Of a DNA stretch of 64,000 nt, positions 1 through 64,000 are shown piece after piece (positions within the stretch are counted from its first letter, which is position 1; each line of letters opens with the position of its first letter). Source of the DNA: Curtobacterium sp. 9128 (lineage in GTDB: Bacteria; Actinomycetota; Actinomycetes; Actinomycetales; Microbacteriaceae); assembly GCF_900086645.1 (NCBI RefSeq), contig NZ_LT576451.1, positions 2,232,001 through 2,296,000 on the forward strand, in the 5' to 3' direction. Made by a program: the position numbers and the translations under genes. A model generated the notes under the pieces. It made no database searches, was not told the DNA's origin, and was given only the letters and a program-made list of their open reading frames with translations.

Positions 1-1
1 G

Positions 2-2725
2 AACGCGTCCTACGCGAACGGCGTGCAGACGTTCTCCCAGACCAGCGGCTCGAGCAGCCGCACGGTGTCATGGACGAAGAACAGCGATGGCGACATCGTC
101 GCCTACACCGACGCGCTCGGGAAGCAGACCACCTTCGGGTACACGGACCGGGACCTGACCTCGATCACCGCACCGGAGGGCGGCGTGACCTCGTTCACCT
201 ACGACTCCGGTGACCGGGTCACCAAGATCGAACAGGCAAACACCACCGCCGGCTCGCCCGGCACCGCAGTGACTCGGCTCTCCTACGCCAGTGACACGTC
301 GACGTTGGTCGCAGACCCTCGATCGGATCAGTCCGTGCCGGTCGCCGCCGCGAAGCACACCGCGTACACGGTGAACAGCAACGGCCTCGTCGAGAAGGCA
401 GTCGACGCCGCGGGCCGGGAACAGTCGCGTGAGTACAACCCGAGCAACAACGGTGTCTCCGCAGCAACCACCGGAGTCTCCGGTTCCGCTGGCGCCTCGA
501 CCTCGACCGGCACATACGGAGCGAACAACAAGCAGTCGCTGACCCAGGTGCAGGGCGCCTCGGGGTCCTCGAGTACCTCGACGTACAGCACGGGAGCGAA
601 CGCGTACCGGCCAGCTGACTCCACCGACAGCGCCGGGAACTCGCAGCAGTACACGTACAGCGGCGTCGGGAATCAGCTGACCACGAAGAGCGGCTCCGGC
701 GACAACGCGGCGACCGCGACGCTGAAGTACGACGACGCTCTCGGCTTCGTCACCGAGGCGACAGCACCCGGCAATGACGGGAACCCGACGAAGTACACCC
801 ACGACGGGTCCACGCATCAGCTGACCACGATCACCGCCCCCACCGGGACCTCATTGGAGCCGCAGTCGTTCACGTACGACGACTTCGGCCGGACGAAGAC
901 GCAGACCGACGGCCGCGGTGACACCACCACGACCACCTACGACAACGACGACCGTCCCCTCACGATCGTGTTCAGCGATGGCACCCAGACGGTCACGAAC
1001 ACGTACGACGGCAACGGCAACCGCACTCAGCAGACCTCCGCTGGCGGAACGATCACGACCACATACGACCAGCAGAACCGGCTCATCACGACGCAGAACT
1101 CAGCAGGCGGCGGGCAGGTGCAGTACGGCTACGACCTCGCCGGCAACACCGTCTCCGTCACGGACGCGCACGGAACCGTGACCCACGACTACGACCCCGC
1201 GAACGCCCTCGCCTCGACGACGTACCCGACGAACTCGGGCACCGCGAAGCAGCTGTACCGCATCGACGACCACGGCCGCCGGACCGACACCTGGCTCGCT
1301 GCCGTCGCGAACGCTGACCCGACGAAAGACCCGACCTCATGGCAGGCCCACCAGAAGCTGACCTACGACAAGTCCGGCAAGGTCACCCAGGTGCAGGCCT
1401 GGGCCAACAGCGCCGCCCCGCAGCCCGTGGTTGACACGACCTACTGCTTCCTCGACGGGGTCGCCGTGGGTGCTGCGTGCACCGCCACGGACGGCAAGAA
1501 CGACCGTGACCAGCTGCAGTGGTCCAAGGACAACCTCACGCAACAGACGACCGACTACGACTACACGACGAAGAACAAGGACGGCTCCACCGCCACCACC
1601 ACCCGCCTGCAGAAAGCCACGCAGGCAGGCGGCGCTAAGAACACCACCTGGACATACACGTACGACGCCGCCGGCAACCGCCTCACCGCGACCGCCTCCG
1701 GCGACACGACCAGCTCGCAGACGCTCACGTTCAACCCAATCGGGCAGATCACCTCAGCTGGCTACGCCTACGACGCGACCGGCAACATGACCGCCGCGCC
1801 CGGAGCGACCTTCACCTACAACGGCGCACAGCAGCTGATCTCGTCCACGAAGGACGGGAAGAAGACCACCTACGCATACGCGGGCGCTGACATGAACCGG
1901 CTCCTGTCGCAGAGCACCGACGGCGGACCGACATACCGGTACACCTACGGCACCGGCATCACCTCCCGCGAGGTCGTCGGCACCGGAACCGCGTCAGTCG
2001 TCAGCGACCCGTCCACCGGGCAGCCACTCGACTTTCAGACCAATGACGGCGCCACCTCCATGTGGGTTCTCGACGGCATCGGCAGCCAGGCCGCCGCGAT
2101 CACCGACACCGGCAAGACCGCCTACACCACCACCTATGACCCATACGGTGCCGAGACGGTTACTGCGGGTGGCGACAGCGCTCAGTGGAAGCAGAACCCG
2201 TTCGGCTTCAAGGGCGGCGTCCGCGCCGGCGACGCCAACGGCCTCACCAAGTTCGGGATGCGCTGGCAGACCTCCACCACCGGCGGCTGGATCGAACGCG
2301 ACACCATGGACGCACCCCTCGACCCCAGTAACGCCAACCGCTACGCCTACGCAGCCGACGACCCCATCAACGGCAGCGACCCCACGGGGCGTAACTACAC
2401 TCAGAACACCGGGACATTCTGTTACTACGTCTGCTTGTCCTTGGGTTACGCAGACGATGGTTACGGACACAGGATTCCGACGCAAGGCTTTGGTCTTGGT
2501 GCTGGATTCTCGGCATCGGCCACGAGCTCCAACTCGACCGGCTCCCTCTCGGAAGGCTGGACCGGCGGATTCTCGTGCACAGCTGGAGCCGGCGGCGTCG
2601 TCACAGGAAGTGCTTCGAGCGCCAATACGAGCCCGGTGCCGACAGACTATTCTGTAGGCGCGGGGCTCGGAGCGGGAGCTGACTGCGGAGTCGACTTCAC
2701 ATACACAGGAAACCTTTTCAGATGA
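2..2725 (+). CDS. RHS/YD-repeat protein, 3' part (5' end outside window)
   Basis: The reading frame is open from the first complete codon at base 2, so the N-terminus lies upstream of the window. The protein is built of many YD-type repeats (for example TTFGYTDRDLTSITAPEGG, FTYDSGDRV, YGYDLAGNTVSVTDAHG) that in this family form a hollow beta-cage around a C-terminal passenger. The RHS core end is visible as NRYAYAADDPINGSDPTG near codon 790. After DPTG there is a variable tail of about 107 residues that is Gly/Ser rich with four Cys and resembles no toxin I recognise. RHS proteins act in secretion, contact-dependent antagonism or surface biology. It overlaps the next gene by 4 bp (ATGA), suggesting that the tail and that gene are a unit. 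The family assignment is firm; the activity of the tail is unknown. Confidence 0.93.
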   Translation, partial: NASYANGVQTFSQTSGSSSRTVSWTKNSDGDIVAYTDALGKQTTFGYTDRDLTSITAPEGGVTSFTYDSGDRVTKIEQANTTAGSPGTAVTRLSYASDTSTLVADPRSDQSVPVAAAKHTAYTVNSNGLVEKAVDAAGREQSREYNPSNNGVSAATTGVSGSAGASTSTGTYGANNKQSLTQVQGASGSSSTSTYSTGANAYRPADSTDSAGNSQQYTYSGVGNQLTTKSGSGDNAATATLKYDDALGFVTEATAPGNDGNPTKYTHDGSTHQLTTITAPTGTSLEPQSFTYDDFGRTKTQTDGRGDTTTTTYDNDDRPLTIVFSDGTQTVTNTYDGNGNRTQQTSAGGTITTTYDQQNRLITTQNSAGGGQVQYGYDLAGNTVSVTDAHGTVTHDYDPANALASTTYPTNSGTAKQLYRIDDHGRRTDTWLAAVANADPTKDPTSWQAHQKLTYDKSGKVTQVQAWANSAAPQPVVDTTYCFLDGVAVGAACTATDGKNDRDQLQWSKDNLTQQTTDYDYTTKNKDGSTATTTRLQKATQAGGAKNTTWTYTYDAAGNRLTATASGDTTSSQTLTFNPIGQITSAGYAYDATGNMTAAPGATFTYNGAQQLISSTKDGKKTTYAYAGADMNRLLSQSTDGGPTYRYTYGTGITSREVVGTGTASVVSDPSTGQPLDFQTNDGATSMWVLDGIGSQAAAITDTGKTAYTTTYDPYGAETVTAGGDSAQWKQNPFGFKGGVRAGDANGLTKFGMRWQTSTTGGWIERDTMDAPLDPSNANRYAYAADDPINGSDPTGRNYTQNTGTFCYYVCLSLGYADDGYGHRIPTQGFGLGAGFSASATSSNSTGSLSEGWTGGFSCTAGAGGVVTGSASSANTSPVPTDYSVGAGLGAGADCGVDFTYTGNLFR

Positions 2726-2943
2726 TATTTCTCATTGTCGGGATCGTCGGTATCGCCCTTGGTATTGCGCTGATCGTTTTCCGGAACGCCGCCGCTGCTC
2801 ATGCAGAGAGGCAGATGTCAAAGGCCATATCGAGTGAGTATCGCCCGGCATATGCTCCGTGGTTCATTGTGGTGATCGGTGGCGGAATGGTGTTCATTGG
2901 GGGATACTTCGTCACGGCTACGCTCGTGAGTTTGTTAAGCTGA
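2722..2943 (+). CDS. Small two-helix membrane protein after RHS gene (immunity candidate)
   Basis: A 73-residue protein starts in an ATGA overlap with the RHS stop codon, so it is probably translationally coupled. It has two hydrophobic segments, residues 2-21 (IFLIVGIVGIALGIALIVF) and about 47-72 (APWFIVVIGGGMVFIGGYF), joined by a polar loop. No family is recognised. Position directly behind a polymorphic RHS tail is where cognate immunity or accessory genes usually lie, so an immunity role is a reasonable inference without direct evidence. Base composition is visibly lower in GC than in the flanking housekeeping genes, which fits horizontal acquisition of the RHS tail and this gene together. 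Confidence 0.75.
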   Translation: MIFLIVGIVGIALGIALIVFRNAAAAHAERQMSKAISSEYRPAYAPWFIVVIGGGMVFIGGYFVTATLVSLLS

Positions 2944-3516
2944 CAGCGCATCAAGCGTCGCGGAAATCCACTTTGCTGGCTGTTCAGCAGGTACAACAGG
3001 AACGAAGAGGCCCACCCCTGCGGGGTGGGCCTCTTGCTGTCAGTCAGCTACGCCGACGAACTGCGCCTTGGCATCATGCGGTTCCCCCCCTGCTGATACG
3101 CTCCCGGGAAGCGCCGTTATCGGGATTGGAGCGGTGGCGGCGTGGTCATCAGCGAGACGCCCGGCCCCGCAGGGTTCGCGACGCTCGGTCGTGCGTTCGT
3201 CGCTGTGCATCAAAGCGGCTCACCGCGAACCGCGTCGGGGTGGCAGCCTGAATGTGCGCTGCAGCCGTTCTGGCAGGCGAAGGCAGCGTAGACAGCGTCA
3301 TCGTCCGCGTTCTCGGCCTCCGGTTCGGCGCCGCAACCGAATAACGAAAGCCCGATTGTTCCGTGAGCGTGGTTTCCGCGCGCACCACCAGTTTTTTTGG
3401 GGGGCATCGGTGCCGCTGAGTTGGCACTTGCCGCATAGACGGACAGCCAGGTCTGTCACCCTCAATGATGTTCAAAAGAATCGCTTTGTGGCTCCAAGAC
3501 CCCGCGGAAGACTGAC
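2944..3516. other. Non-coding or degraded stretch between RHS unit and gene fragments
   Basis: Apart from the hairpin at 3005-3035 I see no convincing gene. Base composition is mixed, with runs such as a T7G6 tract near 3391-3403 and an AT-richer stretch at 3455-3490. On the minus strand a short frame around 3210-3370 contains a lipobox-like LSLFGC followed by an acidic segment, which may be the relic of a small lipoprotein, but it lacks a good start and is too short to call. This is typical debris downstream of RHS loci. Confidence 0.5.
3005..3035 (+). terminator. Strong hairpin terminator after the RHS unit
   Basis: A perfect 14-bp stem (AAGAGGCCCACCCC / GGGGTGGGCCTCTT) closes a 3-nt loop (TGC), followed by CTTGCTGT. 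It lies about 60 bp after the small membrane gene and is the natural end of the RHS transcript. The left arm begins with A and the right arm ends in T, so it could also work on the other strand. Confidence 0.85.
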
Positions 3517-3681
3517 ATGAATGAACCCTCTGAGCGCTACGAGCCGCCAGCCACCGAGCCGTTCAACTCGCTAGCAATTGCCGGATTCGTTATGGCCGCA
3601 GTTCGAAAAGGACGGGGAACTCAGCGCCCGACGAGACTGACCGAACCTCCAAGACCCCCGCGCAGGCCGCCCCCGACCTAG
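3517..3681 (+). pseudogene. Fragment of a DUF4190-like membrane protein N-terminus
   Basis: The first residues, MNEPSERYEPPATEPFNSLA followed by IAGFVMAA, match the usual start of actinobacterial DUF4190-type small membrane proteins (a proline-rich head and then N-x-LAIxGFVxA). After about codon 28 the expected transmembrane helices are replaced by an unrelated Arg/Pro-rich frame that stops at 3679-3681. The break at about 3600 coincides with the upstream edge of the next fragment, so this looks like a recombination joint rather than a simple point mutation. Confidence 0.5.
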
Positions 3682-4256
3682 ACGCACTACCGATCGACTG
3701 GCGGATCCTCACCAGGACCCTGAGCGGCGAAATTGCGACCTCTGTCGCCCTCGAGGCGATCGATGACGCCCTGCGCCGACTGGGGGAACTCGGACCGGCC
3801 GACATTCGGAAGGCGTTCGTCGCCGGCGCCGAAGGCACCTGGTGGGTGATGGCGCTCGACGAGCAGCTCCGGGGTCGGCTGCGCACCAACGGGACTCACT
3901 ACTCGAAAGCGTACGAGCGCGCACGCGACAACGACCCCGACGGCCGGTACGTGCTCGGATTCAGCTGGGCCCGCGATCGGCGCACCCACCAGCTGCCGTT
4001 CTCGACCGGCCTCGACGAGACACCGTTCTTCGCCGAAGGGTCCGAGTCGGCCGTCCTCACGATCGGCAAGGAGCTCGTCTGGCTGCCGGCCGGGCAGATG
4101 CGTGCGGGCGATCCGCGTCACGAGCATCCGCGGAGGAAGGAAGCCCACGAGAACTCCCTGGCGGGGGAGTCCTTGACTCACACGCTCGCTCGAGCGTCGG
4201 CGTGGTTCCGCTTGGCGGCAGGGCGCGGGACCCAGCTCGGTACCCGAGGGTGCTGA
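3606..4256 (+). pseudogene. Unidentified coding remnant without clear start
   Basis: The frame is open from 3534 to the stop at 4254-4256, and codon usage looks coding from about 3660. It reads through DALPIDWRILTRTLSGEIA and later VLTIGKELVWLPAGQ. No start codon with a plausible upstream signal precedes the coding-like part; the nearest are GTG 3843 and ATG 3846, well inside it. The last 50 or so residues are Arg/His rich and look like a shifted frame. I do not recognise the family. The best reading is an internal gene piece joined to the DUF4190-like fragment, but a short genuine protein starting at 3846 (136 residues) cannot be excluded. Confidence 0.4.
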
Positions 4257-4386
4257 TCGAGCGGTCCTCAGGCAGCGCTGCACCGTCAGCAATCGGAGAG
4301 TCCTGCTCAGCGAGCATCCGCCGCAGCCGTTCAGGGCCGAAACCCGCACAACCACTGGTCTGCGCTGCTTCGGTCCCTGGCGGCTC

Positions 4387-4435
4387 GAACGATCACACCG
4401 TGGATGTCGTGGGTTCGATCCCGGCGGGGCCCACC
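4387..4435 (+). other. tRNA 3'-half-like fragment (possible attachment-site remnant)
   Basis: The segment has the T-arm-like GTGGGTTCGATCCCGGC followed by GGGGCCC-ACC, like the end of an acceptor stem plus ACC. The T-stem would contain one mismatch. Upstream, TCACACCGTGG resembles the right half of an anticodon arm with CAC, so a Val-type tRNA is possible. No matching acceptor 5' strand (GGGCCCC) is found in the preceding ~90 bp, so the tRNA is not complete. Partial tRNA 3' ends of this kind are left by integrated elements. The last codons of the acyl-CoA ligase on the minus strand run through it, giving the GPAGIEPTTSTV tail, a sequence characteristic of open frames read antisense through tRNA ends. 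Confidence 0.5.
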
Positions 4436-6036
4436 GTGCTCGTCTGCTCCGTGCTCGACCCGAACCGGTCGACGAGCTCCCGCTTCAACACTTTCCCGCT
4501 CGGACCGAGGGGCAGCGCGTCGAGGACGTGCACGGCACGCGGGTACTTGTACGCCGCGATCTCGCCGGCGACGAAGTCGATGAGTTCCTCCGGCGTCGCG
4601 GTGGCTCCGGAACGCAGCACCACGGCGGCCTCGATCTCCTGCCCGTGCAGCTCGTGGGGGACGCCGAACACCGCGGCCATCGTGACGTCGGGGTGGGTGG
4701 CGAGGACCTCTTCCACCTGCCGCGGGTACACGTTGTAGCCGTTCCGGATGATCATGTCCTTCGTCCGGTCGACGATCGTCAGGTAGCCGTCGTCGTCCTT
4801 CGTCCCGAGGTCTCCGGTCCGGAACCAGCCGTCGACGATCGCCGCTGCGGTGTCCTCCGGCCGGTCGAGGTACCCGTTCATCAGGTTGTGTCCGCGGATG
4901 ACGAGTTCGCCGATCGAGCCGTGTGGCAGGAGCACGATCGCGTCGTGCACCTCGGGGTCGGCGATCTCGACGTCGACTCCCCACACCGGGGTCCCGATGG
5001 TGCCGGGCCGCGGTGGGACGCCGACGTGGTTGAACGTCGCGACCGGGGAGGTCTCGGTGAGGCCGTACCCCTCGTGGATGGGGGCGTCGTACACCTTCTC
5101 GAAGCGCTCCAGGACGGCCAACGGCAGCGAGGCGCCGCCGGAGATCGCGTAGCGCAGGTGTGGGCGCGCTTCGGAGCGGGTGGCGGCGTCGAGCAGGGCG
5201 ATGTACATCGTCGGGACGCCCATGAAGACCTCGCAGCCGTACTCGACCATCGCGGCGAGGGCGGAGTCGCCGTCGAACTTCGGCAGCATGACGATCGTCG
5301 CCCCCACCCGGAAGCCGGTGTTCATCGTGCACGTCTGTCCGAACGTGTGGAACAGCGGCAGTGCCCCCAGCAGGACGTCGCCGCGGTGCATGTCGAACGT
5401 CGTCATCAGGTTCGTGTTGGCCTGCTCGAGCAGGGAGAAGTGCGATCCCTCCGCGCCCTTCGGCTTCCCGGTGGTCCCGCTCGTGTACAGGATCGTCGCC
5501 GTGTCGAACGGGTCCCGCGGCGTGTAGGTGCTGAGCGGCTCGCTCGACGACGCCAGGCCCTCCAGCCGGTCGTGGACCGGAGCCCCGTCGTCGGACGCCG
5601 GCGGTGCGAGGACCGTCAGGACGTCGACGCCGGCGAGTTCCGCACCGGGTGCGCCCTCGCCGAGCAGCGGGGCCGCGCACACCAGCAGCGTCGCGCCGCT
5701 GTCCCGGAGGATGTACTCGATCTCGTGCCGCTTGAGCAACGCGTGCACGGGGACGGCGACCGCTCCGAGGGCGAGGGTGGCGTAGTAGACGCGGGGGAAG
5801 TCCTCGACGTTCGGGACGAGCATCGCGACCCGCGATCCCTCGCCCACGCCTCGGTCGCGGAGTGCCCCGGCGTAGGCGAGCGTCTGTGACCAGAGCTCGG
5901 CGTACGTCGTGCGGCGGTCGCCGACGATGACCGCGACGTCGTCGGGGTACCGCGCGGCGGACTCGGCGAGGATCGCGGCGACCGACGCGGTCGCCCGGGT
6001 CGGTCGGGCGACGGGTGCGGTGTGGTTGGTGGTCAT
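4393..6036 (-). CDS. Long-chain fatty-acid--CoA ligase / AMP-dependent acyl-CoA synthetase
   Basis: This 547-residue enzyme of the ANL superfamily activates a carboxylic acid as acyl-AMP and then transfers it to CoA. The P-loop-like YTSGTTGKPKG is at residues 184-194. GYGLTETSP follows in the middle, and GWFRTGDLG and DRTKDMIIRNGYNVYP mark the hinge to the C-terminal domain. The catalytic lysine sits in GPSGKVLKREL near the end. Start ATG 6036 has GGAGGA a few bases upstream. The final ~12 codons are antisense to the tRNA-like fragment, so the natural C-terminus was probably altered there without harming the catalytic core. Chain-length preference cannot be told. It is monocistronic and divergent from the SDR at 6204. 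Confidence 0.92.
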   Translation of the reverse strand: MTTNHTAPVARPTRATASVAAILAESAARYPDDVAVIVGDRRTTYAELWSQTLAYAGALRDRGVGEGSRVAMLVPNVEDFPRVYYATLALGAVAVPVHALLKRHEIEYILRDSGATLLVCAAPLLGEGAPGAELAGVDVLTVLAPPASDDGAPVHDRLEGLASSSEPLSTYTPRDPFDTATILYTSGTTGKPKGAEGSHFSLLEQANTNLMTTFDMHRGDVLLGALPLFHTFGQTCTMNTGFRVGATIVMLPKFDGDSALAAMVEYGCEVFMGVPTMYIALLDAATRSEARPHLRYAISGGASLPLAVLERFEKVYDAPIHEGYGLTETSPVATFNHVGVPPRPGTIGTPVWGVDVEIADPEVHDAIVLLPHGSIGELVIRGHNLMNGYLDRPEDTAAAIVDGWFRTGDLGTKDDDGYLTIVDRTKDMIIRNGYNVYPRQVEEVLATHPDVTMAAVFGVPHELHGQEIEAAVVLRSGATATPEELIDFVAGEIAAYKYPRAVHVLDALPLGPSGKVLKRELVDRFGSSTEQTSTVGPAGIEPTTSTV

Positions 6037-6203
6037 GCGGTCCTCCGGCGACGTCGACGAGTGAGGTTCCCCGATCCTACGGTTCTTGTTCGGAGCGGTT
6101 GTCGAGCGCGACGGGGATGGGTACGGTGATGGGCATGCAGTGCCGCTGAACCGTCTTCGATTCCCATCTGTGCGCCGATCCGGCGCGGTTCGAGAGGTTC
6201 ACC

Positions 6204-7070
6204 ATGTCCGCACACCTGCCCCTGCACGGCAAGACCGCCCTCGTCACCGGTGTCTCCCGACGCCGCGGCATCGGGTTCGCCGTCGCGACGAAGCTCGCCT
6301 CGCTCGGCGCGAGCATCGTCATCCACCACCACCGTCCGCACGACCTCGACCTGCCGTGGGGTGGCGACGACCTCGACGCCGTCCGCGACGGGATCCGCGC
6401 CCACCTGACCGAGGGTGCACGCTTCGCCGATGTCGCCGCGGACCTGTCGGACCCGTCGACGATCGCCGGTGTGATCGACACGGCCGAAGAGCTCGCAGGC
6501 GGGCTCGACGTCCTGGTGTGCAACCACGCCAAGAGCGGGGACGACGGCAGCATCCTCGACATGACCCCGGAACGGCTCAGCGCGTTCTGGGAGGTGAACA
6601 CCCGGGCGACGATGCTGCTCACCGCCGAGTTCGCCCGCCGTCGGGCTCCGCAGACCGAGGAGCAGCGGCGTCCTGGTGACCGGATCACCGGCAACGGCCC
6701 GTACGCCGAGCCGCAGGGTCACGTGTTCTGGATGACGTCCGGGCAGATCCACGGCGCCATGCGCGGCGAGGTCGCCTACGCCGCGAGCAAGGCAGCGCTG
6801 GCGGGGGTCACCGCTACCGTCGCCGCCGACCTGCTGGAGCTCGGGATCGTCCTCAACACGGTCAACCCCGGTCCGGTGAACACCGGGTACATGGACCCGG
6901 AGACGACGGACCGCTCGCTCGAGGGTCTGGACGAGTACCTGGCGAGCACGCCCTTCGGTCGGGTCGGACGGCCGGAGGACCCGGCTGAGCTCATCGCGTG
7001 GCTGTCGACGTCGGCCGGGGGCTGGGTCGTCGGGCAGGTGCTGACGAGCGACGGCGGGTTCTCGCTCTGA
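6204..7070 (+). CDS. SDR family oxidoreductase (FabG-like)
   Basis: A 288-residue short-chain dehydrogenase. The cofactor motif is TGVSRRRGIG near residue 14, the active-site Tyr/Lys pair lies in YAASKAAL at about residue 192, and the C-terminus ends GQVLTSDGGFSL as in 3-oxoacyl-ACP-reductase-like members. An insertion after the first strand (HHHRPHDLDLPWGGDDLD) is unusual and resembles Rossmann members that act on bulky or unknown substrates. It shares the intergenic space at 6037-6203 with the acyl-CoA ligase, so a role in the same lipid or acid metabolism is possible. Substrate unknown. Confidence 0.88.
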   Translation: MSAHLPLHGKTALVTGVSRRRGIGFAVATKLASLGASIVIHHHRPHDLDLPWGGDDLDAVRDGIRAHLTEGARFADVAADLSDPSTIAGVIDTAEELAGGLDVLVCNHAKSGDDGSILDMTPERLSAFWEVNTRATMLLTAEFARRRAPQTEEQRRPGDRITGNGPYAEPQGHVFWMTSGQIHGAMRGEVAYAASKAALAGVTATVAADLLELGIVLNTVNPGPVNTGYMDPETTDRSLEGLDEYLASTPFGRVGRPEDPAELIAWLSTSAGGWVVGQVLTSDGGFSL

Positions 7071-7108
7071 CCGCGGAGCCCCAGGTCGTCGGCCGTAGAG
7101 TCGACCGC

Positions 7109-7948
7109 GTGCACGTCGTCATCGCCGGCTGCGGCGACCTCGGGACCGCCGCCGGACTCCGCTTCCACCAGGTAGGTCACAACGTGGTCGGCCTGCGCCG
7201 CAGCCCCGAACTGCTCCCGACGTGGATCGAGGGACGCGCCGTCGACCTGCGGCACGACGCACCGGTCATCAGCGCCGACACCGGAGTCGTGGTCGTCGCA
7301 CTCGCCGCTGGCAGCAGGGACACCGAGACGTACCGCGCGACCTACGTCGACGGACTCCGGCACGTGCTCGACGCCGTCGACGCGTCCGGCTCCTCGCCAC
7401 GCGTCGTCGTCGTGTCCTCCACTGCGGTGTACGGCGGCGACGGCATCGTGACCGAGGACATCCCGGCCACTGGAGGCACCGAGACCACCGACGTCCTGCT
7501 CGAGGCAGAGGACATGCTCCGCGAGCGGGCGCCCGGCGCGACGCTCGTCCGCCTGTCCGGGATCTACGGGCCCGGGCGCACCCGGTTGATCGACCAGGTG
7601 CGATCGGGCAGGGCGACCGTCGTCCCGGAACCGGGGCGCTCGCCGATGACGAACCGGATCCACCGCGACGACGCTGCAGCGGCGCTGGTGCACCTCGCGA
7701 CGCTCGACGCCGCACCGCCACTAGTCATCGGCACGGACGACGAGCCCGTCCGCCGCGACGAGGTGCTGCGGTTCCTCGCCGCTGAGCTCGGTGCCGGACC
7801 CCTGCCCGAGGCGTCCGCCGACGTCCCGGTGACCGACAAGCGCCTGTCGAACGCGCTCCTGAAGTCCTCCGGGTTCTCGTTCCGGTACCCGACCTACCGC
7901 GAGGGGTACCGCGCCGTCATCGCCGGCGACGGCATCCGGTACGCCTGA
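7109..7948 (+). CDS. YeeZ-like NAD(P)-dependent epimerase/dehydratase family protein
   Basis: A 279-residue extended-SDR Rossmann protein. The dinucleotide motif is AGCGDLGTAAG at residues 6-16, the central VVVSSTAVYG contains the Ser and Tyr of the family, and LSGIYGPGR and NRIHRDD follow as in E. coli YeeZ. The start is set at GTG 7109, because VHVVIAGCGDLG is the proper N-terminus and TAGAGT (7096-7101) lies exactly 7 nt upstream, a leaderless arrangement seen repeatedly here. An upstream extension to 6998 would overlap the SDR gene and is unlikely. Members are annotated as epimerases, but their substrate is not established. Confidence 0.85.
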   Translation: MHVVIAGCGDLGTAAGLRFHQVGHNVVGLRRSPELLPTWIEGRAVDLRHDAPVISADTGVVVVALAAGSRDTETYRATYVDGLRHVLDAVDASGSSPRVVVVSSTAVYGGDGIVTEDIPATGGTETTDVLLEAEDMLRERAPGATLVRLSGIYGPGRTRLIDQVRSGRATVVPEPGRSPMTNRIHRDDAAAALVHLATLDAAPPLVIGTDDEPVRRDEVLRFLAAELGAGPLPEASADVPVTDKRLSNALLKSSGFSFRYPTYREGYRAVIAGDGIRYA

Positions 7949-7978
7949 GCGGCGGGTAGCGGATCAGCCGGTCTCGGA

Positions 7979-9701
<1,723 letters not shown>

Positions 9702-9730
9702 GGCCCGAATCTACCCGATGTGGGCAATTT

Positions 9731-9746
9731 CTCAACGCGTGTTGAG
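9731..9746. promoter_or_regulatory. Candidate TetR operator between 9093-9701 and 9819-11558
   Basis: CTCAAC-GCGT-GTTGAG is a perfect 6-bp inverted repeat with a 4-bp spacer. It lies 30 bp from the TetR start and 73 bp from the hydrolase start, in a short AT-richer island, and is the only such palindrome in this divergent region. Confidence 0.6.
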
Positions 9747-9818
9747 TTCTGGTGGAGATCGACGTACGCTCGGCCCGACGACGAGCCCGCGAAGGACTCC
9801 AGGACGAAGGAGCACACG

Positions 9819-11558
9819 ATGGCCGACCAGACGAAGTACGTCCCCTCCACGCCGCTGCCCGCAGCGCGCACCGGTGTCCTCACGCCGTTCGAGCCCGGTA
9901 CCCGCACGCTCGAGGCCGGGTTCCGGGTCGCGCCGCAGTTCCGGCCGCTGACGGTGGAGACCGTGTTCGACAAGGACGTCGCGATGCGACTGCGCGACGG
10001 CACGACGATCCACCTCGACGTGTTCCGCCCGGTCGGCACCGAACCGGTGCCGGTGATCGTCGCCTGGAGCCCCTACGGCAAGGCGCAGGGGACGTCGATC
10101 AGCGTGATGGGGGTCTTCGGACTCGTCGGACTGCCGAACAGCACGGTGTCCGGGCTGGAGAAGTTCGAGGGAGCAGACCCGGCCTACTGGGTCGAGCGGG
10201 GCTACGCGATCTGCAACGTCGACCACCGAGGCATCGACCAGTCCGAGGGTGACAGCGTCCTCTGGGATCGTCAAGACGGTCGGGACGCGTACGACGTGAT
10301 CGAGTGGCTCGCCGAGCAGGAGTGGTGCGACGGCAAGGTCGGGATGAGCGGCACGAGCTACCTCGCCGTGTCGCAGTGGTTCACCGCCGCCGAGCAGCCC
10401 CCGCACCTCGTCGCGATCAACCCGTGGGAAGGCGTCAGCGACGTCTACCGCGACCTCGTGATGCGCGGCGGCATGCCCGACACCGGGTTCGCGCGGCAAC
10501 TCCAGGAGGGCAGCTTCTTCGGGAACGGCCAGAAGGAGAACGTCCTCGCCGAGGTCGACGCCTTCCCGCTGATGACCGAGCTGTGGGAGCAGAAGATCCC
10601 CGACTTCGAGAAGATCACCGTGCCCGCGTACGTCGTGGCCAGCTACTCGAACACCCTGCACACCGCGGGGACGTTCCGTGCCTGGCGGCGTATGGCGAGC
10701 ACCGAGAAGTGGCTCCGGATCCACAACAGCCAGGAATGGCCGGACTACTACGACGAGGCGAACGTGGAGGACCTCCGCCGGTTCTTCGACCACTTCCTGA
10801 AGGGAGCGGACAACGGGTGGGAGACCACGCCGACCGTCCGGTACTCGGTCCTCGACCTCGAGGGCGGCGACGAGGTGGCGGTCCCCGCGGACTCGTTCCC
10901 GCCGGCGGATGCCACGTCGACGAAGTACTTCCTCGACGCGAGCACCCGGACGCTCGCGACCACCGCGCCGTCGGGCGCGACTGAGGTGTCGTACGCGGTC
11001 GCCGCGAACCCGGACGCCGTCTCGTTCCTCAGCCGTTTCGACGAGGAGACCGTCCTGGTCGGCTACCCCAAGGCACACCTGTTCGTCGAAGCACGTGGCG
11101 CCGACGACATGGACCTGTTCGTCCTCGTCCAGAAGCTGGACCGCTGGGGGACTCCGCTGCAGGCCTTCACTGTGCCGAACCAGGGCGCGATGGCCCATGA
11201 CCTCACCGACCACGGCGCGACGATCCTCCGCTACAAGGGCTCCGACGGACGGCTCCGTGTGTCCGCCCGGCACCTCGACGAGCAGCTGACGACGGTCGAC
11301 GTGCCCGCGCACACCTTCGATCGCGTCGAGAAGCTCACCCCGGGCGAGATCGCCGAGATCGAGATCGACCTGTCGCCGATCGGTTTGCGCTTCCACGCCG
11401 GCGAGCAGCTGCGGTTCGTCGTGAGCTCCCGCAACCTCCTCGGCACGCTCATGCCTGCGATCCGCGAGTACGTCGGCGCGAACGCGGGGACGCACGTCGT
11501 GCACACCGGTGGCGAACGTGCCTCGTACCTCCAGCTCCCCGTCCGGACCGCCCGGTGA
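9819..11558 (+). CDS. CocE/NonD-family hydrolase (X-Pro dipeptidyl-peptidase S15 type)
   Basis: A 579-residue serine hydrolase. The alpha/beta-hydrolase part occupies roughly residues 40-320. The nucleophile lies in GMSGTSYLAVSQW (G-x-S-x-x), preceded by DHRGIDQSEGD with the oxyanion region, and HNSQEWPDYYD follows near the His. The C-terminal third is a jelly-roll domain of the PepX_C type ending in HTGGERASYLQLPV. Such enzymes cleave esters, acyl groups or proline peptides. The start is ATG 9819 with GAAGGAG 6 nt upstream; the frame extends much further upstream but that part lies across the TetR gene. It overlaps the next gene by 4 bp (GTGA). Exact substrate unknown. Confidence 0.9.
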   Translation: MADQTKYVPSTPLPAARTGVLTPFEPGTRTLEAGFRVAPQFRPLTVETVFDKDVAMRLRDGTTIHLDVFRPVGTEPVPVIVAWSPYGKAQGTSISVMGVFGLVGLPNSTVSGLEKFEGADPAYWVERGYAICNVDHRGIDQSEGDSVLWDRQDGRDAYDVIEWLAEQEWCDGKVGMSGTSYLAVSQWFTAAEQPPHLVAINPWEGVSDVYRDLVMRGGMPDTGFARQLQEGSFFGNGQKENVLAEVDAFPLMTELWEQKIPDFEKITVPAYVVASYSNTLHTAGTFRAWRRMASTEKWLRIHNSQEWPDYYDEANVEDLRRFFDHFLKGADNGWETTPTVRYSVLDLEGGDEVAVPADSFPPADATSTKYFLDASTRTLATTAPSGATEVSYAVAANPDAVSFLSRFDEETVLVGYPKAHLFVEARGADDMDLFVLVQKLDRWGTPLQAFTVPNQGAMAHDLTDHGATILRYKGSDGRLRVSARHLDEQLTTVDVPAHTFDRVEKLTPGEIAEIEIDLSPIGLRFHAGEQLRFVVSSRNLLGTLMPAIREYVGANAGTHVVHTGGERASYLQLPVRTAR

Positions 11559-12196
11559 CCGCCGCGACGGTCCGCCTGGCGGGCGAGGACACCGACGTCA
11601 CGATCGACGGGTACGAGCTGTTCTCCGCCCGCCGGGCGCTCGAGCTCCTCAAACGGAAGGTCGGCCGCGACGGACTCCTCGAGCTCCTCGAGGAAGAGAT
11701 CGCCGAGGGCGAGGTGTTCCTCCGGGACCACCTCACCCGATCGGCCGGGGCGGAGACGACCGGCACGACCACCCTCCGCGCATCCGGCATGACCGCCGCG
11801 GCGTTCGGCCGGTGGCTCGGCGCCGCATTCGCACGGGAGGACGTCATGCTCGCGGGCCACCCGGAGCACTACGCGATCCACGCCGAACCCGGTCGGCTCG
11901 TGAACATCGTCGAGACGCTCGACGACCAGGTCTGCTCGTTCTTCATGCGGCCATGGGTGGACAGCATCGACGACGTCCCAGCTGGCCGCCGCTCGCACAT
12001 GCTCCTGGCCGACGGCACGGTCGTCGGCTCGATCGCGAACGTCTTCGAGGACGAGCACGACGGCTTCACGGTCCGCCTGTCGGTCACCCTCCCGGTGACG
12101 TGCGCACCCGACGTGGTGGAGCAGCACCTGGAGCACTTCGCAGTCGAGTTCCGGACGTGGATCCTCCGGGCGGCGCGGGAGTCCGGCGAGGCCTGA
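11555..12196 (+). CDS. Conserved-looking hypothetical protein coupled to the hydrolase
   Basis: A 213-residue protein starts with GTG inside the hydrolase stop codon (GTGA overlap), so it is translated from the same message. It has no signal peptide and no membrane segment. Visible features are a helical N-terminus (ALELLKRKVGRDGLLELLEE), then an alpha/beta region with HYAIHAEPGRLVNIVE and SHMLLADGTVVGSIANVFE, which may be a small-molecule-binding fold. I do not recognise the family. Coupling to a TetR-controlled hydrolase suggests a role in handling the same compound. Confidence 0.7.
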   Translation: MTAATVRLAGEDTDVTIDGYELFSARRALELLKRKVGRDGLLELLEEEIAEGEVFLRDHLTRSAGAETTGTTTLRASGMTAAAFGRWLGAAFAREDVMLAGHPEHYAIHAEPGRLVNIVETLDDQVCSFFMRPWVDSIDDVPAGRRSHMLLADGTVVGSIANVFEDEHDGFTVRLSVTLPVTCAPDVVEQHLEHFAVEFRTWILRAARESGEA

Positions 12197-12208
12197 CGGG
12201 ACGGTCGG

Positions 12209-13072
12209 CTAGCGGAGAGTCCAGGGATCCTCTGGTCGTGTCCCTTCCCGGAACCCGAAGTGCTCGAGCATCGCCATCGCCTCCGGGAAGTGCGCCCCGA
12301 GCGTCCCCTCCGCGTGCGAGTCGCTCCCGAACGTCACGGCGCGACCGCCCTCGTCGCGCCACCACTCCGGGATCCACGGCCAGAGCCGCCTGGTGTTCAT
12401 CTCCAGCGCGCGACCCGACCCGGCGATCGCGCGCATCGCCGCCCGGAAGCCCTCCTCGAACCGCCGCGGGTCGAACGGCCCGGCCGACTCCGACGGCCAC
12501 GAGCGCACCGCGTAGTCGATGTGGGTGAAGACCTCGAACGAGTCCGAGCCGGCGACCATGCGGGGGATCTCGTCGAGGTAGGCCCACATCACCTCGTCGG
12601 GATCGCGACGGTGGTAGAGCGTGACGGGCTCGGTCCGGTCACCGTCGGTGAACGGCAGCATGTGCAACGACCCGTTGACCCGGTCGATCGTCCCCGACCG
12701 GAGCACGTCGGCCGCCGCCGCGTCCCAGACGTGCGGCTGCCCGAACTCCACTCCGGTCAGGATCCGGAGCGCGGGGAACGCCCGGCGGCACCGGTCGATC
12801 GACTCGAGGTAGCCGTCGAGGTCGAAGGGCGGCAGGCGCACCTGGTTCGTCTCGTCGACCAACGCCTCCGCGTGGTCGCCCATGTCCCCTGGTTCGACCC
12901 GCCATCGGTCCTCGAAGTCCAGGTGCTCGGTGAAGACGAGCGCGGGCAGACCGATCCGGACGGCCCGAGCACACGTGCGCTCCATCAGCCCGACGGACGC
13001 CGGGTCGGTCGCGGCGTCCCACGACCATTCGCTGTGCACGTGGGCATCCGCGGTGAGCCTCATGCCGGCCAT
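12209..13072 (-). CDS. PHP-domain phosphoesterase (histidinol-phosphatase HisJ-like)
   Basis: A 287-residue metal-dependent phosphoesterase of the PHP family. The metal-binding motifs are visible: DAHVHSEWSWD near residue 8 (HxH), FTEHLDF, GSLHMLPF, FTHIDY, and FGSDSHAEG near the C-terminus. HisJ-type members hydrolyse histidinol phosphate, but many PHP proteins of this length act on other phosphates and no his gene is nearby. The start may be ATG 13072 or the ATG three codons in (13063); no clear ribosome site favours either. It converges with the gene at 11555 and is followed upstream by a TetR gene on the same strand. Confidence 0.82.
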   Translation of the reverse strand: MAGMRLTADAHVHSEWSWDAATDPASVGLMERTCARAVRIGLPALVFTEHLDFEDRWRVEPGDMGDHAEALVDETNQVRLPPFDLDGYLESIDRCRRAFPALRILTGVEFGQPHVWDAAAADVLRSGTIDRVNGSLHMLPFTDGDRTEPVTLYHRRDPDEVMWAYLDEIPRMVAGSDSFEVFTHIDYAVRSWPSESAGPFDPRRFEEGFRAAMRAIAGSGRALEMNTRRLWPWIPEWWRDEGGRAVTFGSDSHAEGTLGAHFPEAMAMLEHFGFREGTRPEDPWTLR

Positions 13073-13096
13073 GCTGCCAGGAGGCCCACGTCCGCG

Positions 13097-13666
13097 TCAC
13101 TCGATGCCGTGCCCGTCGAACAGGCTCGACGCGACCGCCCGCGCCACACCGGTGTCGGCATCGGCGTCCCGGAGGCGCATGGCGAGCGCGCCGGAGACGA
13201 CGAGCGTCAACTGCTCACCGAGCGTCCCTGCCCCATCACCCACGAGGGGCACCGCCAGCTCCGTGAGCCGCGTGCGGAGGCCCGACGACTCGGCATCGAG
13301 CACGACGCGGATCTCCGACGGCGCATCGGCGTACTCGGACGCGGTGCCGAGGAACGCGCACCACCGTGACGCCGCCGAGCGGGTGCGGTAGTCGTCGAGT
13401 GCGTCGAAGACCGCCAGGAGCCGGCAACGATCACCGGTCTGCCGCTCGACCGCGGCAGTCCACGTCGCCTCCCAGTCCAGCCGGCGCCGCTCGAGGGTCG
13501 CGGCGACGAGCGCCTCCTTGCTCGGGTACCCCCGGTAGAGCGTCGCTGACGAGACCCCTGCACGCTCCAGGACCGCGTCCACCGAGGTCGCCGCGATGCC
13601 GTGCGTGAAGAACAGGTCCTCGGCGGCGTCGAGGAGCTTCTGCTCGGTTCCCGCACGCATGGCCAT
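13097..13666 (-). CDS. TetR-family regulator divergent from MFS exporter
   Basis: A 189-residue regulator. The helix-turn-helix is clear: LLDAAEDLFFTHGIAATSVD followed by AVLERAGVSSATLYRGYPSKEAL. The C-terminal domain resembles the AcrR-like ligand pocket. It is separated from the divergent MFS gene by only 23 bp, and a perfect palindrome overlaps the MFS start, so it almost certainly represses that exporter. It lies 24 bp upstream of the PHP gene on the same strand, so both may be on one transcript. Confidence 0.9.
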   Translation of the reverse strand: MAMRAGTEQKLLDAAEDLFFTHGIAATSVDAVLERAGVSSATLYRGYPSKEALVAATLERRRLDWEATWTAAVERQTGDRCRLLAVFDALDDYRTRSAASRWCAFLGTASEYADAPSEIRVVLDAESSGLRTRLTELAVPLVGDGAGTLGEQLTLVVSGALAMRLRDADADTGVARAVASSLFDGHGIE

Positions 13667-13676
13667 GTCAGCACCC

Positions 13677-13704
13677 TAGACTCCGAAAAGTGAAACGATC
13701 GTTT
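13677..13704 (+). promoter_or_regulatory. Leaderless promoter with TetR palindrome at the MFS start
   Basis: TAGACT at 13677-13682 is a good -10 box exactly 7 nt before the GTG start at 13690, which implies a leaderless mRNA. The perfect 12-bp palindrome AAACGATCGTTT lies at 13693-13704, directly after the start codon. A repressor bound there would cover the transcription start. The palindrome resembles TetR half-sites built on AAACGATCGTTT seen in other actinobacteria. Confidence 0.65.
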
Positions 13705-14856
13705 TCGAAAGGAACCGGGCTCGCCGTCGCCGGCACAGCCCTCGTCGCGGTGACCTACGGGCTCGTCCGCCTCGCCTACGGCCTGGTGCTGCCGGACGTG
13801 CAGGCGGACCTGGGGCTCGGCGCGGCGCTCGCCGGGTGGATCTCCGCTGGGGCGTCGACCATGTACTGCGTCGGGGCGGTGATCGGGTTCCTCGCGGCGA
13901 CGAGGCACCCGCGCTCGCTCGTGGTCCTGGCCGCGAGCACCGCGGCGGTCGGTGCCGCCGGGATGGCGTGGAGCCACGACGCGACCACCTTCGGCGTCGC
14001 GGCGGTCCTGAGCTCGACGGGCGCGGGCGCTGCATCGCCGGCGCTCGTCCGGCTGGTCGCGCGGAACACGGCACCGGATCGGGTGCCTCGCGCGCAGGCG
14101 GTCGTGAACGCGGGGACCGGACCCGGGCTCGTCGCCGCCGGGCTCCTCGCACTCGCGGTCCTGCCCGAGTGGCGCACCGCCTGGTTCGTCGCCGCGGCCT
14201 GTTCCGTGCTGGCCGGGGCCGCCGTGCTCCTCACCGACCACCGCGGTCACGACGACACGACGGAACGCGGTCACGCCGACACGACGGAACGAGTGGACCG
14301 AGCAGGACGACCGACGGGGTCGTGGTTCGTCGCGCACCGTCGACTCCTCCTCGCGGCACTGCTGCTCGGCGCCGGCTCCGCCGCGGTCTGGAACTACGGC
14401 CGATCCGTCCTGGTCGACGCCGGTGTCGATCGGGAGGCCTCCATCACCGCCTGGATCGCCCTCGGCCTCGGAGGTGCTGCGGTCGTCGTCACGAGCCGGT
14501 GGACGGGCGGCATGCGACCCGCGCGGCTCTGGGCGATCAGCGTGACCGCGGTCGTGGTCGGGTCCCTCGCGCTCGCCGTGGTGCCCGGTACCGTCCCGGT
14601 CGCGCTCGTCGCCTGCCTGGTGTTCGGGTGGGGCTACACCGCGGCGACCGGGGCGCTGATCGCCTGGACGACCGAGATCGACCCGGATCGTGCGTCGGCG
14701 GGGACCTCGATGCTCTTCGTCACCCTGGTGCTCGGGCAGGCCCTGGGTGCCGCCGCGGCCGGCGCCGTGATCGGCGTCGCCGGCGCGGTGACGGCGTTCG
14801 CACTGGCGGCCCTGGTCGGACTCGTCTCCGCTCCGGCGGCCGGGCCGCGGCACTGA
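13690..14856 (+). CDS. MFS transporter (putative exporter)
   Basis: A 388-residue major-facilitator protein with about 12 hydrophobic segments, from TGLAVAGTALVAVTYGLVRL near the start to AAAAGAVIGVAGAVTAFALA near the end. A hydrophilic central loop with a short duplicated DDTTERGHADTTERVD segment separates the two halves. Start GTG 13690 coincides with the predicted transcription start. It is controlled by the divergent TetR gene and ends at a hairpin terminator. Drug or metabolite efflux is the usual role of this pair; the substrate is unknown. Confidence 0.88.
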   Translation: MKRSFSKGTGLAVAGTALVAVTYGLVRLAYGLVLPDVQADLGLGAALAGWISAGASTMYCVGAVIGFLAATRHPRSLVVLAASTAAVGAAGMAWSHDATTFGVAAVLSSTGAGAASPALVRLVARNTAPDRVPRAQAVVNAGTGPGLVAAGLLALAVLPEWRTAWFVAAACSVLAGAAVLLTDHRGHDDTTERGHADTTERVDRAGRPTGSWFVAHRRLLLAALLLGAGSAAVWNYGRSVLVDAGVDREASITAWIALGLGGAAVVVTSRWTGGMRPARLWAISVTAVVVGSLALAVVPGTVPVALVACLVFGWGYTAATGALIAWTTEIDPDRASAGTSMLFVTLVLGQALGAAAAGAVIGVAGAVTAFALAALVGLVSAPAAGPRH

Positions 14857-14870
14857 ACGTGCGCACCGCC

Positions 14871-14912
14871 GGACGGGAGGCTCGGTGCGCGCCCGCACCG
14901 AGCCTCCCGTCC
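14871..14912 (+). terminator. Hairpin of the GGACGGGAGGC family after the MFS gene
   Basis: A perfect 19-bp stem beginning GGACGGGAGGCTCGG (left arm 14871-14889, right arm 14894-14912) closes a 4-nt loop. It lies 15 bp past the MFS stop. This is one of the cleanest copies of the dispersed hairpin family. Confidence 0.82.
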
Positions 14913-14991
14913 GTCCCGTGGTCGCGTCGCGAGCCGCGCGCACGTCCGGTGTCCAGGTCGAGCCACGCGCGGTGCGGCAAGATGGTGTCTC

Positions 14992-15213
14992 GTGAACCCA
15001 CAGCCGCAGCAGCCCCGCTGGCGCAAGACCTGGTCGACCGTGCAGGTCGGTCTGCTCTCCGCGGCGGTCATCGCGTGCATCGTGATGCTCTTCGTCGGCG
15101 ACGGCAGCCTGGACCGGGTGTGGGCCGTCGCACTGGTGTTCTTCGGGATCGCGCTGCTCGGGCACATCACGTTCCTCGTGTACACGGCGCGGTACGAGCG
15201 CGACAGCCGCTGA
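14992..15213 (+). CDS. Small two-helix membrane protein
   Basis: A 73-residue protein starting with GTG 14992. A basic head (QQPRWRKTW) is followed by two hydrophobic helices, about residues 17-37 and 43-63, and a charged end. The N-terminal Pro/Gln run and two-helix layout are common among uncharacterised actinobacterial membrane proteins. No function can be assigned. It stands alone between the MFS terminator and a convergent SDR. Confidence 0.7.
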   Translation: MNPQPQQPRWRKTWSTVQVGLLSAAVIACIVMLFVGDGSLDRVWAVALVFFGIALLGHITFLVYTARYERDSR

Positions 15214-15235
15214 GACCGTCCGACACGGCCCTTCG

Positions 15236-16135
15236 TCAGGGCGTGACCATGCCGCCGTTCACGTTGAGCGTCTCGCCGGCGACGAAGCTCGACTCGTGCG
15301 ACGCCAGGAACACGTACGCGGGCGCGAGCTCGGCGGGCTGACCCGCGCGGCCCATCGGCGACTCGCTGCTGCCGAACTCCGGCAGGGTCTCGGGGTCGAC
15401 GCCGCTCGTGACCTGCAGCACCGACCAGGTGGGACCGGGCGCGACGACGTTCACGCGGATGCCCTGCTCGATGAGTGCCTGCGAGAGGCCCTTCGAGAAG
15501 TTGTTGATCGCGCCCTTCGTCGCCGCGTAGTCGAGCCGGTCGGGTGCGGGCTTGTACGCCTCCATCGACGCCGTCGTGGTGATCGTCGATCCCGGGTGCA
15601 GGTGGGGGAGCGCAGCCTTCACGAGCCGGAACAACCCGAACACGTTCACGTCGAACGTGGCCTCGAACTGCTCGTCGGTGATGTCGAGCAGGTCGGGCTG
15701 CCAGACCTGCTTGCCCGCGACGCTGACGAGCGCGTCGATGCCGCCGAGCCCCTCGACCGCCTCGGCGACGAGACGTCCGGCGTACTCGCGGTCGCGGAGG
15801 TCACCGGGGATCGCGACAGCGGTGCGTCCGGCGGCGCGGACCTGCTCGATGACGTGGTCGGCGTCCTCCTGCTCCTCCGGCAGGTAGGCGAGTGCGATGT
15901 CGGCGCCCTCGCGGGCGAACGCGATCGCGACGGCGCCGCCGATGCCGGAGTCGGCGCCGGTGATGAGCGCTTTGCGGCCGGCGAGGCGGCCGGTCCCGCG
16001 GTAGGTGTCCTCGCCGAGGTCCGGGACGGGCGTCATCCGGGACTGCAGACCCGGCTCGGGTTGCGTCTGCGGCTCGGGCGACACGTCGGGGTAGCGGGTG
16101 CGTGGGTCAGCTGGTTCGTACTGGTCGTGCGGCAT
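15236..16135 (-). CDS. SDR family oxidoreductase with N-terminal extension (YhxC/YghA-like)
   Basis: A 299-residue short-chain dehydrogenase. A proline-rich head of about 45 residues precedes the cofactor motif GADSGIGGAVA. The catalytic Tyr/Lys is in LDYAATKGAINNFSK, and the end is SSFVAGETLNVNGGMVTP. The extended head plus AYLPEEQEDADHV is characteristic of the YghA/YhxC/GsiB-associated group often linked to general stress or aldehyde detoxification. The physiological substrate is not known. Confidence 0.88.
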   Translation of the reverse strand: MPHDQYEPADPRTRYPDVSPEPQTQPEPGLQSRMTPVPDLGEDTYRGTGRLAGRKALITGADSGIGGAVAIAFAREGADIALAYLPEEQEDADHVIEQVRAAGRTAVAIPGDLRDREYAGRLVAEAVEGLGGIDALVSVAGKQVWQPDLLDITDEQFEATFDVNVFGLFRLVKAALPHLHPGSTITTTASMEAYKPAPDRLDYAATKGAINNFSKGLSQALIEQGIRVNVVAPGPTWSVLQVTSGVDPETLPEFGSSESPMGRAGQPAELAPAYVFLASHESSFVAGETLNVNGGMVTP

Positions 16136-16257
16136 GCACCCACCGAACCCGCCGACCCCTGAGAGGTGGTCAGGAGCGTGCGTGATCCGGATTCGTCGGA
16201 CGCTCGACAGGACTCCGTCCGAGAAGCACTGAGGCTCGGCGGCGTACGGTCTCGGCC

Positions 16258-16524
16258 ATGCCGAACCAGCAGATGCGGGGCGTGAAGAACCCCGAGATGT
16301 ACGAGGAACTCCGCGCAGCGGGCAACTCGAAGGAGAAGTCCGCGCGGATCAGCAACGCCGCGGCCGCGAAGGGCAAGCGGGCGGTCGGGAAGAAGGGCGG
16401 GGAGTCCGGCTCCTACGACGACTGGACCGTCGCGGATCTCCGGAAGCGTGCGAAGGAGCTCGGACTCACCGGGTACTCGTCGAAGCGGAAGAGCGAGTTG
16501 ATCGAGGCGCTTCGCGACCACTGA
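16258..16524 (+). CDS. Rho-N/SAP-like small basic protein (DUF7218-type N-terminus)
   Basis: An 88-residue basic protein. Residues 1-47 contain [30 protein letters not shown] and a Lys/Gly stretch, matching a small actinobacterial family. Residues 53-86 ([20 protein letters not shown], then [12 protein letters not shown]) form a helix-extension-helix like the Rho N-terminal or SAP domain, which binds nucleic acid. ATG 16258 lies 7 nt after TACGGT, so the mRNA is probably leaderless. The 3' end overlaps the convergent GH125 gene by 59 bp. Confidence 0.82.
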
Positions 16525-17788
16525 GGTCGTCCGCGACGGTCAGCGCGAGCTCGCAGAACATCGCGTCGGCCCACGAGAACCACTCCCGTGAGAACGCGGC
16601 GGGGTCGTCCACGTCGAACGACTCGTGCATGCGCCCGGTCCCGGCGTCCGTCGCGAGCAGCACGGCGAGGAGCTCCCGTCGGCGCTCCGGTGTCCCGGTG
16701 ATGCCCTCGACGCAGAGCGCGATCGGCCACACCCGGTTCGGCTCGGTGTGCTGGCTCCCGATGCCCTCGGCCGCCGTTCCGCTGAACCAGTACGGGTTCG
16801 CTGGTGACAGCACCAGGCGTCGGGTCGCGGCGGTGACCTCGGGGTCGATGACGTCGGGCGCGTCGGACGGCAGTGAGAGCAGTGACGGCATGTTCGCGTC
16901 GTCCATGAGCACGGCGCCGCCGAGCCCGTCGACCTCGTACGCGTAGACCTGTTCGCCGTCGTGCTCGACGATGCCGTGCCGACGCACCCCGTCGAGGACG
17001 GCCGACCGCAGTGCGTCGGCGTCGTCGGCGAGCCGCTCGTCGCCGTACACGTCGCGGGCGATCTCGGCGAGGTCGAGCAGTGCCTGCGCGGCGTGCAGGT
17101 TCTCCGGGACGTTGTAGCCGTACGTGCACGCGTCGTCCGACGGCCGGAACCCGCACCAGGTCATGCCCGTGACGGCGACCGGGGTGCCGCGGCCGTCGCG
17201 GTCGAGCGTCTCGGTCGCGATCCCGACGTCCCGGACGAACCGGTACGCGGACGCGTCGTGGTCCTGTTCGGCGCGCCACTGGTCCACGATCGTGCGGAAG
17301 ACCCGGTGGGCGCGCTCGTCGAACAGGTCGGTGCGACCGGTCGCGGTCCACAGCCGGTGGGCGAACTGGACCGGGTAGGCGAGGCTGTCGACCTCGTACT
17401 TCTGCTCCCACACCGACGGGTCGTCGCAGAGGTCCCGGTCATCGTGGTGCGCGCCGGTGGCCGAGCGGTTGAAGGCGTTGGCGTAGGGATCGTGGTCGAT
17501 GCACCGGAACTGCCGCCGGACGACCCCGGTCAGGACGTCGGCGATCGCGGGGGAGTCGGCGGCGAAGCGCAGGTACGGGAGCATCTGCGTCGTCGAGTCG
17601 CGGAGCCACATCGCGGGGATGTCGCCGGTGATGACGAAGGCGGTGCCGTCGTCGTCGAGGGTGATGGTGTCGGTCAGCGTGCGGGTGAGGGCTTCCTCGA
17701 CCCGGTCGCCGACACCGACACCGGCGGTGCCCCGGACCGCGTCAGCGGCGGCCCGGAGCACCGAGGTGGTCTCGTCGTCGAGGATCAC
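16466..17788 (-). CDS. Glycoside hydrolase family 125 (exo-alpha-1,6-mannosidase)
   Basis: A 440-residue metal-independent alpha-mannosidase. Characteristic GH125 blocks are visible in order: [96 protein letters not shown] and MHESFDVDD...WADAMFCEL. The family removes alpha-1,6-linked mannose from glycans. There is no signal peptide, so it acts in the cytoplasm on imported oligosaccharides. The start GTG 17788 forms a GTGA overlap with the upstream oxidoreductase stop; the longer frame to 17923 lies inside that gene. It is the last gene of the sugar operon. Confidence 0.92.
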
Positions 17789-18804
17789 GCGGAGACCGGC
17801 TCCACCTGGAGCACCGACGCGATCGTGCCGCTGTGGGCGCCCTCGTACGCCGCCAGGATCATGCCGAGCACGGCGATGCCCTCCCGCTCGGTGTGGATCG
17901 GACGCGTGCCGTCGCGCAAGCACGCGCCGAACGCGCCGATCTCCGCCGCGAACGTGTCCACGTCCTCGTAGGTCACGGTCTCGCTGGTGCCGTCGAGCAG
18001 GTCCCAGCGGAGCGTGGTGCCGTCGCTCGTCAGCGAGCCGAGCTCACCGACGGCGCTGAAGCGCTCGGTGCCGGCGGCCGGCTCGTACGCCCAGCTCGTG
18101 ACGAGCTGGCCGACGGCGCCGTTGTCGAAGCGGAACAAGGCCTGCGCCGAGTCCTCGCCCTCCATGAACGTCAGGCGGTGGGTCGAGAGCAGCGCCGTCG
18201 CCTGGACGGGGACACCACCGGCGAGGTGCATGAGCAGGTAGCTCGGGTGGTAGCCGGTGTCGATGAGCTCGCCGCCGCCGCTCTTCGACGCGTGTGCACG
18301 CCAGCCCATGTTCTCCGGGTCGAAGTCGTTGCGGAAGCTGTCCGTCGTGCGGACCTCGTACACGGTGCCGAGGACGCCGGTCTCGATGAGCTCCTTCGCC
18401 TTCGCGACCGCCGGCATGAAGAGCTGGTTGTGCGCGCACATCAGCGTGACGCCCGCCTCGCTCACGGCGGCCTGCACGTCGCGCGCTTCCTCCGGGGTGA
18501 GGCAGAGCGGCTTCTCGCAGAGGACGTGCTTGCCGGCCCGTGCCGCGGCGACGATCGCGTCGCGGTGCAGGTGGTGCGGCAGGCAGATGTCGACGGCGTC
18601 GATGTCGGCGCGGTCGAGCATCTCCTGGTAGTCGGTGAAGTGGGGCACGCCGAGCTCGGCGCCGCGGGCCTCGGCGGTCGACGCGAACGCATCGGCCACC
18701 GCGGCGATGCGGATGAGGTCCGGGTGCTGGGCGTAGCCGGCGATGTGTGCGGACGCGATGCCGCCGCCGCCGATGAGTCCGACGCGGATGGTGTCGTTGG
18801 ACAT
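17785..18804 (-). CDS. Gfo/Idh/MocA family oxidoreductase (second of pair)
   Basis: A 339-residue NAD(P)-dependent sugar dehydrogenase-like protein. The Rossmann motif is VGLIGGGGIASAHIAGY near residue 8. The family motif with the catalytic Lys is AGKHVLCEKPLCLTPEEA. The C-terminal beta-sheet domain contains GGGELIDTGYHPSYLLMH, in which the Asp and His are in the usual substrate positions. ATG 18804 is preceded by AGGAGT. It is translationally coupled to GH125, which suggests that it modifies the sugar released by that enzyme or a precursor. Confidence 0.9.
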   Translation of the reverse strand: MSNDTIRVGLIGGGGIASAHIAGYAQHPDLIRIAAVADAFASTAEARGAELGVPHFTDYQEMLDRADIDAVDICLPHHLHRDAIVAAARAGKHVLCEKPLCLTPEEARDVQAAVSEAGVTLMCAHNQLFMPAVAKAKELIETGVLGTVYEVRTTDSFRNDFDPENMGWRAHASKSGGGELIDTGYHPSYLLMHLAGGVPVQATALLSTHRLTFMEGEDSAQALFRFDNGAVGQLVTSWAYEPAAGTERFSAVGELGSLTSDGTTLRWDLLDGTSETVTYEDVDTFAAEIGAFGACLRDGTRPIHTEREGIAVLGMILAAYEGAHSGTIASVLQVEPVSA

Positions 18805-18857
18805 GGTGACTCCTGGTTTCGTGCTGGGTTGCTGGTGTCGGTCGGTCGCGCGGCCGG

Positions 18858-19844
18858 TCAGGCCGCGACGGGGATGCGCGCAGCGGCGTTCGCGGCGACG
18901 ACGAGCCTCGTGAGCTCGACGGCGCGGGCGATGTTGTCGTCGGCACGCGTGCCGGAGGTGATGTGGTCCACCCACTGTCCGAAGGCGTCCTGACCGTCCT
19001 CGGGGACCGGTATGGTGACCGGCTCGTCGCCGTACGCCGACCCGCCGGCGGTGAGCCGGGCCTCCTGGTCGGAGAACGCGAGCCATCCGCCGGTGCCCGC
19101 CACGTCGATCGTGAACGGGGTGCCCGCGACGAAGCCGGCCTCGATGATGCCGATCGCCTGGGAGGCGTAGCCGACCGTGACGACCGCGTGGTCCTCGACG
19201 GCGCGGCCGGTGACGGAGCGGTAGACGGCCTCGACCGAGTCCGGGCGGGCGCCGAGGAACAGCTGCGTGAGGTACACCGGATGGCAGCCGAGGTCGGTCA
19301 ACGCGCCGCCGATCGCGGTCGACGGATCGAAGAAGCGCTCCGGCAGCCACGGCCGGACCGCGCCGTCGTGCGACAGGCGGACGCGGGCGTGGTTGACCTC
19401 GCCGAGGCGGCCGGACCGGATCTCCTCGAGGATCGCCTGCGTGTACCCGTGGTACAGCCGGGGGAGCGAGACGATCAGCTTGACGCCGGCGGCGTCGCAG
19501 GTCGCGATGATCTCCTCGCACTCCTCCACCGTCGGGGCGAGCAGCTTCTCGGTGAAGACGTGCTTGCCGGCCCGGGCGGCGCGCGTGATCACGTCGCGGT
19601 GCACGTCGGTCGACGTCGTGATCGTGACGGCGTCGATGTCGTCGCGGGCGAGCAGCGCGTCGAGGTCGTCGGTGAACTCGACACCGAACTGTTCGGCGCC
19701 CTCGCGCCCACGGGCGACGTCGTCGTCCCACACGGCGACGAGCTCGGTCCCCGGGTGCTCGACGGTCTGGCGGGCGTAGTCACCGGCGTGGACGTGCCAG
19801 AAGCCGAGGACGGCGACGCGGATCGGGGTGGTGGTGCTGGGCAT
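18858..19844 (-). CDS. Gfo/Idh/MocA family oxidoreductase (first of pair)
   Basis: A 328-residue NAD(P)-dependent oxidoreductase. The N-terminal VAVLGFWHVHAGDYARQ is a Rossmann variant in which the usual GxGxxG is replaced by GFWHVHAGD, a feature of some sugar-oxidising members. The catalytic Lys lies in AGKHVFTEKLLAPTVEE. ALTDLGCHPVYLTQLF corresponds to the substrate-binding helix. It sits 43 bp after the solute-binding protein and 53 bp before its paralogue. Two different Gfo/Idh proteins in one sugar operon suggest a two-step oxidation or a redox epimerisation. Confidence 0.9.
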   Translation of the reverse strand: MPSTTTPIRVAVLGFWHVHAGDYARQTVEHPGTELVAVWDDDVARGREGAEQFGVEFTDDLDALLARDDIDAVTITTSTDVHRDVITRAARAGKHVFTEKLLAPTVEECEEIIATCDAAGVKLIVSLPRLYHGYTQAILEEIRSGRLGEVNHARVRLSHDGAVRPWLPERFFDPSTAIGGALTDLGCHPVYLTQLFLGARPDSVEAVYRSVTGRAVEDHAVVTVGYASQAIGIIEAGFVAGTPFTIDVAGTGGWLAFSDQEARLTAGGSAYGDEPVTIPVPEDGQDAFGQWVDHITSGTRADDNIARAVELTRLVVAANAAARIPVAA

Positions 19845-19887
19845 GGTTGCCTTTCGTGATGGTGGTGCGTGATCCGGCCCGGGGAAG

Positions 19888-21291
19888 CTAGACCCGGACC
19901 TTGTCGTAGTCCTTGGGCAGCTTGAACGGGGAGTAGGTCTGCATCATCGGGTTGACCCGCGCCTGTGCGCGCTCGACCGCCTCCTGCGGCGACGCGGTGC
20001 CGAGGAGCACGCTCGACCTGGCGTCGGCGAGCGAGTCCCACCAGGCGCCACCGACGGGCAGGGGCGGGCGGCAGGTGGAGTCGGGCATCGACTCGACGAA
20101 GAAGCGGATCGACTTCGCGGAGCCCTTCGGGTCCTTCAGCGCGGCGATGTTCGACGGGACGCTCGTGGCGGGGACCATGTAGGTCTCCTGGCCGCGCTTG
20201 CCGGTGAAGTACTTCATCAGCTCCCACACGGCCTTGTTCTTCTTGGAGCCCTTCGGCAGGCAGAGCGCGAAGCCGCCGGACCAGGTGTACTTGTCGTCAC
20301 CGGCGGCCTGGGTCGGCAGGTACGCGACACTCCAGTCGAGGTCCTTCGGCCCGTAGTTGTCGAACGTCTGGATCGTCGAGGGAACGCTGACCATGAACGC
20401 CATGCGATTCGCCAGGAACGCGGTCTGCCCCGGCGGGTGTCCCGTGGGCTCGTACGTGGCGATGAACGTGTCGGCGGCACGGTAGCCGTAGCGCTGCGCC
20501 CACTCGTCGTAGAACTCGTAGATCTTCTTGACGCTGCCGGAGTCCATCGTCATCTGCGAGTCGGCCTGGTCGAAGTACGACGCCCCGAGTCCGAGGCCCC
20601 ACGTGAACGGCCAGCCCTCGCCGTACCAGGGGAGGAGGCCCATCTTGCTGTAGTTGCCGCCCTCCTTCTTCGTGAGCTTGTCGCTGACCTCGGCCATCCG
20701 GTCCATCGTCACCGGGCCGTTCTGCTCCCAGTCGAACTCGTCGAGGTCGAGCCCGGCGTCGCGGAGCATCGTGCGGTTCACGAACATCCCGCGGGCGTCG
20801 GTGTCGTGCGGCAGGCCGTACGTCTTGCCCTGGTAGGTCAGCTCGCCGACGGTGAACCCGAGCCAGGAGGACAGGAACTCCTCCTTGGAGACGTCCTCGA
20901 ACTCGGCGATCAGCTCGTCGATCGGCTCGATGAGCCCGATCGCCGCGTACTGCGCCGCGCTGAACCGGTCGAGGAGCCACAGGTCGGGAGCTGTCCCACC
21001 GCGGACGGCCGTGATGACGCTGGTGGCGTCGCCGGTGCCCTGCGAGGGCACCTGGTTGACGCGGACGTCGATCTCCGGGTGCAGCTGCTTGAACTGGTTG
21101 ATGACCTTGGTCTGGAACGGCACGAAGGTGCCCGTGACGCCCCAGATCGAGACCGAGTTCGGGTTGCTGCCGGCACCGCCCGTCGCGCACCCGGCGGCGA
21201 GCAACGCGAGGGCACCAGCACCGCCCGTCGCGGCGGCGGCGCGGAGGAAGGTCCGGCGGTCGAAGGCGGCGCCGTTGTGTCGCGCGTTCAC
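19888..21291 (-). CDS. ABC transporter solute-binding lipoprotein (family 1, sugar), Tat-exported
   Basis: A 467-residue binding protein. The leader has a twin-arginine pattern (FDRRTFLRAAAATGG) and then a lipobox LLAAGC, so it is a Tat-exported lipoprotein anchored outside the membrane. The mature part has the family-1 layout: SIWGVTGTFVPFQTKVINQF, a DLWLLDRFSAAQYA hinge, GLPHDTDARGMFVNR and WSGGFALCLPKGSKKN. The start GTG 21291 overlaps the stop of the permease (GTGA); longer frames lie inside that permease. It delivers the sugar to the two permeases encoded just upstream. Confidence 0.92.
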   Translation of the reverse strand: MNARHNGAAFDRRTFLRAAAATGGAGALALLAAGCATGGAGSNPNSVSIWGVTGTFVPFQTKVINQFKQLHPEIDVRVNQVPSQGTGDATSVITAVRGGTAPDLWLLDRFSAAQYAAIGLIEPIDELIAEFEDVSKEEFLSSWLGFTVGELTYQGKTYGLPHDTDARGMFVNRTMLRDAGLDLDEFDWEQNGPVTMDRMAEVSDKLTKKEGGNYSKMGLLPWYGEGWPFTWGLGLGASYFDQADSQMTMDSGSVKKIYEFYDEWAQRYGYRAADTFIATYEPTGHPPGQTAFLANRMAFMVSVPSTIQTFDNYGPKDLDWSVAYLPTQAAGDDKYTWSGGFALCLPKGSKKNKAVWELMKYFTGKRGQETYMVPATSVPSNIAALKDPKGSAKSIRFFVESMPDSTCRPPLPVGGAWWDSLADARSSVLLGTASPQEAVERAQARVNPMMQTYSPFKLPKDYDKVRV

Positions 21292-22226
21292 TTGAAGCTC
21301 CCGATCTGGATGCCCTTGAGGAAGGTCCGCTGGAAGAAGAAGAACAGGATGACGAGCGGCAGGATGATGAGGATCGATGCCGCCATCAGCTGGTTGAACT
21401 GGAAGTCCGCGCTGTTGTTCAGGCGGAACACCTGGAGGCCGATCGACAGGGTCTGCACGTTCTCGTCCTGCAGGTAGATGAGGGGCCCGAGGAAGTCGTT
21501 CCAGGCACCCACCGCGGCGAAGATGCCGACCGTGACGAGCGCGGCCTTGGCCTGCGGGAACACGATCCGCCAGAGGATGCGCCACTCGGACGCGCCGTCC
21601 ATGCGTGCGGCGTCGAGCAGGTCCTTCGGGATCTGCAGCAGGAACTGCCGGAGGAGGAACACGTAGAACGCGGACCCGAACAGGCTCGGGACGACGAGCG
21701 GCAGGAAGGTGTTGATCCAGCCGAGCCGCGCGTACAGGTCGAACATCGGGATGAGCGTCACCGGGAACGGGATGAACAGCGTCGCGAGCACGACGTAGAA
21801 CATCCGGTCCCGGCCACGCCACTCGATGCACGAGAACCCGTAGGCGATGACCAGGTTCGACACCATCGAGAACAGCGTCACGAGCACGGTGATGATCAGC
21901 GTGTTCCGGAAGAACGTGAAGAACGGCATCGCGTTCACGGCCTCGCCGAAGTTCGACCAGTCCAGCCACTGCGGGAACCAGGTCGGGGGGAACGCGCCGA
22001 GCTCGCTGTTGCTCTTCAGCGCGGAGATCACCATCCAGTAGATGGGGATCAGGAACAGCAGGCTCATCGCGATGAGCACCACGCGAGCGCCGATCGACGA
22101 CCACGGGGAGCGGACGGAGCCGTCGGCGTTCCTGGAGCGGTCCGCGCGGGCGTTCCTGCGGTCCTTGGGGCGGACGTCCTCGATCGACGACGTCTCGGTG
22201 GACACTCGGTCCTTCTGCATCGTCAT
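21288..22226 (-). CDS. Sugar ABC transporter permease, MalG/CUT1 type
   Basis: A 312-residue inner-membrane permease with six hydrophobic helices after a charged head of about 45 residues. The ATPase-coupling EAA loop is DAARMDGASEWRILWRIVFP near residue 200. The end is FFFFQRTFLKGIQIGSFK. It pairs with the MalF-type protein encoded 4 bp upstream. No ATPase gene is present in the operon, so a shared MsiK/MalK-like ATPase must be supplied from elsewhere, as is common in actinobacteria. Confidence 0.93.
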   Translation of the reverse strand: MTMQKDRVSTETSSIEDVRPKDRRNARADRSRNADGSVRSPWSSIGARVVLIAMSLLFLIPIYWMVISALKSNSELGAFPPTWFPQWLDWSNFGEAVNAMPFFTFFRNTLIITVLVTLFSMVSNLVIAYGFSCIEWRGRDRMFYVVLATLFIPFPVTLIPMFDLYARLGWINTFLPLVVPSLFGSAFYVFLLRQFLLQIPKDLLDAARMDGASEWRILWRIVFPQAKAALVTVGIFAAVGAWNDFLGPLIYLQDENVQTLSIGLQVFRLNNSADFQFNQLMAASILIILPLVILFFFFQRTFLKGIQIGSFK

Positions 22227-22230
22227 GGCG

Positions 22231-23220
22231 TCACTCCCCGCTCACGTCGTAGTTCACGAACCGCTTGGACAGCCAGTAGACGAGTCCGGAGAGGATCATC
22301 CCGGCGAGGAACAGGAGCACGGCCATCGCACTCGCGAACCCGAGCTGCGCGTAGCTGAACGCGTTCTTGTAGAGGTAGAGCATGTAGAACAACGTCCCGT
22401 TGTCCGGGGACCCGAGTCCGCCGGTGCCGGACGAGATCACGTACGCCTCGGTGAACACCTGCAGGCCGTTGCTGATCCCCGTGATGAGGTTGAACAGGAT
22501 CGCGGGGGAGATCAGCGGCAGCGTCAGTGCGAAGAACTGCCGCACCGGACCGGCGCCGTCGACGCGTGCTGCTTCGTACAGGGTCTTCGGGATGCCGCGC
22601 ATGCCGGCGAGGAACACCAGCGCCGCGTTGCCAGCACCCATCTGCGCCAGCGCGACGATCACGAGCTTCGCGGTCGTCGGGTCGCCGAGCAGGTTCGTCG
22701 CCGGGATCCCGACGAGCTTCATCGCCTGGTTCACGATGCCGGTCTGCGGGTTGACGAGCACGACGAAGATGAATGCAAGGGCGAAGGTCGGGATGAGGGA
22801 CGGGATGTACAGCGCCGTCCGGTACCAGCTGATCTCCTTGACGTCCTGGTTCATCGCCAGCGCGATCACGATCGCCACGACGATGCCGACGGGCACCGCG
22901 ATCACCGCGTAGAACAACGTGTTGCCCACGGCGGTGTGGACGAGCGGGTCGATGAACGCGGCGATGTAGTTGCCGAACCCGACGAAGGTCGCGGCGTTCA
23001 TGCCGGAGTACCGCGTCAGGCTGATCACGAAGGAGTAGATCAGCGGGTACGCGATGAACACGAGGACCCCGACGATCCACGGGGAGATGAAGGCGATACC
23101 GATGCGGAGGCGTCGCTTCTCCGCTGCGGTCCAGGGGTGTTTCTTCCCCGCTCGTCGACCGGTGCGCTCGGTCGGTGGAGCGGGTCGCGCTGTGGTGGCC
23201 GGGCGAGCGGTCGTCGTCAC
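22231..23220 (-). CDS. Sugar ABC transporter permease, MalF/CUT1 type
   Basis: A permease of about 329 residues with a Thr/Ala/Pro-rich cytoplasmic head and six helices. The first helix is IAFISPWIVGVLVFIAYPLI; the EAA loop is EAARVDGAGPVRQFFALTLP. It is the first gene of the operon transcribed away from the ROK regulator. The start is set at GTG 23220, preceded by AAGGGA; an in-frame ATG at 23247 is possible but lacks a ribosome site. Confidence 0.9.
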   Translation of the reverse strand: MTTTARPATTARPAPPTERTGRRAGKKHPWTAAEKRRLRIGIAFISPWIVGVLVFIAYPLIYSFVISLTRYSGMNAATFVGFGNYIAAFIDPLVHTAVGNTLFYAVIAVPVGIVVAIVIALAMNQDVKEISWYRTALYIPSLIPTFALAFIFVVLVNPQTGIVNQAMKLVGIPATNLLGDPTTAKLVIVALAQMGAGNAALVFLAGMRGIPKTLYEAARVDGAGPVRQFFALTLPLISPAILFNLITGISNGLQVFTEAYVISSGTGGLGSPDNGTLFYMLYLYKNAFSYAQLGFASAMAVLLFLAGMILSGLVYWLSKRFVNYDVSGE

Positions 23221-23313
23221 GGGCGTCCCTTCGGGTTCCCGTCGCACACCGGTGTGACGACGGGCGCGACCACCTCGGTGTGGTCACTCGGCGATCTGCC
23301 CGTCCGGATCGGT

Positions 23314-23355
23314 TCAATCCAATTGATTGACAAATTCGCTTGGTCAGGAATGCTA
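23314..23355 (+). promoter_or_regulatory. AT-rich operator/promoter between sugar operon and ROK regulator
   Basis: An AT-rich island in GC-rich surroundings. TCAAT (23314-23318) and ATTGA (23326-23330) form a near-palindrome around CCAATTG. TTGACA at 23327-23332 is a consensus -35 box for the ROK gene, and ATGCTA at 23350-23355 is a -10 candidate at 17-bp spacing. The palindrome overlaps the -35 box and sits 94 bp from the permease start, so a bound ROK repressor could block both directions. Confidence 0.6.
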
Positions 23356-23395
23356 GGGACCATGCACGAGCTTCGTCAAGCACCGGATCGCTGAG

Positions 23396-24706
23396 ATGTC
23401 TGCAGGGCAGAACGCGACCCACATCGCGGCGCACAACCGCGCCGTGGTGCTCGACGTCGTGCGTCGCGACGGTCCCGTGACACGTTCGGCGCTGACCACC
23501 AGGACGGCACTGACCGCCCAGACCGTGTCGAACATCGCGGCCCGACTCCTCGCCGACGGCCTGGTCCGGGAGACCGGCGCAGCGGTCCGGGAGACCGGCG
23601 CGGCGGTCCGGGAGACCGGCGCGGCGGTCCGGGAGACCGGCGCGGCGGTCCGGGAGACCGGCGCGGCGGTCCGGGTCGCCGGCCCGGTCGCCGGCCGTCG
23701 GCTCGAACTCGCGCCGGACGGTCGGTTCGCCGTCGGCATCCACCTCGACCCCGCGCAGGTCTCCGTGGTGCTCCTGGACCTCGCAGGCGGGCTCGTCGCC
23801 GAGCAGCACCTCGGCGCGGCCGACGTCGACGATCCCTCGTCGACGCTCGACGCGATGGCCGGTGCGGTCGACCACCTCGTGACAGCCGCTGGGATCGACC
23901 GCGCGCGCGTGGCCGGCATCGGTGTCGCGGCACCCGGCCCCATCGAGCAGGACCGCGCGGCGCTCGGCGCTCCCGTGCAGCTCGCCTCGTGGTCCGGCGT
24001 CCCGATCGCCGCCGAACTCGCGGAGCGCACCGGGTTCCCCGTCCGCATCGAGAAGGACGTCGTCGCGAGCGCCCTCGCCGAGTGGTGGACGGCGCGGTCG
24101 ACCGAGGACCTGGTGTCGGTGTACCTCGGGTACGGCGTCGGAGCGGGCATCGTGGTCGGTGGCGAGGTCGTCCGAGGCGGCACCGGCAACGCGGGGGAGT
24201 TCGGCGGCATCCCCGTGCACGCGCACGGCGGCTGGACCGAGCTCTGGGAGGCCTGTCAGCCCCTCCAGCAGGTCCGGCGCGGGGTGGGCGCCGGGTTGCT
24301 CCCACCGGTCGCCGAGGACCCGGCGTCGGTCCGGGCCGCGTTCGAACAGCTGTGCGCGCTGCCTGCGGCTCGGCCGCTCCTCGCCGAGGCCGGCGCGGCG
24401 CTCGGTTCGGCGCTCGTCCACGTCGTCGAGCTCCTCGACGTGCAGCGCGTGGTCGTCGGCGGGAGCGCAGCACTCGCCGGCGGCGCGACCCTCCTCGACG
24501 CACTGCACGCGCGGCTCTTCGAACGCCTGGGTTCGCGTCGCGCGCCAGCGGTGGCGTTCACGGCGCTCGGTGAGGACGTCGTCGCCCGCGGCGCGGCGTG
24601 TGCCGTGCTGCTCACGTCCGCCCCGGCCGGTCCCGTCGTCCCCGCGGTGCGGCAGGTCCGGACGGGAGGCCCGGCTCGGGCCCGCGACATCGCCCACCCC
24701 TGGTAG
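23396..24706 (+). CDS. ROK-family transcriptional repressor with tandem-repeat linker
   Basis: A 436-residue regulator. The N-terminal winged helix (HIAAHNRAVVLDVVRRDGPV then TRSALTTRTALTAQTVSNIA) is followed by the ROK sugar-binding domain from about residue 100 (FAVGIHLDPAQVSVVLLDLA) to the end. The kinase-type DxGxT motif is replaced by HLDPAQ and the zinc-binding CxCGxxGC motif is absent (HAHGGWTELWEACQP), so it is a regulator and not a kinase. Between the two domains the heptad VRETGAA is repeated five times. It is divergent from the sugar operon and probably represses it until the sugar binds. The last residues lie in a half copy of the dispersed GGACGGGAGGC element. Confidence 0.92.
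   Translation: MSAGQNATHIAAHNRAVVLDVVRRDGPVTRSALTTRTALTAQTVSNIAARLLADGLVRETGAAVRETGAAVRETGAAVRETGAAVRETGAAVRVAGPVAGRRLELAPDGRFAVGIHLDPAQVSVVLLDLAGGLVAEQHLGAADVDDPSSTLDAMAGAVDHLVTAAGIDRARVAGIGVAAPGPIEQDRAALGAPVQLASWSGVPIAAELAERTGFPVRIEKDVVASALAEWWTARSTEDLVSVYLGYGVGAGIVVGGEVVRGGTGNAGEFGGIPVHAHGGWTELWEACQPLQQVRRGVGAGLLPPVAEDPASVRAAFEQLCALPAARPLLAEAGAALGSALVHVVELLDVQRVVVGGSAALAGGATLLDALHARLFERLGSRRAPAVAFTALGEDVVARGAACAVLLTSAPAGPVVPAVRQVRTGGPARARDIAHPW
23564..23668 (+). repeat. Five 21-bp tandem repeats inside the ROK gene (VRETGAA x5)
   Basis: Five head-to-tail 21-bp units begin at 23564, 23585, 23606, 23627 and 23648. All are identical except for one A/G difference in the first (GCA versus GCG). 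A degenerate sixth unit (VRVAG) follows. The unit is a multiple of three, so copy-number change keeps the frame. The near-identity points to recent expansion by slippage or unequal exchange. Confidence 0.95.
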
Positions 24707-24727
24707 ACGGTCGCGGAAGCGTCCGTC

Positions 24728-25009
24728 TCAGACGCCGAGGCGGAGGAGGAGCGGGCCCAGCAGGCCGATCACCCAGATCGCGACGATGGCGGCGGCGCCG
24801 ATCGCGAGGCCGCGTCGCTTCCAGCGCCGCCTCGGCGTCGCCGGCTGCTCGCCCCACATCTGCGTGCGGACCATCATCCGGTTCGCCTCGCCGACGAGCT
24901 GCCGGATCTGCGGGTCGTCCATGTCGAGACGGCCCTCGCGCGCGTGTTCGGCGATCGCGGCTGCCTCGTCCAGGGACAGCCCGTCGCTCGTGCTCCCGGG
25001 ACCGGTCAT
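24728..25009 (-). CDS. Hypothetical small membrane-anchored protein
   Basis: A 93-residue protein. Residues 12-60 are acidic and helical (LSLDEAAAIAEHAREGRLDM), followed by a basic cluster (PRRRWKRRG) and one C-terminal transmembrane helix (LAIGAAAIVAIWVIGLLGPL). This is a tail-anchored layout. It overlaps the HD-domain gene by 4 bp (ATGA) and is therefore probably made with it. Function unknown. Confidence 0.7.
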   Translation of the reverse strand: MTGPGSTSDGLSLDEAAAIAEHAREGRLDMDDPQIRQLVGEANRMMVRTQMWGEQPATPRRRWKRRGLAIGAAAIVAIWVIGLLGPLLLRLGV

Positions 25010-26022
25010 GACGTCATCGTCCCACTCCGGAGCGCACTCGGCACACGGGTGCGCTGCACGGCGAGGTCGAGGGGGATCCCGCGCTGCAAGTCGGTGACGT
25101 CCTCGCTCGTGATGACCGCGCCGTCGACGGTCGGCAGGTCCAGGTAGGTCCGTCGGACCACATGGGCGAGGGCGTCGTCCGACGCCGGGGTGTGTCCGTC
25201 GGCGAACTGCCAGTGCTCCGGGTTCCGACGGAGTTCGACGGCCTCGTCGACCGTGGCCGGGTCGGCGAGCAGCACCGCCCAGAGCTCGTCGTCGGTCAGC
25301 CCGGCGAACACGGAGGGGGTGAGCGTCCCCGCGTCGAGCACGCGCGTCACCAGCGACCGGAGCACGACGTTCGGGACGATGTTCGCCTCGGACCGCTGCG
25401 CCCGGGCCTCGCGCACCGCGAGGTCCACCACCGCAGCGGCGGTCGCGGCGTCGGTGTCGACGGTGCCGTCGACGAGCCGCAGCCGGCCGAGGAGCTCAGC
25501 GGGCGGCGAGGTCGTCCGGCCGTGCGCCTGACCACTGCGCAGGAAGGAGTCGAGGTGGTCGAGCTTCAGGCCACCGCTCCGGTTCGTCAGCGGGGACGGC
25601 AGTGCGCCGTCGTCCGTGCTGATCACGGCCTCCGGGTCGAAGCCGCCGTCGTGCAGCACGTCGGCGAGCCCGCGGACCGCCGCGCGACCGAGCGTGTGGT
25701 GGTCGAGGCCGCCGAGCCCCTCGAGCGTGTGGCTGAACGGCAGGTGCCCGACGTCGTGCAGCAGACCGGTGACCCGGGCGAGCGCGTCGTCCGGGGCGAA
25801 GTGCGCCACGAGGGCGAGGACCCCGAGCGAGTGCTCGAGGCGCGTGTACGTCTGCGTCGTGGTGATCGACGCCGCGCCCGCGTGGGCGATGAACGCGAGC
25901 CGCCGGACCGGCCACGTCGTGAGGAGCGTCCGTTCGAGGGGCGTCAGCCGGACCTCGATGCGCCAGAGCGGGTCGAACCACACACTGTCGATGCCCAGTG
26001 TGTCCACTGCGTCGCCGTGCAC
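25006..26022 (-). CDS. HD-domain phosphohydrolase (dNTPase-like)
   Basis: A 338-residue metal-dependent phosphohydrolase. The HD motif is complete: the first His in YTRLEHSLGV, then GLLHDVGHLPFSH with the HD pair, and a later Asp in LDHLDSFLRS. This spacing is that of the dGTP triphosphohydrolase/YpgQ-like soluble group. The start GTG 26022 has GAGGAGG 5 nt upstream. It is divergent from the SDR at 26110. Its natural substrate could be a dNTP or another nucleotide. Confidence 0.85.
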   Translation of the reverse strand: MHGDAVDTLGIDSVWFDPLWRIEVRLTPLERTLLTTWPVRRLAFIAHAGAASITTTQTYTRLEHSLGVLALVAHFAPDDALARVTGLLHDVGHLPFSHTLEGLGGLDHHTLGRAAVRGLADVLHDGGFDPEAVISTDDGALPSPLTNRSGGLKLDHLDSFLRSGQAHGRTTSPPAELLGRLRLVDGTVDTDAATAAAVVDLAVREARAQRSEANIVPNVVLRSLVTRVLDAGTLTPSVFAGLTDDELWAVLLADPATVDEAVELRRNPEHWQFADGHTPASDDALAHVVRRTYLDLPTVDGAVITSEDVTDLQRGIPLDLAVQRTRVPSALRSGTMTS

Positions 26023-26109
26023 GTGACCTCCTCGACCCTGCCGACCTCACGCTACCGGGGGACGGCCCGTACGGTCGATGGACAGCGCCGTGCGCGTACG
26101 AACGGGCAC

Positions 26110-27072
26110 ATGGCACATCGATTCCGCGGTCAGGTCGTCGTCGTCACCGGAGCCTCGAGCGGCATCGGGCGAGCGGCGGCACACGAGTTCGCACGAGCGG
26201 GCGCGACGGTGGTCCTCGCTGCGCGCAGCCACGAGAGTCTCGAGGCCGCCGCGGAGGAGTGCCGACGGTTGGGTGCCGAGGCCCTCGCGATCACGACGGA
26301 CGTCGCGGACGAGCAGCAGGTGGCGGACCTCGTGGGCACCGTCACGAGCCGGTTCGGACGGATCGACGTCTTCGTCGGGAACGCCGGCCTGTTCGTCTAC
26401 GGCCTGTTCGAGCAGACCCCCACCGAGTCGTTCAAGCGGGTCGTCGACACCAACCTGTACGGGCACCTCAACGCGATCACGCACCTCCTGCCGCACTGGC
26501 GGCAGCGTGGCCGCGGGACCTACGTCTTCGTCGGGAGCATCCAGTCGCTGTTGTCCGCGCCGTACCAGTCCGCGTACGTGACGAGCAAGCACGCGGCGCT
26601 CGGACTGGTCGACGTGCTCGGCGACGAGTTCGCCCACACCGGCATCGAGTTCACCACGCTGATGCCCTCGACGATCGACACGCCGATCTACCAGAACGGC
26701 GCCAACTACACGGGCAAACGCTCCCACCCGCTGCCGCCGACGGTGTCCGTCGAGCGGGCAGGGCGGGCCGTGCTGCGTGCAGCGGCCCATCCGAAGCGGT
26801 ACCGGTTCGTCGGACGGATCCAGGCGTCGCTCGTGCCGCTGCAGTACGTCTTCCCCGGCCTGTTCCACGCGATCACGGGACCGATGGTGGAGACCTTCGC
26901 GCTGCGCGGGAAGGGCGAGCCCACCGACGGCAACCTGTGGCAGCCGGCCGAGTCCGGCAACGCCACCGACGGCGGGTGGGTCGCGAAGCGACGGCGCGTC
27001 ACGCGCCCGCTGCTCGTCGTCGGCGCGGTCGGGGCGGTGCTGGCCCTGGCCGCTGGCAGCCGCCGCCGGTGA
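26110..27072 (+). CDS. SDR family oxidoreductase with C-terminal membrane anchor
   Basis: A 320-residue short-chain dehydrogenase. The cofactor motif is TGASSGIGRAAAHEFA at residues 13-28, NAG is present in VGNAGLFVYG, and the catalytic Tyr/Lys lies in SAYVTSKHAALG. The last ~25 residues (RRRVTRPLLVVGAVGAVLAL) form a hydrophobic anchor, so the enzyme is likely membrane-bound. The long upstream extension of the frame is antisense to the HD gene and is rejected. Substrate unknown, possibly lipid-like given the anchor. Confidence 0.88.
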   Translation: MAHRFRGQVVVVTGASSGIGRAAAHEFARAGATVVLAARSHESLEAAAEECRRLGAEALAITTDVADEQQVADLVGTVTSRFGRIDVFVGNAGLFVYGLFEQTPTESFKRVVDTNLYGHLNAITHLLPHWRQRGRGTYVFVGSIQSLLSAPYQSAYVTSKHAALGLVDVLGDEFAHTGIEFTTLMPSTIDTPIYQNGANYTGKRSHPLPPTVSVERAGRAVLRAAAHPKRYRFVGRIQASLVPLQYVFPGLFHAITGPMVETFALRGKGEPTDGNLWQPAESGNATDGGWVAKRRRVTRPLLVVGAVGAVLALAAGSRRR

Positions 27073-27126
27073 CGCCGGATGTCGGACGGGTCGCCGCGCG
27101 GCCCGGGACGACGTAGCGTCTGGAGC

Positions 27127-27930
27127 ATGACCACGACGATCGAGACCGCGTTCGCAGCCGACTGGCGTGCGTGGCACGACGCGCACGAGGCCGCTCGCGC
27201 CGACGAGCACGGCTTCCTTGCCGTCACGAGCATCCGCTGGCTGACGTGGACGCCCGAGCGCTTCGACGACGCCCCCGGCGTGTGGTCGACGAGTGAGGAC
27301 GGCCCCGTCGTGGCGCTCGCGGACGGGGAGTCGCTCGAGATCGACGGCGCCGTCGTCACGGGCACGTACCGGTTCGGGCCGCTCGCGGAGCGCTCGTCCA
27401 TCACCGTGGTGTGGCGCACCGACGACGAGACGACCGTCGTCGAGGTGGCCCGCCGTGGCGGCAGCGACATCGTCCGCCCGAGGCACCCGTCGAGCCCGAT
27501 CCGCACCGGGTACCGCGGCACACCGGCGTACGCACCGGACGAGCGCTTCGTCGTCGACGCCCGCTTCACCCCGTTCGACGAGCCACGCGAGGTCACGGTC
27601 GGCTCCGTCGTCGACGGACTCCAGCACGTGTACGCCGCACCGGGGACCCTGTCGTTCGACCTCGACGGGCCGCGGACGCTCCTGGCGTTCAACGGGCACG
27701 GCGACGGGTTGCACGTGCTGTTCACCGACCGGACGAGCGGCGTCACGACGTACGCGGCGAACCGGAGCCTCGACATCGACGCCCCTGATGCCGAGGGCCG
27801 CACCCGCATCGACTTCAACCGCGCGACGAACCTGCCGTGCGCCTACACGGCGCACGCCACCTGCCCGCTGCCACCGGCCGAGAACCGGCTCGACGTCGCG
27901 GTCGAGGCGGGCGAGCAGCTCCCGGCCTGA
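27127..27930 (+). CDS. DUF1684 domain-containing protein
   Basis: A 267-residue cytosolic protein. The DUF1684 hallmark lies at the C-terminus: TRIDFNRATNLPCAYTAHAT followed by CPLPPAENRLDV. A region with YAANRSLDIDAPDAEGR precedes it. The family is widespread and its function is not established. ATG 27127 lies 7 nt after TAGCGT (27114-27119), so the mRNA is likely leaderless. It ends at a hairpin shared with the convergent phosphatase gene. Confidence 0.88.
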   Translation: MTTTIETAFAADWRAWHDAHEAARADEHGFLAVTSIRWLTWTPERFDDAPGVWSTSEDGPVVALADGESLEIDGAVVTGTYRFGPLAERSSITVVWRTDDETTVVEVARRGGSDIVRPRHPSSPIRTGYRGTPAYAPDERFVVDARFTPFDEPREVTVGSVVDGLQHVYAAPGTLSFDLDGPRTLLAFNGHGDGLHVLFTDRTSGVTTYAANRSLDIDAPDAEGRTRIDFNRATNLPCAYTAHATCPLPPAENRLDVAVEAGEQLPA

Positions 27931-28046
27931 GCGGGTCGGCGGACACCTGAGTGGGTCTCCGGACACATCCGACCGGACCAGCACGCTGCCGGCAGGGCCG
28001 CGACCGTAGGCTCGCGACGTGGGCACGGGGGGAACCGACCACCGGT

Positions 28047-28090
28047 CGGACTGGAGGCGCGGGGCGGGCCGTGGGGGAGCCTCCAGTCCG
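28047..28090. terminator. Bidirectional hairpin (variant of the dispersed family)
   Basis: CGGACTGGAGGC at 28047-28058 pairs with GCCTCCAGTCCG at 28079-28090. It lies between the convergent ends of the DUF1684 gene (27930) and the histidine phosphatase gene (28105), so it can terminate both. It is the ACTGG variant of the dispersed GGACGGGAGGC arm. Confidence 0.75.
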
Positions 28091-28104
28091 GTGGGTGGGC
28101 ACCG

Positions 28105-28665
28105 TCAGGGCGTCACGCGCGTCCAGCCGGACGTCGCGCGCCACGCGCGCGGATCGAACGTGAAGACGCTGCCCATGCCCGGCTGGTCGAGGTCCCTGGT
28201 GATCGCCGCCCCCATGAGGTCCGCGAGGAGGAGCGCGCCGACCGCGCCGTGCGAGACGATCGTGACGTCGGCCCCGTCCGCGGTGTGCCCGCGGACGGCA
28301 TCGACGATGCGGGCCTGCGCGTCGACCGCGCGCTCCCATCCCCGGACCGACTCGGCGGGGCGGGCGAAGAAGGCGTCGACGACCAGTTCGAACTCCGACG
28401 GCGGCAGGTAGCCGGTCGCGCTCCGGTCGATCTCGCCGAGCAGCGGGTCGACCGTCGTGGCCCGGCCGACGGCCCGGGCGAGGAGGTCGGCGGTCTCGAG
28501 GGCCTTGCGCTCCTCGCTCGATACGATCCGTGCCGTGCCGGGACGCCAGGCGTGTCGGTGTGCAGCAGCGGCGCGGGCCCGGCCGGTGTCGGACAGGTGC
28601 CACGACTCGATCGGCGCAGCGGGATCGACGACGACCTCGGCGTGGGTCAGGAAGAACGAGGGCAT
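28105..28665 (-). CDS. Histidine phosphatase family protein
   Basis: A 186-residue phosphatase of the phosphoglycerate-mutase-like family. The N-terminal motif is FFLTHAEVVVDP, with the catalytic His but Thr in place of the usual Arg of the RHG triad. The second arginine motif VSSEERKALETA and the late VTIVSHGAVGALLLA (second His) are kept. This subgroup is common in actinobacteria and hydrolyses unknown phosphomonoesters. It lies 20 bp downstream of mgtC-like on the same strand and may share its transcript. Confidence 0.85.
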   Translation of the reverse strand: MPSFFLTHAEVVVDPAAPIESWHLSDTGRARAAAAHRHAWRPGTARIVSSEERKALETADLLARAVGRATTVDPLLGEIDRSATGYLPPSEFELVVDAFFARPAESVRGWERAVDAQARIVDAVRGHTADGADVTIVSHGAVGALLLADLMGAAITRDLDQPGMGSVFTFDPRAWRATSGWTRVTP

Positions 28666-28685
28666 CCGTCAATCATGGCAGCGGG

Positions 28686-29402
28686 TCACTCCAGGTCGTC
28701 GGCCGCGGTGGGGTCGACCGCGCGGACGCCGTCGACCTCGCCGAGCTGTGCGAGCAGCATGCCGGAGTCCCTCGGTCCGGTGACCTCCAGCCGGACCGAG
28801 GTCGTCTCGTCACGGTCGCTCTCCTGCTGGACGAGCCGGCCGACGTGCCAGCCGCTGGCGGTGACGAGCGTCAGGACCTTCGGCAGCACGCCTCGGCCCG
28901 AGTCGTACAGCACGTCGAGCGTCAACGACGACTCCGCTGAACGGGGGAGCGCGCGGATGAGTGCCGTGTAGCCGAACACCACCACGAAGTGCAGGGCGGT
29001 GACGACGAGGGCGAGCAGCCAGAGTCCGGTGCCGGCGGCCATGCCGATCGCCGCGGTCTCCCACACGGACGCCGCGGTGGTGAGCCCGCGGACGGCTCCA
29101 CGGCGCGTCAAGATCAGCCCGGCGCCGAGGAACCCGACGCCTGAGACGATCTGGGCCGCGACGCGCGACGGGTCGAGGACGACGTGGCCGGCGAGCAGGA
29201 CGTCGCTGAAGCCGTACTTGCTGACCAGCAGCATCAGGGCAGAGGCCGTGCCGACGATGGTCTGCGTGCGGATGCCCGCGCTCTTCGACCGGAGCTGCCG
29301 TTCGAGTCCGATGAGCGACGCGAGGGCGAACGCCAGCAGGACCTCGCCGATCTGCACCAGCCCCTGTCCGGCGAACGGCGCGGTCAGGTCGTGGATGGTC
29401 AT
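28686..29402 (-). CDS. MgtC/SapB family membrane protein
   Basis: A 238-residue protein. Residues 1-150 hold about five hydrophobic helices with the MgtC signature LIGLERQLRSKSAGIRTQTI and GVGFLGAGLIL. The cytoplasmic C-terminus (about 160-238) is an ACT-like regulatory domain (SLTLDVLYDSGRGVLPKVLT). MgtC proteins affect growth at low magnesium and interact with ATP synthase or transporters. The start is ATG 29402. Upstream in-frame sequence runs antisense into the acyl-CoA-dehydrogenase-like gene and is not used. Confidence 0.9.
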   Translation of the reverse strand: MTIHDLTAPFAGQGLVQIGEVLLAFALASLIGLERQLRSKSAGIRTQTIVGTASALMLLVSKYGFSDVLLAGHVVLDPSRVAAQIVSGVGFLGAGLILTRRGAVRGLTTAASVWETAAIGMAAGTGLWLLALVVTALHFVVVFGYTALIRALPRSAESSLTLDVLYDSGRGVLPKVLTLVTASGWHVGRLVQQESDRDETTSVRLEVTGPRDSGMLLAQLGEVDGVRAVDPTAADDLE

Positions 29403-29508
29403 CGCGTCGACGCTACGCCGCGACGAGGTGTGACGCCCGGTTTCGTCGCGTTGCACGAGGTTGCGGCAGCGCTGTCCGGCAGTGCGCGTCGTCGGTAGCG
29501 TGCGCCGC

Positions 29509-30780
29509 ATGTGCCCGAGTGAGATCCCAGCAGACGACCGGTACGACGAGCTCATCGCGCCGCTCCGGCCCGTGATCGAGCGGATCGGGCTCGACGCGTT
29601 CGAGCGGGAGCGTGACGAGCGCCTCGCGACGGAGCAGCTCGGGTGGCTCGTCGAGGCCGGGTTCGCGCGGTGGCGGACCCCGGAGGACTGGGGCGGCGTC
29701 GGGGCTCGGCTGTCCGACCTGTTCCGCGCCGTCGCCGAGATCGCCGAGGTGGACCCGAACCTGGCGCACGTGTGGCGGAACCACTTCTCGTTCGTCGAGG
29801 ACCGCGTGCACGCGGACGGTGGTGCCGCTGATCGGGACCTCGTCGCCCGGCTCGGTGGCGGCGAGGTCGTCGGGGGCGGCTGGAGCGAGACGCCGAACGC
29901 CACCGGGGAGCGCATCACCACGACCGCGCGCCGGGACCCGGACGGCGGCTGGCGGATCAGCGGCGCGAAGTTCTACTCGACGGGCAGCGTCTACGCCAGG
30001 TGGATCACGGTGATGGCGATCGACGAGGCGGGGGAGCAGGTCGTGGCGCTCGTCGACGCCGAGGACCCCGACGTGGTGGTCGGTGACGACTGGGACGGCT
30101 TCGGGCAGCGCATCACCGGCAGCGGCAGCGTGCGGTACACCGACGTGCACGTCCCGGACGAGCGCGTGCACCCGTTCGCCACGCGGTACCCGTACCAGGA
30201 GCAGTACTACCAGACCTTCATGCACGCGATCCTCGTCGGCATCGGGCGTGCGGCGCTCCGCGACGGTGTCGCCGCCCTGCGCGCCCGTGCCCGGGGACAC
30301 CACAACGGAACCGAGGCCCGCCCGACCCACGACCCGGAGCTCCTCGGTGTCGTCGGGACCGTCGCCGCGCGGGTGTACGCGGCGGATGCGGCGTTCGTCG
30401 CGAGCCTCCGGTCGATCGACGACACCGTCGACCGCCACGCCGAACTGCGCGCAACCGGGGCGGATCCGGCGGGGGACGAGACGCTGACGGGGCTCCTGGA
30501 GCGGAGCTGGATCACGGTCGCCCAGGCGCAGACCGTCGTGACCGACTCGGTGCTGGACGCGACGACCGTGGTGTTCGACGCCCTCGGGTCGTCGGGGACC
30601 TTCCGTGCGATCGGCCTGGACCGGCACTGGCGGAACGCCCGCACCCTGTCGTCGCACAACCCGCGCGTGCACAAGCGGCGGATCGTCGGCGACCACCTGG
30701 TGAACGGCGCGAGCCCGCTCGACCGCCGGGACCCGACGGCAGCCGCCGCCCCGTCCACCGCTGGCGCCACGTCCGCGTAA
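29509..30780 (+). CDS. Acyl-CoA-dehydrogenase-fold flavin monooxygenase (SfnB/DszC-like)
   Basis: A 423-residue flavoprotein of the acyl-CoA dehydrogenase fold. ATPEDWGGVGARLSDLFRAV-like entry is seen as RTPEDWGGVG near residue 56. WSETPNAT marks the flavin site, FYSTGSVYARWITV the middle barrel, and the C-terminal helices end with SSHNPRVHKRRIVGDHLV. The NPRVHKRR end and lack of the acyl-CoA dehydrogenase Glu region place it with DszC/SfnB-type monooxygenases that use FMNH2 or FADH2 and oxygen on sulfur or nitrogen compounds. TAGCGT lies 7 nt before ATG 29509 (leaderless). It opens the LLM-rich region. Confidence 0.85.
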   Translation: MCPSEIPADDRYDELIAPLRPVIERIGLDAFERERDERLATEQLGWLVEAGFARWRTPEDWGGVGARLSDLFRAVAEIAEVDPNLAHVWRNHFSFVEDRVHADGGAADRDLVARLGGGEVVGGGWSETPNATGERITTTARRDPDGGWRISGAKFYSTGSVYARWITVMAIDEAGEQVVALVDAEDPDVVVGDDWDGFGQRITGSGSVRYTDVHVPDERVHPFATRYPYQEQYYQTFMHAILVGIGRAALRDGVAALRARARGHHNGTEARPTHDPELLGVVGTVAARVYAADAAFVASLRSIDDTVDRHAELRATGADPAGDETLTGLLERSWITVAQAQTVVTDSVLDATTVVFDALGSSGTFRAIGLDRHWRNARTLSSHNPRVHKRRIVGDHLVNGASPLDRRDPTAAAAPSTAGATSA

Positions 30781-30948
30781 CGCCCGGTCGCGCTGTGACG
30801 GCCGAGGCGTAACGCCCCGTCATCCCGCGCAACGCGGTGACGCCCACGAGCAGCGCGCTCGTCGCGACCCGTACGGTCGTCCGCAACGGCCCGCCACCCG
30901 GCGCTGGGGAGGCGACGGTGGCGGGCCGCTCCCGATCCCGGAGGACAG

Positions 30949-31644
30949 ATGACGGACACCAGCACACGCGTCGCATCGCCGATCCGCGTGCCAGACCCCG
31001 ACCTCGCGACCGCGGTCCACGAGCCCGGAGGCATCGCCGGAATCGCGGACCGGATCCGGCGTACCGACGCGGACACGGTCGTCCTCGGTGCGGACCGCTT
31101 CGTCCAGGAACACGCCGACGGACCACGGGTCGACCCGACGTCGGCGGCGCTCGCCCTCGGCCGTGCGCTGCCGGCGCACCGGTTCCTGATCGCCGTCGCC
31201 CCGACACGGGACCACCCGTACAACGTCGCCCGTCGGGTGCTCTCCCTCGACCACGTGCTCGGCGGTCGCGTGGGGCTGCTCGTCGGTGCCCACGACCCCG
31301 GCGCGCACGATCCCGCTGCTGACGACGAACGCTCGCACGACCCCGCCGAGTTCGCACGGGTCGTCCGCGGTCTCTGGGCGACGTGGCCGTTCGACAGCAT
31401 CGTGGGGGACCGCTCGACCGGGGTGTTCGCGGACACCGACCGCGTGCGGCCGCTCGACCACGACGGCGGCCCCGGCGGATACCGCGTGCGTGGCCCGTTG
31501 ACCACGCCGTCACGTCCTGGTGGCTCACCCGTGCTCGCGGTTTGGGACGACGTGGACCTGCCGGACGCCGACCTGCGCCTCTCCGCCGCGACCCCCGTTC
31601 TGCCGGCCGACGCTGCGCAGCCCGGCCCGGCGACCACCGCATGA
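30949..31644 (+). CDS. Shortened luciferase-like (LLM) family protein
   Basis: A 231-residue protein that is only about half the length of the other LLM enzymes here. It keeps the central LLM block RFLIAVAPTRDHPYNVARRV followed by LSLDHVLGGRVGLLVG, and the EFARVVRGLWATW helix, but lacks most of the C-terminal barrel. The N-terminal strand (TVVLGADRFVQ) is also short. It overlaps the next, full-length LLM gene by 4 bp (ATGA). It may be a degenerate, regulatory or subunit version, analogous to a luciferase beta subunit. Confidence 0.75.
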   Translation: MTDTSTRVASPIRVPDPDLATAVHEPGGIAGIADRIRRTDADTVVLGADRFVQEHADGPRVDPTSAALALGRALPAHRFLIAVAPTRDHPYNVARRVLSLDHVLGGRVGLLVGAHDPGAHDPAADDERSHDPAEFARVVRGLWATWPFDSIVGDRSTGVFADTDRVRPLDHDGGPGGYRVRGPLTTPSRPGGSPVLAVWDDVDLPDADLRLSAATPVLPADAAQPGPATTA

Positions 31645-32915
31645 GCCGCGACGCCGACGCCGGCCTGGTCCTCGGCGTGAACCTGCAGGGCTTCGGGCAG
31701 CGACCGGCCGCATGGCGGACCCAGGACGTCGCGGCCACCGACCTCCTCACCGCGGCGTTCTGGGAGGACCTCGGGCGCACCGCCGAGCGAGGCCTCCTCG
31801 ACATGGTCTTCCTCGCCGACCACCCCGCCTGGAGCGACCCGAACGTCCGGGCGTACGGGCTGCTCGAGCCGTTCGTCGCCCTCGGGGTGATCGCCGGCGC
31901 GACGACGCACCTCGGGCTCGTCGGCACCGCGTCGACGACGTACAACGACCCGGTGGAGCTCGCCGAACGGACGCTGTCGCTCGACACCGTCTCCGGTGGA
32001 CGGGTCGGCTGGAACGCGGTGACGACGTACGACTCCTCGGTGTCCGCGAACTTCGGCGTCGCACGGAACCCCGATCGGCCGGAGCGCTACGCCCGCGCAG
32101 GGGAGTTCGTCGACCTCGTCCAGGCGTTGTGGGCCTCCGCCGCCACCGGGGCGACCGTGCACCACCGCGGCGAGTTCCTCACGCACGACGGTGTGCTCCG
32201 GGTCCCACCGTCGGCGCAGGGGCACCCGGTCGTCTTCCAAGCAGGGGGATCGCCGCACGGCCGCGACCTCGCCGCCCGGGTCGCCGAGGGCGTCTTCGCC
32301 GTCGAGCTCACCCCGGAGCCGGCCCGGGAGCACCTCCGCGCCGTGAAGCGCGCCGCCGCGACGTACGGCCGGCAGTCCTCCGACGTCACGGTCGTCCCCG
32401 GGCTCTCGCTCGTCCTCGGCAGCACCGAGGCCGAGGCCCGCGCCCGCTTCGACCACCTCGAGTCCCTGGCGCCGGACGGGTACGCACTCCGGGCGCTCGG
32501 GACCCACCTCGACGCCGACCTCAGCGGTCTCGACCCGGCGGCCCCCATTCCGTCGTCGATCCTCGACCGAGAGGTCGACCCCGTCACGTACGGCCCGTCG
32601 CTCGGCTACCACGAGACCGTCGTCCGCTGGGTCCGCGCGAACAACACGAGTCTCCGGGACGTCCTGCGGGGCTTCGGCGGGTACGGCGCGCGGATCGTCG
32701 TCGGCACACCGGAGCAGGCGGCGGACACAATCGAGGACTGGTACCGCACCGGCGCAGCGGACGGCGTCAACCTGATGATCGACGAGTTCCCCCGGGGGCT
32801 CGAGACCGTCGTGGACGAGCTCGTGCCGATCCTCCAGCGCCGCGGCGTGTTCCACCGCGAGTACGAGGACGTGACCTTGCGCGGCCGGCTGGCCGCGCGC
32901 CGTCACGCCGCGTGA
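31641..32915 (+). CDS. LLM class FMN-dependent monooxygenase (NtaA/SnaA/DszA type)
   Basis: A 424-residue TIM-barrel monooxygenase that uses reduced FMN and O2. Typical blocks: LGVNLQGFGQRPAAWR at the start, LDMVFLADHP, DTVSGGRVGWNAVTTYD, ERYARAGEFVDLVQALW, HHRGEFLTHDGVLRVP, GHPVVFQAGGSPHGRDLAA, and GTPEQAADTIEDWY near the end. ATG 31641 overlaps the shortened LLM gene. Relatives oxidise nitrilotriacetate, sulfones and thioethers. The transcript ends in a double hairpin at 32921-33013. Confidence 0.92.
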   Translation: MSRDADAGLVLGVNLQGFGQRPAAWRTQDVAATDLLTAAFWEDLGRTAERGLLDMVFLADHPAWSDPNVRAYGLLEPFVALGVIAGATTHLGLVGTASTTYNDPVELAERTLSLDTVSGGRVGWNAVTTYDSSVSANFGVARNPDRPERYARAGEFVDLVQALWASAATGATVHHRGEFLTHDGVLRVPPSAQGHPVVFQAGGSPHGRDLAARVAEGVFAVELTPEPAREHLRAVKRAAATYGRQSSDVTVVPGLSLVLGSTEAEARARFDHLESLAPDGYALRALGTHLDADLSGLDPAAPIPSSILDREVDPVTYGPSLGYHETVVRWVRANNTSLRDVLRGFGGYGARIVVGTPEQAADTIEDWYRTGAADGVNLMIDEFPRGLETVVDELVPILQRRGVFHREYEDVTLRGRLAARRHAA

Positions 32916-32920
32916 CCGCC

Positions 32921-33013
32921 GGACGGGAGGCGCGGGTCGGCCCCGCGCCGTGCCTCCCGTCCGCCTGCGCCGGACTGGAGGCGCGGGTCGGGCCCGCACC
33001 GTGCCTCCCGTCC
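32921..33013 (+). repeat. Two tandem hairpins of the GGACGGGAGGC family
   Basis: Hairpin A (32921-32962) runs from GGACGGGAGGCGCGGG to GCCTCCCGTCC. Hairpin B (32972-33013) runs from GGACTGGAGGCGCGGG to GCCTCCCGTCC. They lie just after the LLM stop codon at 32915 and probably act as a double terminator. Both arms match the copies at 9.0, 14.9 and 44.3 kb. Confidence 0.8.
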
Positions 33014-33020
33014 GCCTGTC

Positions 33021-33160
33021 GTTGCGTCTGCAACCGGCGACAGAGTCGCTGTCGTACGACAGCGACCCTGTCGGTGGGCCGCGGGTGCAACTGTTGCAGG
33101 CGCGCAGGAGCGACAAGACCGATGTCGTACGACAGCGGCGCTGTCGTTCCGAGTCGGGCC
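33021..33160. repeat. Palindromic element copy 1 (core GTCGTACGAC twice)
   Basis: A ~140-bp element with two palindromes centred at 33055 and 33128, each with the core GTCGTACGAC. The first spans 33038-33073 with one mismatched pair. GTTGCGTCTGCAA precedes it, TTGCAGG lies between the palindromes, and GTTCCGAGTCGGGCC follows. The same arrangement recurs at 44363-44500. The rest of the interval to 33309 is GC-rich simple sequence without a gene. Confidence 0.8.
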
Positions 33161-33322
33161 CGCCGCCCGCCCGCCCCCGCCCCCGCCGCCCCGCCCCGCC
33201 CCGCCCCGCCGCGTGACGCCGCGTGACGCGCGCCCCGCCGGCCGACGTCACGTGACGAAACCCCCGGTCACGGACCGCAACACCCGTCGCTGAACGGCGC
33301 GAGCCGCCATAGCGTCGCAGCC

Positions 33323-33676
33323 ATGACCGACTTCCTCGACCGCGAGCACGACAAGACCTACACCGCCGTCTACAAGCGTGAGACGCCCGACATCCTCGCC
33401 GCGTTCGCGCAGTTCGACGGTGCCGTGTTCCAGGCAGAGGACCGGGCGATCCCGCTGAAGTTCCGCGAGCTCATCGCCGTCGCGGTCGGCATCACCACGC
33501 AGTGCGTCTACTGCATCGACGCGCACTCGCAGCGCGCCGTGCAGGCCGGCGCGACCGAGGCCGAACTCGCCGAGGCCGCATGGGTCGCGACCGCGATCCG
33601 CGCCGGCGGCGGTTTCGCCCACGGCCGCCTCGGCTTCAAGTTCGGATCCGAAGCGTCCCCCGCACACACCCACTGA
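33323..33676 (+). CDS. Carboxymuconolactone decarboxylase / AhpD-like family protein
   Basis: A 117-residue all-helical protein. The redox motif is QCVYCIDAHSQRAV (CxxC with downstream His) at about residues 57-70, as in AhpD and other CMD-family disulfide reductases. The family reduces peroxide- or disulfide-type partners, or in other members decarboxylates. TAGCGT lies 7 nt before ATG 33323 (leaderless). It is 13 bp upstream of the LLM operon and probably its first gene, perhaps protecting against peroxide released by uncoupled flavin enzymes. Confidence 0.9.
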   Translation: MTDFLDREHDKTYTAVYKRETPDILAAFAQFDGAVFQAEDRAIPLKFRELIAVAVGITTQCVYCIDAHSQRAVQAGATEAELAEAAWVATAIRAGGGFAHGRLGFKFGSEASPAHTH

Positions 33677-33689
33677 GACGGAGCCCACC

Positions 33690-34901
33690 GTGCCCGATCG
33701 CATCACCCTCGTCACCGCGCTGCAGGGTGCCGGGTGGCACCCTGCCGCCTGGCGTGCCGCCGACTCCGACGCGGAGCGGCTCACCTCGCTCCGGCACTGG
33801 CGTGACGTCGTCGTCGAGCAGGACCGGCTCGGCGTGGACGCCGTGACCATCGAGGACTCGTTCACCGCAGGACCCGAGCGGGATGGCGACCTGGACACGA
33901 CCACCGTCGTCGGCCGCCTGGACGCCCTGCTGATCGCCGCCGCCGTCGCTCCCGCCACCCGGCAGATCGGCCTGGTACCGACCGTGAGCGTCACGCACAC
34001 CGAGCCGTTCCACGTCGCGACCAGCCTGCAGACACTCGACCACGTGTCGCTCGGACGTGCCGGCTGGCGGCTCCAGGTGAGCTCGACGGCGCGGGAGGCT
34101 GCACTCTTCGGGCGCAGGACCCTGCCGGCCACGCCGGACGACGCCACCGTCGCGGAGCTCTTCGCCGAGGCGCGCGAGGTGGCCGAGGTCGTCGACCGCC
34201 TCTGGGACAGCTGGGACGACGACGCGATCATCCGCGACGTGACGACCGGGCGGTTCATCGACCGGGACCGGATCCACAACGCGGAGTTCGTGGGGGAGCA
34301 CGTCTCGGTGCACGGGGCGTCGATCGTCCCGCGGTCACCGCAGGGCCGGCCGCCGGTCTTCGCGCTGGCCCACCGGTCCGACGCGGCCGCGCTGGCCGTG
34401 GACGTCGCGGACGTCGTGCTGGTCACGCCCGGCTTCGACGGACGGGAGGACCGGGAACTGCTCGCCGAGGTCCGTCACCTCGAACAGGTGGCCGGGTCCA
34501 CCGCCCCGCGCCCGGTCCTCGCGGACCTCGCGGTGCTCATCGGCTCGTCGTCGGCTGCCGCCGCCGACGAACTCGCCGCCCTCGACGACCTGGCCGGGAC
34601 CCCGTACGTCTCGGACACGTCGGTGCTGGCGACCACGGTCCCGGACCTGGTCTCGCGGATCGCCGGGCTGCGCGAACTCGGCTACGCCGGGGTGCGGCTC
34701 CGCCCGTTGCGCATCCCGACGGACAGCACCGCGATCGCCCGGCAGCTCGTCCCGGCGCTCGTCACGGCCGGACTCCGGGCCGACGTCGCCTCCCGACCGG
34801 CGGTCGACCTGCGCACCCGGCTCGGGATCGCCCCGGCCGTCAGCCGTCACAGCGGGGTCCGCACGTCCCGCACGCTCAGCACCGAAGGGGTCTCCGCATG
34901 A
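33690..34901 (+). CDS. LLM class flavin-dependent oxidoreductase (divergent NtaA-like)
   Basis: A 403-residue luciferase-like protein. It has the NtaA-type head LVTALQGAGWHPAAWRA, LDHVSLGRAGWRLQVS in the position of the LDxxSxGRxGWN block, and IVPRSPQGRPPVFALAH before the C-terminal barrel. The canonical WN of the GWN motif is WR here, and the phosphate-site glycines are partly changed, so FMN binding may differ. It overlaps the next gene by 4 bp. It belongs to the eight-gene coupled series. Confidence 0.85.
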   Translation: MPDRITLVTALQGAGWHPAAWRAADSDAERLTSLRHWRDVVVEQDRLGVDAVTIEDSFTAGPERDGDLDTTTVVGRLDALLIAAAVAPATRQIGLVPTVSVTHTEPFHVATSLQTLDHVSLGRAGWRLQVSSTAREAALFGRRTLPATPDDATVAELFAEAREVAEVVDRLWDSWDDDAIIRDVTTGRFIDRDRIHNAEFVGEHVSVHGASIVPRSPQGRPPVFALAHRSDAAALAVDVADVVLVTPGFDGREDRELLAEVRHLEQVAGSTAPRPVLADLAVLIGSSSAAAADELAALDDLAGTPYVSDTSVLATTVPDLVSRIAGLRELGYAGVRLRPLRIPTDSTAIARQLVPALVTAGLRADVASRPAVDLRTRLGIAPAVSRHSGVRTSRTLSTEGVSA

Positions 34902-36259
34902 CCACGAAGCGTCAGGTCCACCTCGCCGCGCACTTCCCCGGCGTCAACAACACGACCGTGTGGAGCGACGACCGGGCCGAGAGCCAGATCGCCTTCTCGT
35001 CGTTCGAGCACTTCGCGACGAACGCCGAGCGCGGGTTCTTCGACTACCTGTTCCTCGCCGAGGGGCTCCGGCTCCGCGAGCAGAAGGGCCGCATCCACGA
35101 CCTCGACGTCGTCGGTCGACCGAACACGCTCGCGATCCTCGCCGCCCTGGCCGGGGTGACCGACCACATCGGGCTCGTCGGCACGCTGCAGACCACGTTC
35201 AACGAACCCGTCGAACTGGCGAAGCAACTCGCGACCCTTGACCACCTGACCGGTGGCCGCGCCGGCTGGAACGTCGTCACGAGCTCCGATGCCTTCCACG
35301 GCGCGAACTTCCGTCGCGGTGGCTTCCTCGACCCGGCTGACCGGTACACGCGGGCCGCCGAGTTCGTCGACGTCGCCCGGGAGCTCTGGGACTCGTGGCG
35401 CACCGACGCGGTCGTGGCGGACCGCGCTGCCGGACGGTTCGCCGACCGGTCCCGGATCCGCGACGTCGACCACCACGGCCCGCAGTTCGACGTCAGTGGC
35501 ACGTTCCCGGTCCCGCGGAGTCCGCAGGGGCACCCCGTGGTCGTGCAGGCCGGTGACTCCGACGAGGGCCGGGACCTCGCCGCGAGCCGCGCCGACGTGA
35601 TCTTCTCGCTGCACACCGAGTTCGCCGACGCGCAGGGCTTCTACCGCGACGTCGCCGCTCGGCTCGAACGCGTCGGCCGCTCGGAGGACGAGCTGCTCAT
35701 CCTTCCTGGCGCGACCTTCGTGCTCGGCGACACCGCGGCGGACGCCGAGGAACGAGCCAGGGCGATCCGGCGGGCGCAGGTCAGCCCGGCCACGGCGATC
35801 GCGTTCCTCGAGCAGGTGTGGAACCGCGACCTCTCCTCCTACGACGTGGACGGCCCGCTGCCCGACGTCGAGCCGGACCTCGACGGCGCCGCGATCACCC
35901 GTGGTCGTGCACGCCACACCCGGGACGTCCCCGCGCTCGTGCAGGGTTGGCGGGACCGTGCAGAGGCCGAGCGACTGTCCATCCGGGACCTCGTGATCGA
36001 GGTCTCGACCCGCGGCGGGTTCGTCGGGACGCCGTCGCACATCGCGGCGGAGATCGACCGGTACGTCCAGGAGCGCGCGACCGACGGGTTCGTCGTCGTG
36101 CCGCACACGAACCCCTACGGGCTCGACGACTTCGTCGACCGTGTGGTCCCGCTGCTGCAGGAGCGTGGCGTGTACCGCTCGTCGTACGAGGACGGTGCCA
36201 CCCTGCGCGAGACCCTCGGACTGCCCGGCATCCGGACGAGCCGCGAGGTGCTCGCATGA
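34898..36259 (+). CDS. LLM class FMN-dependent monooxygenase (NtaA/DszA type)
   Basis: A 453-residue monooxygenase. It has the head VHLAAHFPGVNNTTVWSD, YLFLAEGLRL, LDHLTGGRAGWNVVTSSDAF, RYTRAAEFVDVARELWDSW, VPRSPQGHPVVVQAGDSDEG and GTPSHIAAEIDRYVQE, in the usual NtaA order. GWNVVTS keeps the FMN-binding Asn. Relatives include nitrilotriacetate, dibenzothiophene-sulfone and N-acetyl-S-alkylcysteine monooxygenases. It is coupled to both neighbours by 4-bp overlaps. Confidence 0.92.
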   Translation: MTTKRQVHLAAHFPGVNNTTVWSDDRAESQIAFSSFEHFATNAERGFFDYLFLAEGLRLREQKGRIHDLDVVGRPNTLAILAALAGVTDHIGLVGTLQTTFNEPVELAKQLATLDHLTGGRAGWNVVTSSDAFHGANFRRGGFLDPADRYTRAAEFVDVARELWDSWRTDAVVADRAAGRFADRSRIRDVDHHGPQFDVSGTFPVPRSPQGHPVVVQAGDSDEGRDLAASRADVIFSLHTEFADAQGFYRDVAARLERVGRSEDELLILPGATFVLGDTAADAEERARAIRRAQVSPATAIAFLEQVWNRDLSSYDVDGPLPDVEPDLDGAAITRGRARHTRDVPALVQGWRDRAEAERLSIRDLVIEVSTRGGFVGTPSHIAAEIDRYVQERATDGFVVVPHTNPYGLDDFVDRVVPLLQERGVYRSSYEDGATLRETLGLPGIRTSREVLA

Positions 36260-37272
36260 GCATCGGCAGCCTCGCCATCCTGGTCCCCGGCAACTTCGAG
36301 GACGACGACCCAGCGGCCGGCCTCGAGTCGACGCTGGAGCTCTTCGCGACCGCCGAGCGTCTCGGCGTCGACGGCGCCTGGGTCCGGCACCGGCACCTCG
36401 AACACGGCATCGGCTCCGCCGCGGTGTTCCTCGCCGCGGCGTCCCAGCGCACGAGGAGCATCGAGCTCGGTGTCGCGGTCGTCCCGATCGGGTGGGAGAG
36501 CCCGTTCCGGCTCGCCGAGGACTTCTCGCTCGCCGACGTGCTGTCCGGCGGCAGGGTCCAGGTCGGGCTGTCCACCGGCACCCCGCACGCCGACCTCCTC
36601 GGGGACCTGGTGTTCGACGGCGACTGGCGCTCCTTCGACCTCGGCTACGGCCGGGTGACCCGGTTCGTCGAGAACCTGCGCGGGTCGTTCCTCGGCGACG
36701 CAGACACCGTCATCGCCAGCCCGGGGAACGTCCAGCGCCCCAGACTGCAGCCGTACGCTCCCGGACTCGCCGACCGGGTCTGGTACGGCGCCGGGTCGCT
36801 CCGGTCCGCGGAGTTCGCCGGCCGCAGCGGCCTGAACCTGCTCATCGGGAACCTGACCTCCGGCGAGGGCACCGACGACTACGGCACGGCCCAGCGGAAC
36901 CAGCTGCTGGCGTACCGGGCAGCGCTGCCCGACGGCGTCGAGCCCCGTGTCGCCTGGGGCCGCTGCCTGGTCCCCACCGACTCCGCCGACCGGGCGTCGC
37001 GCGAGCGGTACGCCTCGTGGCGTGACTCCCGGCTCGCGCGGCAGACCGCGCCGCAGGGACCTCGTCGCACCCTGTTCTCCGCGGACCTCGTCGGCACGTC
37101 GGAGCAGATCGTCGAGCAGCTCGTGCACGACGCCACCCTCGCCGAGGTCGACGAGTTCCGCATCGAGCTGCCCTACGAGTTCGCCGCCGACGAGTACGAG
37201 CAGATCGTCACCGACGTCGTCGAGCACGTCGCCCCCGAACTCGGCTGGGTCCCCACGGTGGTCACCGCATGA
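36256..37272 (+). CDS. LLM class flavin-dependent oxidoreductase (alkanal/MsnO-like group)
   Basis: A 338-residue luciferase-like protein. Typical segments are AILVPGNFEDDDPAAGLE, TRSIELGVAVVPIGWESPFR, LADVLSGGRVQVGLSTGTPH and GTSEQIVEQLVHD. The length and LADVLSGGRVQVG block match the single-barrel LLM group rather than the longer NtaA type, so the operon encodes two kinds of LLM enzyme. The start is ATG 36256 in an ATGA overlap. It directly precedes the importer genes. Confidence 0.9.
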   Translation: MSIGSLAILVPGNFEDDDPAAGLESTLELFATAERLGVDGAWVRHRHLEHGIGSAAVFLAAASQRTRSIELGVAVVPIGWESPFRLAEDFSLADVLSGGRVQVGLSTGTPHADLLGDLVFDGDWRSFDLGYGRVTRFVENLRGSFLGDADTVIASPGNVQRPRLQPYAPGLADRVWYGAGSLRSAEFAGRSGLNLLIGNLTSGEGTDDYGTAQRNQLLAYRAALPDGVEPRVAWGRCLVPTDSADRASRERYASWRDSRLARQTAPQGPRRTLFSADLVGTSEQIVEQLVHDATLAEVDEFRIELPYEFAADEYEQIVTDVVEHVAPELGWVPTVVTA

Positions 37273-38258
37273 CCCGGTACGTCCTGTCGCGCGTCGGCCA
37301 GGCGGTGCTCGTGCTGTGGGCGGCCTGGACGATCTCGTTCTTCGTCCTCTACGTCCTGCCGAGCGACCCCGCGCGGATCCTCGTGGGCCCTGACGCGACC
37401 GACGTCACGGCGGCCCAGCTCGACGCGCTGCGACACCAGTACGGACTCGACCAGCCGGTCCTCGTGCAGTACGTGCAGCACCTCGGCGCGCTGTTCACCG
37501 GCGACCTCGGCCGGTCGATCGGCAGCGGTCGCCCGGTCGCCGACGTCATCGGCGAGGCGATCCTGCCCACGGCACAGATCGCACTTACCGGGCTCGTCCT
37601 GGCGATCGTGTTCGGTGGCGGGCTCGCCGTCCTCGCGACCTGGACCAGGAACCGTGCACTCGGACAGTTCCTGCTCCAGCTGCCCCCGGTCGGCGTCGCC
37701 GTCCCCGGGTTCTGGTTCGCGCTGCTCCTCGTGCAGTGGTTCTCCTTCGGCCTGCACCTGTTCCCGGCGTTCGGCGGCGACGGGCCGGCGTCCGTCGTGC
37801 TGCCTGCCGTCACCCTCGCGCTGCCGACCGGCGCGACGATCGCGCAGCTGCTGTCGAAGTCGCTCGTCCAGACCCTGCGCGAGCCGTACGTCGACACCGC
37901 GTACGCGAAGGGCGCCGGCCGGTGGCGCGTGCAGCTCCGGCACGCCCTGAAGAACGCCGCGCTGCCCGCTCTCACCGTCACGGGACTCATCGTCGGGCAG
38001 CTGTTCTCCGGCACCGTCGTGACCGAGACGGTGTTCTCCCGGCCGGGCCTCGGCCGGGTCACCGCGACCGCGGTCCAGCAGCAGGACATCCCCGTCGTCC
38101 AGGGCATCGTCCTCTTCGCCGCGGCGGTGTTCGTCGTCGTCAACCTCGTCGTCGACCTGGTGTACCCGCTCCTCGACCCGCGTGTCGTCGTGGCGGGCAG
38201 CCGGAGGAAGCTCCGGGAACCGACCGGCGAACCGGCACCCCAGGGGGTCCTCGCATGA
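37269..38258 (+). CDS. Peptide/nickel-type ABC transporter permease (DppB-like)
   Basis: A 329-residue membrane permease with six helices. The N-terminus MTRYVLSRVGQAVLVLWAAW and the periplasmic DQPVLVQYVQHLGALFTGDL are typical of DppB/OppB. The coupling motif is DTAYAKGAGRWRVQLRHALK near residue 215. It pairs with the DppC-like protein encoded next. Four-base overlaps join it to both neighbours. Confidence 0.93.
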   Translation: MTRYVLSRVGQAVLVLWAAWTISFFVLYVLPSDPARILVGPDATDVTAAQLDALRHQYGLDQPVLVQYVQHLGALFTGDLGRSIGSGRPVADVIGEAILPTAQIALTGLVLAIVFGGGLAVLATWTRNRALGQFLLQLPPVGVAVPGFWFALLLVQWFSFGLHLFPAFGGDGPASVVLPAVTLALPTGATIAQLLSKSLVQTLREPYVDTAYAKGAGRWRVQLRHALKNAALPALTVTGLIVGQLFSGTVVTETVFSRPGLGRVTATAVQQQDIPVVQGIVLFAAAVFVVVNLVVDLVYPLLDPRVVVAGSRRKLREPTGEPAPQGVLA

Positions 38259-39145
38259 CCGAGACCACACAGCTCGCGATCGGCGGCCGGACGGCCGTCC
38301 TCAGCGACCGGGTCCCCGGTCGCGGGACGACGCTCCGTGTGCTCGTCGCCCGCCCCACGCTGACCGTCGCGCTCGTCTGGCTGGCGCTCGTCGTCATCGC
38401 CGCGTTCCTCCCAGGAGCGCTCACCTCCCACGACGCCCTCGCCGCCGACCCCGCGGCGAAGCTCACCGCACCAGGTGCCGCGCACTGGTTCGGCACCGAC
38501 CAGCTCGGCCGTGACCTGTACGCACGCGTCGTGCACGGCACTGCGCTCACGCTGCAGGCGGCGGTGCTCGCGATCGTCATCGGTCTCGTCGGCGGGTCGC
38601 TCGTCGGCCTCGTCGCCGGGTTCGTCGGCGGGGTGGTCGACGCCGTGCTCATGCGGATCGCGGACGTCCTGCTCGCGATCCCGAGCCTGTTGCTCTCGCT
38701 CACCATCGTGACGGTGCTCGGATTCGGCACCGCGAACGTCGCGGTGGCCGTCGGCGTCGCGAGCATCGCCACGATCGCCCGCATCATGCGCTCCGAGGTG
38801 GTCAGGGTCCGCACAGCGCAGTACGTCGAAGCCGCGGCCGCCGGAGGCAACCGCTGGTGGCGGGTGCTCGCCGTGCACGTGCTGCCGAACGCTGCCGGGC
38901 CGGTGCTCGTCCTCGCCGCGCTGGAGTTCGGGACCGCGATCCTCGCCGTCTCGAGCCTGAGCTTCCTCGGCTACGGCGCACAGCCGCCGGCACCGGAGTG
39001 GGGCTCGCTCGTCGCCACCGGTCGCGACTTCATCGCGACGTCGTGGTGGCTCACCACGATCCCCGGTCTCGTCATCGCGGTGACGGTCCTCGCCGGCAAC
39101 CGCGTGGCCCGTGCCCTCGACACCGAACGGCGGGCCGTCCGATGA
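38255..39145 (+). CDS. Peptide/nickel-type ABC transporter permease (DppC-like)
   Basis: A 296-residue permease. HWFGTDQLGRDLYARVVHGT is the hallmark DppC segment near residue 75, and EAAAAGGNRWWRVLAVHVLP is the EAA coupling loop. The end, FLGYGAQPPAPEWGSLVATG, is also typical. Start ATG 38255 sits in the ATGA overlap with the DppB-like gene. Confidence 0.93.
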   Translation: MTETTQLAIGGRTAVLSDRVPGRGTTLRVLVARPTLTVALVWLALVVIAAFLPGALTSHDALAADPAAKLTAPGAAHWFGTDQLGRDLYARVVHGTALTLQAAVLAIVIGLVGGSLVGLVAGFVGGVVDAVLMRIADVLLAIPSLLLSLTIVTVLGFGTANVAVAVGVASIATIARIMRSEVVRVRTAQYVEAAAAGGNRWWRVLAVHVLPNAAGPVLVLAALEFGTAILAVSSLSFLGYGAQPPAPEWGSLVATGRDFIATSWWLTTIPGLVIAVTVLAGNRVARALDTERRAVR

Positions 39146-40830
39146 GCCTCCTCACCATCAGGGACCTGTCCGTCGACCACGGACACGGCGCGTCCCGGCG
39201 CACGACGCTCCACGGGATCTCCCTCGACGTCGGACGCGGAGAGCGCGTCGCGATCGTCGGCGAGTCCGGTTCGGGCAAGTCGACGACGGCCCAGGCCGTC
39301 CTCCGGCTCCTGCCCGCCGCGGCGACGCTGACGGGAGGCTCGGTGCGGCTCGCCGGGGCCGGCGCCGGTTCCGGAGACCTGGACCTGGTGACGGCGACCG
39401 ACGCCGAGGTGCGTGGCGTCCGCGGGCTGCGCGTCGGCTTCGTGCCGCAGGACCCGACCGTGTCGCTCAACCCGGTCACCCGGGTCGGCGCCCAGGTCGC
39501 GGAGGTCCTCGCCATCCACGGCATCGCCACCGGGGCCGAGGCTGCTGCGCGCGCGGTCGAGGAGCTGCGCCGTGCGGGGATCGGCCGCCCGGAACTCCGT
39601 GCACGGCAGTACCCGCACGAGCTCTCCGGCGGGATGCGCCAGCGGGTGCTCATCGCGATCGCCCTGATCGGCGACCCGGAGCTCCTCGTCGCGGACGAAC
39701 CGACGAGCGCCCTCGACGTCACCGTGCAGCGGACGATCCTCGACCACCTGGACCGGCTCGTCGCCGAGCGGGGGACCAGCGTCCTCTTCATCACCCACGA
39801 CCTCGGGGTGGCCGCGGACCGGTCGGACCGGATCGTCGTGCTGTCCGAAGGACGGATCGTCGAGCAGGGAACGCCAGACGAGGTGCTCGGCTCCCCACGC
39901 GAGCCGTACACCCGAGCCCTGATCGCCGCTGCGCCGAGTCTCGACGACCTGACCGTGACCGCCCGGGCCGAGCCGAGCCTCCCGACCGGCGTTGCCGGAC
40001 CCGTCGACCACCTGGTGGTCGCGACGGGGCTGCGGAAGACCTTCGGGCACGTCCCCGCCGTCGACGGCGTCGACGTGTCCGTGCCTCGCGGGCGCACGCT
40101 CGCGCTGGTGGGGGAGTCCGGCTCGGGGAAGTCGACGACCGCGCGACTGATCCTCGGCCTGGAACGACGCGACGAGGGCACCGTGCTGTTCGACGGCGAG
40201 CCCGTCGGGCGACGAGGTGCCGCGCTCCGTGCGTTCCGGCGCCGGGCGCAGATCGTCCAGCAGAACCCGTACGCGGCGCTGCACCCGCGGCTGTCCGTGG
40301 AGTCCGTCGTCGCCGATCCGCTCGCCGCGTTCGGCGTCGGCTCCCGACGGACCCGCGCCGCACGTGCGCGGGAGCTCGTCGACCTCGTCGCCCTCCCCGC
40401 CTCGGTGCTCAGGCGACGTGCGGACGAACTCTCCGGCGGGCAGCGGCAGCGCGTGGCGATCGCCCGTGCGCTGGCGCTCGACCCGTCGTTCGTCGTCCTC
40501 GACGAGCCGGTCTCGGCACTCGACGTGTCGGTCCAGGCCCAGGTCCTCGACCTGCTCGCCGAGCTGCAGGAACAGCTCGGCGTCTCCTACCTGTTCATCT
40601 CGCACGACCTGGCCGTCGTCCGTCGCATCGCACACGAGGTGTCCGTCCTCCGTGGCGGCCGCGTGGTCGAGCACGGCGACGTCGCCCAGGTCCTGCACGA
40701 CCCGCAGCACGACTACACGCGTGCGCTGCTCGACGCGATCCCCGGTCGGTCCCGGCGCGCGGCACCCGATCTCGGCGTCACCGACGTCGCCGGCGTCACC
40801 GACGTCGTCACCCCCGAAGGAGCACGATGA
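39142..40830 (+). CDS. Fused two-domain ABC ATPase (DppD-DppF fusion)
   Basis: A 562-residue protein with two complete ATPase modules. Each has Walker A GESGSGKST (about residues 39 and 323), a signature (LSGGMRQRVLIAIAL and [15 protein letters not shown]) and Walker B ([12 protein letters not shown] and FVVLDEPVSALD). The fusion replaces the usual separate DppD and DppF and powers the two permeases encoded upstream. The ends EPYTRALIAAAP and HDYTRALLDAIPGRS are oligopeptide-type C-termini. Overlaps of 4 bp on both sides. Confidence 0.94.
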   Translation: MSLLTIRDLSVDHGHGASRRTTLHGISLDVGRGERVAIVGESGSGKSTTAQAVLRLLPAAATLTGGSVRLAGAGAGSGDLDLVTATDAEVRGVRGLRVGFVPQDPTVSLNPVTRVGAQVAEVLAIHGIATGAEAAARAVEELRRAGIGRPELRARQYPHELSGGMRQRVLIAIALIGDPELLVADEPTSALDVTVQRTILDHLDRLVAERGTSVLFITHDLGVAADRSDRIVVLSEGRIVEQGTPDEVLGSPREPYTRALIAAAPSLDDLTVTARAEPSLPTGVAGPVDHLVVATGLRKTFGHVPAVDGVDVSVPRGRTLALVGESGSGKSTTARLILGLERRDEGTVLFDGEPVGRRGAALRAFRRRAQIVQQNPYAALHPRLSVESVVADPLAAFGVGSRRTRAARARELVDLVALPASVLRRRADELSGGQRQRVAIARALALDPSFVVLDEPVSALDVSVQAQVLDLLAELQEQLGVSYLFISHDLAVVRRIAHEVSVLRGGRVVEHGDVAQVLHDPQHDYTRALLDAIPGRSRRAAPDLGVTDVAGVTDVVTPEGAR

Positions 40831-42452
40831 CCACCGCACGAACCCCGTACCGACTGGTGGCCGCGATCGCGGCCGGCACCGCGGCGGCCCTCGTCATGGC
40901 CGGCTGCTCGTCGGGCAGCACGGCGTCGTCCTCGTCGTCCTCGAAGCCGGTGGACGGCGGCGACCTGACCTACGCGATCGCGAACGACCCGATCTCGCTG
41001 AACCCGTCCGGCACCGGCGCCGGGAACGACACGCTCGCGATCACCCGGCAGCTCGTCGACTCGCTGCTCTGGCAGGACCCGTCGGACGGGTCGCTCAAGC
41101 CGTGGCTCGCGACGAAGTACACCGCGAACGACGACGCCACGCGCTTCACGTTCGACCTGCGCTCCGGCGTCACGTTCTCGGACGGCACCCGGTTCGACGC
41201 GACCGCCGTCAAGGACACCTTCGACGACATCGCCGCAGCAGGGGCCGCGAGCACCGCCGCGTCGTCCTTCTCCGGTTACAGCGGGACGAAGGTCGTCGAC
41301 GACGACACCGTCGAGGTCGACTTCGACCAGCCGAACGCCGCCTTCCCGAACGCCACGTCCTCGGTCGCACTCGGGATCGTCTCGCCCGGCACGACGAAGG
41401 TGCCGTTCGACGACCGGTCGACCGGGTCCGAGGTCGTCGGGACCGGGCCGTTCACGCTCAGCTCGTACACGAAGAACACGTCGACCGTCCTCACCAAGCG
41501 CAAGGGGTACGACTGGGGGCCGGCCGCACGGACGAACGCCGGAGCGGCACACCTGTCGAAGGTGACGTTCCAGGTCGTCCCCGAGGCGAGCGTCCGCTCG
41601 GGCAGCCTGCAGTCCGGTCAGCTGGACGCCATCAGCAGTGTGCAGCCGAGCGACACGGACTCCCTGAAGACCCAGTTCGACCTGGTCACGCGGGCGAACC
41701 CCGGGCAGGTGTTCGGGCTGACCTTCAACCAGGAGCGGCCGCTCGTCGCCGACGTCGCCGTCCGCAAGGCGATCGCGCAGGCGGTCGACCCGAAGACCGT
41801 CAGGGACACCTCGCTCAACTCCCTCTTCAAGGTCGCGACGTCCGTGCTCGGTTCGACGACGCCCGGGTACACCGACACGTCCTCGTCGCTCCGGTACGAC
41901 CCGTCGGCGGCATCGGCCGCGCTGACCGACGCCGGCTGGGTGGAGGGCTCCGACGGCATCCGCGCGAAGGACGGCCGGAAGCTGCAGCTCAAGCTGATCT
42001 GGATCACGAACTTCGGTCCGAACCAGACGTCCCTGGAGCTCATCCAGCAGGAGCTCGAGAAGGTCGGCGTCGGGCTCACGCTCGAGAGCGGCACCGTCCC
42101 GCAGTACCTCGCGAACCTCGGCAGCGGTGACTGGGACCTCGCGTGGGACAACAACTCGCGCGCGGACGGCGACGTCCTCCGCTCGAAGTTCTCGAGCAGT
42201 GGCGCCCAGTCGATCGGAGCTTCAGACGCCACGCTCGATGCCCTCTTCCAGAAGGAGCTCTCACAGTCCTCACCCACCGACCGCGACGCGACCTTCGCCG
42301 AGATCCAGGAGCGCATCGCGTCCCAGGCCGACTTCGTCCCCGTCCACGAGCTGACGAGCATCATCGCCACCGCGAAGGACGTGCACGGCATCGCGTACGG
42401 GGCGGACACCCGGCTCGACCAGCTCACCGGCGCCTGGAAGGACGCATCGTGA
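40827..42452 (+). CDS. ABC transporter solute-binding lipoprotein, family 5
   Basis: A 541-residue extracellular binding protein. The Sec leader ends in the lipobox LVMAGCSSG, followed by a Ser-rich linker. The mature part starts GGDLTYAIANDPISLNPS and contains the family-5 blocks FTFDLRSGVTFSDGTRFDAT, VVGTGPFTL and VRKAIAQAVDP. The family binds peptides, nickel chelates or other small ligands. Because it is surrounded by flavin monooxygenases, the ligand is probably their substrate rather than a simple dietary peptide. Confidence 0.93.
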   Translation: MTTARTPYRLVAAIAAGTAAALVMAGCSSGSTASSSSSSKPVDGGDLTYAIANDPISLNPSGTGAGNDTLAITRQLVDSLLWQDPSDGSLKPWLATKYTANDDATRFTFDLRSGVTFSDGTRFDATAVKDTFDDIAAAGAASTAASSFSGYSGTKVVDDDTVEVDFDQPNAAFPNATSSVALGIVSPGTTKVPFDDRSTGSEVVGTGPFTLSSYTKNTSTVLTKRKGYDWGPAARTNAGAAHLSKVTFQVVPEASVRSGSLQSGQLDAISSVQPSDTDSLKTQFDLVTRANPGQVFGLTFNQERPLVADVAVRKAIAQAVDPKTVRDTSLNSLFKVATSVLGSTTPGYTDTSSSLRYDPSAASAALTDAGWVEGSDGIRAKDGRKLQLKLIWITNFGPNQTSLELIQQELEKVGVGLTLESGTVPQYLANLGSGDWDLAWDNNSRADGDVLRSKFSSSGAQSIGASDATLDALFQKELSQSSPTDRDATFAEIQERIASQADFVPVHELTSIIATAKDVHGIAYGADTRLDQLTGAWKDAS

Positions 42453-43591
42453 CCACACCACTCGCCGTCCTCGACCTCGTCCCGGTCAGCGCGGGTTCGA
42501 CCCCCGCCGAGGCGCTCCGCAACACCGTCGACCTCGCCCAGCGCGCTGAACGTGCCGGGTACGCCAGGTACTGGCTCGCGGAGCACCACCTCAACCCCGG
42601 GGTCGCCGGCAGCGCGCCGAACGTCGTGATCGGGGCGATCGCCGCGGCGACGTCCACGATCCGCGTCGGCAGCGCCGCCACCCTCGTCGGGAACCAGCGC
42701 GCGTTGCAGATCGCCGAGACGTTCGGCACGCTCACGGGGCTGTACGGCCCGCGCTTCGACCTCGGGCTCGGCCGGTCGGGTGCTCCGGCACCAGGGACCC
42801 CGAAGCCGCCGTCGCTCGCCCCGCGGTCCGACGAGGTCGTGGACGGGCTGCTCGTCCCCGCGCCGTTCGACTTCCGGATCGCGCCGAACAGCCGGTTCGC
42901 CCTCCAGGGGACGTTGCTCGGGCGGGTCCCCGGCGACGTCGACGCGTTCGAGGGTGAGGTGTCGCTCCTCAGGGCCTTCCTCGCGGGCACGTACGAGCCC
43001 GGCGGCGCGGACGGCGGGTCGGTCGTCGACGCCACGCCCGCTGCCGGCGCCGATGTCGAGCTCTGGGTGCACGGGTCGACCGGCGGGGAGAGCGCGCGGA
43101 TCGCCGGCGCGCTCGGGTTGCCCTACGGCGCGAACTACCACACGTCGCCGGGCACGGTCCTGGCGTCGGTGGAGGCCTACCGTTCGGCGTTCCGGCCTGG
43201 GGTCCTGCCGGCGCCGCACGTCGTCGTGTCGGCTGATGTCGTCGTCGCGGACACCGACGCCGAGGCCGCGCGCCTCGGCTCGGGCTACGCGGCGTGGGTG
43301 CACTCGATCCGCTCGGGCGTGGGAGCGATCGCGTACCCGTCGCCGGCCGACGGGGCGGTGCTCGACGCCGAGGTCGCCTCCTCGGTCGGTGACCGGCTGG
43401 CGACCCGGTTCGTCGGCGCGCCGCCGGAGGTTGTCTCGCGGCTCGAGACGCTCCGCCGGGTGACGGGAGCGGACGAGCTGCTCGTCACGACGATCACGCA
43501 CGAGCACGCCGACCGCGTGCGCTCGTACGAGCTCCTCGCCGAGGCGTGGGCAGCGCACGAGTCCGCCCCCGAGGCGGTCGCCGCGCGCTGA
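42449..43591 (+). CDS. LLM class flavin-dependent oxidoreductase (MsnO8 family)
   Basis: A 380-residue single-barrel luciferase-like enzyme. LAVLDLVPVSAGSTPAEALR, YWLAEHHLNPGVAGSAPNVV, IRVGSAATLVGNQRALQIAE and FDLGLGRSG are the standard MsnO8-family blocks (AEHH and GxGR). The start GTG 42449 overlaps the binding-protein stop (GTGA). It is the last gene of the coupled series and is followed by the large repeat region. Confidence 0.93.
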   Translation: MTTPLAVLDLVPVSAGSTPAEALRNTVDLAQRAERAGYARYWLAEHHLNPGVAGSAPNVVIGAIAAATSTIRVGSAATLVGNQRALQIAETFGTLTGLYGPRFDLGLGRSGAPAPGTPKPPSLAPRSDEVVDGLLVPAPFDFRIAPNSRFALQGTLLGRVPGDVDAFEGEVSLLRAFLAGTYEPGGADGGSVVDATPAAGADVELWVHGSTGGESARIAGALGLPYGANYHTSPGTVLASVEAYRSAFRPGVLPAPHVVVSADVVVADTDAEAARLGSGYAAWVHSIRSGVGAIAYPSPADGAVLDAEVASSVGDRLATRFVGAPPEVVSRLETLRRVTGADELLVTTITHEHADRVRSYELLAEAWAAHESAPEAVAAR

Positions 43592-43634
43592 GCGCGCCGC
43601 GCTCGGCGCGCTCGGCGTCGGGCGTCGGCTGCGT

Positions 43635-44339
43635 CGAGTGCGCGGAAGTGGTGGCTGGTCCGCGTCTCGGATCGCACCTTCTGCGCACTCGGCCGTCGGC
43701 CGACCGACCTCCCGGCCGAGTGCGCGGATGTGGCGTCGCACCCGACTCGGGAATCGGCCTTTGTGCGCAGTCGTCGCATGAGGCCCGGCCCGGCCACACG
43801 CCGGACGGGAGCCTCGTGACGGTCCGGTCACGAGCCTCCCGTCCGGCATCGAGTGCGCGGAAGTGGTGGCTGGTCAGCGTCTCGGATCGCACCTTCTGCG
43901 CACTCGGCCGGCCGACCGACCGCCCGACCGCCCGGCCGAGTGCGCGGACGCGGTGTCGTACCCGCCCCGGGAATCGGCCTTTGTGCGCACTCGTCGCATG
44001 ATGCCCGGCCCGGCCACATGCAGGACGGGAGGCTCGTGACGGTCCGGTCACAAGCCTCCGGTCCGGCGTCGAGTGCGCGGAAGTGGTGGCTGGTCCGCGT
44101 CTCGGATCGCACCTTCTGCGCACTCGGCCGGCCGGACCCGAGCCTCCCGTCGGGCGCCGAGTGCGCGGACGTGGCGTCGCACCCGACCCGGGAGCCGCCT
44201 TTTGTGCGCACTCGTCCCGTCCGCTGGCGGGCCCGGCTGGATCGCGCACCGCCCCTGCGCACTCGTCGCGCGGATCCGGGGCCGGCCGCACGCCGGACGG
44301 GAGGCTCGTGGCGGCCTGGCCACGAGCCTCCCGTCCGAT
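43635..44339. repeat. Three tandem imperfect repeats of ~215-270 bp in a non-coding region
   Basis: Unit starts, recognised by CGAGTGCGCGGAAGTGG, are at 43635, 43850 and 44070. Each unit contains the same order: that start, CTCGGATCGCACC, TGCGCACTCGG (inverted to the start), a second CGAGTGCGCGGA, TTGTGCGCAxTCG, and a hairpin with GGACGGGAG / CTCCCGTCC. The third unit carries a ~45-bp insert. Frames on both strands give Arg-rich peptides with no domain, so I treat it as non-coding. It fills most of the 960 bp between two convergent genes. Confidence 0.9.
44295..44336. terminator. Hairpin of the GGACGGGAGGC family, last of the repeat region
   Basis: A perfect 18-bp stem beginning GGACGGGAGGCTCGTGGC closes a 6-nt loop (GGCCTG). 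Related hairpins occur at 43803-43844 (one mismatch) and 44023-44064 (degraded right arm) within the tandem units. Together they can stop transcription from the MsnO8-type gene. Confidence 0.75.
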
Positions 44340-44362
44340 GCGTGCCGAGCCCGCCGCCGATG

Positions 44363-44500
44363 GTTGCGTCCGCAAGGAGCGACGGGGTCGCTGTCGTACG
44401 ACAGCGACCCTGTCGCTGTGCCGCGCGTGCAAGTGTTGCGTCCGCAACGAACGACACCCTCGACGTCGTACGACGTCGAGGGTGTCGTTCCGAGTCGGCC
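44363..44500. repeat. Palindromic element copy 2, with a perfect 42-bp palindrome
   Basis: Two palindromes centred at 44397 and 44469, 72 bp apart. The first (44378-44417) has 20-bp arms with one mismatch; the second (44449-44490) has perfect 21-bp arms and no spacer. Both centre on GTCGTACGAC. GTTGCGTCCGCAA occurs before each palindrome. The order and spacing match the element at 33021-33160. A GAGCCGACCGACCCGCC simple repeat follows (44505-44550). Confidence 0.88.
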
Positions 44501-44555
44501 CGGCGAGCCGACCGACCCGCCGAGCCGACCGACCCGCCGAGCCGACCGACTCGGC

Positions 44556-45581
44556 TCAGCTGTTGTCGAGCGGCAGCCCCGGCGGGTTGATCTCGGACTG
44601 CTGCACGGCCTCGTTCGACAGGTTGTACGCCTGCAGCCACTTGGCGTACGTGCCGTCGTCGATGAGCTCGTTGATCGCCTTCTGGACCGGCTCCACGAGT
44701 CCGTTGTCCTTCTTCGTCGTCGCGGCGATGAGCCCCTGCAGCGACCCACCCGCACCGGAGTACGTCCCCGCGGTCGTGGTCGGGTTCGCGCTGCCCGCGC
44801 TCTGCGTGTTCTGGTACGCGATGCTCGGGTTCGGGCCGAAGGACGCGTCGATCTTGCCGGAGTCGAGCGCGAGCTTCGTCGAGTTCGTGTCCGGGTAGTA
44901 CTTGACCGTCAGGGTCTTGCCGGCGGCCTCGAGCTGGTCCTTCCACTCGAGCAGGATCTTCTCCTGGTTCGTCCCGGACCCGACGGCGACGGTCTTGCCC
45001 GCGAGCACCGAGGGGTCGCCGTCGAACGTCCAGTCGCTCGACTTCAGGACCTGGAAGGCCAGGTTGTCCTCGCGGTACGAGGCGAAGTCGTACTTCTCCT
45101 TGCGCTGCTCGGTGTCCGTCACGTTCGAGAACCCGACGTCGACCGACCCGCTGTCGATGCCGACGAACAGGTTGTCCCATGTCGAGTTCTTCACCTGCGC
45201 GTCGAGCCCGAGCTTCGCCGCGACGAGCCGACCGAGGTCGGGTTCGGCACCCGTCAGCGTCTTCTGGTCGTCGCCGGTGTAGGCCAGCGGCGGGAACCCG
45301 GAGGGCAGTGCGCCGATGCCGATGACGAGCTCGCCCGACTTCTTGACGTCGGACGGCAGCGCGTCGTGGAGCTTCGTGTCCTCGGCGACGGTGAGCGTCG
45401 TCTCCTTCGCTGCGCCGTTCGAGGCGGCACCGATGGTGACCTTGCCGTCGGCGGAGGAGCCGGAGCCGGAGCCGGTGCCGGCGTTCGCTCCCGCGGCGCA
45501 GCCGGCCAGGGCGACGACGACGCCGGCGGCGATGACGAGGGCGCCGGTGCTGCGCCAGCGGGACAGGGTGGTGATGGGCAT
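44556..45581 (-). CDS. Polar amino-acid-type ABC solute-binding lipoprotein (family 3)
   Basis: A 341-residue extracellular binding protein. The Sec leader ends in VALAGCAAG (lipobox), followed by a Gly/Ser linker. The mature fold has GELVIGIGALPSGFPPLAYT, LVAAKLGLDAQVKNSTWDNL, GSVDVGFSNVTDTEQRKEKY and AVGSGTNQEKIL, the normal family-3 order. The DVGFSNVTDTEQRKEKYDFA block aligns with cystine or polar amino-acid binders. It is the last gene of the three-gene importer operon, 42 bp after the ATPase gene. Confidence 0.93.
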   Translation of the reverse strand: MPITTLSRWRSTGALVIAAGVVVALAGCAAGANAGTGSGSGSSADGKVTIGAASNGAAKETTLTVAEDTKLHDALPSDVKKSGELVIGIGALPSGFPPLAYTGDDQKTLTGAEPDLGRLVAAKLGLDAQVKNSTWDNLFVGIDSGSVDVGFSNVTDTEQRKEKYDFASYREDNLAFQVLKSSDWTFDGDPSVLAGKTVAVGSGTNQEKILLEWKDQLEAAGKTLTVKYYPDTNSTKLALDSGKIDASFGPNPSIAYQNTQSAGSANPTTTAGTYSGAGGSLQGLIAATTKKDNGLVEPVQKAINELIDDGTYAKWLQAYNLSNEAVQQSEINPPGLPLDNS

Positions 45582-45623
45582 GGTTCTCCTGGGGTCGGGT
45601 GCTGTGGGGGTGGGGAGTCGGGG

Positions 45624-46388
45624 TCAGCGCAGGCGGCTGAGGAACGCGCGGGTCCGGTCGTGGCGGGGCGCGTCGATGACCTGCGACGGCGGACCCTGCT
45701 CGACGATCCGGCCGTGGTCAAGGAACACGACGTGGTCGGCGACCTCGCGGGCGAAGGCGACCTCGTGGGTGACGATCACGAGGGTCGTGCCGGACGCGGC
45801 GAGGGACCGGATGACGCCGAGCACCTCGCCGACGAGCTCCGGGTCGAGCGCCGAGGTGGGCTCGTCGAGCAGCAGCACCTCTGGTTCGAGGGCCAGCGCG
45901 CGGGCGATCGCGACGCGCTGCTGCTGGCCGCCCGAGAGCTGCCTCGGACGGGCGTCTGCGCGGTCGCCCAGTCCGACCTGCTCGAGCAGGGCGATGCCGC
46001 GGACCCGGGCGGAAGCGACACGGACGCCGGAGGCGACGAGCCCCTCGATGACGTTCTCGAGCGCGGTCAGGTGCGGGAACAGGTTGAAGTGCTGGAACAC
46101 GAACCCGATCCGGGCGCGCTGCCGGAGGATCGCTCGCTCCGGCAGCTCCTTGTAGCGACCGCTCCCCGGCACCAGCCGCACGCCGATCGTCTCGTCGCCG
46201 ATCGTGACGACGCCGCGGTCCGGCGGCTCGAGGTGGTTGATCGCGCGGAGCAGTGTGGACTTGCCCGACCCGGACGGCCCGAGGATGGCGGTCACGCTCC
46301 CGGCCGCCAGGTCGAGGTCGATCCCGTCGACGACCCGGTTGTCGCCGAAGGCCTTGACGGCCCCGCGGATGCTGATCGTCGCGCTCAC
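45624..46388 (-). CDS. Polar amino-acid-type ABC transporter ATPase
   Basis: A 254-residue ATPase of the GlnQ/TcyN type. Walker A is GPSGSGKST, the Q-loop [18 protein letters not shown], the signature [15 protein letters not shown] and Walker [15 protein letters not shown]. The start is GTG 46388, in a GTGA overlap with the GNAT-permease stop. A longer frame to 46550 lies inside that gene and is rejected. Confidence 0.94.
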
Positions 46389-47896
46389 GAGATGACCCTT
46401 CCGTCGTTGTTGTCCGAGGTGACCAGACGGCCAGCGGGCGCCGACGACCGGACCGGAGCCGAGCCTCCTGTCCGGATCCGCCGCCAGGCGGCGCGGACCC
46501 GCTGGAGCGGCGTCGGCGGCAGCGTGCGCACCGAGCCGCGAGACGTCCACCGCTCGACGTGGTACTGGACGACGGAGACGGCACTGGTCAGCGCGAGGTA
46601 CCAGAGCGTCGCGACGACGAGCAGCGGGATGATGTCCGTCGGGTAGGTGCTCGACAGGTTCTGGACGACCCCGAACAGGTCCAGGAGTGACACGTAGAAC
46701 AGCAGCGAGCTCGCCTTGAGCAGCCCGACGATCTGGTTCACGAACGCCGGCACGATCGAGCGCATCGCCTGCGGCAGCACGATGCGGAGGAACTGCCGGT
46801 GCCGGGGGAGCCCGAGAGCCTGTGCGGCCTCGTGCTGCCCGTGGTCCACGGCGAGGACCCCGGCGCGGACGATCTCCGACGCGTAGGCGATCTCGCTGAG
46901 GCTCAGCCCGATCACGCCGATCGCCAGGTCACCGAGCACGTTCGCGGTCGGCACCTCGACGTGCGGGCCGAACGGCACGCCGATCCCGATCGTCGGGTAC
47001 AGGTTGCCGAGGTTGTAGAGGAAGACGAGCACCAGGATCAGCGGCACGGACCGGAACAGCCAGACGTACCCCCACGCCAGGCTCGACAGCACCGGGTTGC
47101 GCGACAGGCGGGCGATCGCGACGACGATGCCACCGGCGAAGCTGATCACGGCGCTGAGCGCCGTCGCGACGAGCGTGAGCTGCAGGCCGGTCAGGATCGC
47201 CGGGCTGAACAGCCACTTCCCGACCCGCGGCCACTCCCAGGACGGGTTCGTGAAGAGCGTCTCGACGAGGTTCGCGAGCAGCACGAGCACGACCGCCGCA
47301 GCGATCCACCGCAGCGGGTGGCGGAGCGGGATGACGGGGCGGTCGGTCGGACTGGAGGCTCGGGTCGGCTCCGCCCCGTCGGTCCTGATGGTCTTCTCGA
47401 ACGGGTGGATCCCGACCTCCTCCGACGACTTGGTCACGTCGTACAGCGGGGTGTAGCCGAGCCGGGTGTACAGCCGGACCGCTTCGGGTTGACGCGGCCC
47501 GGTCGTCAGGTACACGCGCCCGAAGCCACGTCGTCCGGCCTCGGCCTCGAGTTCCTCGACGACGACCCCCGCGAGGCCACGGCCGCGCGCCTCGGGGGCC
47601 GTCCAGATCCGCTTCAGCTCGATCGTGTCGTCGTCGTACGGCTTGAACGCGCCGCCGGCCACCAGGCGGTCGTCCTCGTACAGGAGCACGAACGTGCCGA
47701 GCGGCGCGGTGAAGTGCTCGACGGGGTACCGGTTGATCTCGGTGGAGGCCGGCTCGCCGAAGTGGTCGCCGTAGCGGGCGTCGTACTCGCGCTCGAGGTC
47801 CGCGAGCATCGGTGCCGCTGCCGGGTCGTCGGGGCGGACGGTGCGGAACGCGAGGGCGCCGTGCCGGTGCTCCGTCGCGTGTGCCGTGTCGGTCAT
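46385..47896 (-). CDS. Fusion of GNAT N-acetyltransferase and polar amino-acid ABC permease
   Basis: A 503-residue fusion. Residues 1-160 are a GNAT acetyltransferase with the acetyl-CoA motif [20 protein letters not shown] and [11 protein letters not shown]. Residues 171-190 are a linker ([17 protein letters not shown]) encoded by a copy of the dispersed GGACTGGAGGC element. Residues ~194-480 are a HisM/TcyL-type permease with [20 protein letters not shown] as coupling loop. The tail again reads through a GGACAGGAGGC-like element. Both parts are complete, so this is a real fusion and not a frameshift product. In Bacillus yxe and ytm operons a separate GNAT accompanies the same importer type. 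Here import and N-acetylation are on one polypeptide. Confidence 0.93.
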
Positions 47897-48029
47897 GGCG
47901 TGACGGTACGAGGCTGCCGTGCCGCGCGGCAACGCCCGCGCAACACAGCGGCACGGAACGGAACCCGGCGTCACGTCAGGACGGCGGATGACCTTCCGTG
48001 ACGCGGAGGCCGCTCGCTATCGTGAGCCC

Positions 48030-48278
48030 ATGAGCGCCCATCGCGTCACCGCACCAGAGCCCCCGGCCGACGGCAGCAAGCCCAAGGGGCCGGCGTCGTA
48101 CTTCCCGAGCATCGAGAAGACCTACGGCCGCCCCGTGCAGGAGTGGCTCGACCTCGTCGCCGACCGGCTCGACACCGACCGGCACATGGAGGTCGTCGCG
48201 TGGTTGAAGTCCGAGCACGGACTCGGGCACGGCCACGCGAACGCGCTCGTGGGGTACGTGAAGAACGCCCTCAGCTGA
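48030..48278 (+). CDS. DUF4287 domain-containing protein
   Basis: An 82-residue protein. ASYFPSIEKTYGRPVQEWLD and VVAWLKSEHGLGHGHANALV are the two DUF4287 halves; the fold is a small helical bundle of unknown role. TATCGT (48018-48023) lies 6 nt before ATG 48030, suggesting a leaderless mRNA. It overlaps the convergent esterase gene by 8 bp. Confidence 0.85.
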   Translation: MSAHRVTAPEPPADGSKPKGPASYFPSIEKTYGRPVQEWLDLVADRLDTDRHMEVVAWLKSEHGLGHGHANALVGYVKNALS

Positions 48279-49227
48279 GGACGGACCGCAGCCGCGGGAG
48301 CGTCGCGACGTCCTCGTGCGCGCCGCCGCCCTCGTGGCCGTTGAACTCCCACACCGTCATCTCCTTCGGGCCCCCGTGCGCGTTGTACGCGGCGTAGACG
48401 GTCGACGGCGGGCACGTCGGGTCCATCAGCGCGGTCGAGTACCAGGCCGGAGCCGTCGCGCGGGCGGCGTGCAGGACCCCGTCGAAGTACGCCAGCGTGC
48501 CGAAGACCCGGTCGCGCTTGGTCCGGTGCACCGTGAGGTACTGCGCGATCTCGCGGTAGGGGTACGCGTCGGTGATCGTCGTGCCCCGCGGGAAGTCGCA
48601 GAGGAACGGCACGCGGGGGAACACGCCGGCGAGTCCCTCGACGAGCCCGGACACCGCGATCGCCATGCCGCCGCCCTGACTGACGCCGAGCACGGCGACG
48701 CGGGCGGGGTCGACGAGGTCGATCGCCCGCGCGGCGTCGACGGCACGGACGGCGTCGGTCGTGAGCCGGCGGTAGTAGTAGGTCTCCGGCGACTCGATCC
48801 CGCGCGTCATGACCCCGGAGACCGCCGGGCCGGAGCCGTCCGGATCCGGGGTGTCCCCGGCCGACCAGCCGGACCCCTGCCCGCGGGTGTCCATGAGCAG
48901 GTGCGCGTACCCGGCAGACGCCCACAGCAGCTGCTCGGTCGGGAGGCCCCGGCCACCGCCGTAGCCGATGTACTCCACCACCGCGGGGAGCGGCGCGTCC
49001 GGGCTGGTTCCCGCTGGGACGGTCAACCACGCGTGGATCCGCTGCCCGGCCCAGCCGGCGAAGGTCACGTCGTAGGTGTCGAGCGTCGTGAGGCCCGTCG
49101 CGACCCGGTCGACGGCGACGTCGATGGGGTGCTGCCGGGCGTCGGCGAGGGTGGTGGTCCAGAAGTGGTCGAAGTCATCGGGCTCGACGACGCTCCCGCG
49201 GTAGGCGAGGAGCTCGGGCCCGGTCAT
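48271..49227 (-). CDS. Acetylxylan esterase / cephalosporin-C deacetylase family (AXE1)
   Basis: A 318-residue serine esterase. The N-terminal block ELLAYRGSVVEPDDFDHFWT is diagnostic of the AXE1 family. The nucleophile is in VLGVSQGGGMAIA, GQRIHAWLTVP and YGGGRGLP lie before it, and Asp/His follow near PTCPPSTVYAAYNA and NGHEGGG. There is no signal peptide, so it deacetylates imported acetylated sugars in the cytoplasm. Start ATG 49227 is preferred; a GTG 12 bp further up is possible. Confidence 0.92.
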   Translation of the reverse strand: MTGPELLAYRGSVVEPDDFDHFWTTTLADARQHPIDVAVDRVATGLTTLDTYDVTFAGWAGQRIHAWLTVPAGTSPDAPLPAVVEYIGYGGGRGLPTEQLLWASAGYAHLLMDTRGQGSGWSAGDTPDPDGSGPAVSGVMTRGIESPETYYYRRLTTDAVRAVDAARAIDLVDPARVAVLGVSQGGGMAIAVSGLVEGLAGVFPRVPFLCDFPRGTTITDAYPYREIAQYLTVHRTKRDRVFGTLAYFDGVLHAARATAPAWYSTALMDPTCPPSTVYAAYNAHGGPKEMTVWEFNGHEGGGAHEDVATLPRLRSVLS

Positions 49228-49273
49228 GTCCGTGTACACGACACCGACCCTGGCACGGCGGCGCCGGGTCTGG

Positions 49274-49564
49274 CTAGGAGCGGACGAGTCGTGCGATCGC
49301 CTCGGACGCTTCCTTGATCTTCGCCTCGGGGTCGCCGCCGTCAGCCATCGCATCGGCGACGCAGTGACTGAGGTGGTCCTCGACGAGGCCCAGTGCGACC
49401 GACTGCAGGGCCTTCGTCATCGCGGACACCTGGGTGAGGATGTCGATGCAGTACTGCTCGTCCTCGACCATGCGCTGCAGCCCGCGAGCCTGTCCCTCGA
49501 TGCGCCGGAGACGCTTCAGGTACGCGTCCTTGGACGAGATGTAACCGTGGTGGTGCTCGGTCAT
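49274..49564 (-). CDS. csoR: CsoR/FrmR-family metal-sensing repressor (copper type)
   Basis: A 96-residue helical repressor of the CsoR/RcnR family. AYLKRLRRIEGQARGLQRMV is the DNA-contact helix. Cys in DEQYCIDIL and His/Cys in EDHLSHCV give the C-H-C copper site of CsoR. His-rich residues at the start (HHHG) may add metal affinity. ATG 49564. A TACCC/GGGTA operator lies 20 bp upstream. No copper ATPase or chaperone is in the window, so besides itself its targets must lie elsewhere. Confidence 0.9.
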   Translation of the reverse strand: MTEHHHGYISSKDAYLKRLRRIEGQARGLQRMVEDEQYCIDILTQVSAMTKALQSVALGLVEDHLSHCVADAMADGGDPEAKIKEASEAIARLVRS

Positions 49565-49583
49565 GGCGCCTCCTGTCGAGTGG

Positions 49584-49598
49584 TACCCCACCAGGGTA
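49584..49598. promoter_or_regulatory. CsoR-type operator
   Basis: TACCC-CACCA-GGGTA is a 5-bp inverted repeat with a 5-bp spacer, matching the usual CsoR box. It lies 20 bp upstream of the csoR start and about 80 bp from the divergent nuclease-like gene, so it mainly indicates autoregulation. Confidence 0.75.
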
Positions 49599-49678
49599 TG
49601 CCATGCGGCCGGAACGGCCCGCACGGCTGCGGGTCCGCGAGCGCTCGATTGTCGGTGGTGCGCCCTACCGTGACCGTC

Positions 49679-50668
49679 GTGGTGGAACCCGTCGACGCGT
49701 GGTGGCGCCGCCGGCAGTGGTCGCGCGGTGTGCCGATGCCGTACGCCGTCGGGGAGTTCCGTGCCGCCTGGGCGTCCTACCCGGTGCTCGTCCGGCAGTA
49801 CCACCCGGAGTGGAACGCCGGCATCGTCCTCACCCAGATCCCACCGGCGGCCGACGTGCTCCTGACCTGGGAGTGCGACGTCGGCCACGTGTTCGTCGCG
49901 ACCCCCGCGGAACAGCGTGGGCGTCCCGGCCGAGAGCGTCGTCGTTCCGTCTGGTGCCCCGAGTGCGCGCTGATGGCGAAGCCGCAACGCTGGCCGACCC
50001 TGCCCGACGAGTGGCCCGAAGCCGTTCCCGCACCCCAACGTGCGGTGCGGGTGACCGGGCGCCAGACCCTGCCGGCCGCGCCCGGCCGTGGGATCGGCGC
50101 TTCCGGGACGTCGGTCGGCATGCCGACCGGCGCGGTGGCGTCGGAGCGGGTCCGTCGGCCCGGTGCGGTCCGGTCGTCCGGCTCTCGCTCGGCGGCTCCT
50201 CGTCGCATCTGCCAGAAGACCCCGCGACTGCCCTCCGGCGATGCCTTCGTCAGCGTGTGTGCGCCCGCAACGGCCTCCGCGGTGGAAGCCGAACTCCGGC
50301 AGGCGTTGTCCGACCGCTTCGACTTCACGTTCGACCGCAACGCGATCCGCCTCGACCGCCCGTTCCACGACCACGTCGAGGCGTGGCCGGACATCATCCT
50401 GCCCGAGCTCCGCGTCGCGATCGAGTACGACTCCACCGGACGGCACGGCCTCGAGCACGTGGGGCCCCGCGAAGCGTCCGACCGCCGCAAGGACCGGGCG
50501 ATCCGCGGTGTCGGGTGGGAGGTGATCCGGATCCGGACCGGTCGGCTGCCTGCGCTCGGCCCCCACGACCTGCAGGTGTCGGGGATCTCCGGCAGGACCA
50601 TCGCGAGCCTGGTCGACACGCTCCGTGACGTCCGCGGCGCGCTCTTCGTCGACGCCTACGCACGCTGA
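49679..50668 (+). CDS. Zinc-ribbon plus DUF559/Vsr-like nuclease-fold protein
   Basis: A protein of about 329 residues. Near residue 60 is a zinc-ribbon: WECDVGHVF followed by VWCPECA, like DUF4379 treble-clef ribbons. Residues ~215-310 form a PD-(D/E)XK-type fold: HVEAWPDIILPELRVAIEYD with Asp and Glu of the active site, DRRKDRAIRGVGWEVIRIRT at the end, as in DUF559/Vsr-like endonucleases. The region between is low-complexity. GTG 49679 lies 7 nt after TACCGT (49666-49671); GTG 49658, 49670 and 49682 are alternatives. A DNA-cutting or repair role is plausible but unproven. Confidence 0.75.
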   Translation: MVEPVDAWWRRRQWSRGVPMPYAVGEFRAAWASYPVLVRQYHPEWNAGIVLTQIPPAADVLLTWECDVGHVFVATPAEQRGRPGRERRRSVWCPECALMAKPQRWPTLPDEWPEAVPAPQRAVRVTGRQTLPAAPGRGIGASGTSVGMPTGAVASERVRRPGAVRSSGSRSAAPRRICQKTPRLPSGDAFVSVCAPATASAVEAELRQALSDRFDFTFDRNAIRLDRPFHDHVEAWPDIILPELRVAIEYDSTGRHGLEHVGPREASDRRKDRAIRGVGWEVIRIRTGRLPALGPHDLQVSGISGRTIASLVDTLRDVRGALFVDAYAR

Positions 50669-50680
50669 CCCCGCGCCCGA

Positions 50681-50735
50681 ACGCCCGCGCCCGCCGACGC
50701 GCACGCCCGCGCCCGCCGACGAGCACGCCCGCCGC
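50681..50735. repeat. 22-bp tandem repeats between convergent nuclease-like genes
   Basis: Two and a half copies of a C/G-rich 22-bp unit beginning ACGCCCGCGCCCGCCGACG start at 50681, 50703 and 50725. They fill nearly the whole 72-bp gap between two convergent stop codons. No hairpin typical of the dispersed family is present. Confidence 0.7.
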
Positions 50736-50740
50736 ACCCC

Positions 50741-51301
50741 TCACCCGCGGAGCGCCAGGGCCTCGCTCGTCCACCGCGCGTGCGCCGCCCATGGATCCGG
50801 CACGCCGGCGGCGACGACCTCGACGTGCGCCAGCAACGCCGGCGTGGTGCGGAACCACTCCGTCCCCGGGTACCGCGTCGCTGCGAACTGCCCGTGCCGA
50901 CGCCGTTCGAGCACGCGGTCGCCCCGCTCGAACGCCATCAGGTCCTGATGGCTGATCCGCCCCAGCCGCTGCCGCGGGTTCGCCGTCGTGCCGATCTTGA
51001 TCCGGTCGCCGACGTCGTCCCGCTGCCGGAGGTAGTACACGACGTCGACCCGCGGGGGCGCGAGGTCGCCGTCGGGCACGTCCCCGTACGGCCACTCGCA
51101 CACGGCGCACACCGATCCCGACGGCCACCGCACGCCGAGCCGCGATCCGCAGACGAGACACGGGCCGGGCAAGCGGTCCTCGGTCCCACGGGCGGAAGCG
51201 GCGAAGTCGGCCACGAGCCCCACGTGCGACTCGCACAGCGGCACCGGTGCGCCGGACGCGACCGGGCCCGCGCAGCCCGGGACGCAGCAGGACTGGAGCA
51301 T
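50741..51301 (-). CDS. Zinc-binding protein with GIY-YIG/T5orf172-like domain
   Basis: A 186-residue protein. The N-terminus holds Cys-rich clusters (CCVPGCAG...PLCESH and CLVCGSRLG...CAVCEW) typical of HNH- or ribbon-like zinc sites. The C-terminal half (VVYYLRQRDDVGDRIKIGTT, NPRQRLGRI, RVLERRRHGQF) matches the T5orf172/Mug113 branch of the GIY-YIG nuclease fold, including the R and E positions. Start ATG 51301. It converges with another nuclease-like gene. Confidence 0.75.
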   Translation of the reverse strand: MLQSCCVPGCAGPVASGAPVPLCESHVGLVADFAASARGTEDRLPGPCLVCGSRLGVRWPSGSVCAVCEWPYGDVPDGDLAPPRVDVVYYLRQRDDVGDRIKIGTTANPRQRLGRISHQDLMAFERGDRVLERRRHGQFAATRYPGTEWFRTTPALLAHVEVVAAGVPDPWAAHARWTSEALALRG

Positions 51302-51360
51302 GCGCCGAACGCTACCGGCGACGTCCGACGCTCCCACTGCCTCCCGTCGGGGGACCGCCG

Positions 51361-52767
51361 TCAGGACGCCGCGGCCGGCTCGGACGACCCCCGTGCCGCG
51401 CGGTCCACCCGCGCGAGCGACCGGTCCACCAGGGTGATGACGAGGAACAGTGCCGCCGTCCCCGCCATGAACCACGCCAGGTCGTGGAGTCCCGCGTCCG
51501 TCGTCCCGTGGTGGAAGAACGCCCCGCTGGCCGACGACGCGATCATCGCGCCGAGGTACATGAACGTCCGGAGGAGCCCCGCGGAGGCACCCACGCGCGC
51601 GGGGTCCGCCTGGTGGTAGAGCGTGTTCTGCACGGCCAGGTTCACGAGCCCCTGCGGGATGCCGAGCACGATCGCGACGACGAGCAGCAGCGCGATCGGC
51701 GAGCCGGACCCCGCGAACAGGACGACGACGCACCCGACCACCTGCGCGGCCGCACCGACCACGAGCTTGCCGCGGATCTCCGGACGTCGGCCGGTGAGCG
51801 TCGCGACCAGGATCCCGGTCGCGAACGTCGGCAGCAGGACGAGCCCCGCCTGCGACGGGGAGAGACCGCGACCGCCTTCGAGCCACTGCGTGAACCCGTA
51901 GAGGAAGCAGTACGACACCGTGGCCGCCAGCACGCCGCGGGCGTAGGTGACGAGCAACGGCACGTTGCCGGCGAAGACCCGCACGTCGATGAACGGGTCG
52001 GGCGCGCGCAGGGAGCGCCACGCGAAGGCGGCGCCGAACAGCACGGCGAGCCCGAGCAGCCAGAGCGTCTCGACACCGATCGACATGAGGAAGAGCAGGA
52101 GCGCGACGAGCGTGCCGGCGAACAGCACGATGCCGAGCAGGTCGATCCGGAGCCGGCCGGCACCAGGGGTCGCGGGCACCGTGCGCGGCAGGACCAGCGC
52201 CCCGAGCACCAGGCACGCGACCGCGAGCGGGATGTTCACCGCGAACGTCGCACGCCACCCACCGAGCCCGATCAAGAGCCCGCCGAGTGTCGGCCCGATG
52301 ACCGCGATGGTCTGCGTCGCGACGGACAGCGCCGTGAGCACACCGGCGGGGGAGGCGATCCCGGTCCGGTCCGCCTCCGAGCGGATCAGGTACATCGACG
52401 CCGGGTAGCCCGCGCAGGTGCCGAACCCCAGGACGACGCGCGCGGCGATGAGGACCCCGAGGTTCGGCGCGAACACGCCCAGCACGCCCGCGATGCCGGT
52501 GAGTGCCGCTCCGATCAGGAACAGCCGTCGCGGCCCGAAGGTGTCCACGAGCCGTCCGACGAGCGGCTGTCCGATGCTCGTCGCGAGGTAGAGCGCCGAC
52601 ACGAGCCACGCCGTCTGCGACGGGGGAGCGCCGAACGCCGACGCGATGGGCACGAGGGCGACGGCGATGATCGAGGAGTTGATCGGGTTGAGGATCGACC
52701 CGAGCATCATCGGTGCGAGCAGCCGCCGGTCGAACCGGTCGGTGCGCGCGGCAGTGCTGGCGGACAT
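51361..52767 (-). CDS. MFS transporter, DHA2-like drug/proton antiporter
   Basis: A 468-residue membrane protein with about 12-14 helices. The first helices contain NPINSSIIAVALVPIASAFG and WLVSALYLATSIGQPLVGRL, and the loop GPRRLFLIGA is motif A; motif C-like GPTLGGLLIGLGGWRATFAV follows. Such DHA2-type proteins export drugs or hydrophobic metabolites. It is monocistronic and divergent from nothing regulatory; the start ATG 52767 lies 53 bp from the stop of the siderophore-interacting gene on the same strand. Confidence 0.9.
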   Translation of the reverse strand: MSASTAARTDRFDRRLLAPMMLGSILNPINSSIIAVALVPIASAFGAPPSQTAWLVSALYLATSIGQPLVGRLVDTFGPRRLFLIGAALTGIAGVLGVFAPNLGVLIAARVVLGFGTCAGYPASMYLIRSEADRTGIASPAGVLTALSVATQTIAVIGPTLGGLLIGLGGWRATFAVNIPLAVACLVLGALVLPRTVPATPGAGRLRIDLLGIVLFAGTLVALLLFLMSIGVETLWLLGLAVLFGAAFAWRSLRAPDPFIDVRVFAGNVPLLVTYARGVLAATVSYCFLYGFTQWLEGGRGLSPSQAGLVLLPTFATGILVATLTGRRPEIRGKLVVGAAAQVVGCVVVLFAGSGSPIALLLVVAIVLGIPQGLVNLAVQNTLYHQADPARVGASAGLLRTFMYLGAMIASSASGAFFHHGTTDAGLHDLAWFMAGTAALFLVITLVDRSLARVDRAARGSSEPAAAS

Positions 52768-52820
52768 GCCGCCACCGTACGCTCCTCAGCGCTGTTGTAC
52801 AACCATGCTGTACAACAGGA

Positions 52821-53660
52821 TCAGTCGAAGATCACGCCGATCGGCTCGCGCTTCTCCTCCTGGAAGCGGTCCTCCGCGCGGCCGAGCGCCCAGTACGCCG
52901 ACAGGGACATGTCCGACTTCTCGAGTTCCCACTCGTCCTGCAGGAGTCGACGGATCGCCTTCATCGCGGTCCGCTCGCCGTGCGCGAAGACCTGGACCGG
53001 ACGGGAGGCTCGTGGCAGCTTCCTGGCTTCGTCCAGCAGGAGCGTGCCCGGCTCGGCGCCGGCGGCGTCGCGGTACAGCCAGCGGAGTGCGATCCCCGCA
53101 GGGTGCGGGATGTCCTGCTCGTCGTCGGGGCCGGCGATCTCGACCAGGGCGACACCGGTCGCGGAGTCGTCCATCGCCTCCAGTGCCGACGCGATCGCGG
53201 GCAGTGCGCTGTCGTCACCGAGCAGCACGTGCGCGACGGCCGGATCGGTGCTCGGTGCGTAGCCGCCGCCCGGGCCGGACAGTGCGAGCGTGTCGCCCGG
53301 TTCCGCCGCGGCCGCCCACGGACCGGCGAGTCCCTCGTCGCCGTGCACCACGAAGTCGATGGCGATCGTGCGGGCATCATGGTCGATCGCCCGGACCGTG
53401 TACGTGCGGCGTGCCGGACGGTCCTGCTTCGGGAGGGTCTCGCGCAGTGCCTCGAGGTCGTACGGCGGCTGCAGCCCGAGCGACGGCTTCGCGAGCAGGA
53501 GCTTCACGTACTTGTCCGTGGTCTCGAGGCGTTCGGGGTCGGCCGCGTGGACGAAGTCCTCGAACGCGGGGCCGCCGAGGTGGACCCGGACCATGTGCGG
53601 CGAGAGGCGCTCGGTGCGCTCGACGACGAAGACGTGCTGGGGGCGGTTCGGTTTGCTCAT
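52821..53660 (-). CDS. Siderophore-interacting protein (NAD(P)H ferric reductase)
   Basis: A 279-residue FAD-dependent ferric-siderophore reductase. RRTYTVRAID is the FAD-binding RxYTxR motif near residue 81. HVLLGDDSALPAIASALEAM is the NAD(P)H-binding entry. It releases iron from imported siderophores in the cytoplasm. ATG 53660 follows GAGAGGAAG. It is divergent from heme oxygenase and shares an iron box with it. RKLPRASRPVQVFAHGE is encoded across a half copy of the dispersed GGACGGGAGGC motif. Confidence 0.92.
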   Translation of the reverse strand: MSKPNRPQHVFVVERTERLSPHMVRVHLGGPAFEDFVHAADPERLETTDKYVKLLLAKPSLGLQPPYDLEALRETLPKQDRPARRTYTVRAIDHDARTIAIDFVVHGDEGLAGPWAAAAEPGDTLALSGPGGGYAPSTDPAVAHVLLGDDSALPAIASALEAMDDSATGVALVEIAGPDDEQDIPHPAGIALRWLYRDAAGAEPGTLLLDEARKLPRASRPVQVFAHGERTAMKAIRRLLQDEWELEKSDMSLSAYWALGRAEDRFQEEKREPIGVIFD

Positions 53661-53715
53661 CGTGGTGGAGCTTCCTCTCGGGGGATCGCAATCGCCTGGA
53701 AGTCCGACGGAGTGC

Positions 53716-53749
53716 TTGACGTCCGGCTCAGTAAGGTTAGCCTTACCTC
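53716..53749 (+). promoter_or_regulatory. Iron-regulated promoter with DtxR/IdeR box
   Basis: TAAGGTTAGCCTTACC at 53732-53747 is a near-consensus DtxR/IdeR iron box. TTGACG at 53716-53721 is a -35 and TAGCCT at 53738-53743 a -10 (16-bp spacing), so the repressor would cover the -10 box. The -10 is 6 nt before ATG 53750, implying a leaderless heme-oxygenase mRNA. The siderophore-interacting gene starts 72 bp away on the other strand and may share the box. Confidence 0.85.
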
Positions 53750-54415
53750 ATGGACAGTCCCGTCATCCCGTTCTCCGAGCTGCTGCGGAAGCGTACCCGT
53801 CGCTCGCACGGCTCCTCGGCGGGGAACGGCTTCATGGACGACCTGCTCGGCGGGAAGTGCGACGTCGCCGACTACGCCGCGCTGCTCGGACAGTACTCGT
53901 TCGTCTACGACGCCCTCGAACGTGCCGCCGCGCGCATGGCCGACCACCCCGTCGCGAGTCCGTTCGTCACCACGCAGCTGACCCGGATGCCCGCGATCCG
54001 ATCGGACCTCGAGTACCTCATCGGCTCGGACTGGTCCGAGCTGGTCTGTCCGCTGCCGGCGACGACCGCCTACGTGCGACGGCTCAACGAGGTCGCCGCC
54101 GAGTGGCCGGGTGGGTTCGTCGCGCACCACTACACGCGGTACCTCGGCGACCTGTCCGGCGGGCAGATGATCGGCCGGATGCTCTCCGAGCAGTTCGGGT
54201 TCGACACGAACGGCGTGCTGTTCTACATCTTCGACCAGGTCGCCGACCCCGCCGCGTTCAAGGACACCTACCGCGGCCAGCTCGACGCCGCGCCGTGGGA
54301 CGACGACGAGCGCGAGCGGGTGATCGCCGAGGTCGAGCTCGCGTACGAGCTCAACAACGGACTCCTCGCGGAGCTCGATGCCGGTCGCGGCCCGGACGTG
54401 GCGGTGACCGCGTGA
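53750..54415 (+). CDS. Biliverdin-producing heme oxygenase
   Basis: A 221-residue heme oxygenase. The proximal-His region lies at the N-terminus (RTRRSHGSSAGNGFMDDLL; the family uses a His about 20 residues in). The distal helix is TRYLGDLSGGQMIGRMLSEQ, with the flexible GDLSGG motif. It opens heme to biliverdin, CO and free iron. An iron-repressed promoter precedes it, so it is a heme-iron acquisition enzyme. The GTGA overlap couples it to the DUF2470 gene. Confidence 0.93.
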   Translation: MDSPVIPFSELLRKRTRRSHGSSAGNGFMDDLLGGKCDVADYAALLGQYSFVYDALERAAARMADHPVASPFVTTQLTRMPAIRSDLEYLIGSDWSELVCPLPATTAYVRRLNEVAAEWPGGFVAHHYTRYLGDLSGGQMIGRMLSEQFGFDTNGVLFYIFDQVADPAAFKDTYRGQLDAAPWDDDERERVIAEVELAYELNNGLLAELDAGRGPDVAVTA

Positions 54416-54717
54416 GCGCCGGCGCCTCCGAGCCCTTCGACGACGATGCCCGAGCGGCGATCCTGCACCACATGAACGGCGACCACGCCGGCGACAACCT
54501 GGTGATCGTCCGGGCGAACGGTGCCGCCACCGCCGTCGCCGCCACGATGACCGAGATCGACGCCATCGCCGGGGTGTGGATCGCCCAGCTCGACGACGGC
54601 GACGTGGAACAGGTCATCGTGCCGTGGACGACGCCGCTCACCGACCGTCGGTCCGCCCGTGTGCAGATCGTCGAGGTGCACACCGCCGCGCAGGCGCAGC
54701 TCTCCGAGCCGAGCTAG
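54412..54717 (+). CDS. DUF2470 (heme-utilisation-associated) protein
   Basis: A 101-residue protein with AAILHHMNGDHAGDNLVIVR near residue 15, the HMNxDH signature of DUF2470, as found in the C-terminal heme-binding domain of HugZ/HutZ-type proteins. GTG 54412 sits in a GTGA overlap with the heme oxygenase stop. Coupling suggests that it binds heme or its products together with the oxygenase. Confidence 0.88.
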   Translation: MSAGASEPFDDDARAAILHHMNGDHAGDNLVIVRANGAATAVAATMTEIDAIAGVWIAQLDDGDVEQVIVPWTTPLTDRRSARVQIVEVHTAAQAQLSEPS

Positions 54718-54786
54718 CCGCCAGGGGTCCCGCCGCCGCCGTCCCGCTGCGACGCCGCTGTCCCGCTGAGACGCCGCCGTCCCGCT

Positions 54787-54814
54787 GAGACGCCGCCGGA
54801 ATCCGCGGCGTCTC
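54787..54814. terminator. Bidirectional hairpin plus 19-bp tandem repeats
   Basis: GAGACGCCGC (54787-54796) pairs with GCGGCGTCTC (54805-54814) around an 8-nt loop. Just upstream (about 54735-54790) three copies of a ~19-bp unit containing GTCCCGCTGAGACGCC stand in tandem, the last forming the left arm. It lies between the convergent DUF2470 and BCCT genes. Confidence 0.7.
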
Positions 54815-54849
54815 GCGGACCCGAACGTGTCTCGACGAGTGCGCGGCGC

Positions 54850-56586
54850 CTACCGTCGGATGCGCCGCGCCAGCTTCTGGATCGGGCCGGTCCGGGGTGC
54901 GCGCTCGGACGGGTCCTCGACCTCCTGCTGGTAGAAGTCCGCGAAGTCGACCATCATCGCCCGGCGCTCCGCGCGCAGGTACGCCCGACGCTCGCGGGTG
55001 AACGCGACGACGGTCGACCAGCACATCAGCACCATCACGACGCTGAACGGCAGTGCCGTGGTGATCGCGGCCGTCTTCAGCGCGTTCAACCCGCCGGCGA
55101 GCAGCAGCGCGACGGCGACGAGCGCCGTGACCCCGGCGAAGAACACCCGGATCCAGTTCTTCGGCTCGATCTGTCCGCCGGTCGCGATCATGCCCATCAC
55201 GAGTGCCCCCGAGTCCGCAGAGGTCACGAAGAACACCCCGATCAGGACGATCGCGCCGATGACGAGCACCGACCCGGCCGGCAGGTCCCCGAGCATCTGG
55301 AAGAGCACCTGCTCGACGTTCACGGTCCCGCCGGCGCCGAGGAGGTCCCCGTTCCCGTTGAGCTGGTCCCACAGCGCGGTCCCGCCCATGATCGAGAACC
55401 AGAGGAAGGTCAGCAGGGTCGGGACGAAGAGCACGCCGAGGACGAACTGTCGCACGGTCCGACCGCGGGAGATCCGGGCGATGAAGATCCCCACGAACGG
55501 GGCCCACGACATCCACCAGCCCCAGTAGAACGTCGTCCAAGCGCCCTGCCACTCCTGCCCGGCCTTGCCCGCGAAGGCACTCGTGTCGAACGCGAGCCCG
55601 ACGAAGCCCTGCAGGTACTGCCCGATCGACTGCACGAACTCGCCGAGCAGGAACTGGGTCGGCCCGAAGACGAGCACGACGAGGAGCAGTGCTGCGGCGA
55701 GCAGCAGGTTGATGTTCGACAGGTACTTCATGCCCTTGCCGACGCCGCTCAGGAGCGACCCGATGGCGATCAGCGTGACGACGACGATCAGCACGATCTG
55801 CAGGCCGCGGGTGTTCGCCGCGATGTCCGTGTAGTCGAGTCCTGCACCGATCTGCAGGACACCGAGGCCGAGGGACGTCGCGACGCCGAACAGCGTCCCG
55901 ACGAGGGCGACCACGTCGATGAGGTTCCCCCAGCCGCCCGTCACCCGCTTGCCGAGGAGCGGCTCGAGCGCCCAGCGGATGGACACCGGGCGACCGCGGC
56001 GGTGGATCGCGTAGGCGAGCGCGAGCCCGACGACGACGTAGATCGCCCATGCGTGCAGGCCCCAGTGCAGGAACGTCTGGGACATCGCGCGCTGGGCGAG
56101 CTGCTCGTCGCTCCCGGTGACGCCTGGCCTGGGGGAGGCGTAGTGGCTGAGCGGCTCGGCGACGCCGTAGAAGACGAGACCGATGCCCATCCCGGCGGCG
56201 AACAGCAGCGCGAGCCAGGACATCGTGGAGAACTCGGGCGCTTCGTCGTCCTTGCCCAGCACGATGTCGCCGAACCGGCTGAACCCGATCCAGATCGCGA
56301 ACAGGACGAACCCCGCGGCGACGATGACGTAGTACCAGCCGAAGTCGCGGACGATCGCGTCCTGCACCGTGGCGAAGACGGCCTCGGTCTGCTTCGGCGC
56401 GATGAGTGCGACGACGACGAACGCCAGCACCAGGCCGGCTGCCGGCCAGAACACCCAGCGCTTGACGGGCGGCTCCCGTCCGTCGTCGCCCTCCAGGACA
56501 GGAGGCTCGTCGTGCGCCACCTGGGCAGCCCCCGTCTCGTCGAGGGCCGCTTCGGCGCCCTCGGCCGGTTCCGCAGTGTCGCTCAC
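54850..56586 (-). CDS. BCCT-family osmoprotectant transporter (glycine betaine/choline type)
   Basis: A 578-residue transporter with 12 helices. The BCCT signature is FYWGWWMSWAPFVGIFIARI, and MGIGLVFYGVAEPLSHYASP (G-x-G region of helix 3) precedes it. It imports betaine-like osmolytes with Na+ or H+. The start is GTG 56586; the upstream part of the frame is antisense and Arg-rich. The acidic N-terminal cytoplasmic tail (VLEGDDGREPPVKRW) is partly encoded by a GGACAGGAGGC-like element. It is divergent from ppc. Confidence 0.9.
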   Translation of the reverse strand: MSDTAEPAEGAEAALDETGAAQVAHDEPPVLEGDDGREPPVKRWVFWPAAGLVLAFVVVALIAPKQTEAVFATVQDAIVRDFGWYYVIVAAGFVLFAIWIGFSRFGDIVLGKDDEAPEFSTMSWLALLFAAGMGIGLVFYGVAEPLSHYASPRPGVTGSDEQLAQRAMSQTFLHWGLHAWAIYVVVGLALAYAIHRRGRPVSIRWALEPLLGKRVTGGWGNLIDVVALVGTLFGVATSLGLGVLQIGAGLDYTDIAANTRGLQIVLIVVVTLIAIGSLLSGVGKGMKYLSNINLLLAAALLLVVLVFGPTQFLLGEFVQSIGQYLQGFVGLAFDTSAFAGKAGQEWQGAWTTFYWGWWMSWAPFVGIFIARISRGRTVRQFVLGVLFVPTLLTFLWFSIMGGTALWDQLNGNGDLLGAGGTVNVEQVLFQMLGDLPAGSVLVIGAIVLIGVFFVTSADSGALVMGMIATGGQIEPKNWIRVFFAGVTALVAVALLLAGGLNALKTAAITTALPFSVVMVLMCWSTVVAFTRERRAYLRAERRAMMVDFADFYQQEVEDPSERAPRTGPIQKLARRIRR

Positions 56587-56738
56587 ACCCCCGGATTCTA
56601 CGAACGGACCCCGACGTGCGTCCGGATGCGATGCGAATCCACGCCGCCCGTCCGGACGGTCGTCGTCACCGGAGCCCGGCTGCCGATACGCTGCTCTGGA
56701 CCCGGAAGCGGTATACCGGGCCGACCCGAAAGGACGAG

Positions 56739-59396
56739 ATGACGGCGATCGACGGATCGACGCGCTTCGGGAGCGCGCGCGACGATGTGAGCGGAGCGGT
56801 CGACAGCGACCTGCGTTCGGATGTCCGCTACCTCGGCAAGCTGCTCGGGCGGGTGCTGCGCGAGAGCGGCGGCGACGACCTGCTGCGCGACGTCGAGGCC
56901 CTGCGTGCCGCGGTGATCGAGGCGTACGAGGGCTCCGACGCGGACGGCGCGGCACGTGCCGAGGCGGTCGTGTCCGGACTCTCGGCGGAACGCGCCGAAG
57001 AGGTCGCACGTGCCTTCACCACCTACTTCCACCTGACGAACCTGGCCGAGGAGCACCACCGTGTGCGCGTGCTCCGGCTGCGCGGGGACGACGGCGGTGT
57101 CGCGGGGGACTCGTTCCCCGCGACGTACGCCCAGCTCGTCGACGAGGTCGGCGCCGAGCAGGCGGCCACGCGACTCGACGCGCTCCGCTTCCACCCGGTC
57201 CTGACCGCGCACCCGACGGAGGCGCGGCGTCGCGCGGTGACCACGGCCGTCCGCCGCATCACGGACCTCATCGACGAGCGCGACCGGGCGAAGAACTCGA
57301 CGGCGCTCGTGGAGAACGAACGGCGGCTGCTCGAGGAGATCACGAACCTCCTCCGCACGTCCCCGCTCCGCACCACCCGGCCGACCCCGCTCGACGAGGT
57401 CCGCACGGCGATGAGCGTGTTCGACCAGACGCTGTTCGAGATCGTCCCGCAGGTCTACCGCCTGCTCGACGACCGGCTCCAGGGTGACGCCGCTGGCAGC
57501 GCTCCGGCCAAGGCCCCGGCGTTCGTCCGGTTCGGCACGTGGATCGGCGGCGACCGCGACGGCAATCCGCACGTCACGGCCGACGTGACCCGGCAGGCGG
57601 CCGAGATCGCGGCGGAGCACATCCTGCTCGGCCTGATGCGCGCGGCGACCCGCATCGGCAGCACCCTGACCCTCGACAGCAGCGAGACCCCGGCGGACGC
57701 CGGACTGACCGCGCTCGTGGCGGCGCAGGAGACCCTCGACCCCGGCATCGCCGAGCGCATCGGGATCCGCGCGCCGAACGAGACGCACCGCCGTGCGCTG
57801 CTCTTCACCGCCGCTCGGATCGACGCGACCCGTCGTGGCGACGCCGCGCTCGCGTACGACGGACCAGAGGCGTTCCTCGCGGACCTCCGCACCATCCAGG
57901 CATCGCTCGTCGCGGCCGGCGCAGCGCGTCCCGCGTACGGCGAGCTGCAGAACCTCATCTGGCAGGTCGAGACCTTCGGGTTCCACCTCGCCGAGCTCGA
58001 GGTCCGGCAGCACTCGCAGGTGCACCGGAACGCCCTCGCCGAGATCCGTGCAGGTGGCGAGCTCAGCGAGACGACCGAAGAGGTCCTCGCCGTCTTCCGG
58101 ACCATCGCGGACCTGCAGCGTCGGTACGGCGTGCGCGCCTCCAACCGGTACATCGTGTCGTTCACGCAGTCGGCGGAGGACCTGGCGAACGTCCACGAAC
58201 TCGCCGCCGCCGCGCTCGGGTCCGCCGAGGCGGCGCCGGTGCTCGACGTCATCCCGCTGTTCGAGACGTTCGCCGACCTGCACGCGAGCGTCGGCATCCT
58301 CGACGAGGCCGTCCGGACCGAGGCGTTCCAGCGACGCCTCGCCGCGACCGGTCGCAAGCTCGAGGTCATGCTCGGGTACTCGGACTCGTCGAAGGACGTC
58401 GGCCCCGTGTCGGCGAACCTGGCGCTCTACGACGCGCAGGCGAAGATCGCCGAGTGGGCCAGGCAGAACGACGTCGAGCTCACCCTGTTCCACGGACGCG
58501 GCGGGTCGCTCGGCCGCGGTGGCGGTCCCGCGAACGAGGCCGTGCTCGCTCAGCCACCAGGGTCCATCGACGGCCGGCTGAAGCTCACCGAACAGGGTGA
58601 GGTCATCTTCGCCCAGTACGGCGACCAGGACATCGCCGCCCGGCACCTCGAGCAGATGGCCTCCGCGACGCTGTTCGCGTCGTCGCCGTCGAACGAGGCG
58701 CTCACCGAGGCCGCTGCTGATCGGTTCGCCGACCTCGCCCAGCAGCTCGACGACGTCTCCCGCGACGCCTTCTACGACCTCGTGAAGGCCGACGGGTTCG
58801 CGCCGTGGTTCGCCACGGTGACCCCGATGGAGGAGATCGGGCTGCTGCCGCTCGGATCCCGTCCGGCGCGCCGTGGACTGTCGGTCGAGTCGCTCGAGGA
58901 CCTCCGCGCCATCCCGTGGGTCTTCTCGTGGACGCAGGCCCGGATCAACCTCGCCGGCTGGTACGGCCTCGGGTCCGCGCTCCAGGCGGTGGGCGACGAG
59001 GAACTCCTCCGCACCGCCTACGCCGAGTGGCCGCTCTTCGGCGCGATGATCAAGAACGTCGAGATGTCGCTCGCGAAGACGGACGAGCACATCGCCCGCC
59101 GATACCTCGAGCTGGCCGACCGCGACGACCTCGCGGCGAAGGTGCTCGACGAGATGCTCCGCACGCGGGAGTGGGTGCTCCGGGTCTCCGGCGGTGCCGA
59201 CGTGCTCGAGGACCGTCCGGTGCTCGCCCGCGCCGTGCGACTCCGCAGCCCGTACGTCGACGCCCTGTCCCACCTGCAGCTCCGCGCGCTGCGTGCGATC
59301 CGCAGCACCGGCAGCACCGATCCGGCCGATGCCGACCACCGGCTGCTGCTCCTGACGGTCAACGGGATCGCCGCCGGCCTGCAGAACACGGGCTGA
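56739..59396 (+). CDS. ppc: Phosphoenolpyruvate carboxylase
   Basis: An 885-residue enzyme that carboxylates PEP to oxaloacetate for anaplerosis. VLTAHPTEARRRAV holds the first catalytic His, GRGGSLGRGGGPANEAVL the glycine-rich active-site loop, and LLLLTVNGIAAGLQNTG the family C-terminus. KYGDQDI-like FAQYGDQDIAAR and VMLGYSDSSKDVG are also present. ATG 56739 is preceded by GAAAGGA. The upstream extension to 56616 has no ribosome site. It ends before a strong hairpin. Confidence 0.97.
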   Translation: MTAIDGSTRFGSARDDVSGAVDSDLRSDVRYLGKLLGRVLRESGGDDLLRDVEALRAAVIEAYEGSDADGAARAEAVVSGLSAERAEEVARAFTTYFHLTNLAEEHHRVRVLRLRGDDGGVAGDSFPATYAQLVDEVGAEQAATRLDALRFHPVLTAHPTEARRRAVTTAVRRITDLIDERDRAKNSTALVENERRLLEEITNLLRTSPLRTTRPTPLDEVRTAMSVFDQTLFEIVPQVYRLLDDRLQGDAAGSAPAKAPAFVRFGTWIGGDRDGNPHVTADVTRQAAEIAAEHILLGLMRAATRIGSTLTLDSSETPADAGLTALVAAQETLDPGIAERIGIRAPNETHRRALLFTAARIDATRRGDAALAYDGPEAFLADLRTIQASLVAAGAARPAYGELQNLIWQVETFGFHLAELEVRQHSQVHRNALAEIRAGGELSETTEEVLAVFRTIADLQRRYGVRASNRYIVSFTQSAEDLANVHELAAAALGSAEAAPVLDVIPLFETFADLHASVGILDEAVRTEAFQRRLAATGRKLEVMLGYSDSSKDVGPVSANLALYDAQAKIAEWARQNDVELTLFHGRGGSLGRGGGPANEAVLAQPPGSIDGRLKLTEQGEVIFAQYGDQDIAARHLEQMASATLFASSPSNEALTEAAADRFADLAQQLDDVSRDAFYDLVKADGFAPWFATVTPMEEIGLLPLGSRPARRGLSVESLEDLRAIPWVFSWTQARINLAGWYGLGSALQAVGDEELLRTAYAEWPLFGAMIKNVEMSLAKTDEHIARRYLELADRDDLAAKVLDEMLRTREWVLRVSGGADVLEDRPVLARAVRLRSPYVDALSHLQLRALRAIRSTGSTDPADADHRLLLLTVNGIAAGLQNTG

Positions 59397-59409
59397 CCCC
59401 CGAACGCAC

Positions 59410-59462
59410 CGGTCTGGAGGCCCGGTGCCGGTCCACGTGACCGGCACCGGGCCTCCCGACCG
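59410..59462 (+). terminator. Hairpin terminator after ppc
   Basis: A 24-bp stem with one mismatch (left arm 59410-59433, right arm 59439-59462) and a 5-nt loop (CACGT). The arms contain GGTCTGGAGGCCCGG and its complement, a further variant of the dispersed hairpin. It starts 14 bp after the ppc stop codon. Confidence 0.8.
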
Positions 59463-59506
59463 CCACCGGCTGTCGAATCGATTCGGTCCGGGGTAGCGTT
59501 GCGCGG

Positions 59507-60709
59507 GTGACGACGGAGCGCATGCGGACCCGGACCATCCCGACGACCCTGCCGCCGATCGTCCCGCTGGCCCTCATCGTCGGTGTCTCGCCGTTCGCGA
59601 CGGACATGTACATCCCCGCGTTGCCGGCGATCGCCCGCGACCTCGGGACCACGCCGAGCGCCGTGCAGCTCTCCCTGACCGCCTTCCTCGTCGCGTTCGC
59701 GGTCGGTCAGCTGCTCGCCGGCCCGGTCAGCGACGGCATCGGTCGCCGGCCGATGCTCCTCTGGGGCACCGCGCTCTTCGCCGTCGCCTCGCTCGGGTGC
59801 GCCCTCGCGCCCGACGTCGTCACGCTCGTCGTCGCCCGGGTCGTGGAGGGCCTCGCCGGAGCCGCCGCTGCCGTGGCCGGGCGGGCGATGGTGTCCGACG
59901 TGACCGACGGGGCGGTCATGGCGAAGGTGTTCGGCACCCTCGCGGCGATCAACGCGATCGGGCCGGTCGTGGCGCCGCTCGTCGGGGGAGCGGTCCTGAC
60001 GGTCGGCACCTGGCGCGTGATGTTCGTCGTGCTCGCGGTCCTCGGCGCGGTGTTCTTCGCGATGGTGGTGGCCCGGTTGCCCGAGACCCTCCGCCCGGAG
60101 GCACGCGGTGGTATCGGCCTCGGCGCGAACTGGCAGCGGATGCGCGAGCTCCTGGCGATCCCGCGGTTCCGCGCCTACCTGCTCTCCGGGGTGCTCTCGA
60201 CGATCGGCTTCTTCGCGTACATCGCGACGAGTTCGTTCGTGTTCCAGACGCAGTTCGGGTTCTCGGAGGGGCTGTACACGATCGTGTTCGCCACGAACGC
60301 GACGATGATGATCATCACGACCCTCGTGTTCCGACGGGTCGTCGGGCGCTTCTCCGAGGACGGCCTGCTCACGTTCGGGCTCGTCGTCGGGACGATCGGT
60401 GGGGCCGGGGTGCTGGCCTCGGCGCTGCTCGGCCTCGGTCCCGTCCCGGTCTGGTGTTCGCTCGCCGTGGTGACGGGTGCATGGGGGTTCGTCCTGCCGG
60501 CCGCGATGACCCGCACGCAGCACGTCGGCGCCGCGCACCCGGGGACGGCCGCGGCGCTCCAGGGCGGACTGTCGTTCGGGCTCGGTGGCCTCGGAACGCC
60601 ACTCGCGGGGGTGCTCGGCGGGACCGCGCTCGCGATGGGTGCGGTCATGGTCGTGCTGATGGCAGCGGCGGTGGTCGTGCAGACGGTGGCGACACGGAGA
60701 ACTCGCTGA
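59507..60709 (+). CDS. Bcr/CflA-family drug efflux MFS transporter
   Basis: A 400-residue MFS protein with 12 helices. The N-terminal SPFATDMYIPALPAIARDLG motif is diagnostic of the Bcr/CflA group, and GPVSDGIGRRPMLLWG is motif A. It exports bicyclomycin- or chloramphenicol-like drugs or sulfur amino acids in known members. TAGCGT (59494-59499) lies 7 nt before GTG 59507 (leaderless). Confidence 0.92.
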   Translation: MTTERMRTRTIPTTLPPIVPLALIVGVSPFATDMYIPALPAIARDLGTTPSAVQLSLTAFLVAFAVGQLLAGPVSDGIGRRPMLLWGTALFAVASLGCALAPDVVTLVVARVVEGLAGAAAAVAGRAMVSDVTDGAVMAKVFGTLAAINAIGPVVAPLVGGAVLTVGTWRVMFVVLAVLGAVFFAMVVARLPETLRPEARGGIGLGANWQRMRELLAIPRFRAYLLSGVLSTIGFFAYIATSSFVFQTQFGFSEGLYTIVFATNATMMIITTLVFRRVVGRFSEDGLLTFGLVVGTIGGAGVLASALLGLGPVPVWCSLAVVTGAWGFVLPAAMTRTQHVGAAHPGTAAALQGGLSFGLGGLGTPLAGVLGGTALAMGAVMVVLMAAAVVVQTVATRRTR

Positions 60710-60784
60710 CCGTACCGACGGTTGACGGAGTCGAACCGATAGGGTCCGTGGAGCACGCGCACCGACCTGAGGAGGACCACCGGC

Positions 60785-61123
60785 ATGGAGATCGTCGTAC
60801 ACGAGGCGCAGGCGGACGCGGCGGTCCTGGAGTGCAAGGGGCGACTCAACATGGTCTCGGCCCCCGCGTTCCGGGAGACCGTTGCCAAGGTGGTCGGGGA
60901 CGGTCGGCACCGTGTGGTGGTCGAGCTCTCCGCCGTGGACTTCATGGACTCGTCCGGACTCGGCGCCCTGGTCGGATGCCTGAAGACCGCGCGGCAGGCG
61001 GGCGGGGACCTGCGGATCGCGGCGCCGTCCGACCAGGTCTCGATGGTGCTGAAGCTCTCGAACATCGACAAGATCCTGCGGACGTACCCGGACGGGGACG
61101 CCGCGGTGTCCAACTGGGGATGA
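60785..61123 (+). CDS. Anti-sigma factor antagonist (STAS, RsbV-like)
   Basis: A 112-residue STAS-domain protein. The phosphorylatable Ser lies in VDFMDSSGLGALVGCLKTA, the standard SpoIIAA/RsbV site. A short C-terminal tail follows. It is coupled by a 4-bp overlap (ATGA) to the kinase gene. When dephosphorylated such proteins bind the kinase and free a sigma factor. AGGAGG precedes the start by about 10 nt. Confidence 0.92.
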   Translation: MEIVVHEAQADAAVLECKGRLNMVSAPAFRETVAKVVGDGRHRVVVELSAVDFMDSSGLGALVGCLKTARQAGGDLRIAAPSDQVSMVLKLSNIDKILRTYPDGDAAVSNWG

Positions 61124-61548
61124 GCGGGCCCGCCGTGGGCGAGCACCGCCTCGAGTTCGCGTCCCCGCCGGACGACGTGAACGCGGTCCACGACTTCCTC
61201 GCGGAGGTGTGGGGCACCGAGCCGTCGGTCGGTGCCGAAGACCGCATGGCATTCGAGCTGGCGCTCGTCGAACTCGCGTCCAACGTCGTCGAGCACGCGG
61301 GTGGCGGCCACCGGGTCGCGTGCTCGCTGGCCCTCGCGGTCACCGGTGACGGCCTGGAGGCACGGCTCACCGACGACGGTCGGCCTGCGTCCGTCGACCC
61401 TGCGGCCGCCGTGCTGCCGGACGGGTCCGCGGAGAGCGGTCGCGGTCTGGCGCTGGTCGGCATGGTCGTCGACGAGCTGCGGTACGAACGCGAGGGCGAC
61501 CGCAACCGTTGGACAGTACGCCGCGGCCGGTCCTCCGGCACCGCCTGA
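61120..61548 (+). CDS. Anti-sigma factor / serine kinase (RsbW-like HATPase)
   Basis: A 142-residue GHKL ATPase. The N-box is ELALVELASNVVEHAG, the G1 box LTDDGRPASVD, and the G2-like region GRGLALVGMVVDEL. It phosphorylates the STAS partner and sequesters a sigma factor. No sigma factor gene lies in the window, so the target is encoded elsewhere. The longer upstream frame lies across the exporter gene and is rejected. Confidence 0.92.
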   Translation: MSGPAVGEHRLEFASPPDDVNAVHDFLAEVWGTEPSVGAEDRMAFELALVELASNVVEHAGGGHRVACSLALAVTGDGLEARLTDDGRPASVDPAAAVLPDGSAESGRGLALVGMVVDELRYEREGDRNRWTVRRGRSSGTA

Positions 61549-61638
61549 CTGTCCAGAACGCGCACTGCGTGAGCCGGAACCCGCAAGGCTCCGACGGCGA
61601 TTCCGTCGGGGTCACCGGCGCGTGTCACGATCCGGTCG

Positions 61639-62598
61639 ATGACAGTCGAGTCCGACCCCAGGATGAGCTTCGAGACGTCTGGTGACGACCTCGGCGCGGC
61701 GCTCCGCATGTACGAGGACGCGTACGAGGGCACCGATTTCGTCGCGCAGTACACGGAGCGCGACTTCTCGTACCGGTTCCGCGTGGTCGGAGACGACACG
61801 ATGTCCTTCCGGTCCAGTCGCTTCGACGCCCGGGTGTCCGGCGAGGTCGAGGTGCGTGACGAGTACGTCGTGATGTGGACGGCCGAGGGCGGCGGTCAGG
61901 TCGACATCGGCCGCGACGAGGTGACACTCGTCCCGGGGACGCCGATGATGTTCCCGACCGGACGCCCGTACGTCTTCGACCTCGCCGACATCCGGCAGAG
62001 CCTGGTGCAGTTCGAGCGCAGCTACCTGGAGGGCGTCGCGGCGGAGTTCCACGGCGCGCAGCCGGGGCCGCTCGTGTTCGACCACGCCGCCGCCCTCGAA
62101 GCCGATGACGTGCGGGTGTGGAACCGGCAGGTCCAGGCCGCCGCCGCGACGGTGCTCGGCAGCGCACCGGTCTCGCCGCTCGTGCTGGCGGAGACCGCCC
62201 GCGAGACCGCGACGACGCTGCTCCGCACCTTCCCGCACCAGCTGCTCACGCCGGACGTCCCGCTGCCGCAGGGCGCGACCGGCAGGGTCCGCGGGGCGGT
62301 GGAGTACATGCACGCCTTCGCACACACGCCGATCTCGACGACCGACGTCGCGGAACACGTCGGCCTGAGCGTCCGCGGTCTGCAGCAGGCCTTCCAGCGG
62401 CAGATCGGCACGGCCCCGAACGCCATGCTCCGCGGGATCCGACTGGACCGCATCCGGGAGGAGCTCCGCCGGGGATCGCCGGGGGAGCTGACGGTCGCGT
62501 CGGTGGCGGTGAAGTGGGGGTTCGCACACCTCGGGCGGTTCTCGGCTGCGTACGCCTCGCGCTTCGGCGAGTACCCGCGGGACACGCTGCAGGCCTGA
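61639..62598 (+). CDS. AraC-family transcriptional regulator
   Basis: A 319-residue regulator. The N-terminal half is a cupin-like sensor domain (WTAEGGGQVDIGRDEVTLVP). The C-terminal half has two helix-turn-helices: ISTTDVAEHVGLSVRGLQQA and LTVASVAVKWGFAHLGRFSA, ending YASRFGEYPRDTLQA. The effector is unknown. It stands alone with no obvious divergent target, so autoregulation or remote targets are likely. Confidence 0.92.
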   Translation: MTVESDPRMSFETSGDDLGAALRMYEDAYEGTDFVAQYTERDFSYRFRVVGDDTMSFRSSRFDARVSGEVEVRDEYVVMWTAEGGGQVDIGRDEVTLVPGTPMMFPTGRPYVFDLADIRQSLVQFERSYLEGVAAEFHGAQPGPLVFDHAAALEADDVRVWNRQVQAAAATVLGSAPVSPLVLAETARETATTLLRTFPHQLLTPDVPLPQGATGRVRGAVEYMHAFAHTPISTTDVAEHVGLSVRGLQQAFQRQIGTAPNAMLRGIRLDRIREELRRGSPGELTVASVAVKWGFAHLGRFSAAYASRFGEYPRDTLQA

Positions 62599-62633
62599 TC
62601 GGCCGCGGCGGACGATCCCCGTACGCTGCAGGA

Positions 62634-63179
62634 GTGAGCCGACCTCGACCCTGGGTGATCGTCCCCGGCATCTGGAACTCCGACGCCGAGCACTGGCAGT
62701 CGCACTGGCAGGAGTCCCGCGGAGCGGACGCCGTGCGGATCGCGCCGACGTCCTGGTCCGAGCCGGATCCCGACGACTGGTCGGCCGCGATCGACCGTGC
62801 GGTGGCGGCCTGTGACGAACCGCCCGTGCTCGTGGCGCACAGCCTCGGCGTGCTGGCGGTGGCGGCGTGGCTCGCGGAGCACGACGACGGCCGCGTCGCG
62901 GGCGCCTTCCTCGTGGCGCCGCCGGACCCGGATGCTCCCGGCTTCCCCGCCGCCGCGGCCGGCTTCACGGTGCCGACGCAGGGCGTGCGGACGCCGACCG
63001 TCCTCGTGGTGAGCGACGACGACCCTTACTGCACCGCTGATCGTGCGCTCGGGATCGCTTCGACGCTCGGCGCGGGGGTGCAGCGGATCGGCGCCTCCGG
63101 GCACGTCAACGTGGCGAGCGGCGTGGGGGACTGGGACGCCGGGCGCACCTTGCTCGAGGACTTCGCCGCGGCTCTGTAG
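62634..63179 (+). CDS. RBBP9/YdeN-family alpha/beta hydrolase
   Basis: A 181-residue serine hydrolase. The head PGIWNSDAEHWQSHWQ is typical of the RBBP9/YdeN family, the nucleophile is in LVAHSLGVLAVA, the Asp region is SDDDPYC and the His is in ASGHVNVASG. TACGCT lies 6 nt before GTG 62634, so translation is probably leaderless. A longer upstream frame is antisense to nothing but overlaps the AraC gene and is rejected. Substrate unknown. Confidence 0.88.
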   Translation: MSRPRPWVIVPGIWNSDAEHWQSHWQESRGADAVRIAPTSWSEPDPDDWSAAIDRAVAACDEPPVLVAHSLGVLAVAAWLAEHDDGRVAGAFLVAPPDPDAPGFPAAAAGFTVPTQGVRTPTVLVVSDDDPYCTADRALGIASTLGAGVQRIGASGHVNVASGVGDWDAGRTLLEDFAAAL

Positions 63180-63308
63180 GACCGGTCGCAGCCGCGCGGT
63201 GCCCGCCCGGACGACACGCCGTTCACGTTCGGGGCGATATGGCACGCGATGCCGCGACACTCCGCGGATGTCCGACGGGATCGAGCGCGCGATATTCATA
63301 CTTCCCTC

Positions 63309-64000
63309 ATGGAAACGCAGTCCGGTGCACGCACCCCCCTCGTCGACCCCTTCGGTCGCGAGCTCGAGGAGTGGCTCCGTGACGCACCGGCGACCCGGTC
63401 ACCGTACGTGTCGGACCTCGTGGTCCCACCCGTCACGGGCCCGGTGCAGCGACCGGACGCCACCACGGACGCCGCACCCGAGCGCGACCACGCCACCGAG
63501 GAGCCGTCGTCGGCACCCTCGGACGACACGGCGTTCCGTCGCCCCCGCGACCGTGGGCGTCACGCCTCGGTCTGCGCGCCGTCCTTCCCCGAACCCCCGG
63601 AGCGGCTCGCGCTCCGCATCGACGAGCTCGAGGTCGAGGTGTCCGCGCAGAGCGGCCGTCCGGTGATCGAGCGCATCGTGATCCTCGAGGACGAGGTCCG
63701 CCGTCGCGACGAGGACCTCGCGCGCCTGTCCGCCTGGGAAGCCGTCGTCGCCGATCTCGCGGACCCCGAGGTCGACGCCGCTCGTGCGTACGCGCGCTCG
63801 GTCTTCGCCGACCTGCTCGCCGACGCCGCCGACGAGAACGACCGCCGGGACCGTGCCGCCGCCCGCCGTGCAGCGGCCACGGGCGCGGTCGCAGTCGTGA
63901 CCGCAGGCTCGGTCGCCGTGGTGACGACGCCGACCGCGGCGCCGGCCCTGGTCGAGCCAGCAGCCGCGCCCGTCACCGCGGACCGGGTCGACGACCTGGA
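63309..64000 (+). CDS. Unidentified protein, N-terminal 230 residues (cut by window end)
   Basis: The frame is open from ATG 63309 to the last base. CATACT lies 6 nt upstream (leaderless). The visible part begins METQSGARTPLVDPFGRELE, has a Pro/Thr/Asp-rich linker, then a long helical, coiled-coil-like region (RIDELEVEVSAQ, VILEDEVRRRDEDLARL) and then an Ala/Val hydrophobic stretch (TGAVAVVTAGSVAVVTTPTA) that may be a membrane segment. No family is recognised. Confidence 0.7.
   Translation, partial: METQSGARTPLVDPFGRELEEWLRDAPATRSPYVSDLVVPPVTGPVQRPDATTDAAPERDHATEEPSSAPSDDTAFRRPRDRGRHASVCAPSFPEPPERLALRIDELEVEVSAQSGRPVIERIVILEDEVRRRDEDLARLSAWEAVVADLADPEVDAARAYARSVFADLLADAADENDRRDRAAARRAAATGAVAVVTAGSVAVVTTPTAAPALVEPAAAPVTADRVDDL

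Follow-up and report, generated by a model that had tools for sequence, protein, structure and literature searches.

The locus

The window analysed here, a stretch of 64,000 nucleotides from Curtobacterium sp. 9128, carries a gene for a ROK-family (NagC/XylR-type) transcriptional regulator that lies divergent from an ABC-transporter/oxidoreductase/GH125 operon, with an operator-like dyad in between (Table 1). The family had already been recognised in the initial annotation, and domain searches agree with it: the ROK domain matches PF00480 over residues 115-401 (E 9.4e-30, 104.6 bits against a cutoff of 22.9), and the N-terminal winged helix-turn-helix (wHTH) part is of MarR type (MarR_2, E 7.3e-7, 29.7 bits against a cutoff of 27), also backed by the helices and wing strands of an AF2 model. 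Which ROK regulator is it? It scores 76.6 bits against the Mlc equivalog (cutoff 530) and 72.7 bits against the NagC equivalog (cutoff 650), and is thus neither Mlc nor NagC by the NCBIfam cutoffs. Its structural relatives in the PDB are Mlc, Lmo0178 and TM1224; the model (range 7-436) aligns to 5f7q_L with a VIA-align Z of 13.3 and an rmsd of 10.0 over 310 residues. With the ROK repressors of this kind (Mlc/NagC, Lmo0178 in PDB 5f7q and the Vibrio Mlc homolog 1z05) it shares the wHTH and the ROK domain, in a structural match over most of its length, and like the genes of Mlc/NagC-type repressors its gene diverges from a sugar-transport operon. Unlike in these proteins, the canonical wing is here replaced by an insert built of repeats. 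A kinase phosphate-binding motif and a zinc motif were not visible by eye in the regulator.

Table 1. Features of the regulator locus, in window coordinates
Feature	Position	Strand	Remarks
GH125 alpha-mannosidase	16466..17923	-	PF06824, E 5e-132; ORF coordinates
Second Gfo/Idh/MocA oxidoreductase	17785..18800	-	Start approximate, within ORF 17785-19731
Gfo/Idh/MocA oxidoreductase	18858..19844	-	
Extracellular solute-binding protein (SBP_bac_1)	19888..21280	-	Start approximate; part 20299-21222 scanned
Sugar ABC transporter permease	21288..22226	-	
Sugar ABC transporter permease (UgpA/MalF-like)	22231..23247	-	Gene 1 of the divergent operon
Operator-like site	23313..23338	.	Dyad TCAATC-N5-GATTGA (23314-23330) in conserved block TTCAATCCAATTGATTGACAAATTCG
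ROK-family (NagC/XylR-type) regulator, 436 aa	23396..24706	+	wHTH about 15-105, ROK domain 115-401
VRETGAA array	23564..23668	+	Five 21-bp units GTCCGGGAGACCGGCGC(A/G)GCG encoding (VRETGAA)x5, residues 57-91
Decayed sixth unit (GTCCGGGTCGCC...) and 12-bp x1.9 repeat (GGTCGCCGGCCC)	23669..23698	+	Remaining wing loop VRVAGPVAGR, residues 92-101

The operator-like block of 26 bp occurs once in the genome (allowing up to 3 mismatches) and overlaps a TTGACA that is the probable -35 element of the regulator gene. By eye, the promoter would read TTGACA/ATGCTA with a spacer of 17; a consensus promoter scan, at the threshold used, returned none for the regulator on the plus strand. The dyad is the putative operator, from which the regulator probably represses both the divergent operon and itself until a sugar, presumably of mannoside type, binds to it. 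A ten-codon leader ORF (MHELRQAPDR*, 23362-23394, plus strand) ends one base ahead of the regulator ATG. Its own ATG sits 6 nt past the -10-like ATGCTA hexamer, so that a leaderless mRNA start is possible, and in other orthologs (for example L017 and L018) the matching ATG opens the regulator itself (MDEPRQ...).

An in-frame array of 21-bp units

The units of the VRETGAA array start at 23564, 23585, 23606, 23627 and 23648, and TRF extends the repeat to 23563-23675 (period 21, 5.4 copies, 98% matches, score 219). Of its 105 bases 104 are identical, the sole difference within the five units being an A at 23581 in unit 1 (GCA for GCG, a synonymous change), and the frame is kept, with 23564 as the first base of codon 57; the five near-identical, in-frame units of the initial annotation are all there. 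In the sixth unit decay sets in past GTCCGGG. The self-similarity lies far above chance: 83 of 84 positions match at a lag of 21, and none of 300 versions of the regulator gene with shuffled codons exceeds 52. The near-identical units follow head to tail within an ORF and have a length divisible by three, which gives the array the form of an in-frame minisatellite, or intragenic tandem repeat. Unit 1 includes the wing strand VRE, which is common to repeat-free orthologs; by this comparison VRE in unit 1 is the putative ancestral strand and units 2-5 are apparent duplicates of unit 1.

Is such an array exceptional for its genome? A sample of 464 kb puts it in third place by TRF score, among other arrays with units of 6-26 bp in 3-21 copies, and short-unit arrays are not rare. 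A pattern of 33 bp (one and a half units) has no second site in its own genome and none in 65 other genomes of the genus (up to 3 mismatches), and this single place among 66 genomes rejects a dispersed DNA element. The units contain internal dyads, and the plus strand of the array, taken as single-stranded DNA, folds far better than shuffled versions (z -5.1), which fits an origin by slippage.

The array is predicted to sit at the tip of the wing

The initial annotation had placed the array in the linker between the DNA-binding and the sugar-binding domain, a position that the AF2 models of the repeat-bearing and the repeat-free form rule out. The model of the window protein, built on 4 ortholog sequences and with a mean pLDDT of 56, has wHTH helices at 30-37 and 41-53 and wing strands at 57-60 and 102-105. 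Its wHTH part, including the blocks of the wing strands, reaches a pLDDT of about 75-80, and the loop 63-98 falls below 50, to about 30 in its middle. In the model of the repeat-free ortholog of Curtobacterium sp. ZW137 the strands 57-60 and 63-66 form a tight hairpin with a two-residue turn. From these two models, the array is predicted to be an insertion at the wing tip, between the two strands of the winged-helix wing, where some 40 residues would form a disordered loop. The ZW137 ortholog, which has no repeat in the wing, carries a different repeat of TRTDRTRAR type inside its ROK domain (residues 123-150, about L039:3367-3450), in a stretch that the window protein lacks.

The wing varies while the operator-like site does not

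How does the wing behave among relatives? In 26 orthologs of the genus, recognised by similarity of the ROK domain and nearly all also by the upstream site, the segment from the recognition helix (helix 3) to the ROK domain ranges from 25 to 64 residues, and the majority have no array at all; as had been expected of it, the array is not fixed among relatives, at least between species. The sister species PS02333, 96.3% identical in DNA over 5 kb, lacks the 21-bp array and has at the same point an 18-bp array encoding (H/V)PTG(A/P)(A/S), of HPTGAA type. Both arrays contain the core GACCGGCGC(A/G)GCG and hence likely go back to the same seed or to one ancestral array. Between these two species there is no nonsynonymous difference in the 59 N-terminal codons, the helix-turn-helix is free of amino-acid changes and the ROK part differs by 5.3% in DNA; the arrays are nevertheless unlike. 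In a third species, from a separate supported clade, a 15-bp array encoding APPGD occupies the same spot in a segment of 54 residues. The inserts carry net charges of +1, 0 and -4, and to judge from the sequences compared they have neither sequence nor charge in common.

The different array of so close a relative as PS02333, in the same place, supports the recent turnover that the near-identity of the units had suggested. The age of the array is loosely bounded: the units show one difference, and an array dating back to the split from the sister species would be expected to have about two, by our own estimate from the third-position difference between the two species. In a paralogous ROK regulator all 30 genomes compared have exactly 35 residues in the same segment and retain the motif GRGKPRTILRL; divergence within this group is lower than among the focal orthologs, which makes the fixed length a softer control, supportive rather than conclusive. 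Beyond the genus, a family sample of 398 genomes gave no ortholog at E 1e-60 or better.

Against this variation, the operator-like block is the same at all 26 positions (0 mismatches) whether the segment of the ortholog measures 64, 60, 39, 28 or 25 residues. Such constancy next to so variable a wing speaks against a redirection of DNA recognition by the insert, although the TTGACA within the block may owe its conservation to a promoter function. Together with the unlikeness of the inserts in sequence and charge, the invariant site makes the evidence lean against a role of the array in target choice.

Probably a tolerated product of slippage

What, then, is the array? The explanation that we consider probable is a minisatellite that was born by slippage in a wing loop under weak constraint and hardly influences the choice of target. 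A seed made up of the closing part of the first strand of the wing and the turn (VRETGAA) would have been copied by slippage during replication or by unequal recombination, and a filter for keeping the frame would account for the multiple-of-three units. The outcome would be the disordered wing-tip loop of ~40 residues in the place of the two-residue turn of the shortest orthologs. In this lineage of regulators the canonical ROK wing motif is missing and the wing tip appears to be under weak constraint, so that different repeats may arise, drift and vanish there while the helix-turn-helix and the probable operator stay fixed. The repeats probably hardly influence which target is chosen, and any effect on affinity would be modest at most.

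A counterpoint to weak constraint is that the window species and its sister both keep a long wing with five TGAA-type cores, which could reflect selection on length. A longer wing might thus be an adaptive arm of the two sister species, contacting DNA or protein and selected for its length rather than its sequence, and the segments of 64 and 60 residues, each with five cores in otherwise unlike units, speak for such an arm. However, the insert is near-neutral in charge and predicted to be disordered, and the common core can be explained by a common seed, all of which leaves the arm unlikely; a positively charged, DNA-binding version of it finds no support in the net charges of the inserts.

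Could the array instead act as a rheostat, in which steps of 21 bp in copy number, per cell or per strain, tune how strongly the sugar operon is repressed? Units so nearly identical can be gained and lost, the array sits in the DNA-binding domain, related species differ greatly in the length of the wing and, by analogy, the function of E. coli TolA is altered by the number of its in-frame repeats (PMC3477136). Yet the operator-like site is invariant over all wing lengths compared, the inserts share no sequence or charge and most orthologs do without an array, and we regard tuning of this kind as doubtful, slightly more so than an adaptive arm. That the wing is an evolvable length dial, with repeat number shifting operator affinity or dimer geometry stepwise, seems to us more doubtful again; if true, strains could tune their use of glycans without altering the recognition helix or the operator. 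The phase-variation device proposed in the initial annotation is not supported, since steps of 21 bp cannot switch the frame. An on/off phase-variable locus was likewise rejected: the units are multiples of three and the promoter region does not include the array.

A DNA-level element, a binding site or hairpin incidentally located inside the gene, would agree with the internal dyads and the folding of the plus strand, but the 33-bp pattern has its single site among the 66 genomes here, the upstream site is unchanged in orthologs with other arrays or none and the array is always in frame, so we give this reading very little weight. Tandem repeats are prone to copy-number errors in assembly and sequencing; here, however, the genome is a single contig of 3.94 Mb, 105 bp is shorter than an ordinary read and a related species also has an array at the same place, which makes an artefact most improbable of all.

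Relation to known systems and other repeats

The slippage-born minisatellite that we favour is of an ordinary kind, as coding tandem repeats with multiple-of-three units are widespread in prokaryotes (PMC6749651); the sole unusual element, and a slightly unusual one, is its host site, the wing of a winged helix. With tolA of E. coli it shares a multiple-of-three unit, near-identical copies and a protein of variable length, but in tolA the number of copies differs from strain to strain and its functional effect was put to the test (PMC3477136), whereas the variation seen here is between species. In Borgs, repeat-born disordered regions have independent origins and evolve fast (PMC9879509). The amino-acid tandem repeats of Borgs and those of the wing are alike in being recently formed, fast-evolving, independently arising and predicted to be disordered; unlike them, the present array belongs to a chromosomal bacterial regulator and sits in the wing of its DNA-binding domain. 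Among open-licence papers on Curtobacterium repeats, ROK wings and repeat-bearing regulators we found nothing specific and no paper on repeats hosted by a wing.

The orthologs suggest that the tip of a winged-helix wing can absorb 30-40 residues of slippage-born sequence, repeatedly and with different units. As the recognition helix and the probable operator stay fixed meanwhile, they would offer a clean natural series on the share of the wing in DNA binding. They also caution that an in-frame repeat in a regulator need not mean phase variation.

Other repeats lie elsewhere in the window. The strongest array has a 220-bp unit in 2.7 copies (43634-44216, 88% matches). A low-complexity, C-rich stretch in which several short arrays overlap (33158-33286) follows just past a 51-bp x2 repeat (32917-33018), and at 54734-54798 a 19-bp unit, not a multiple of three, is present in 3.4 copies with 93% matches.
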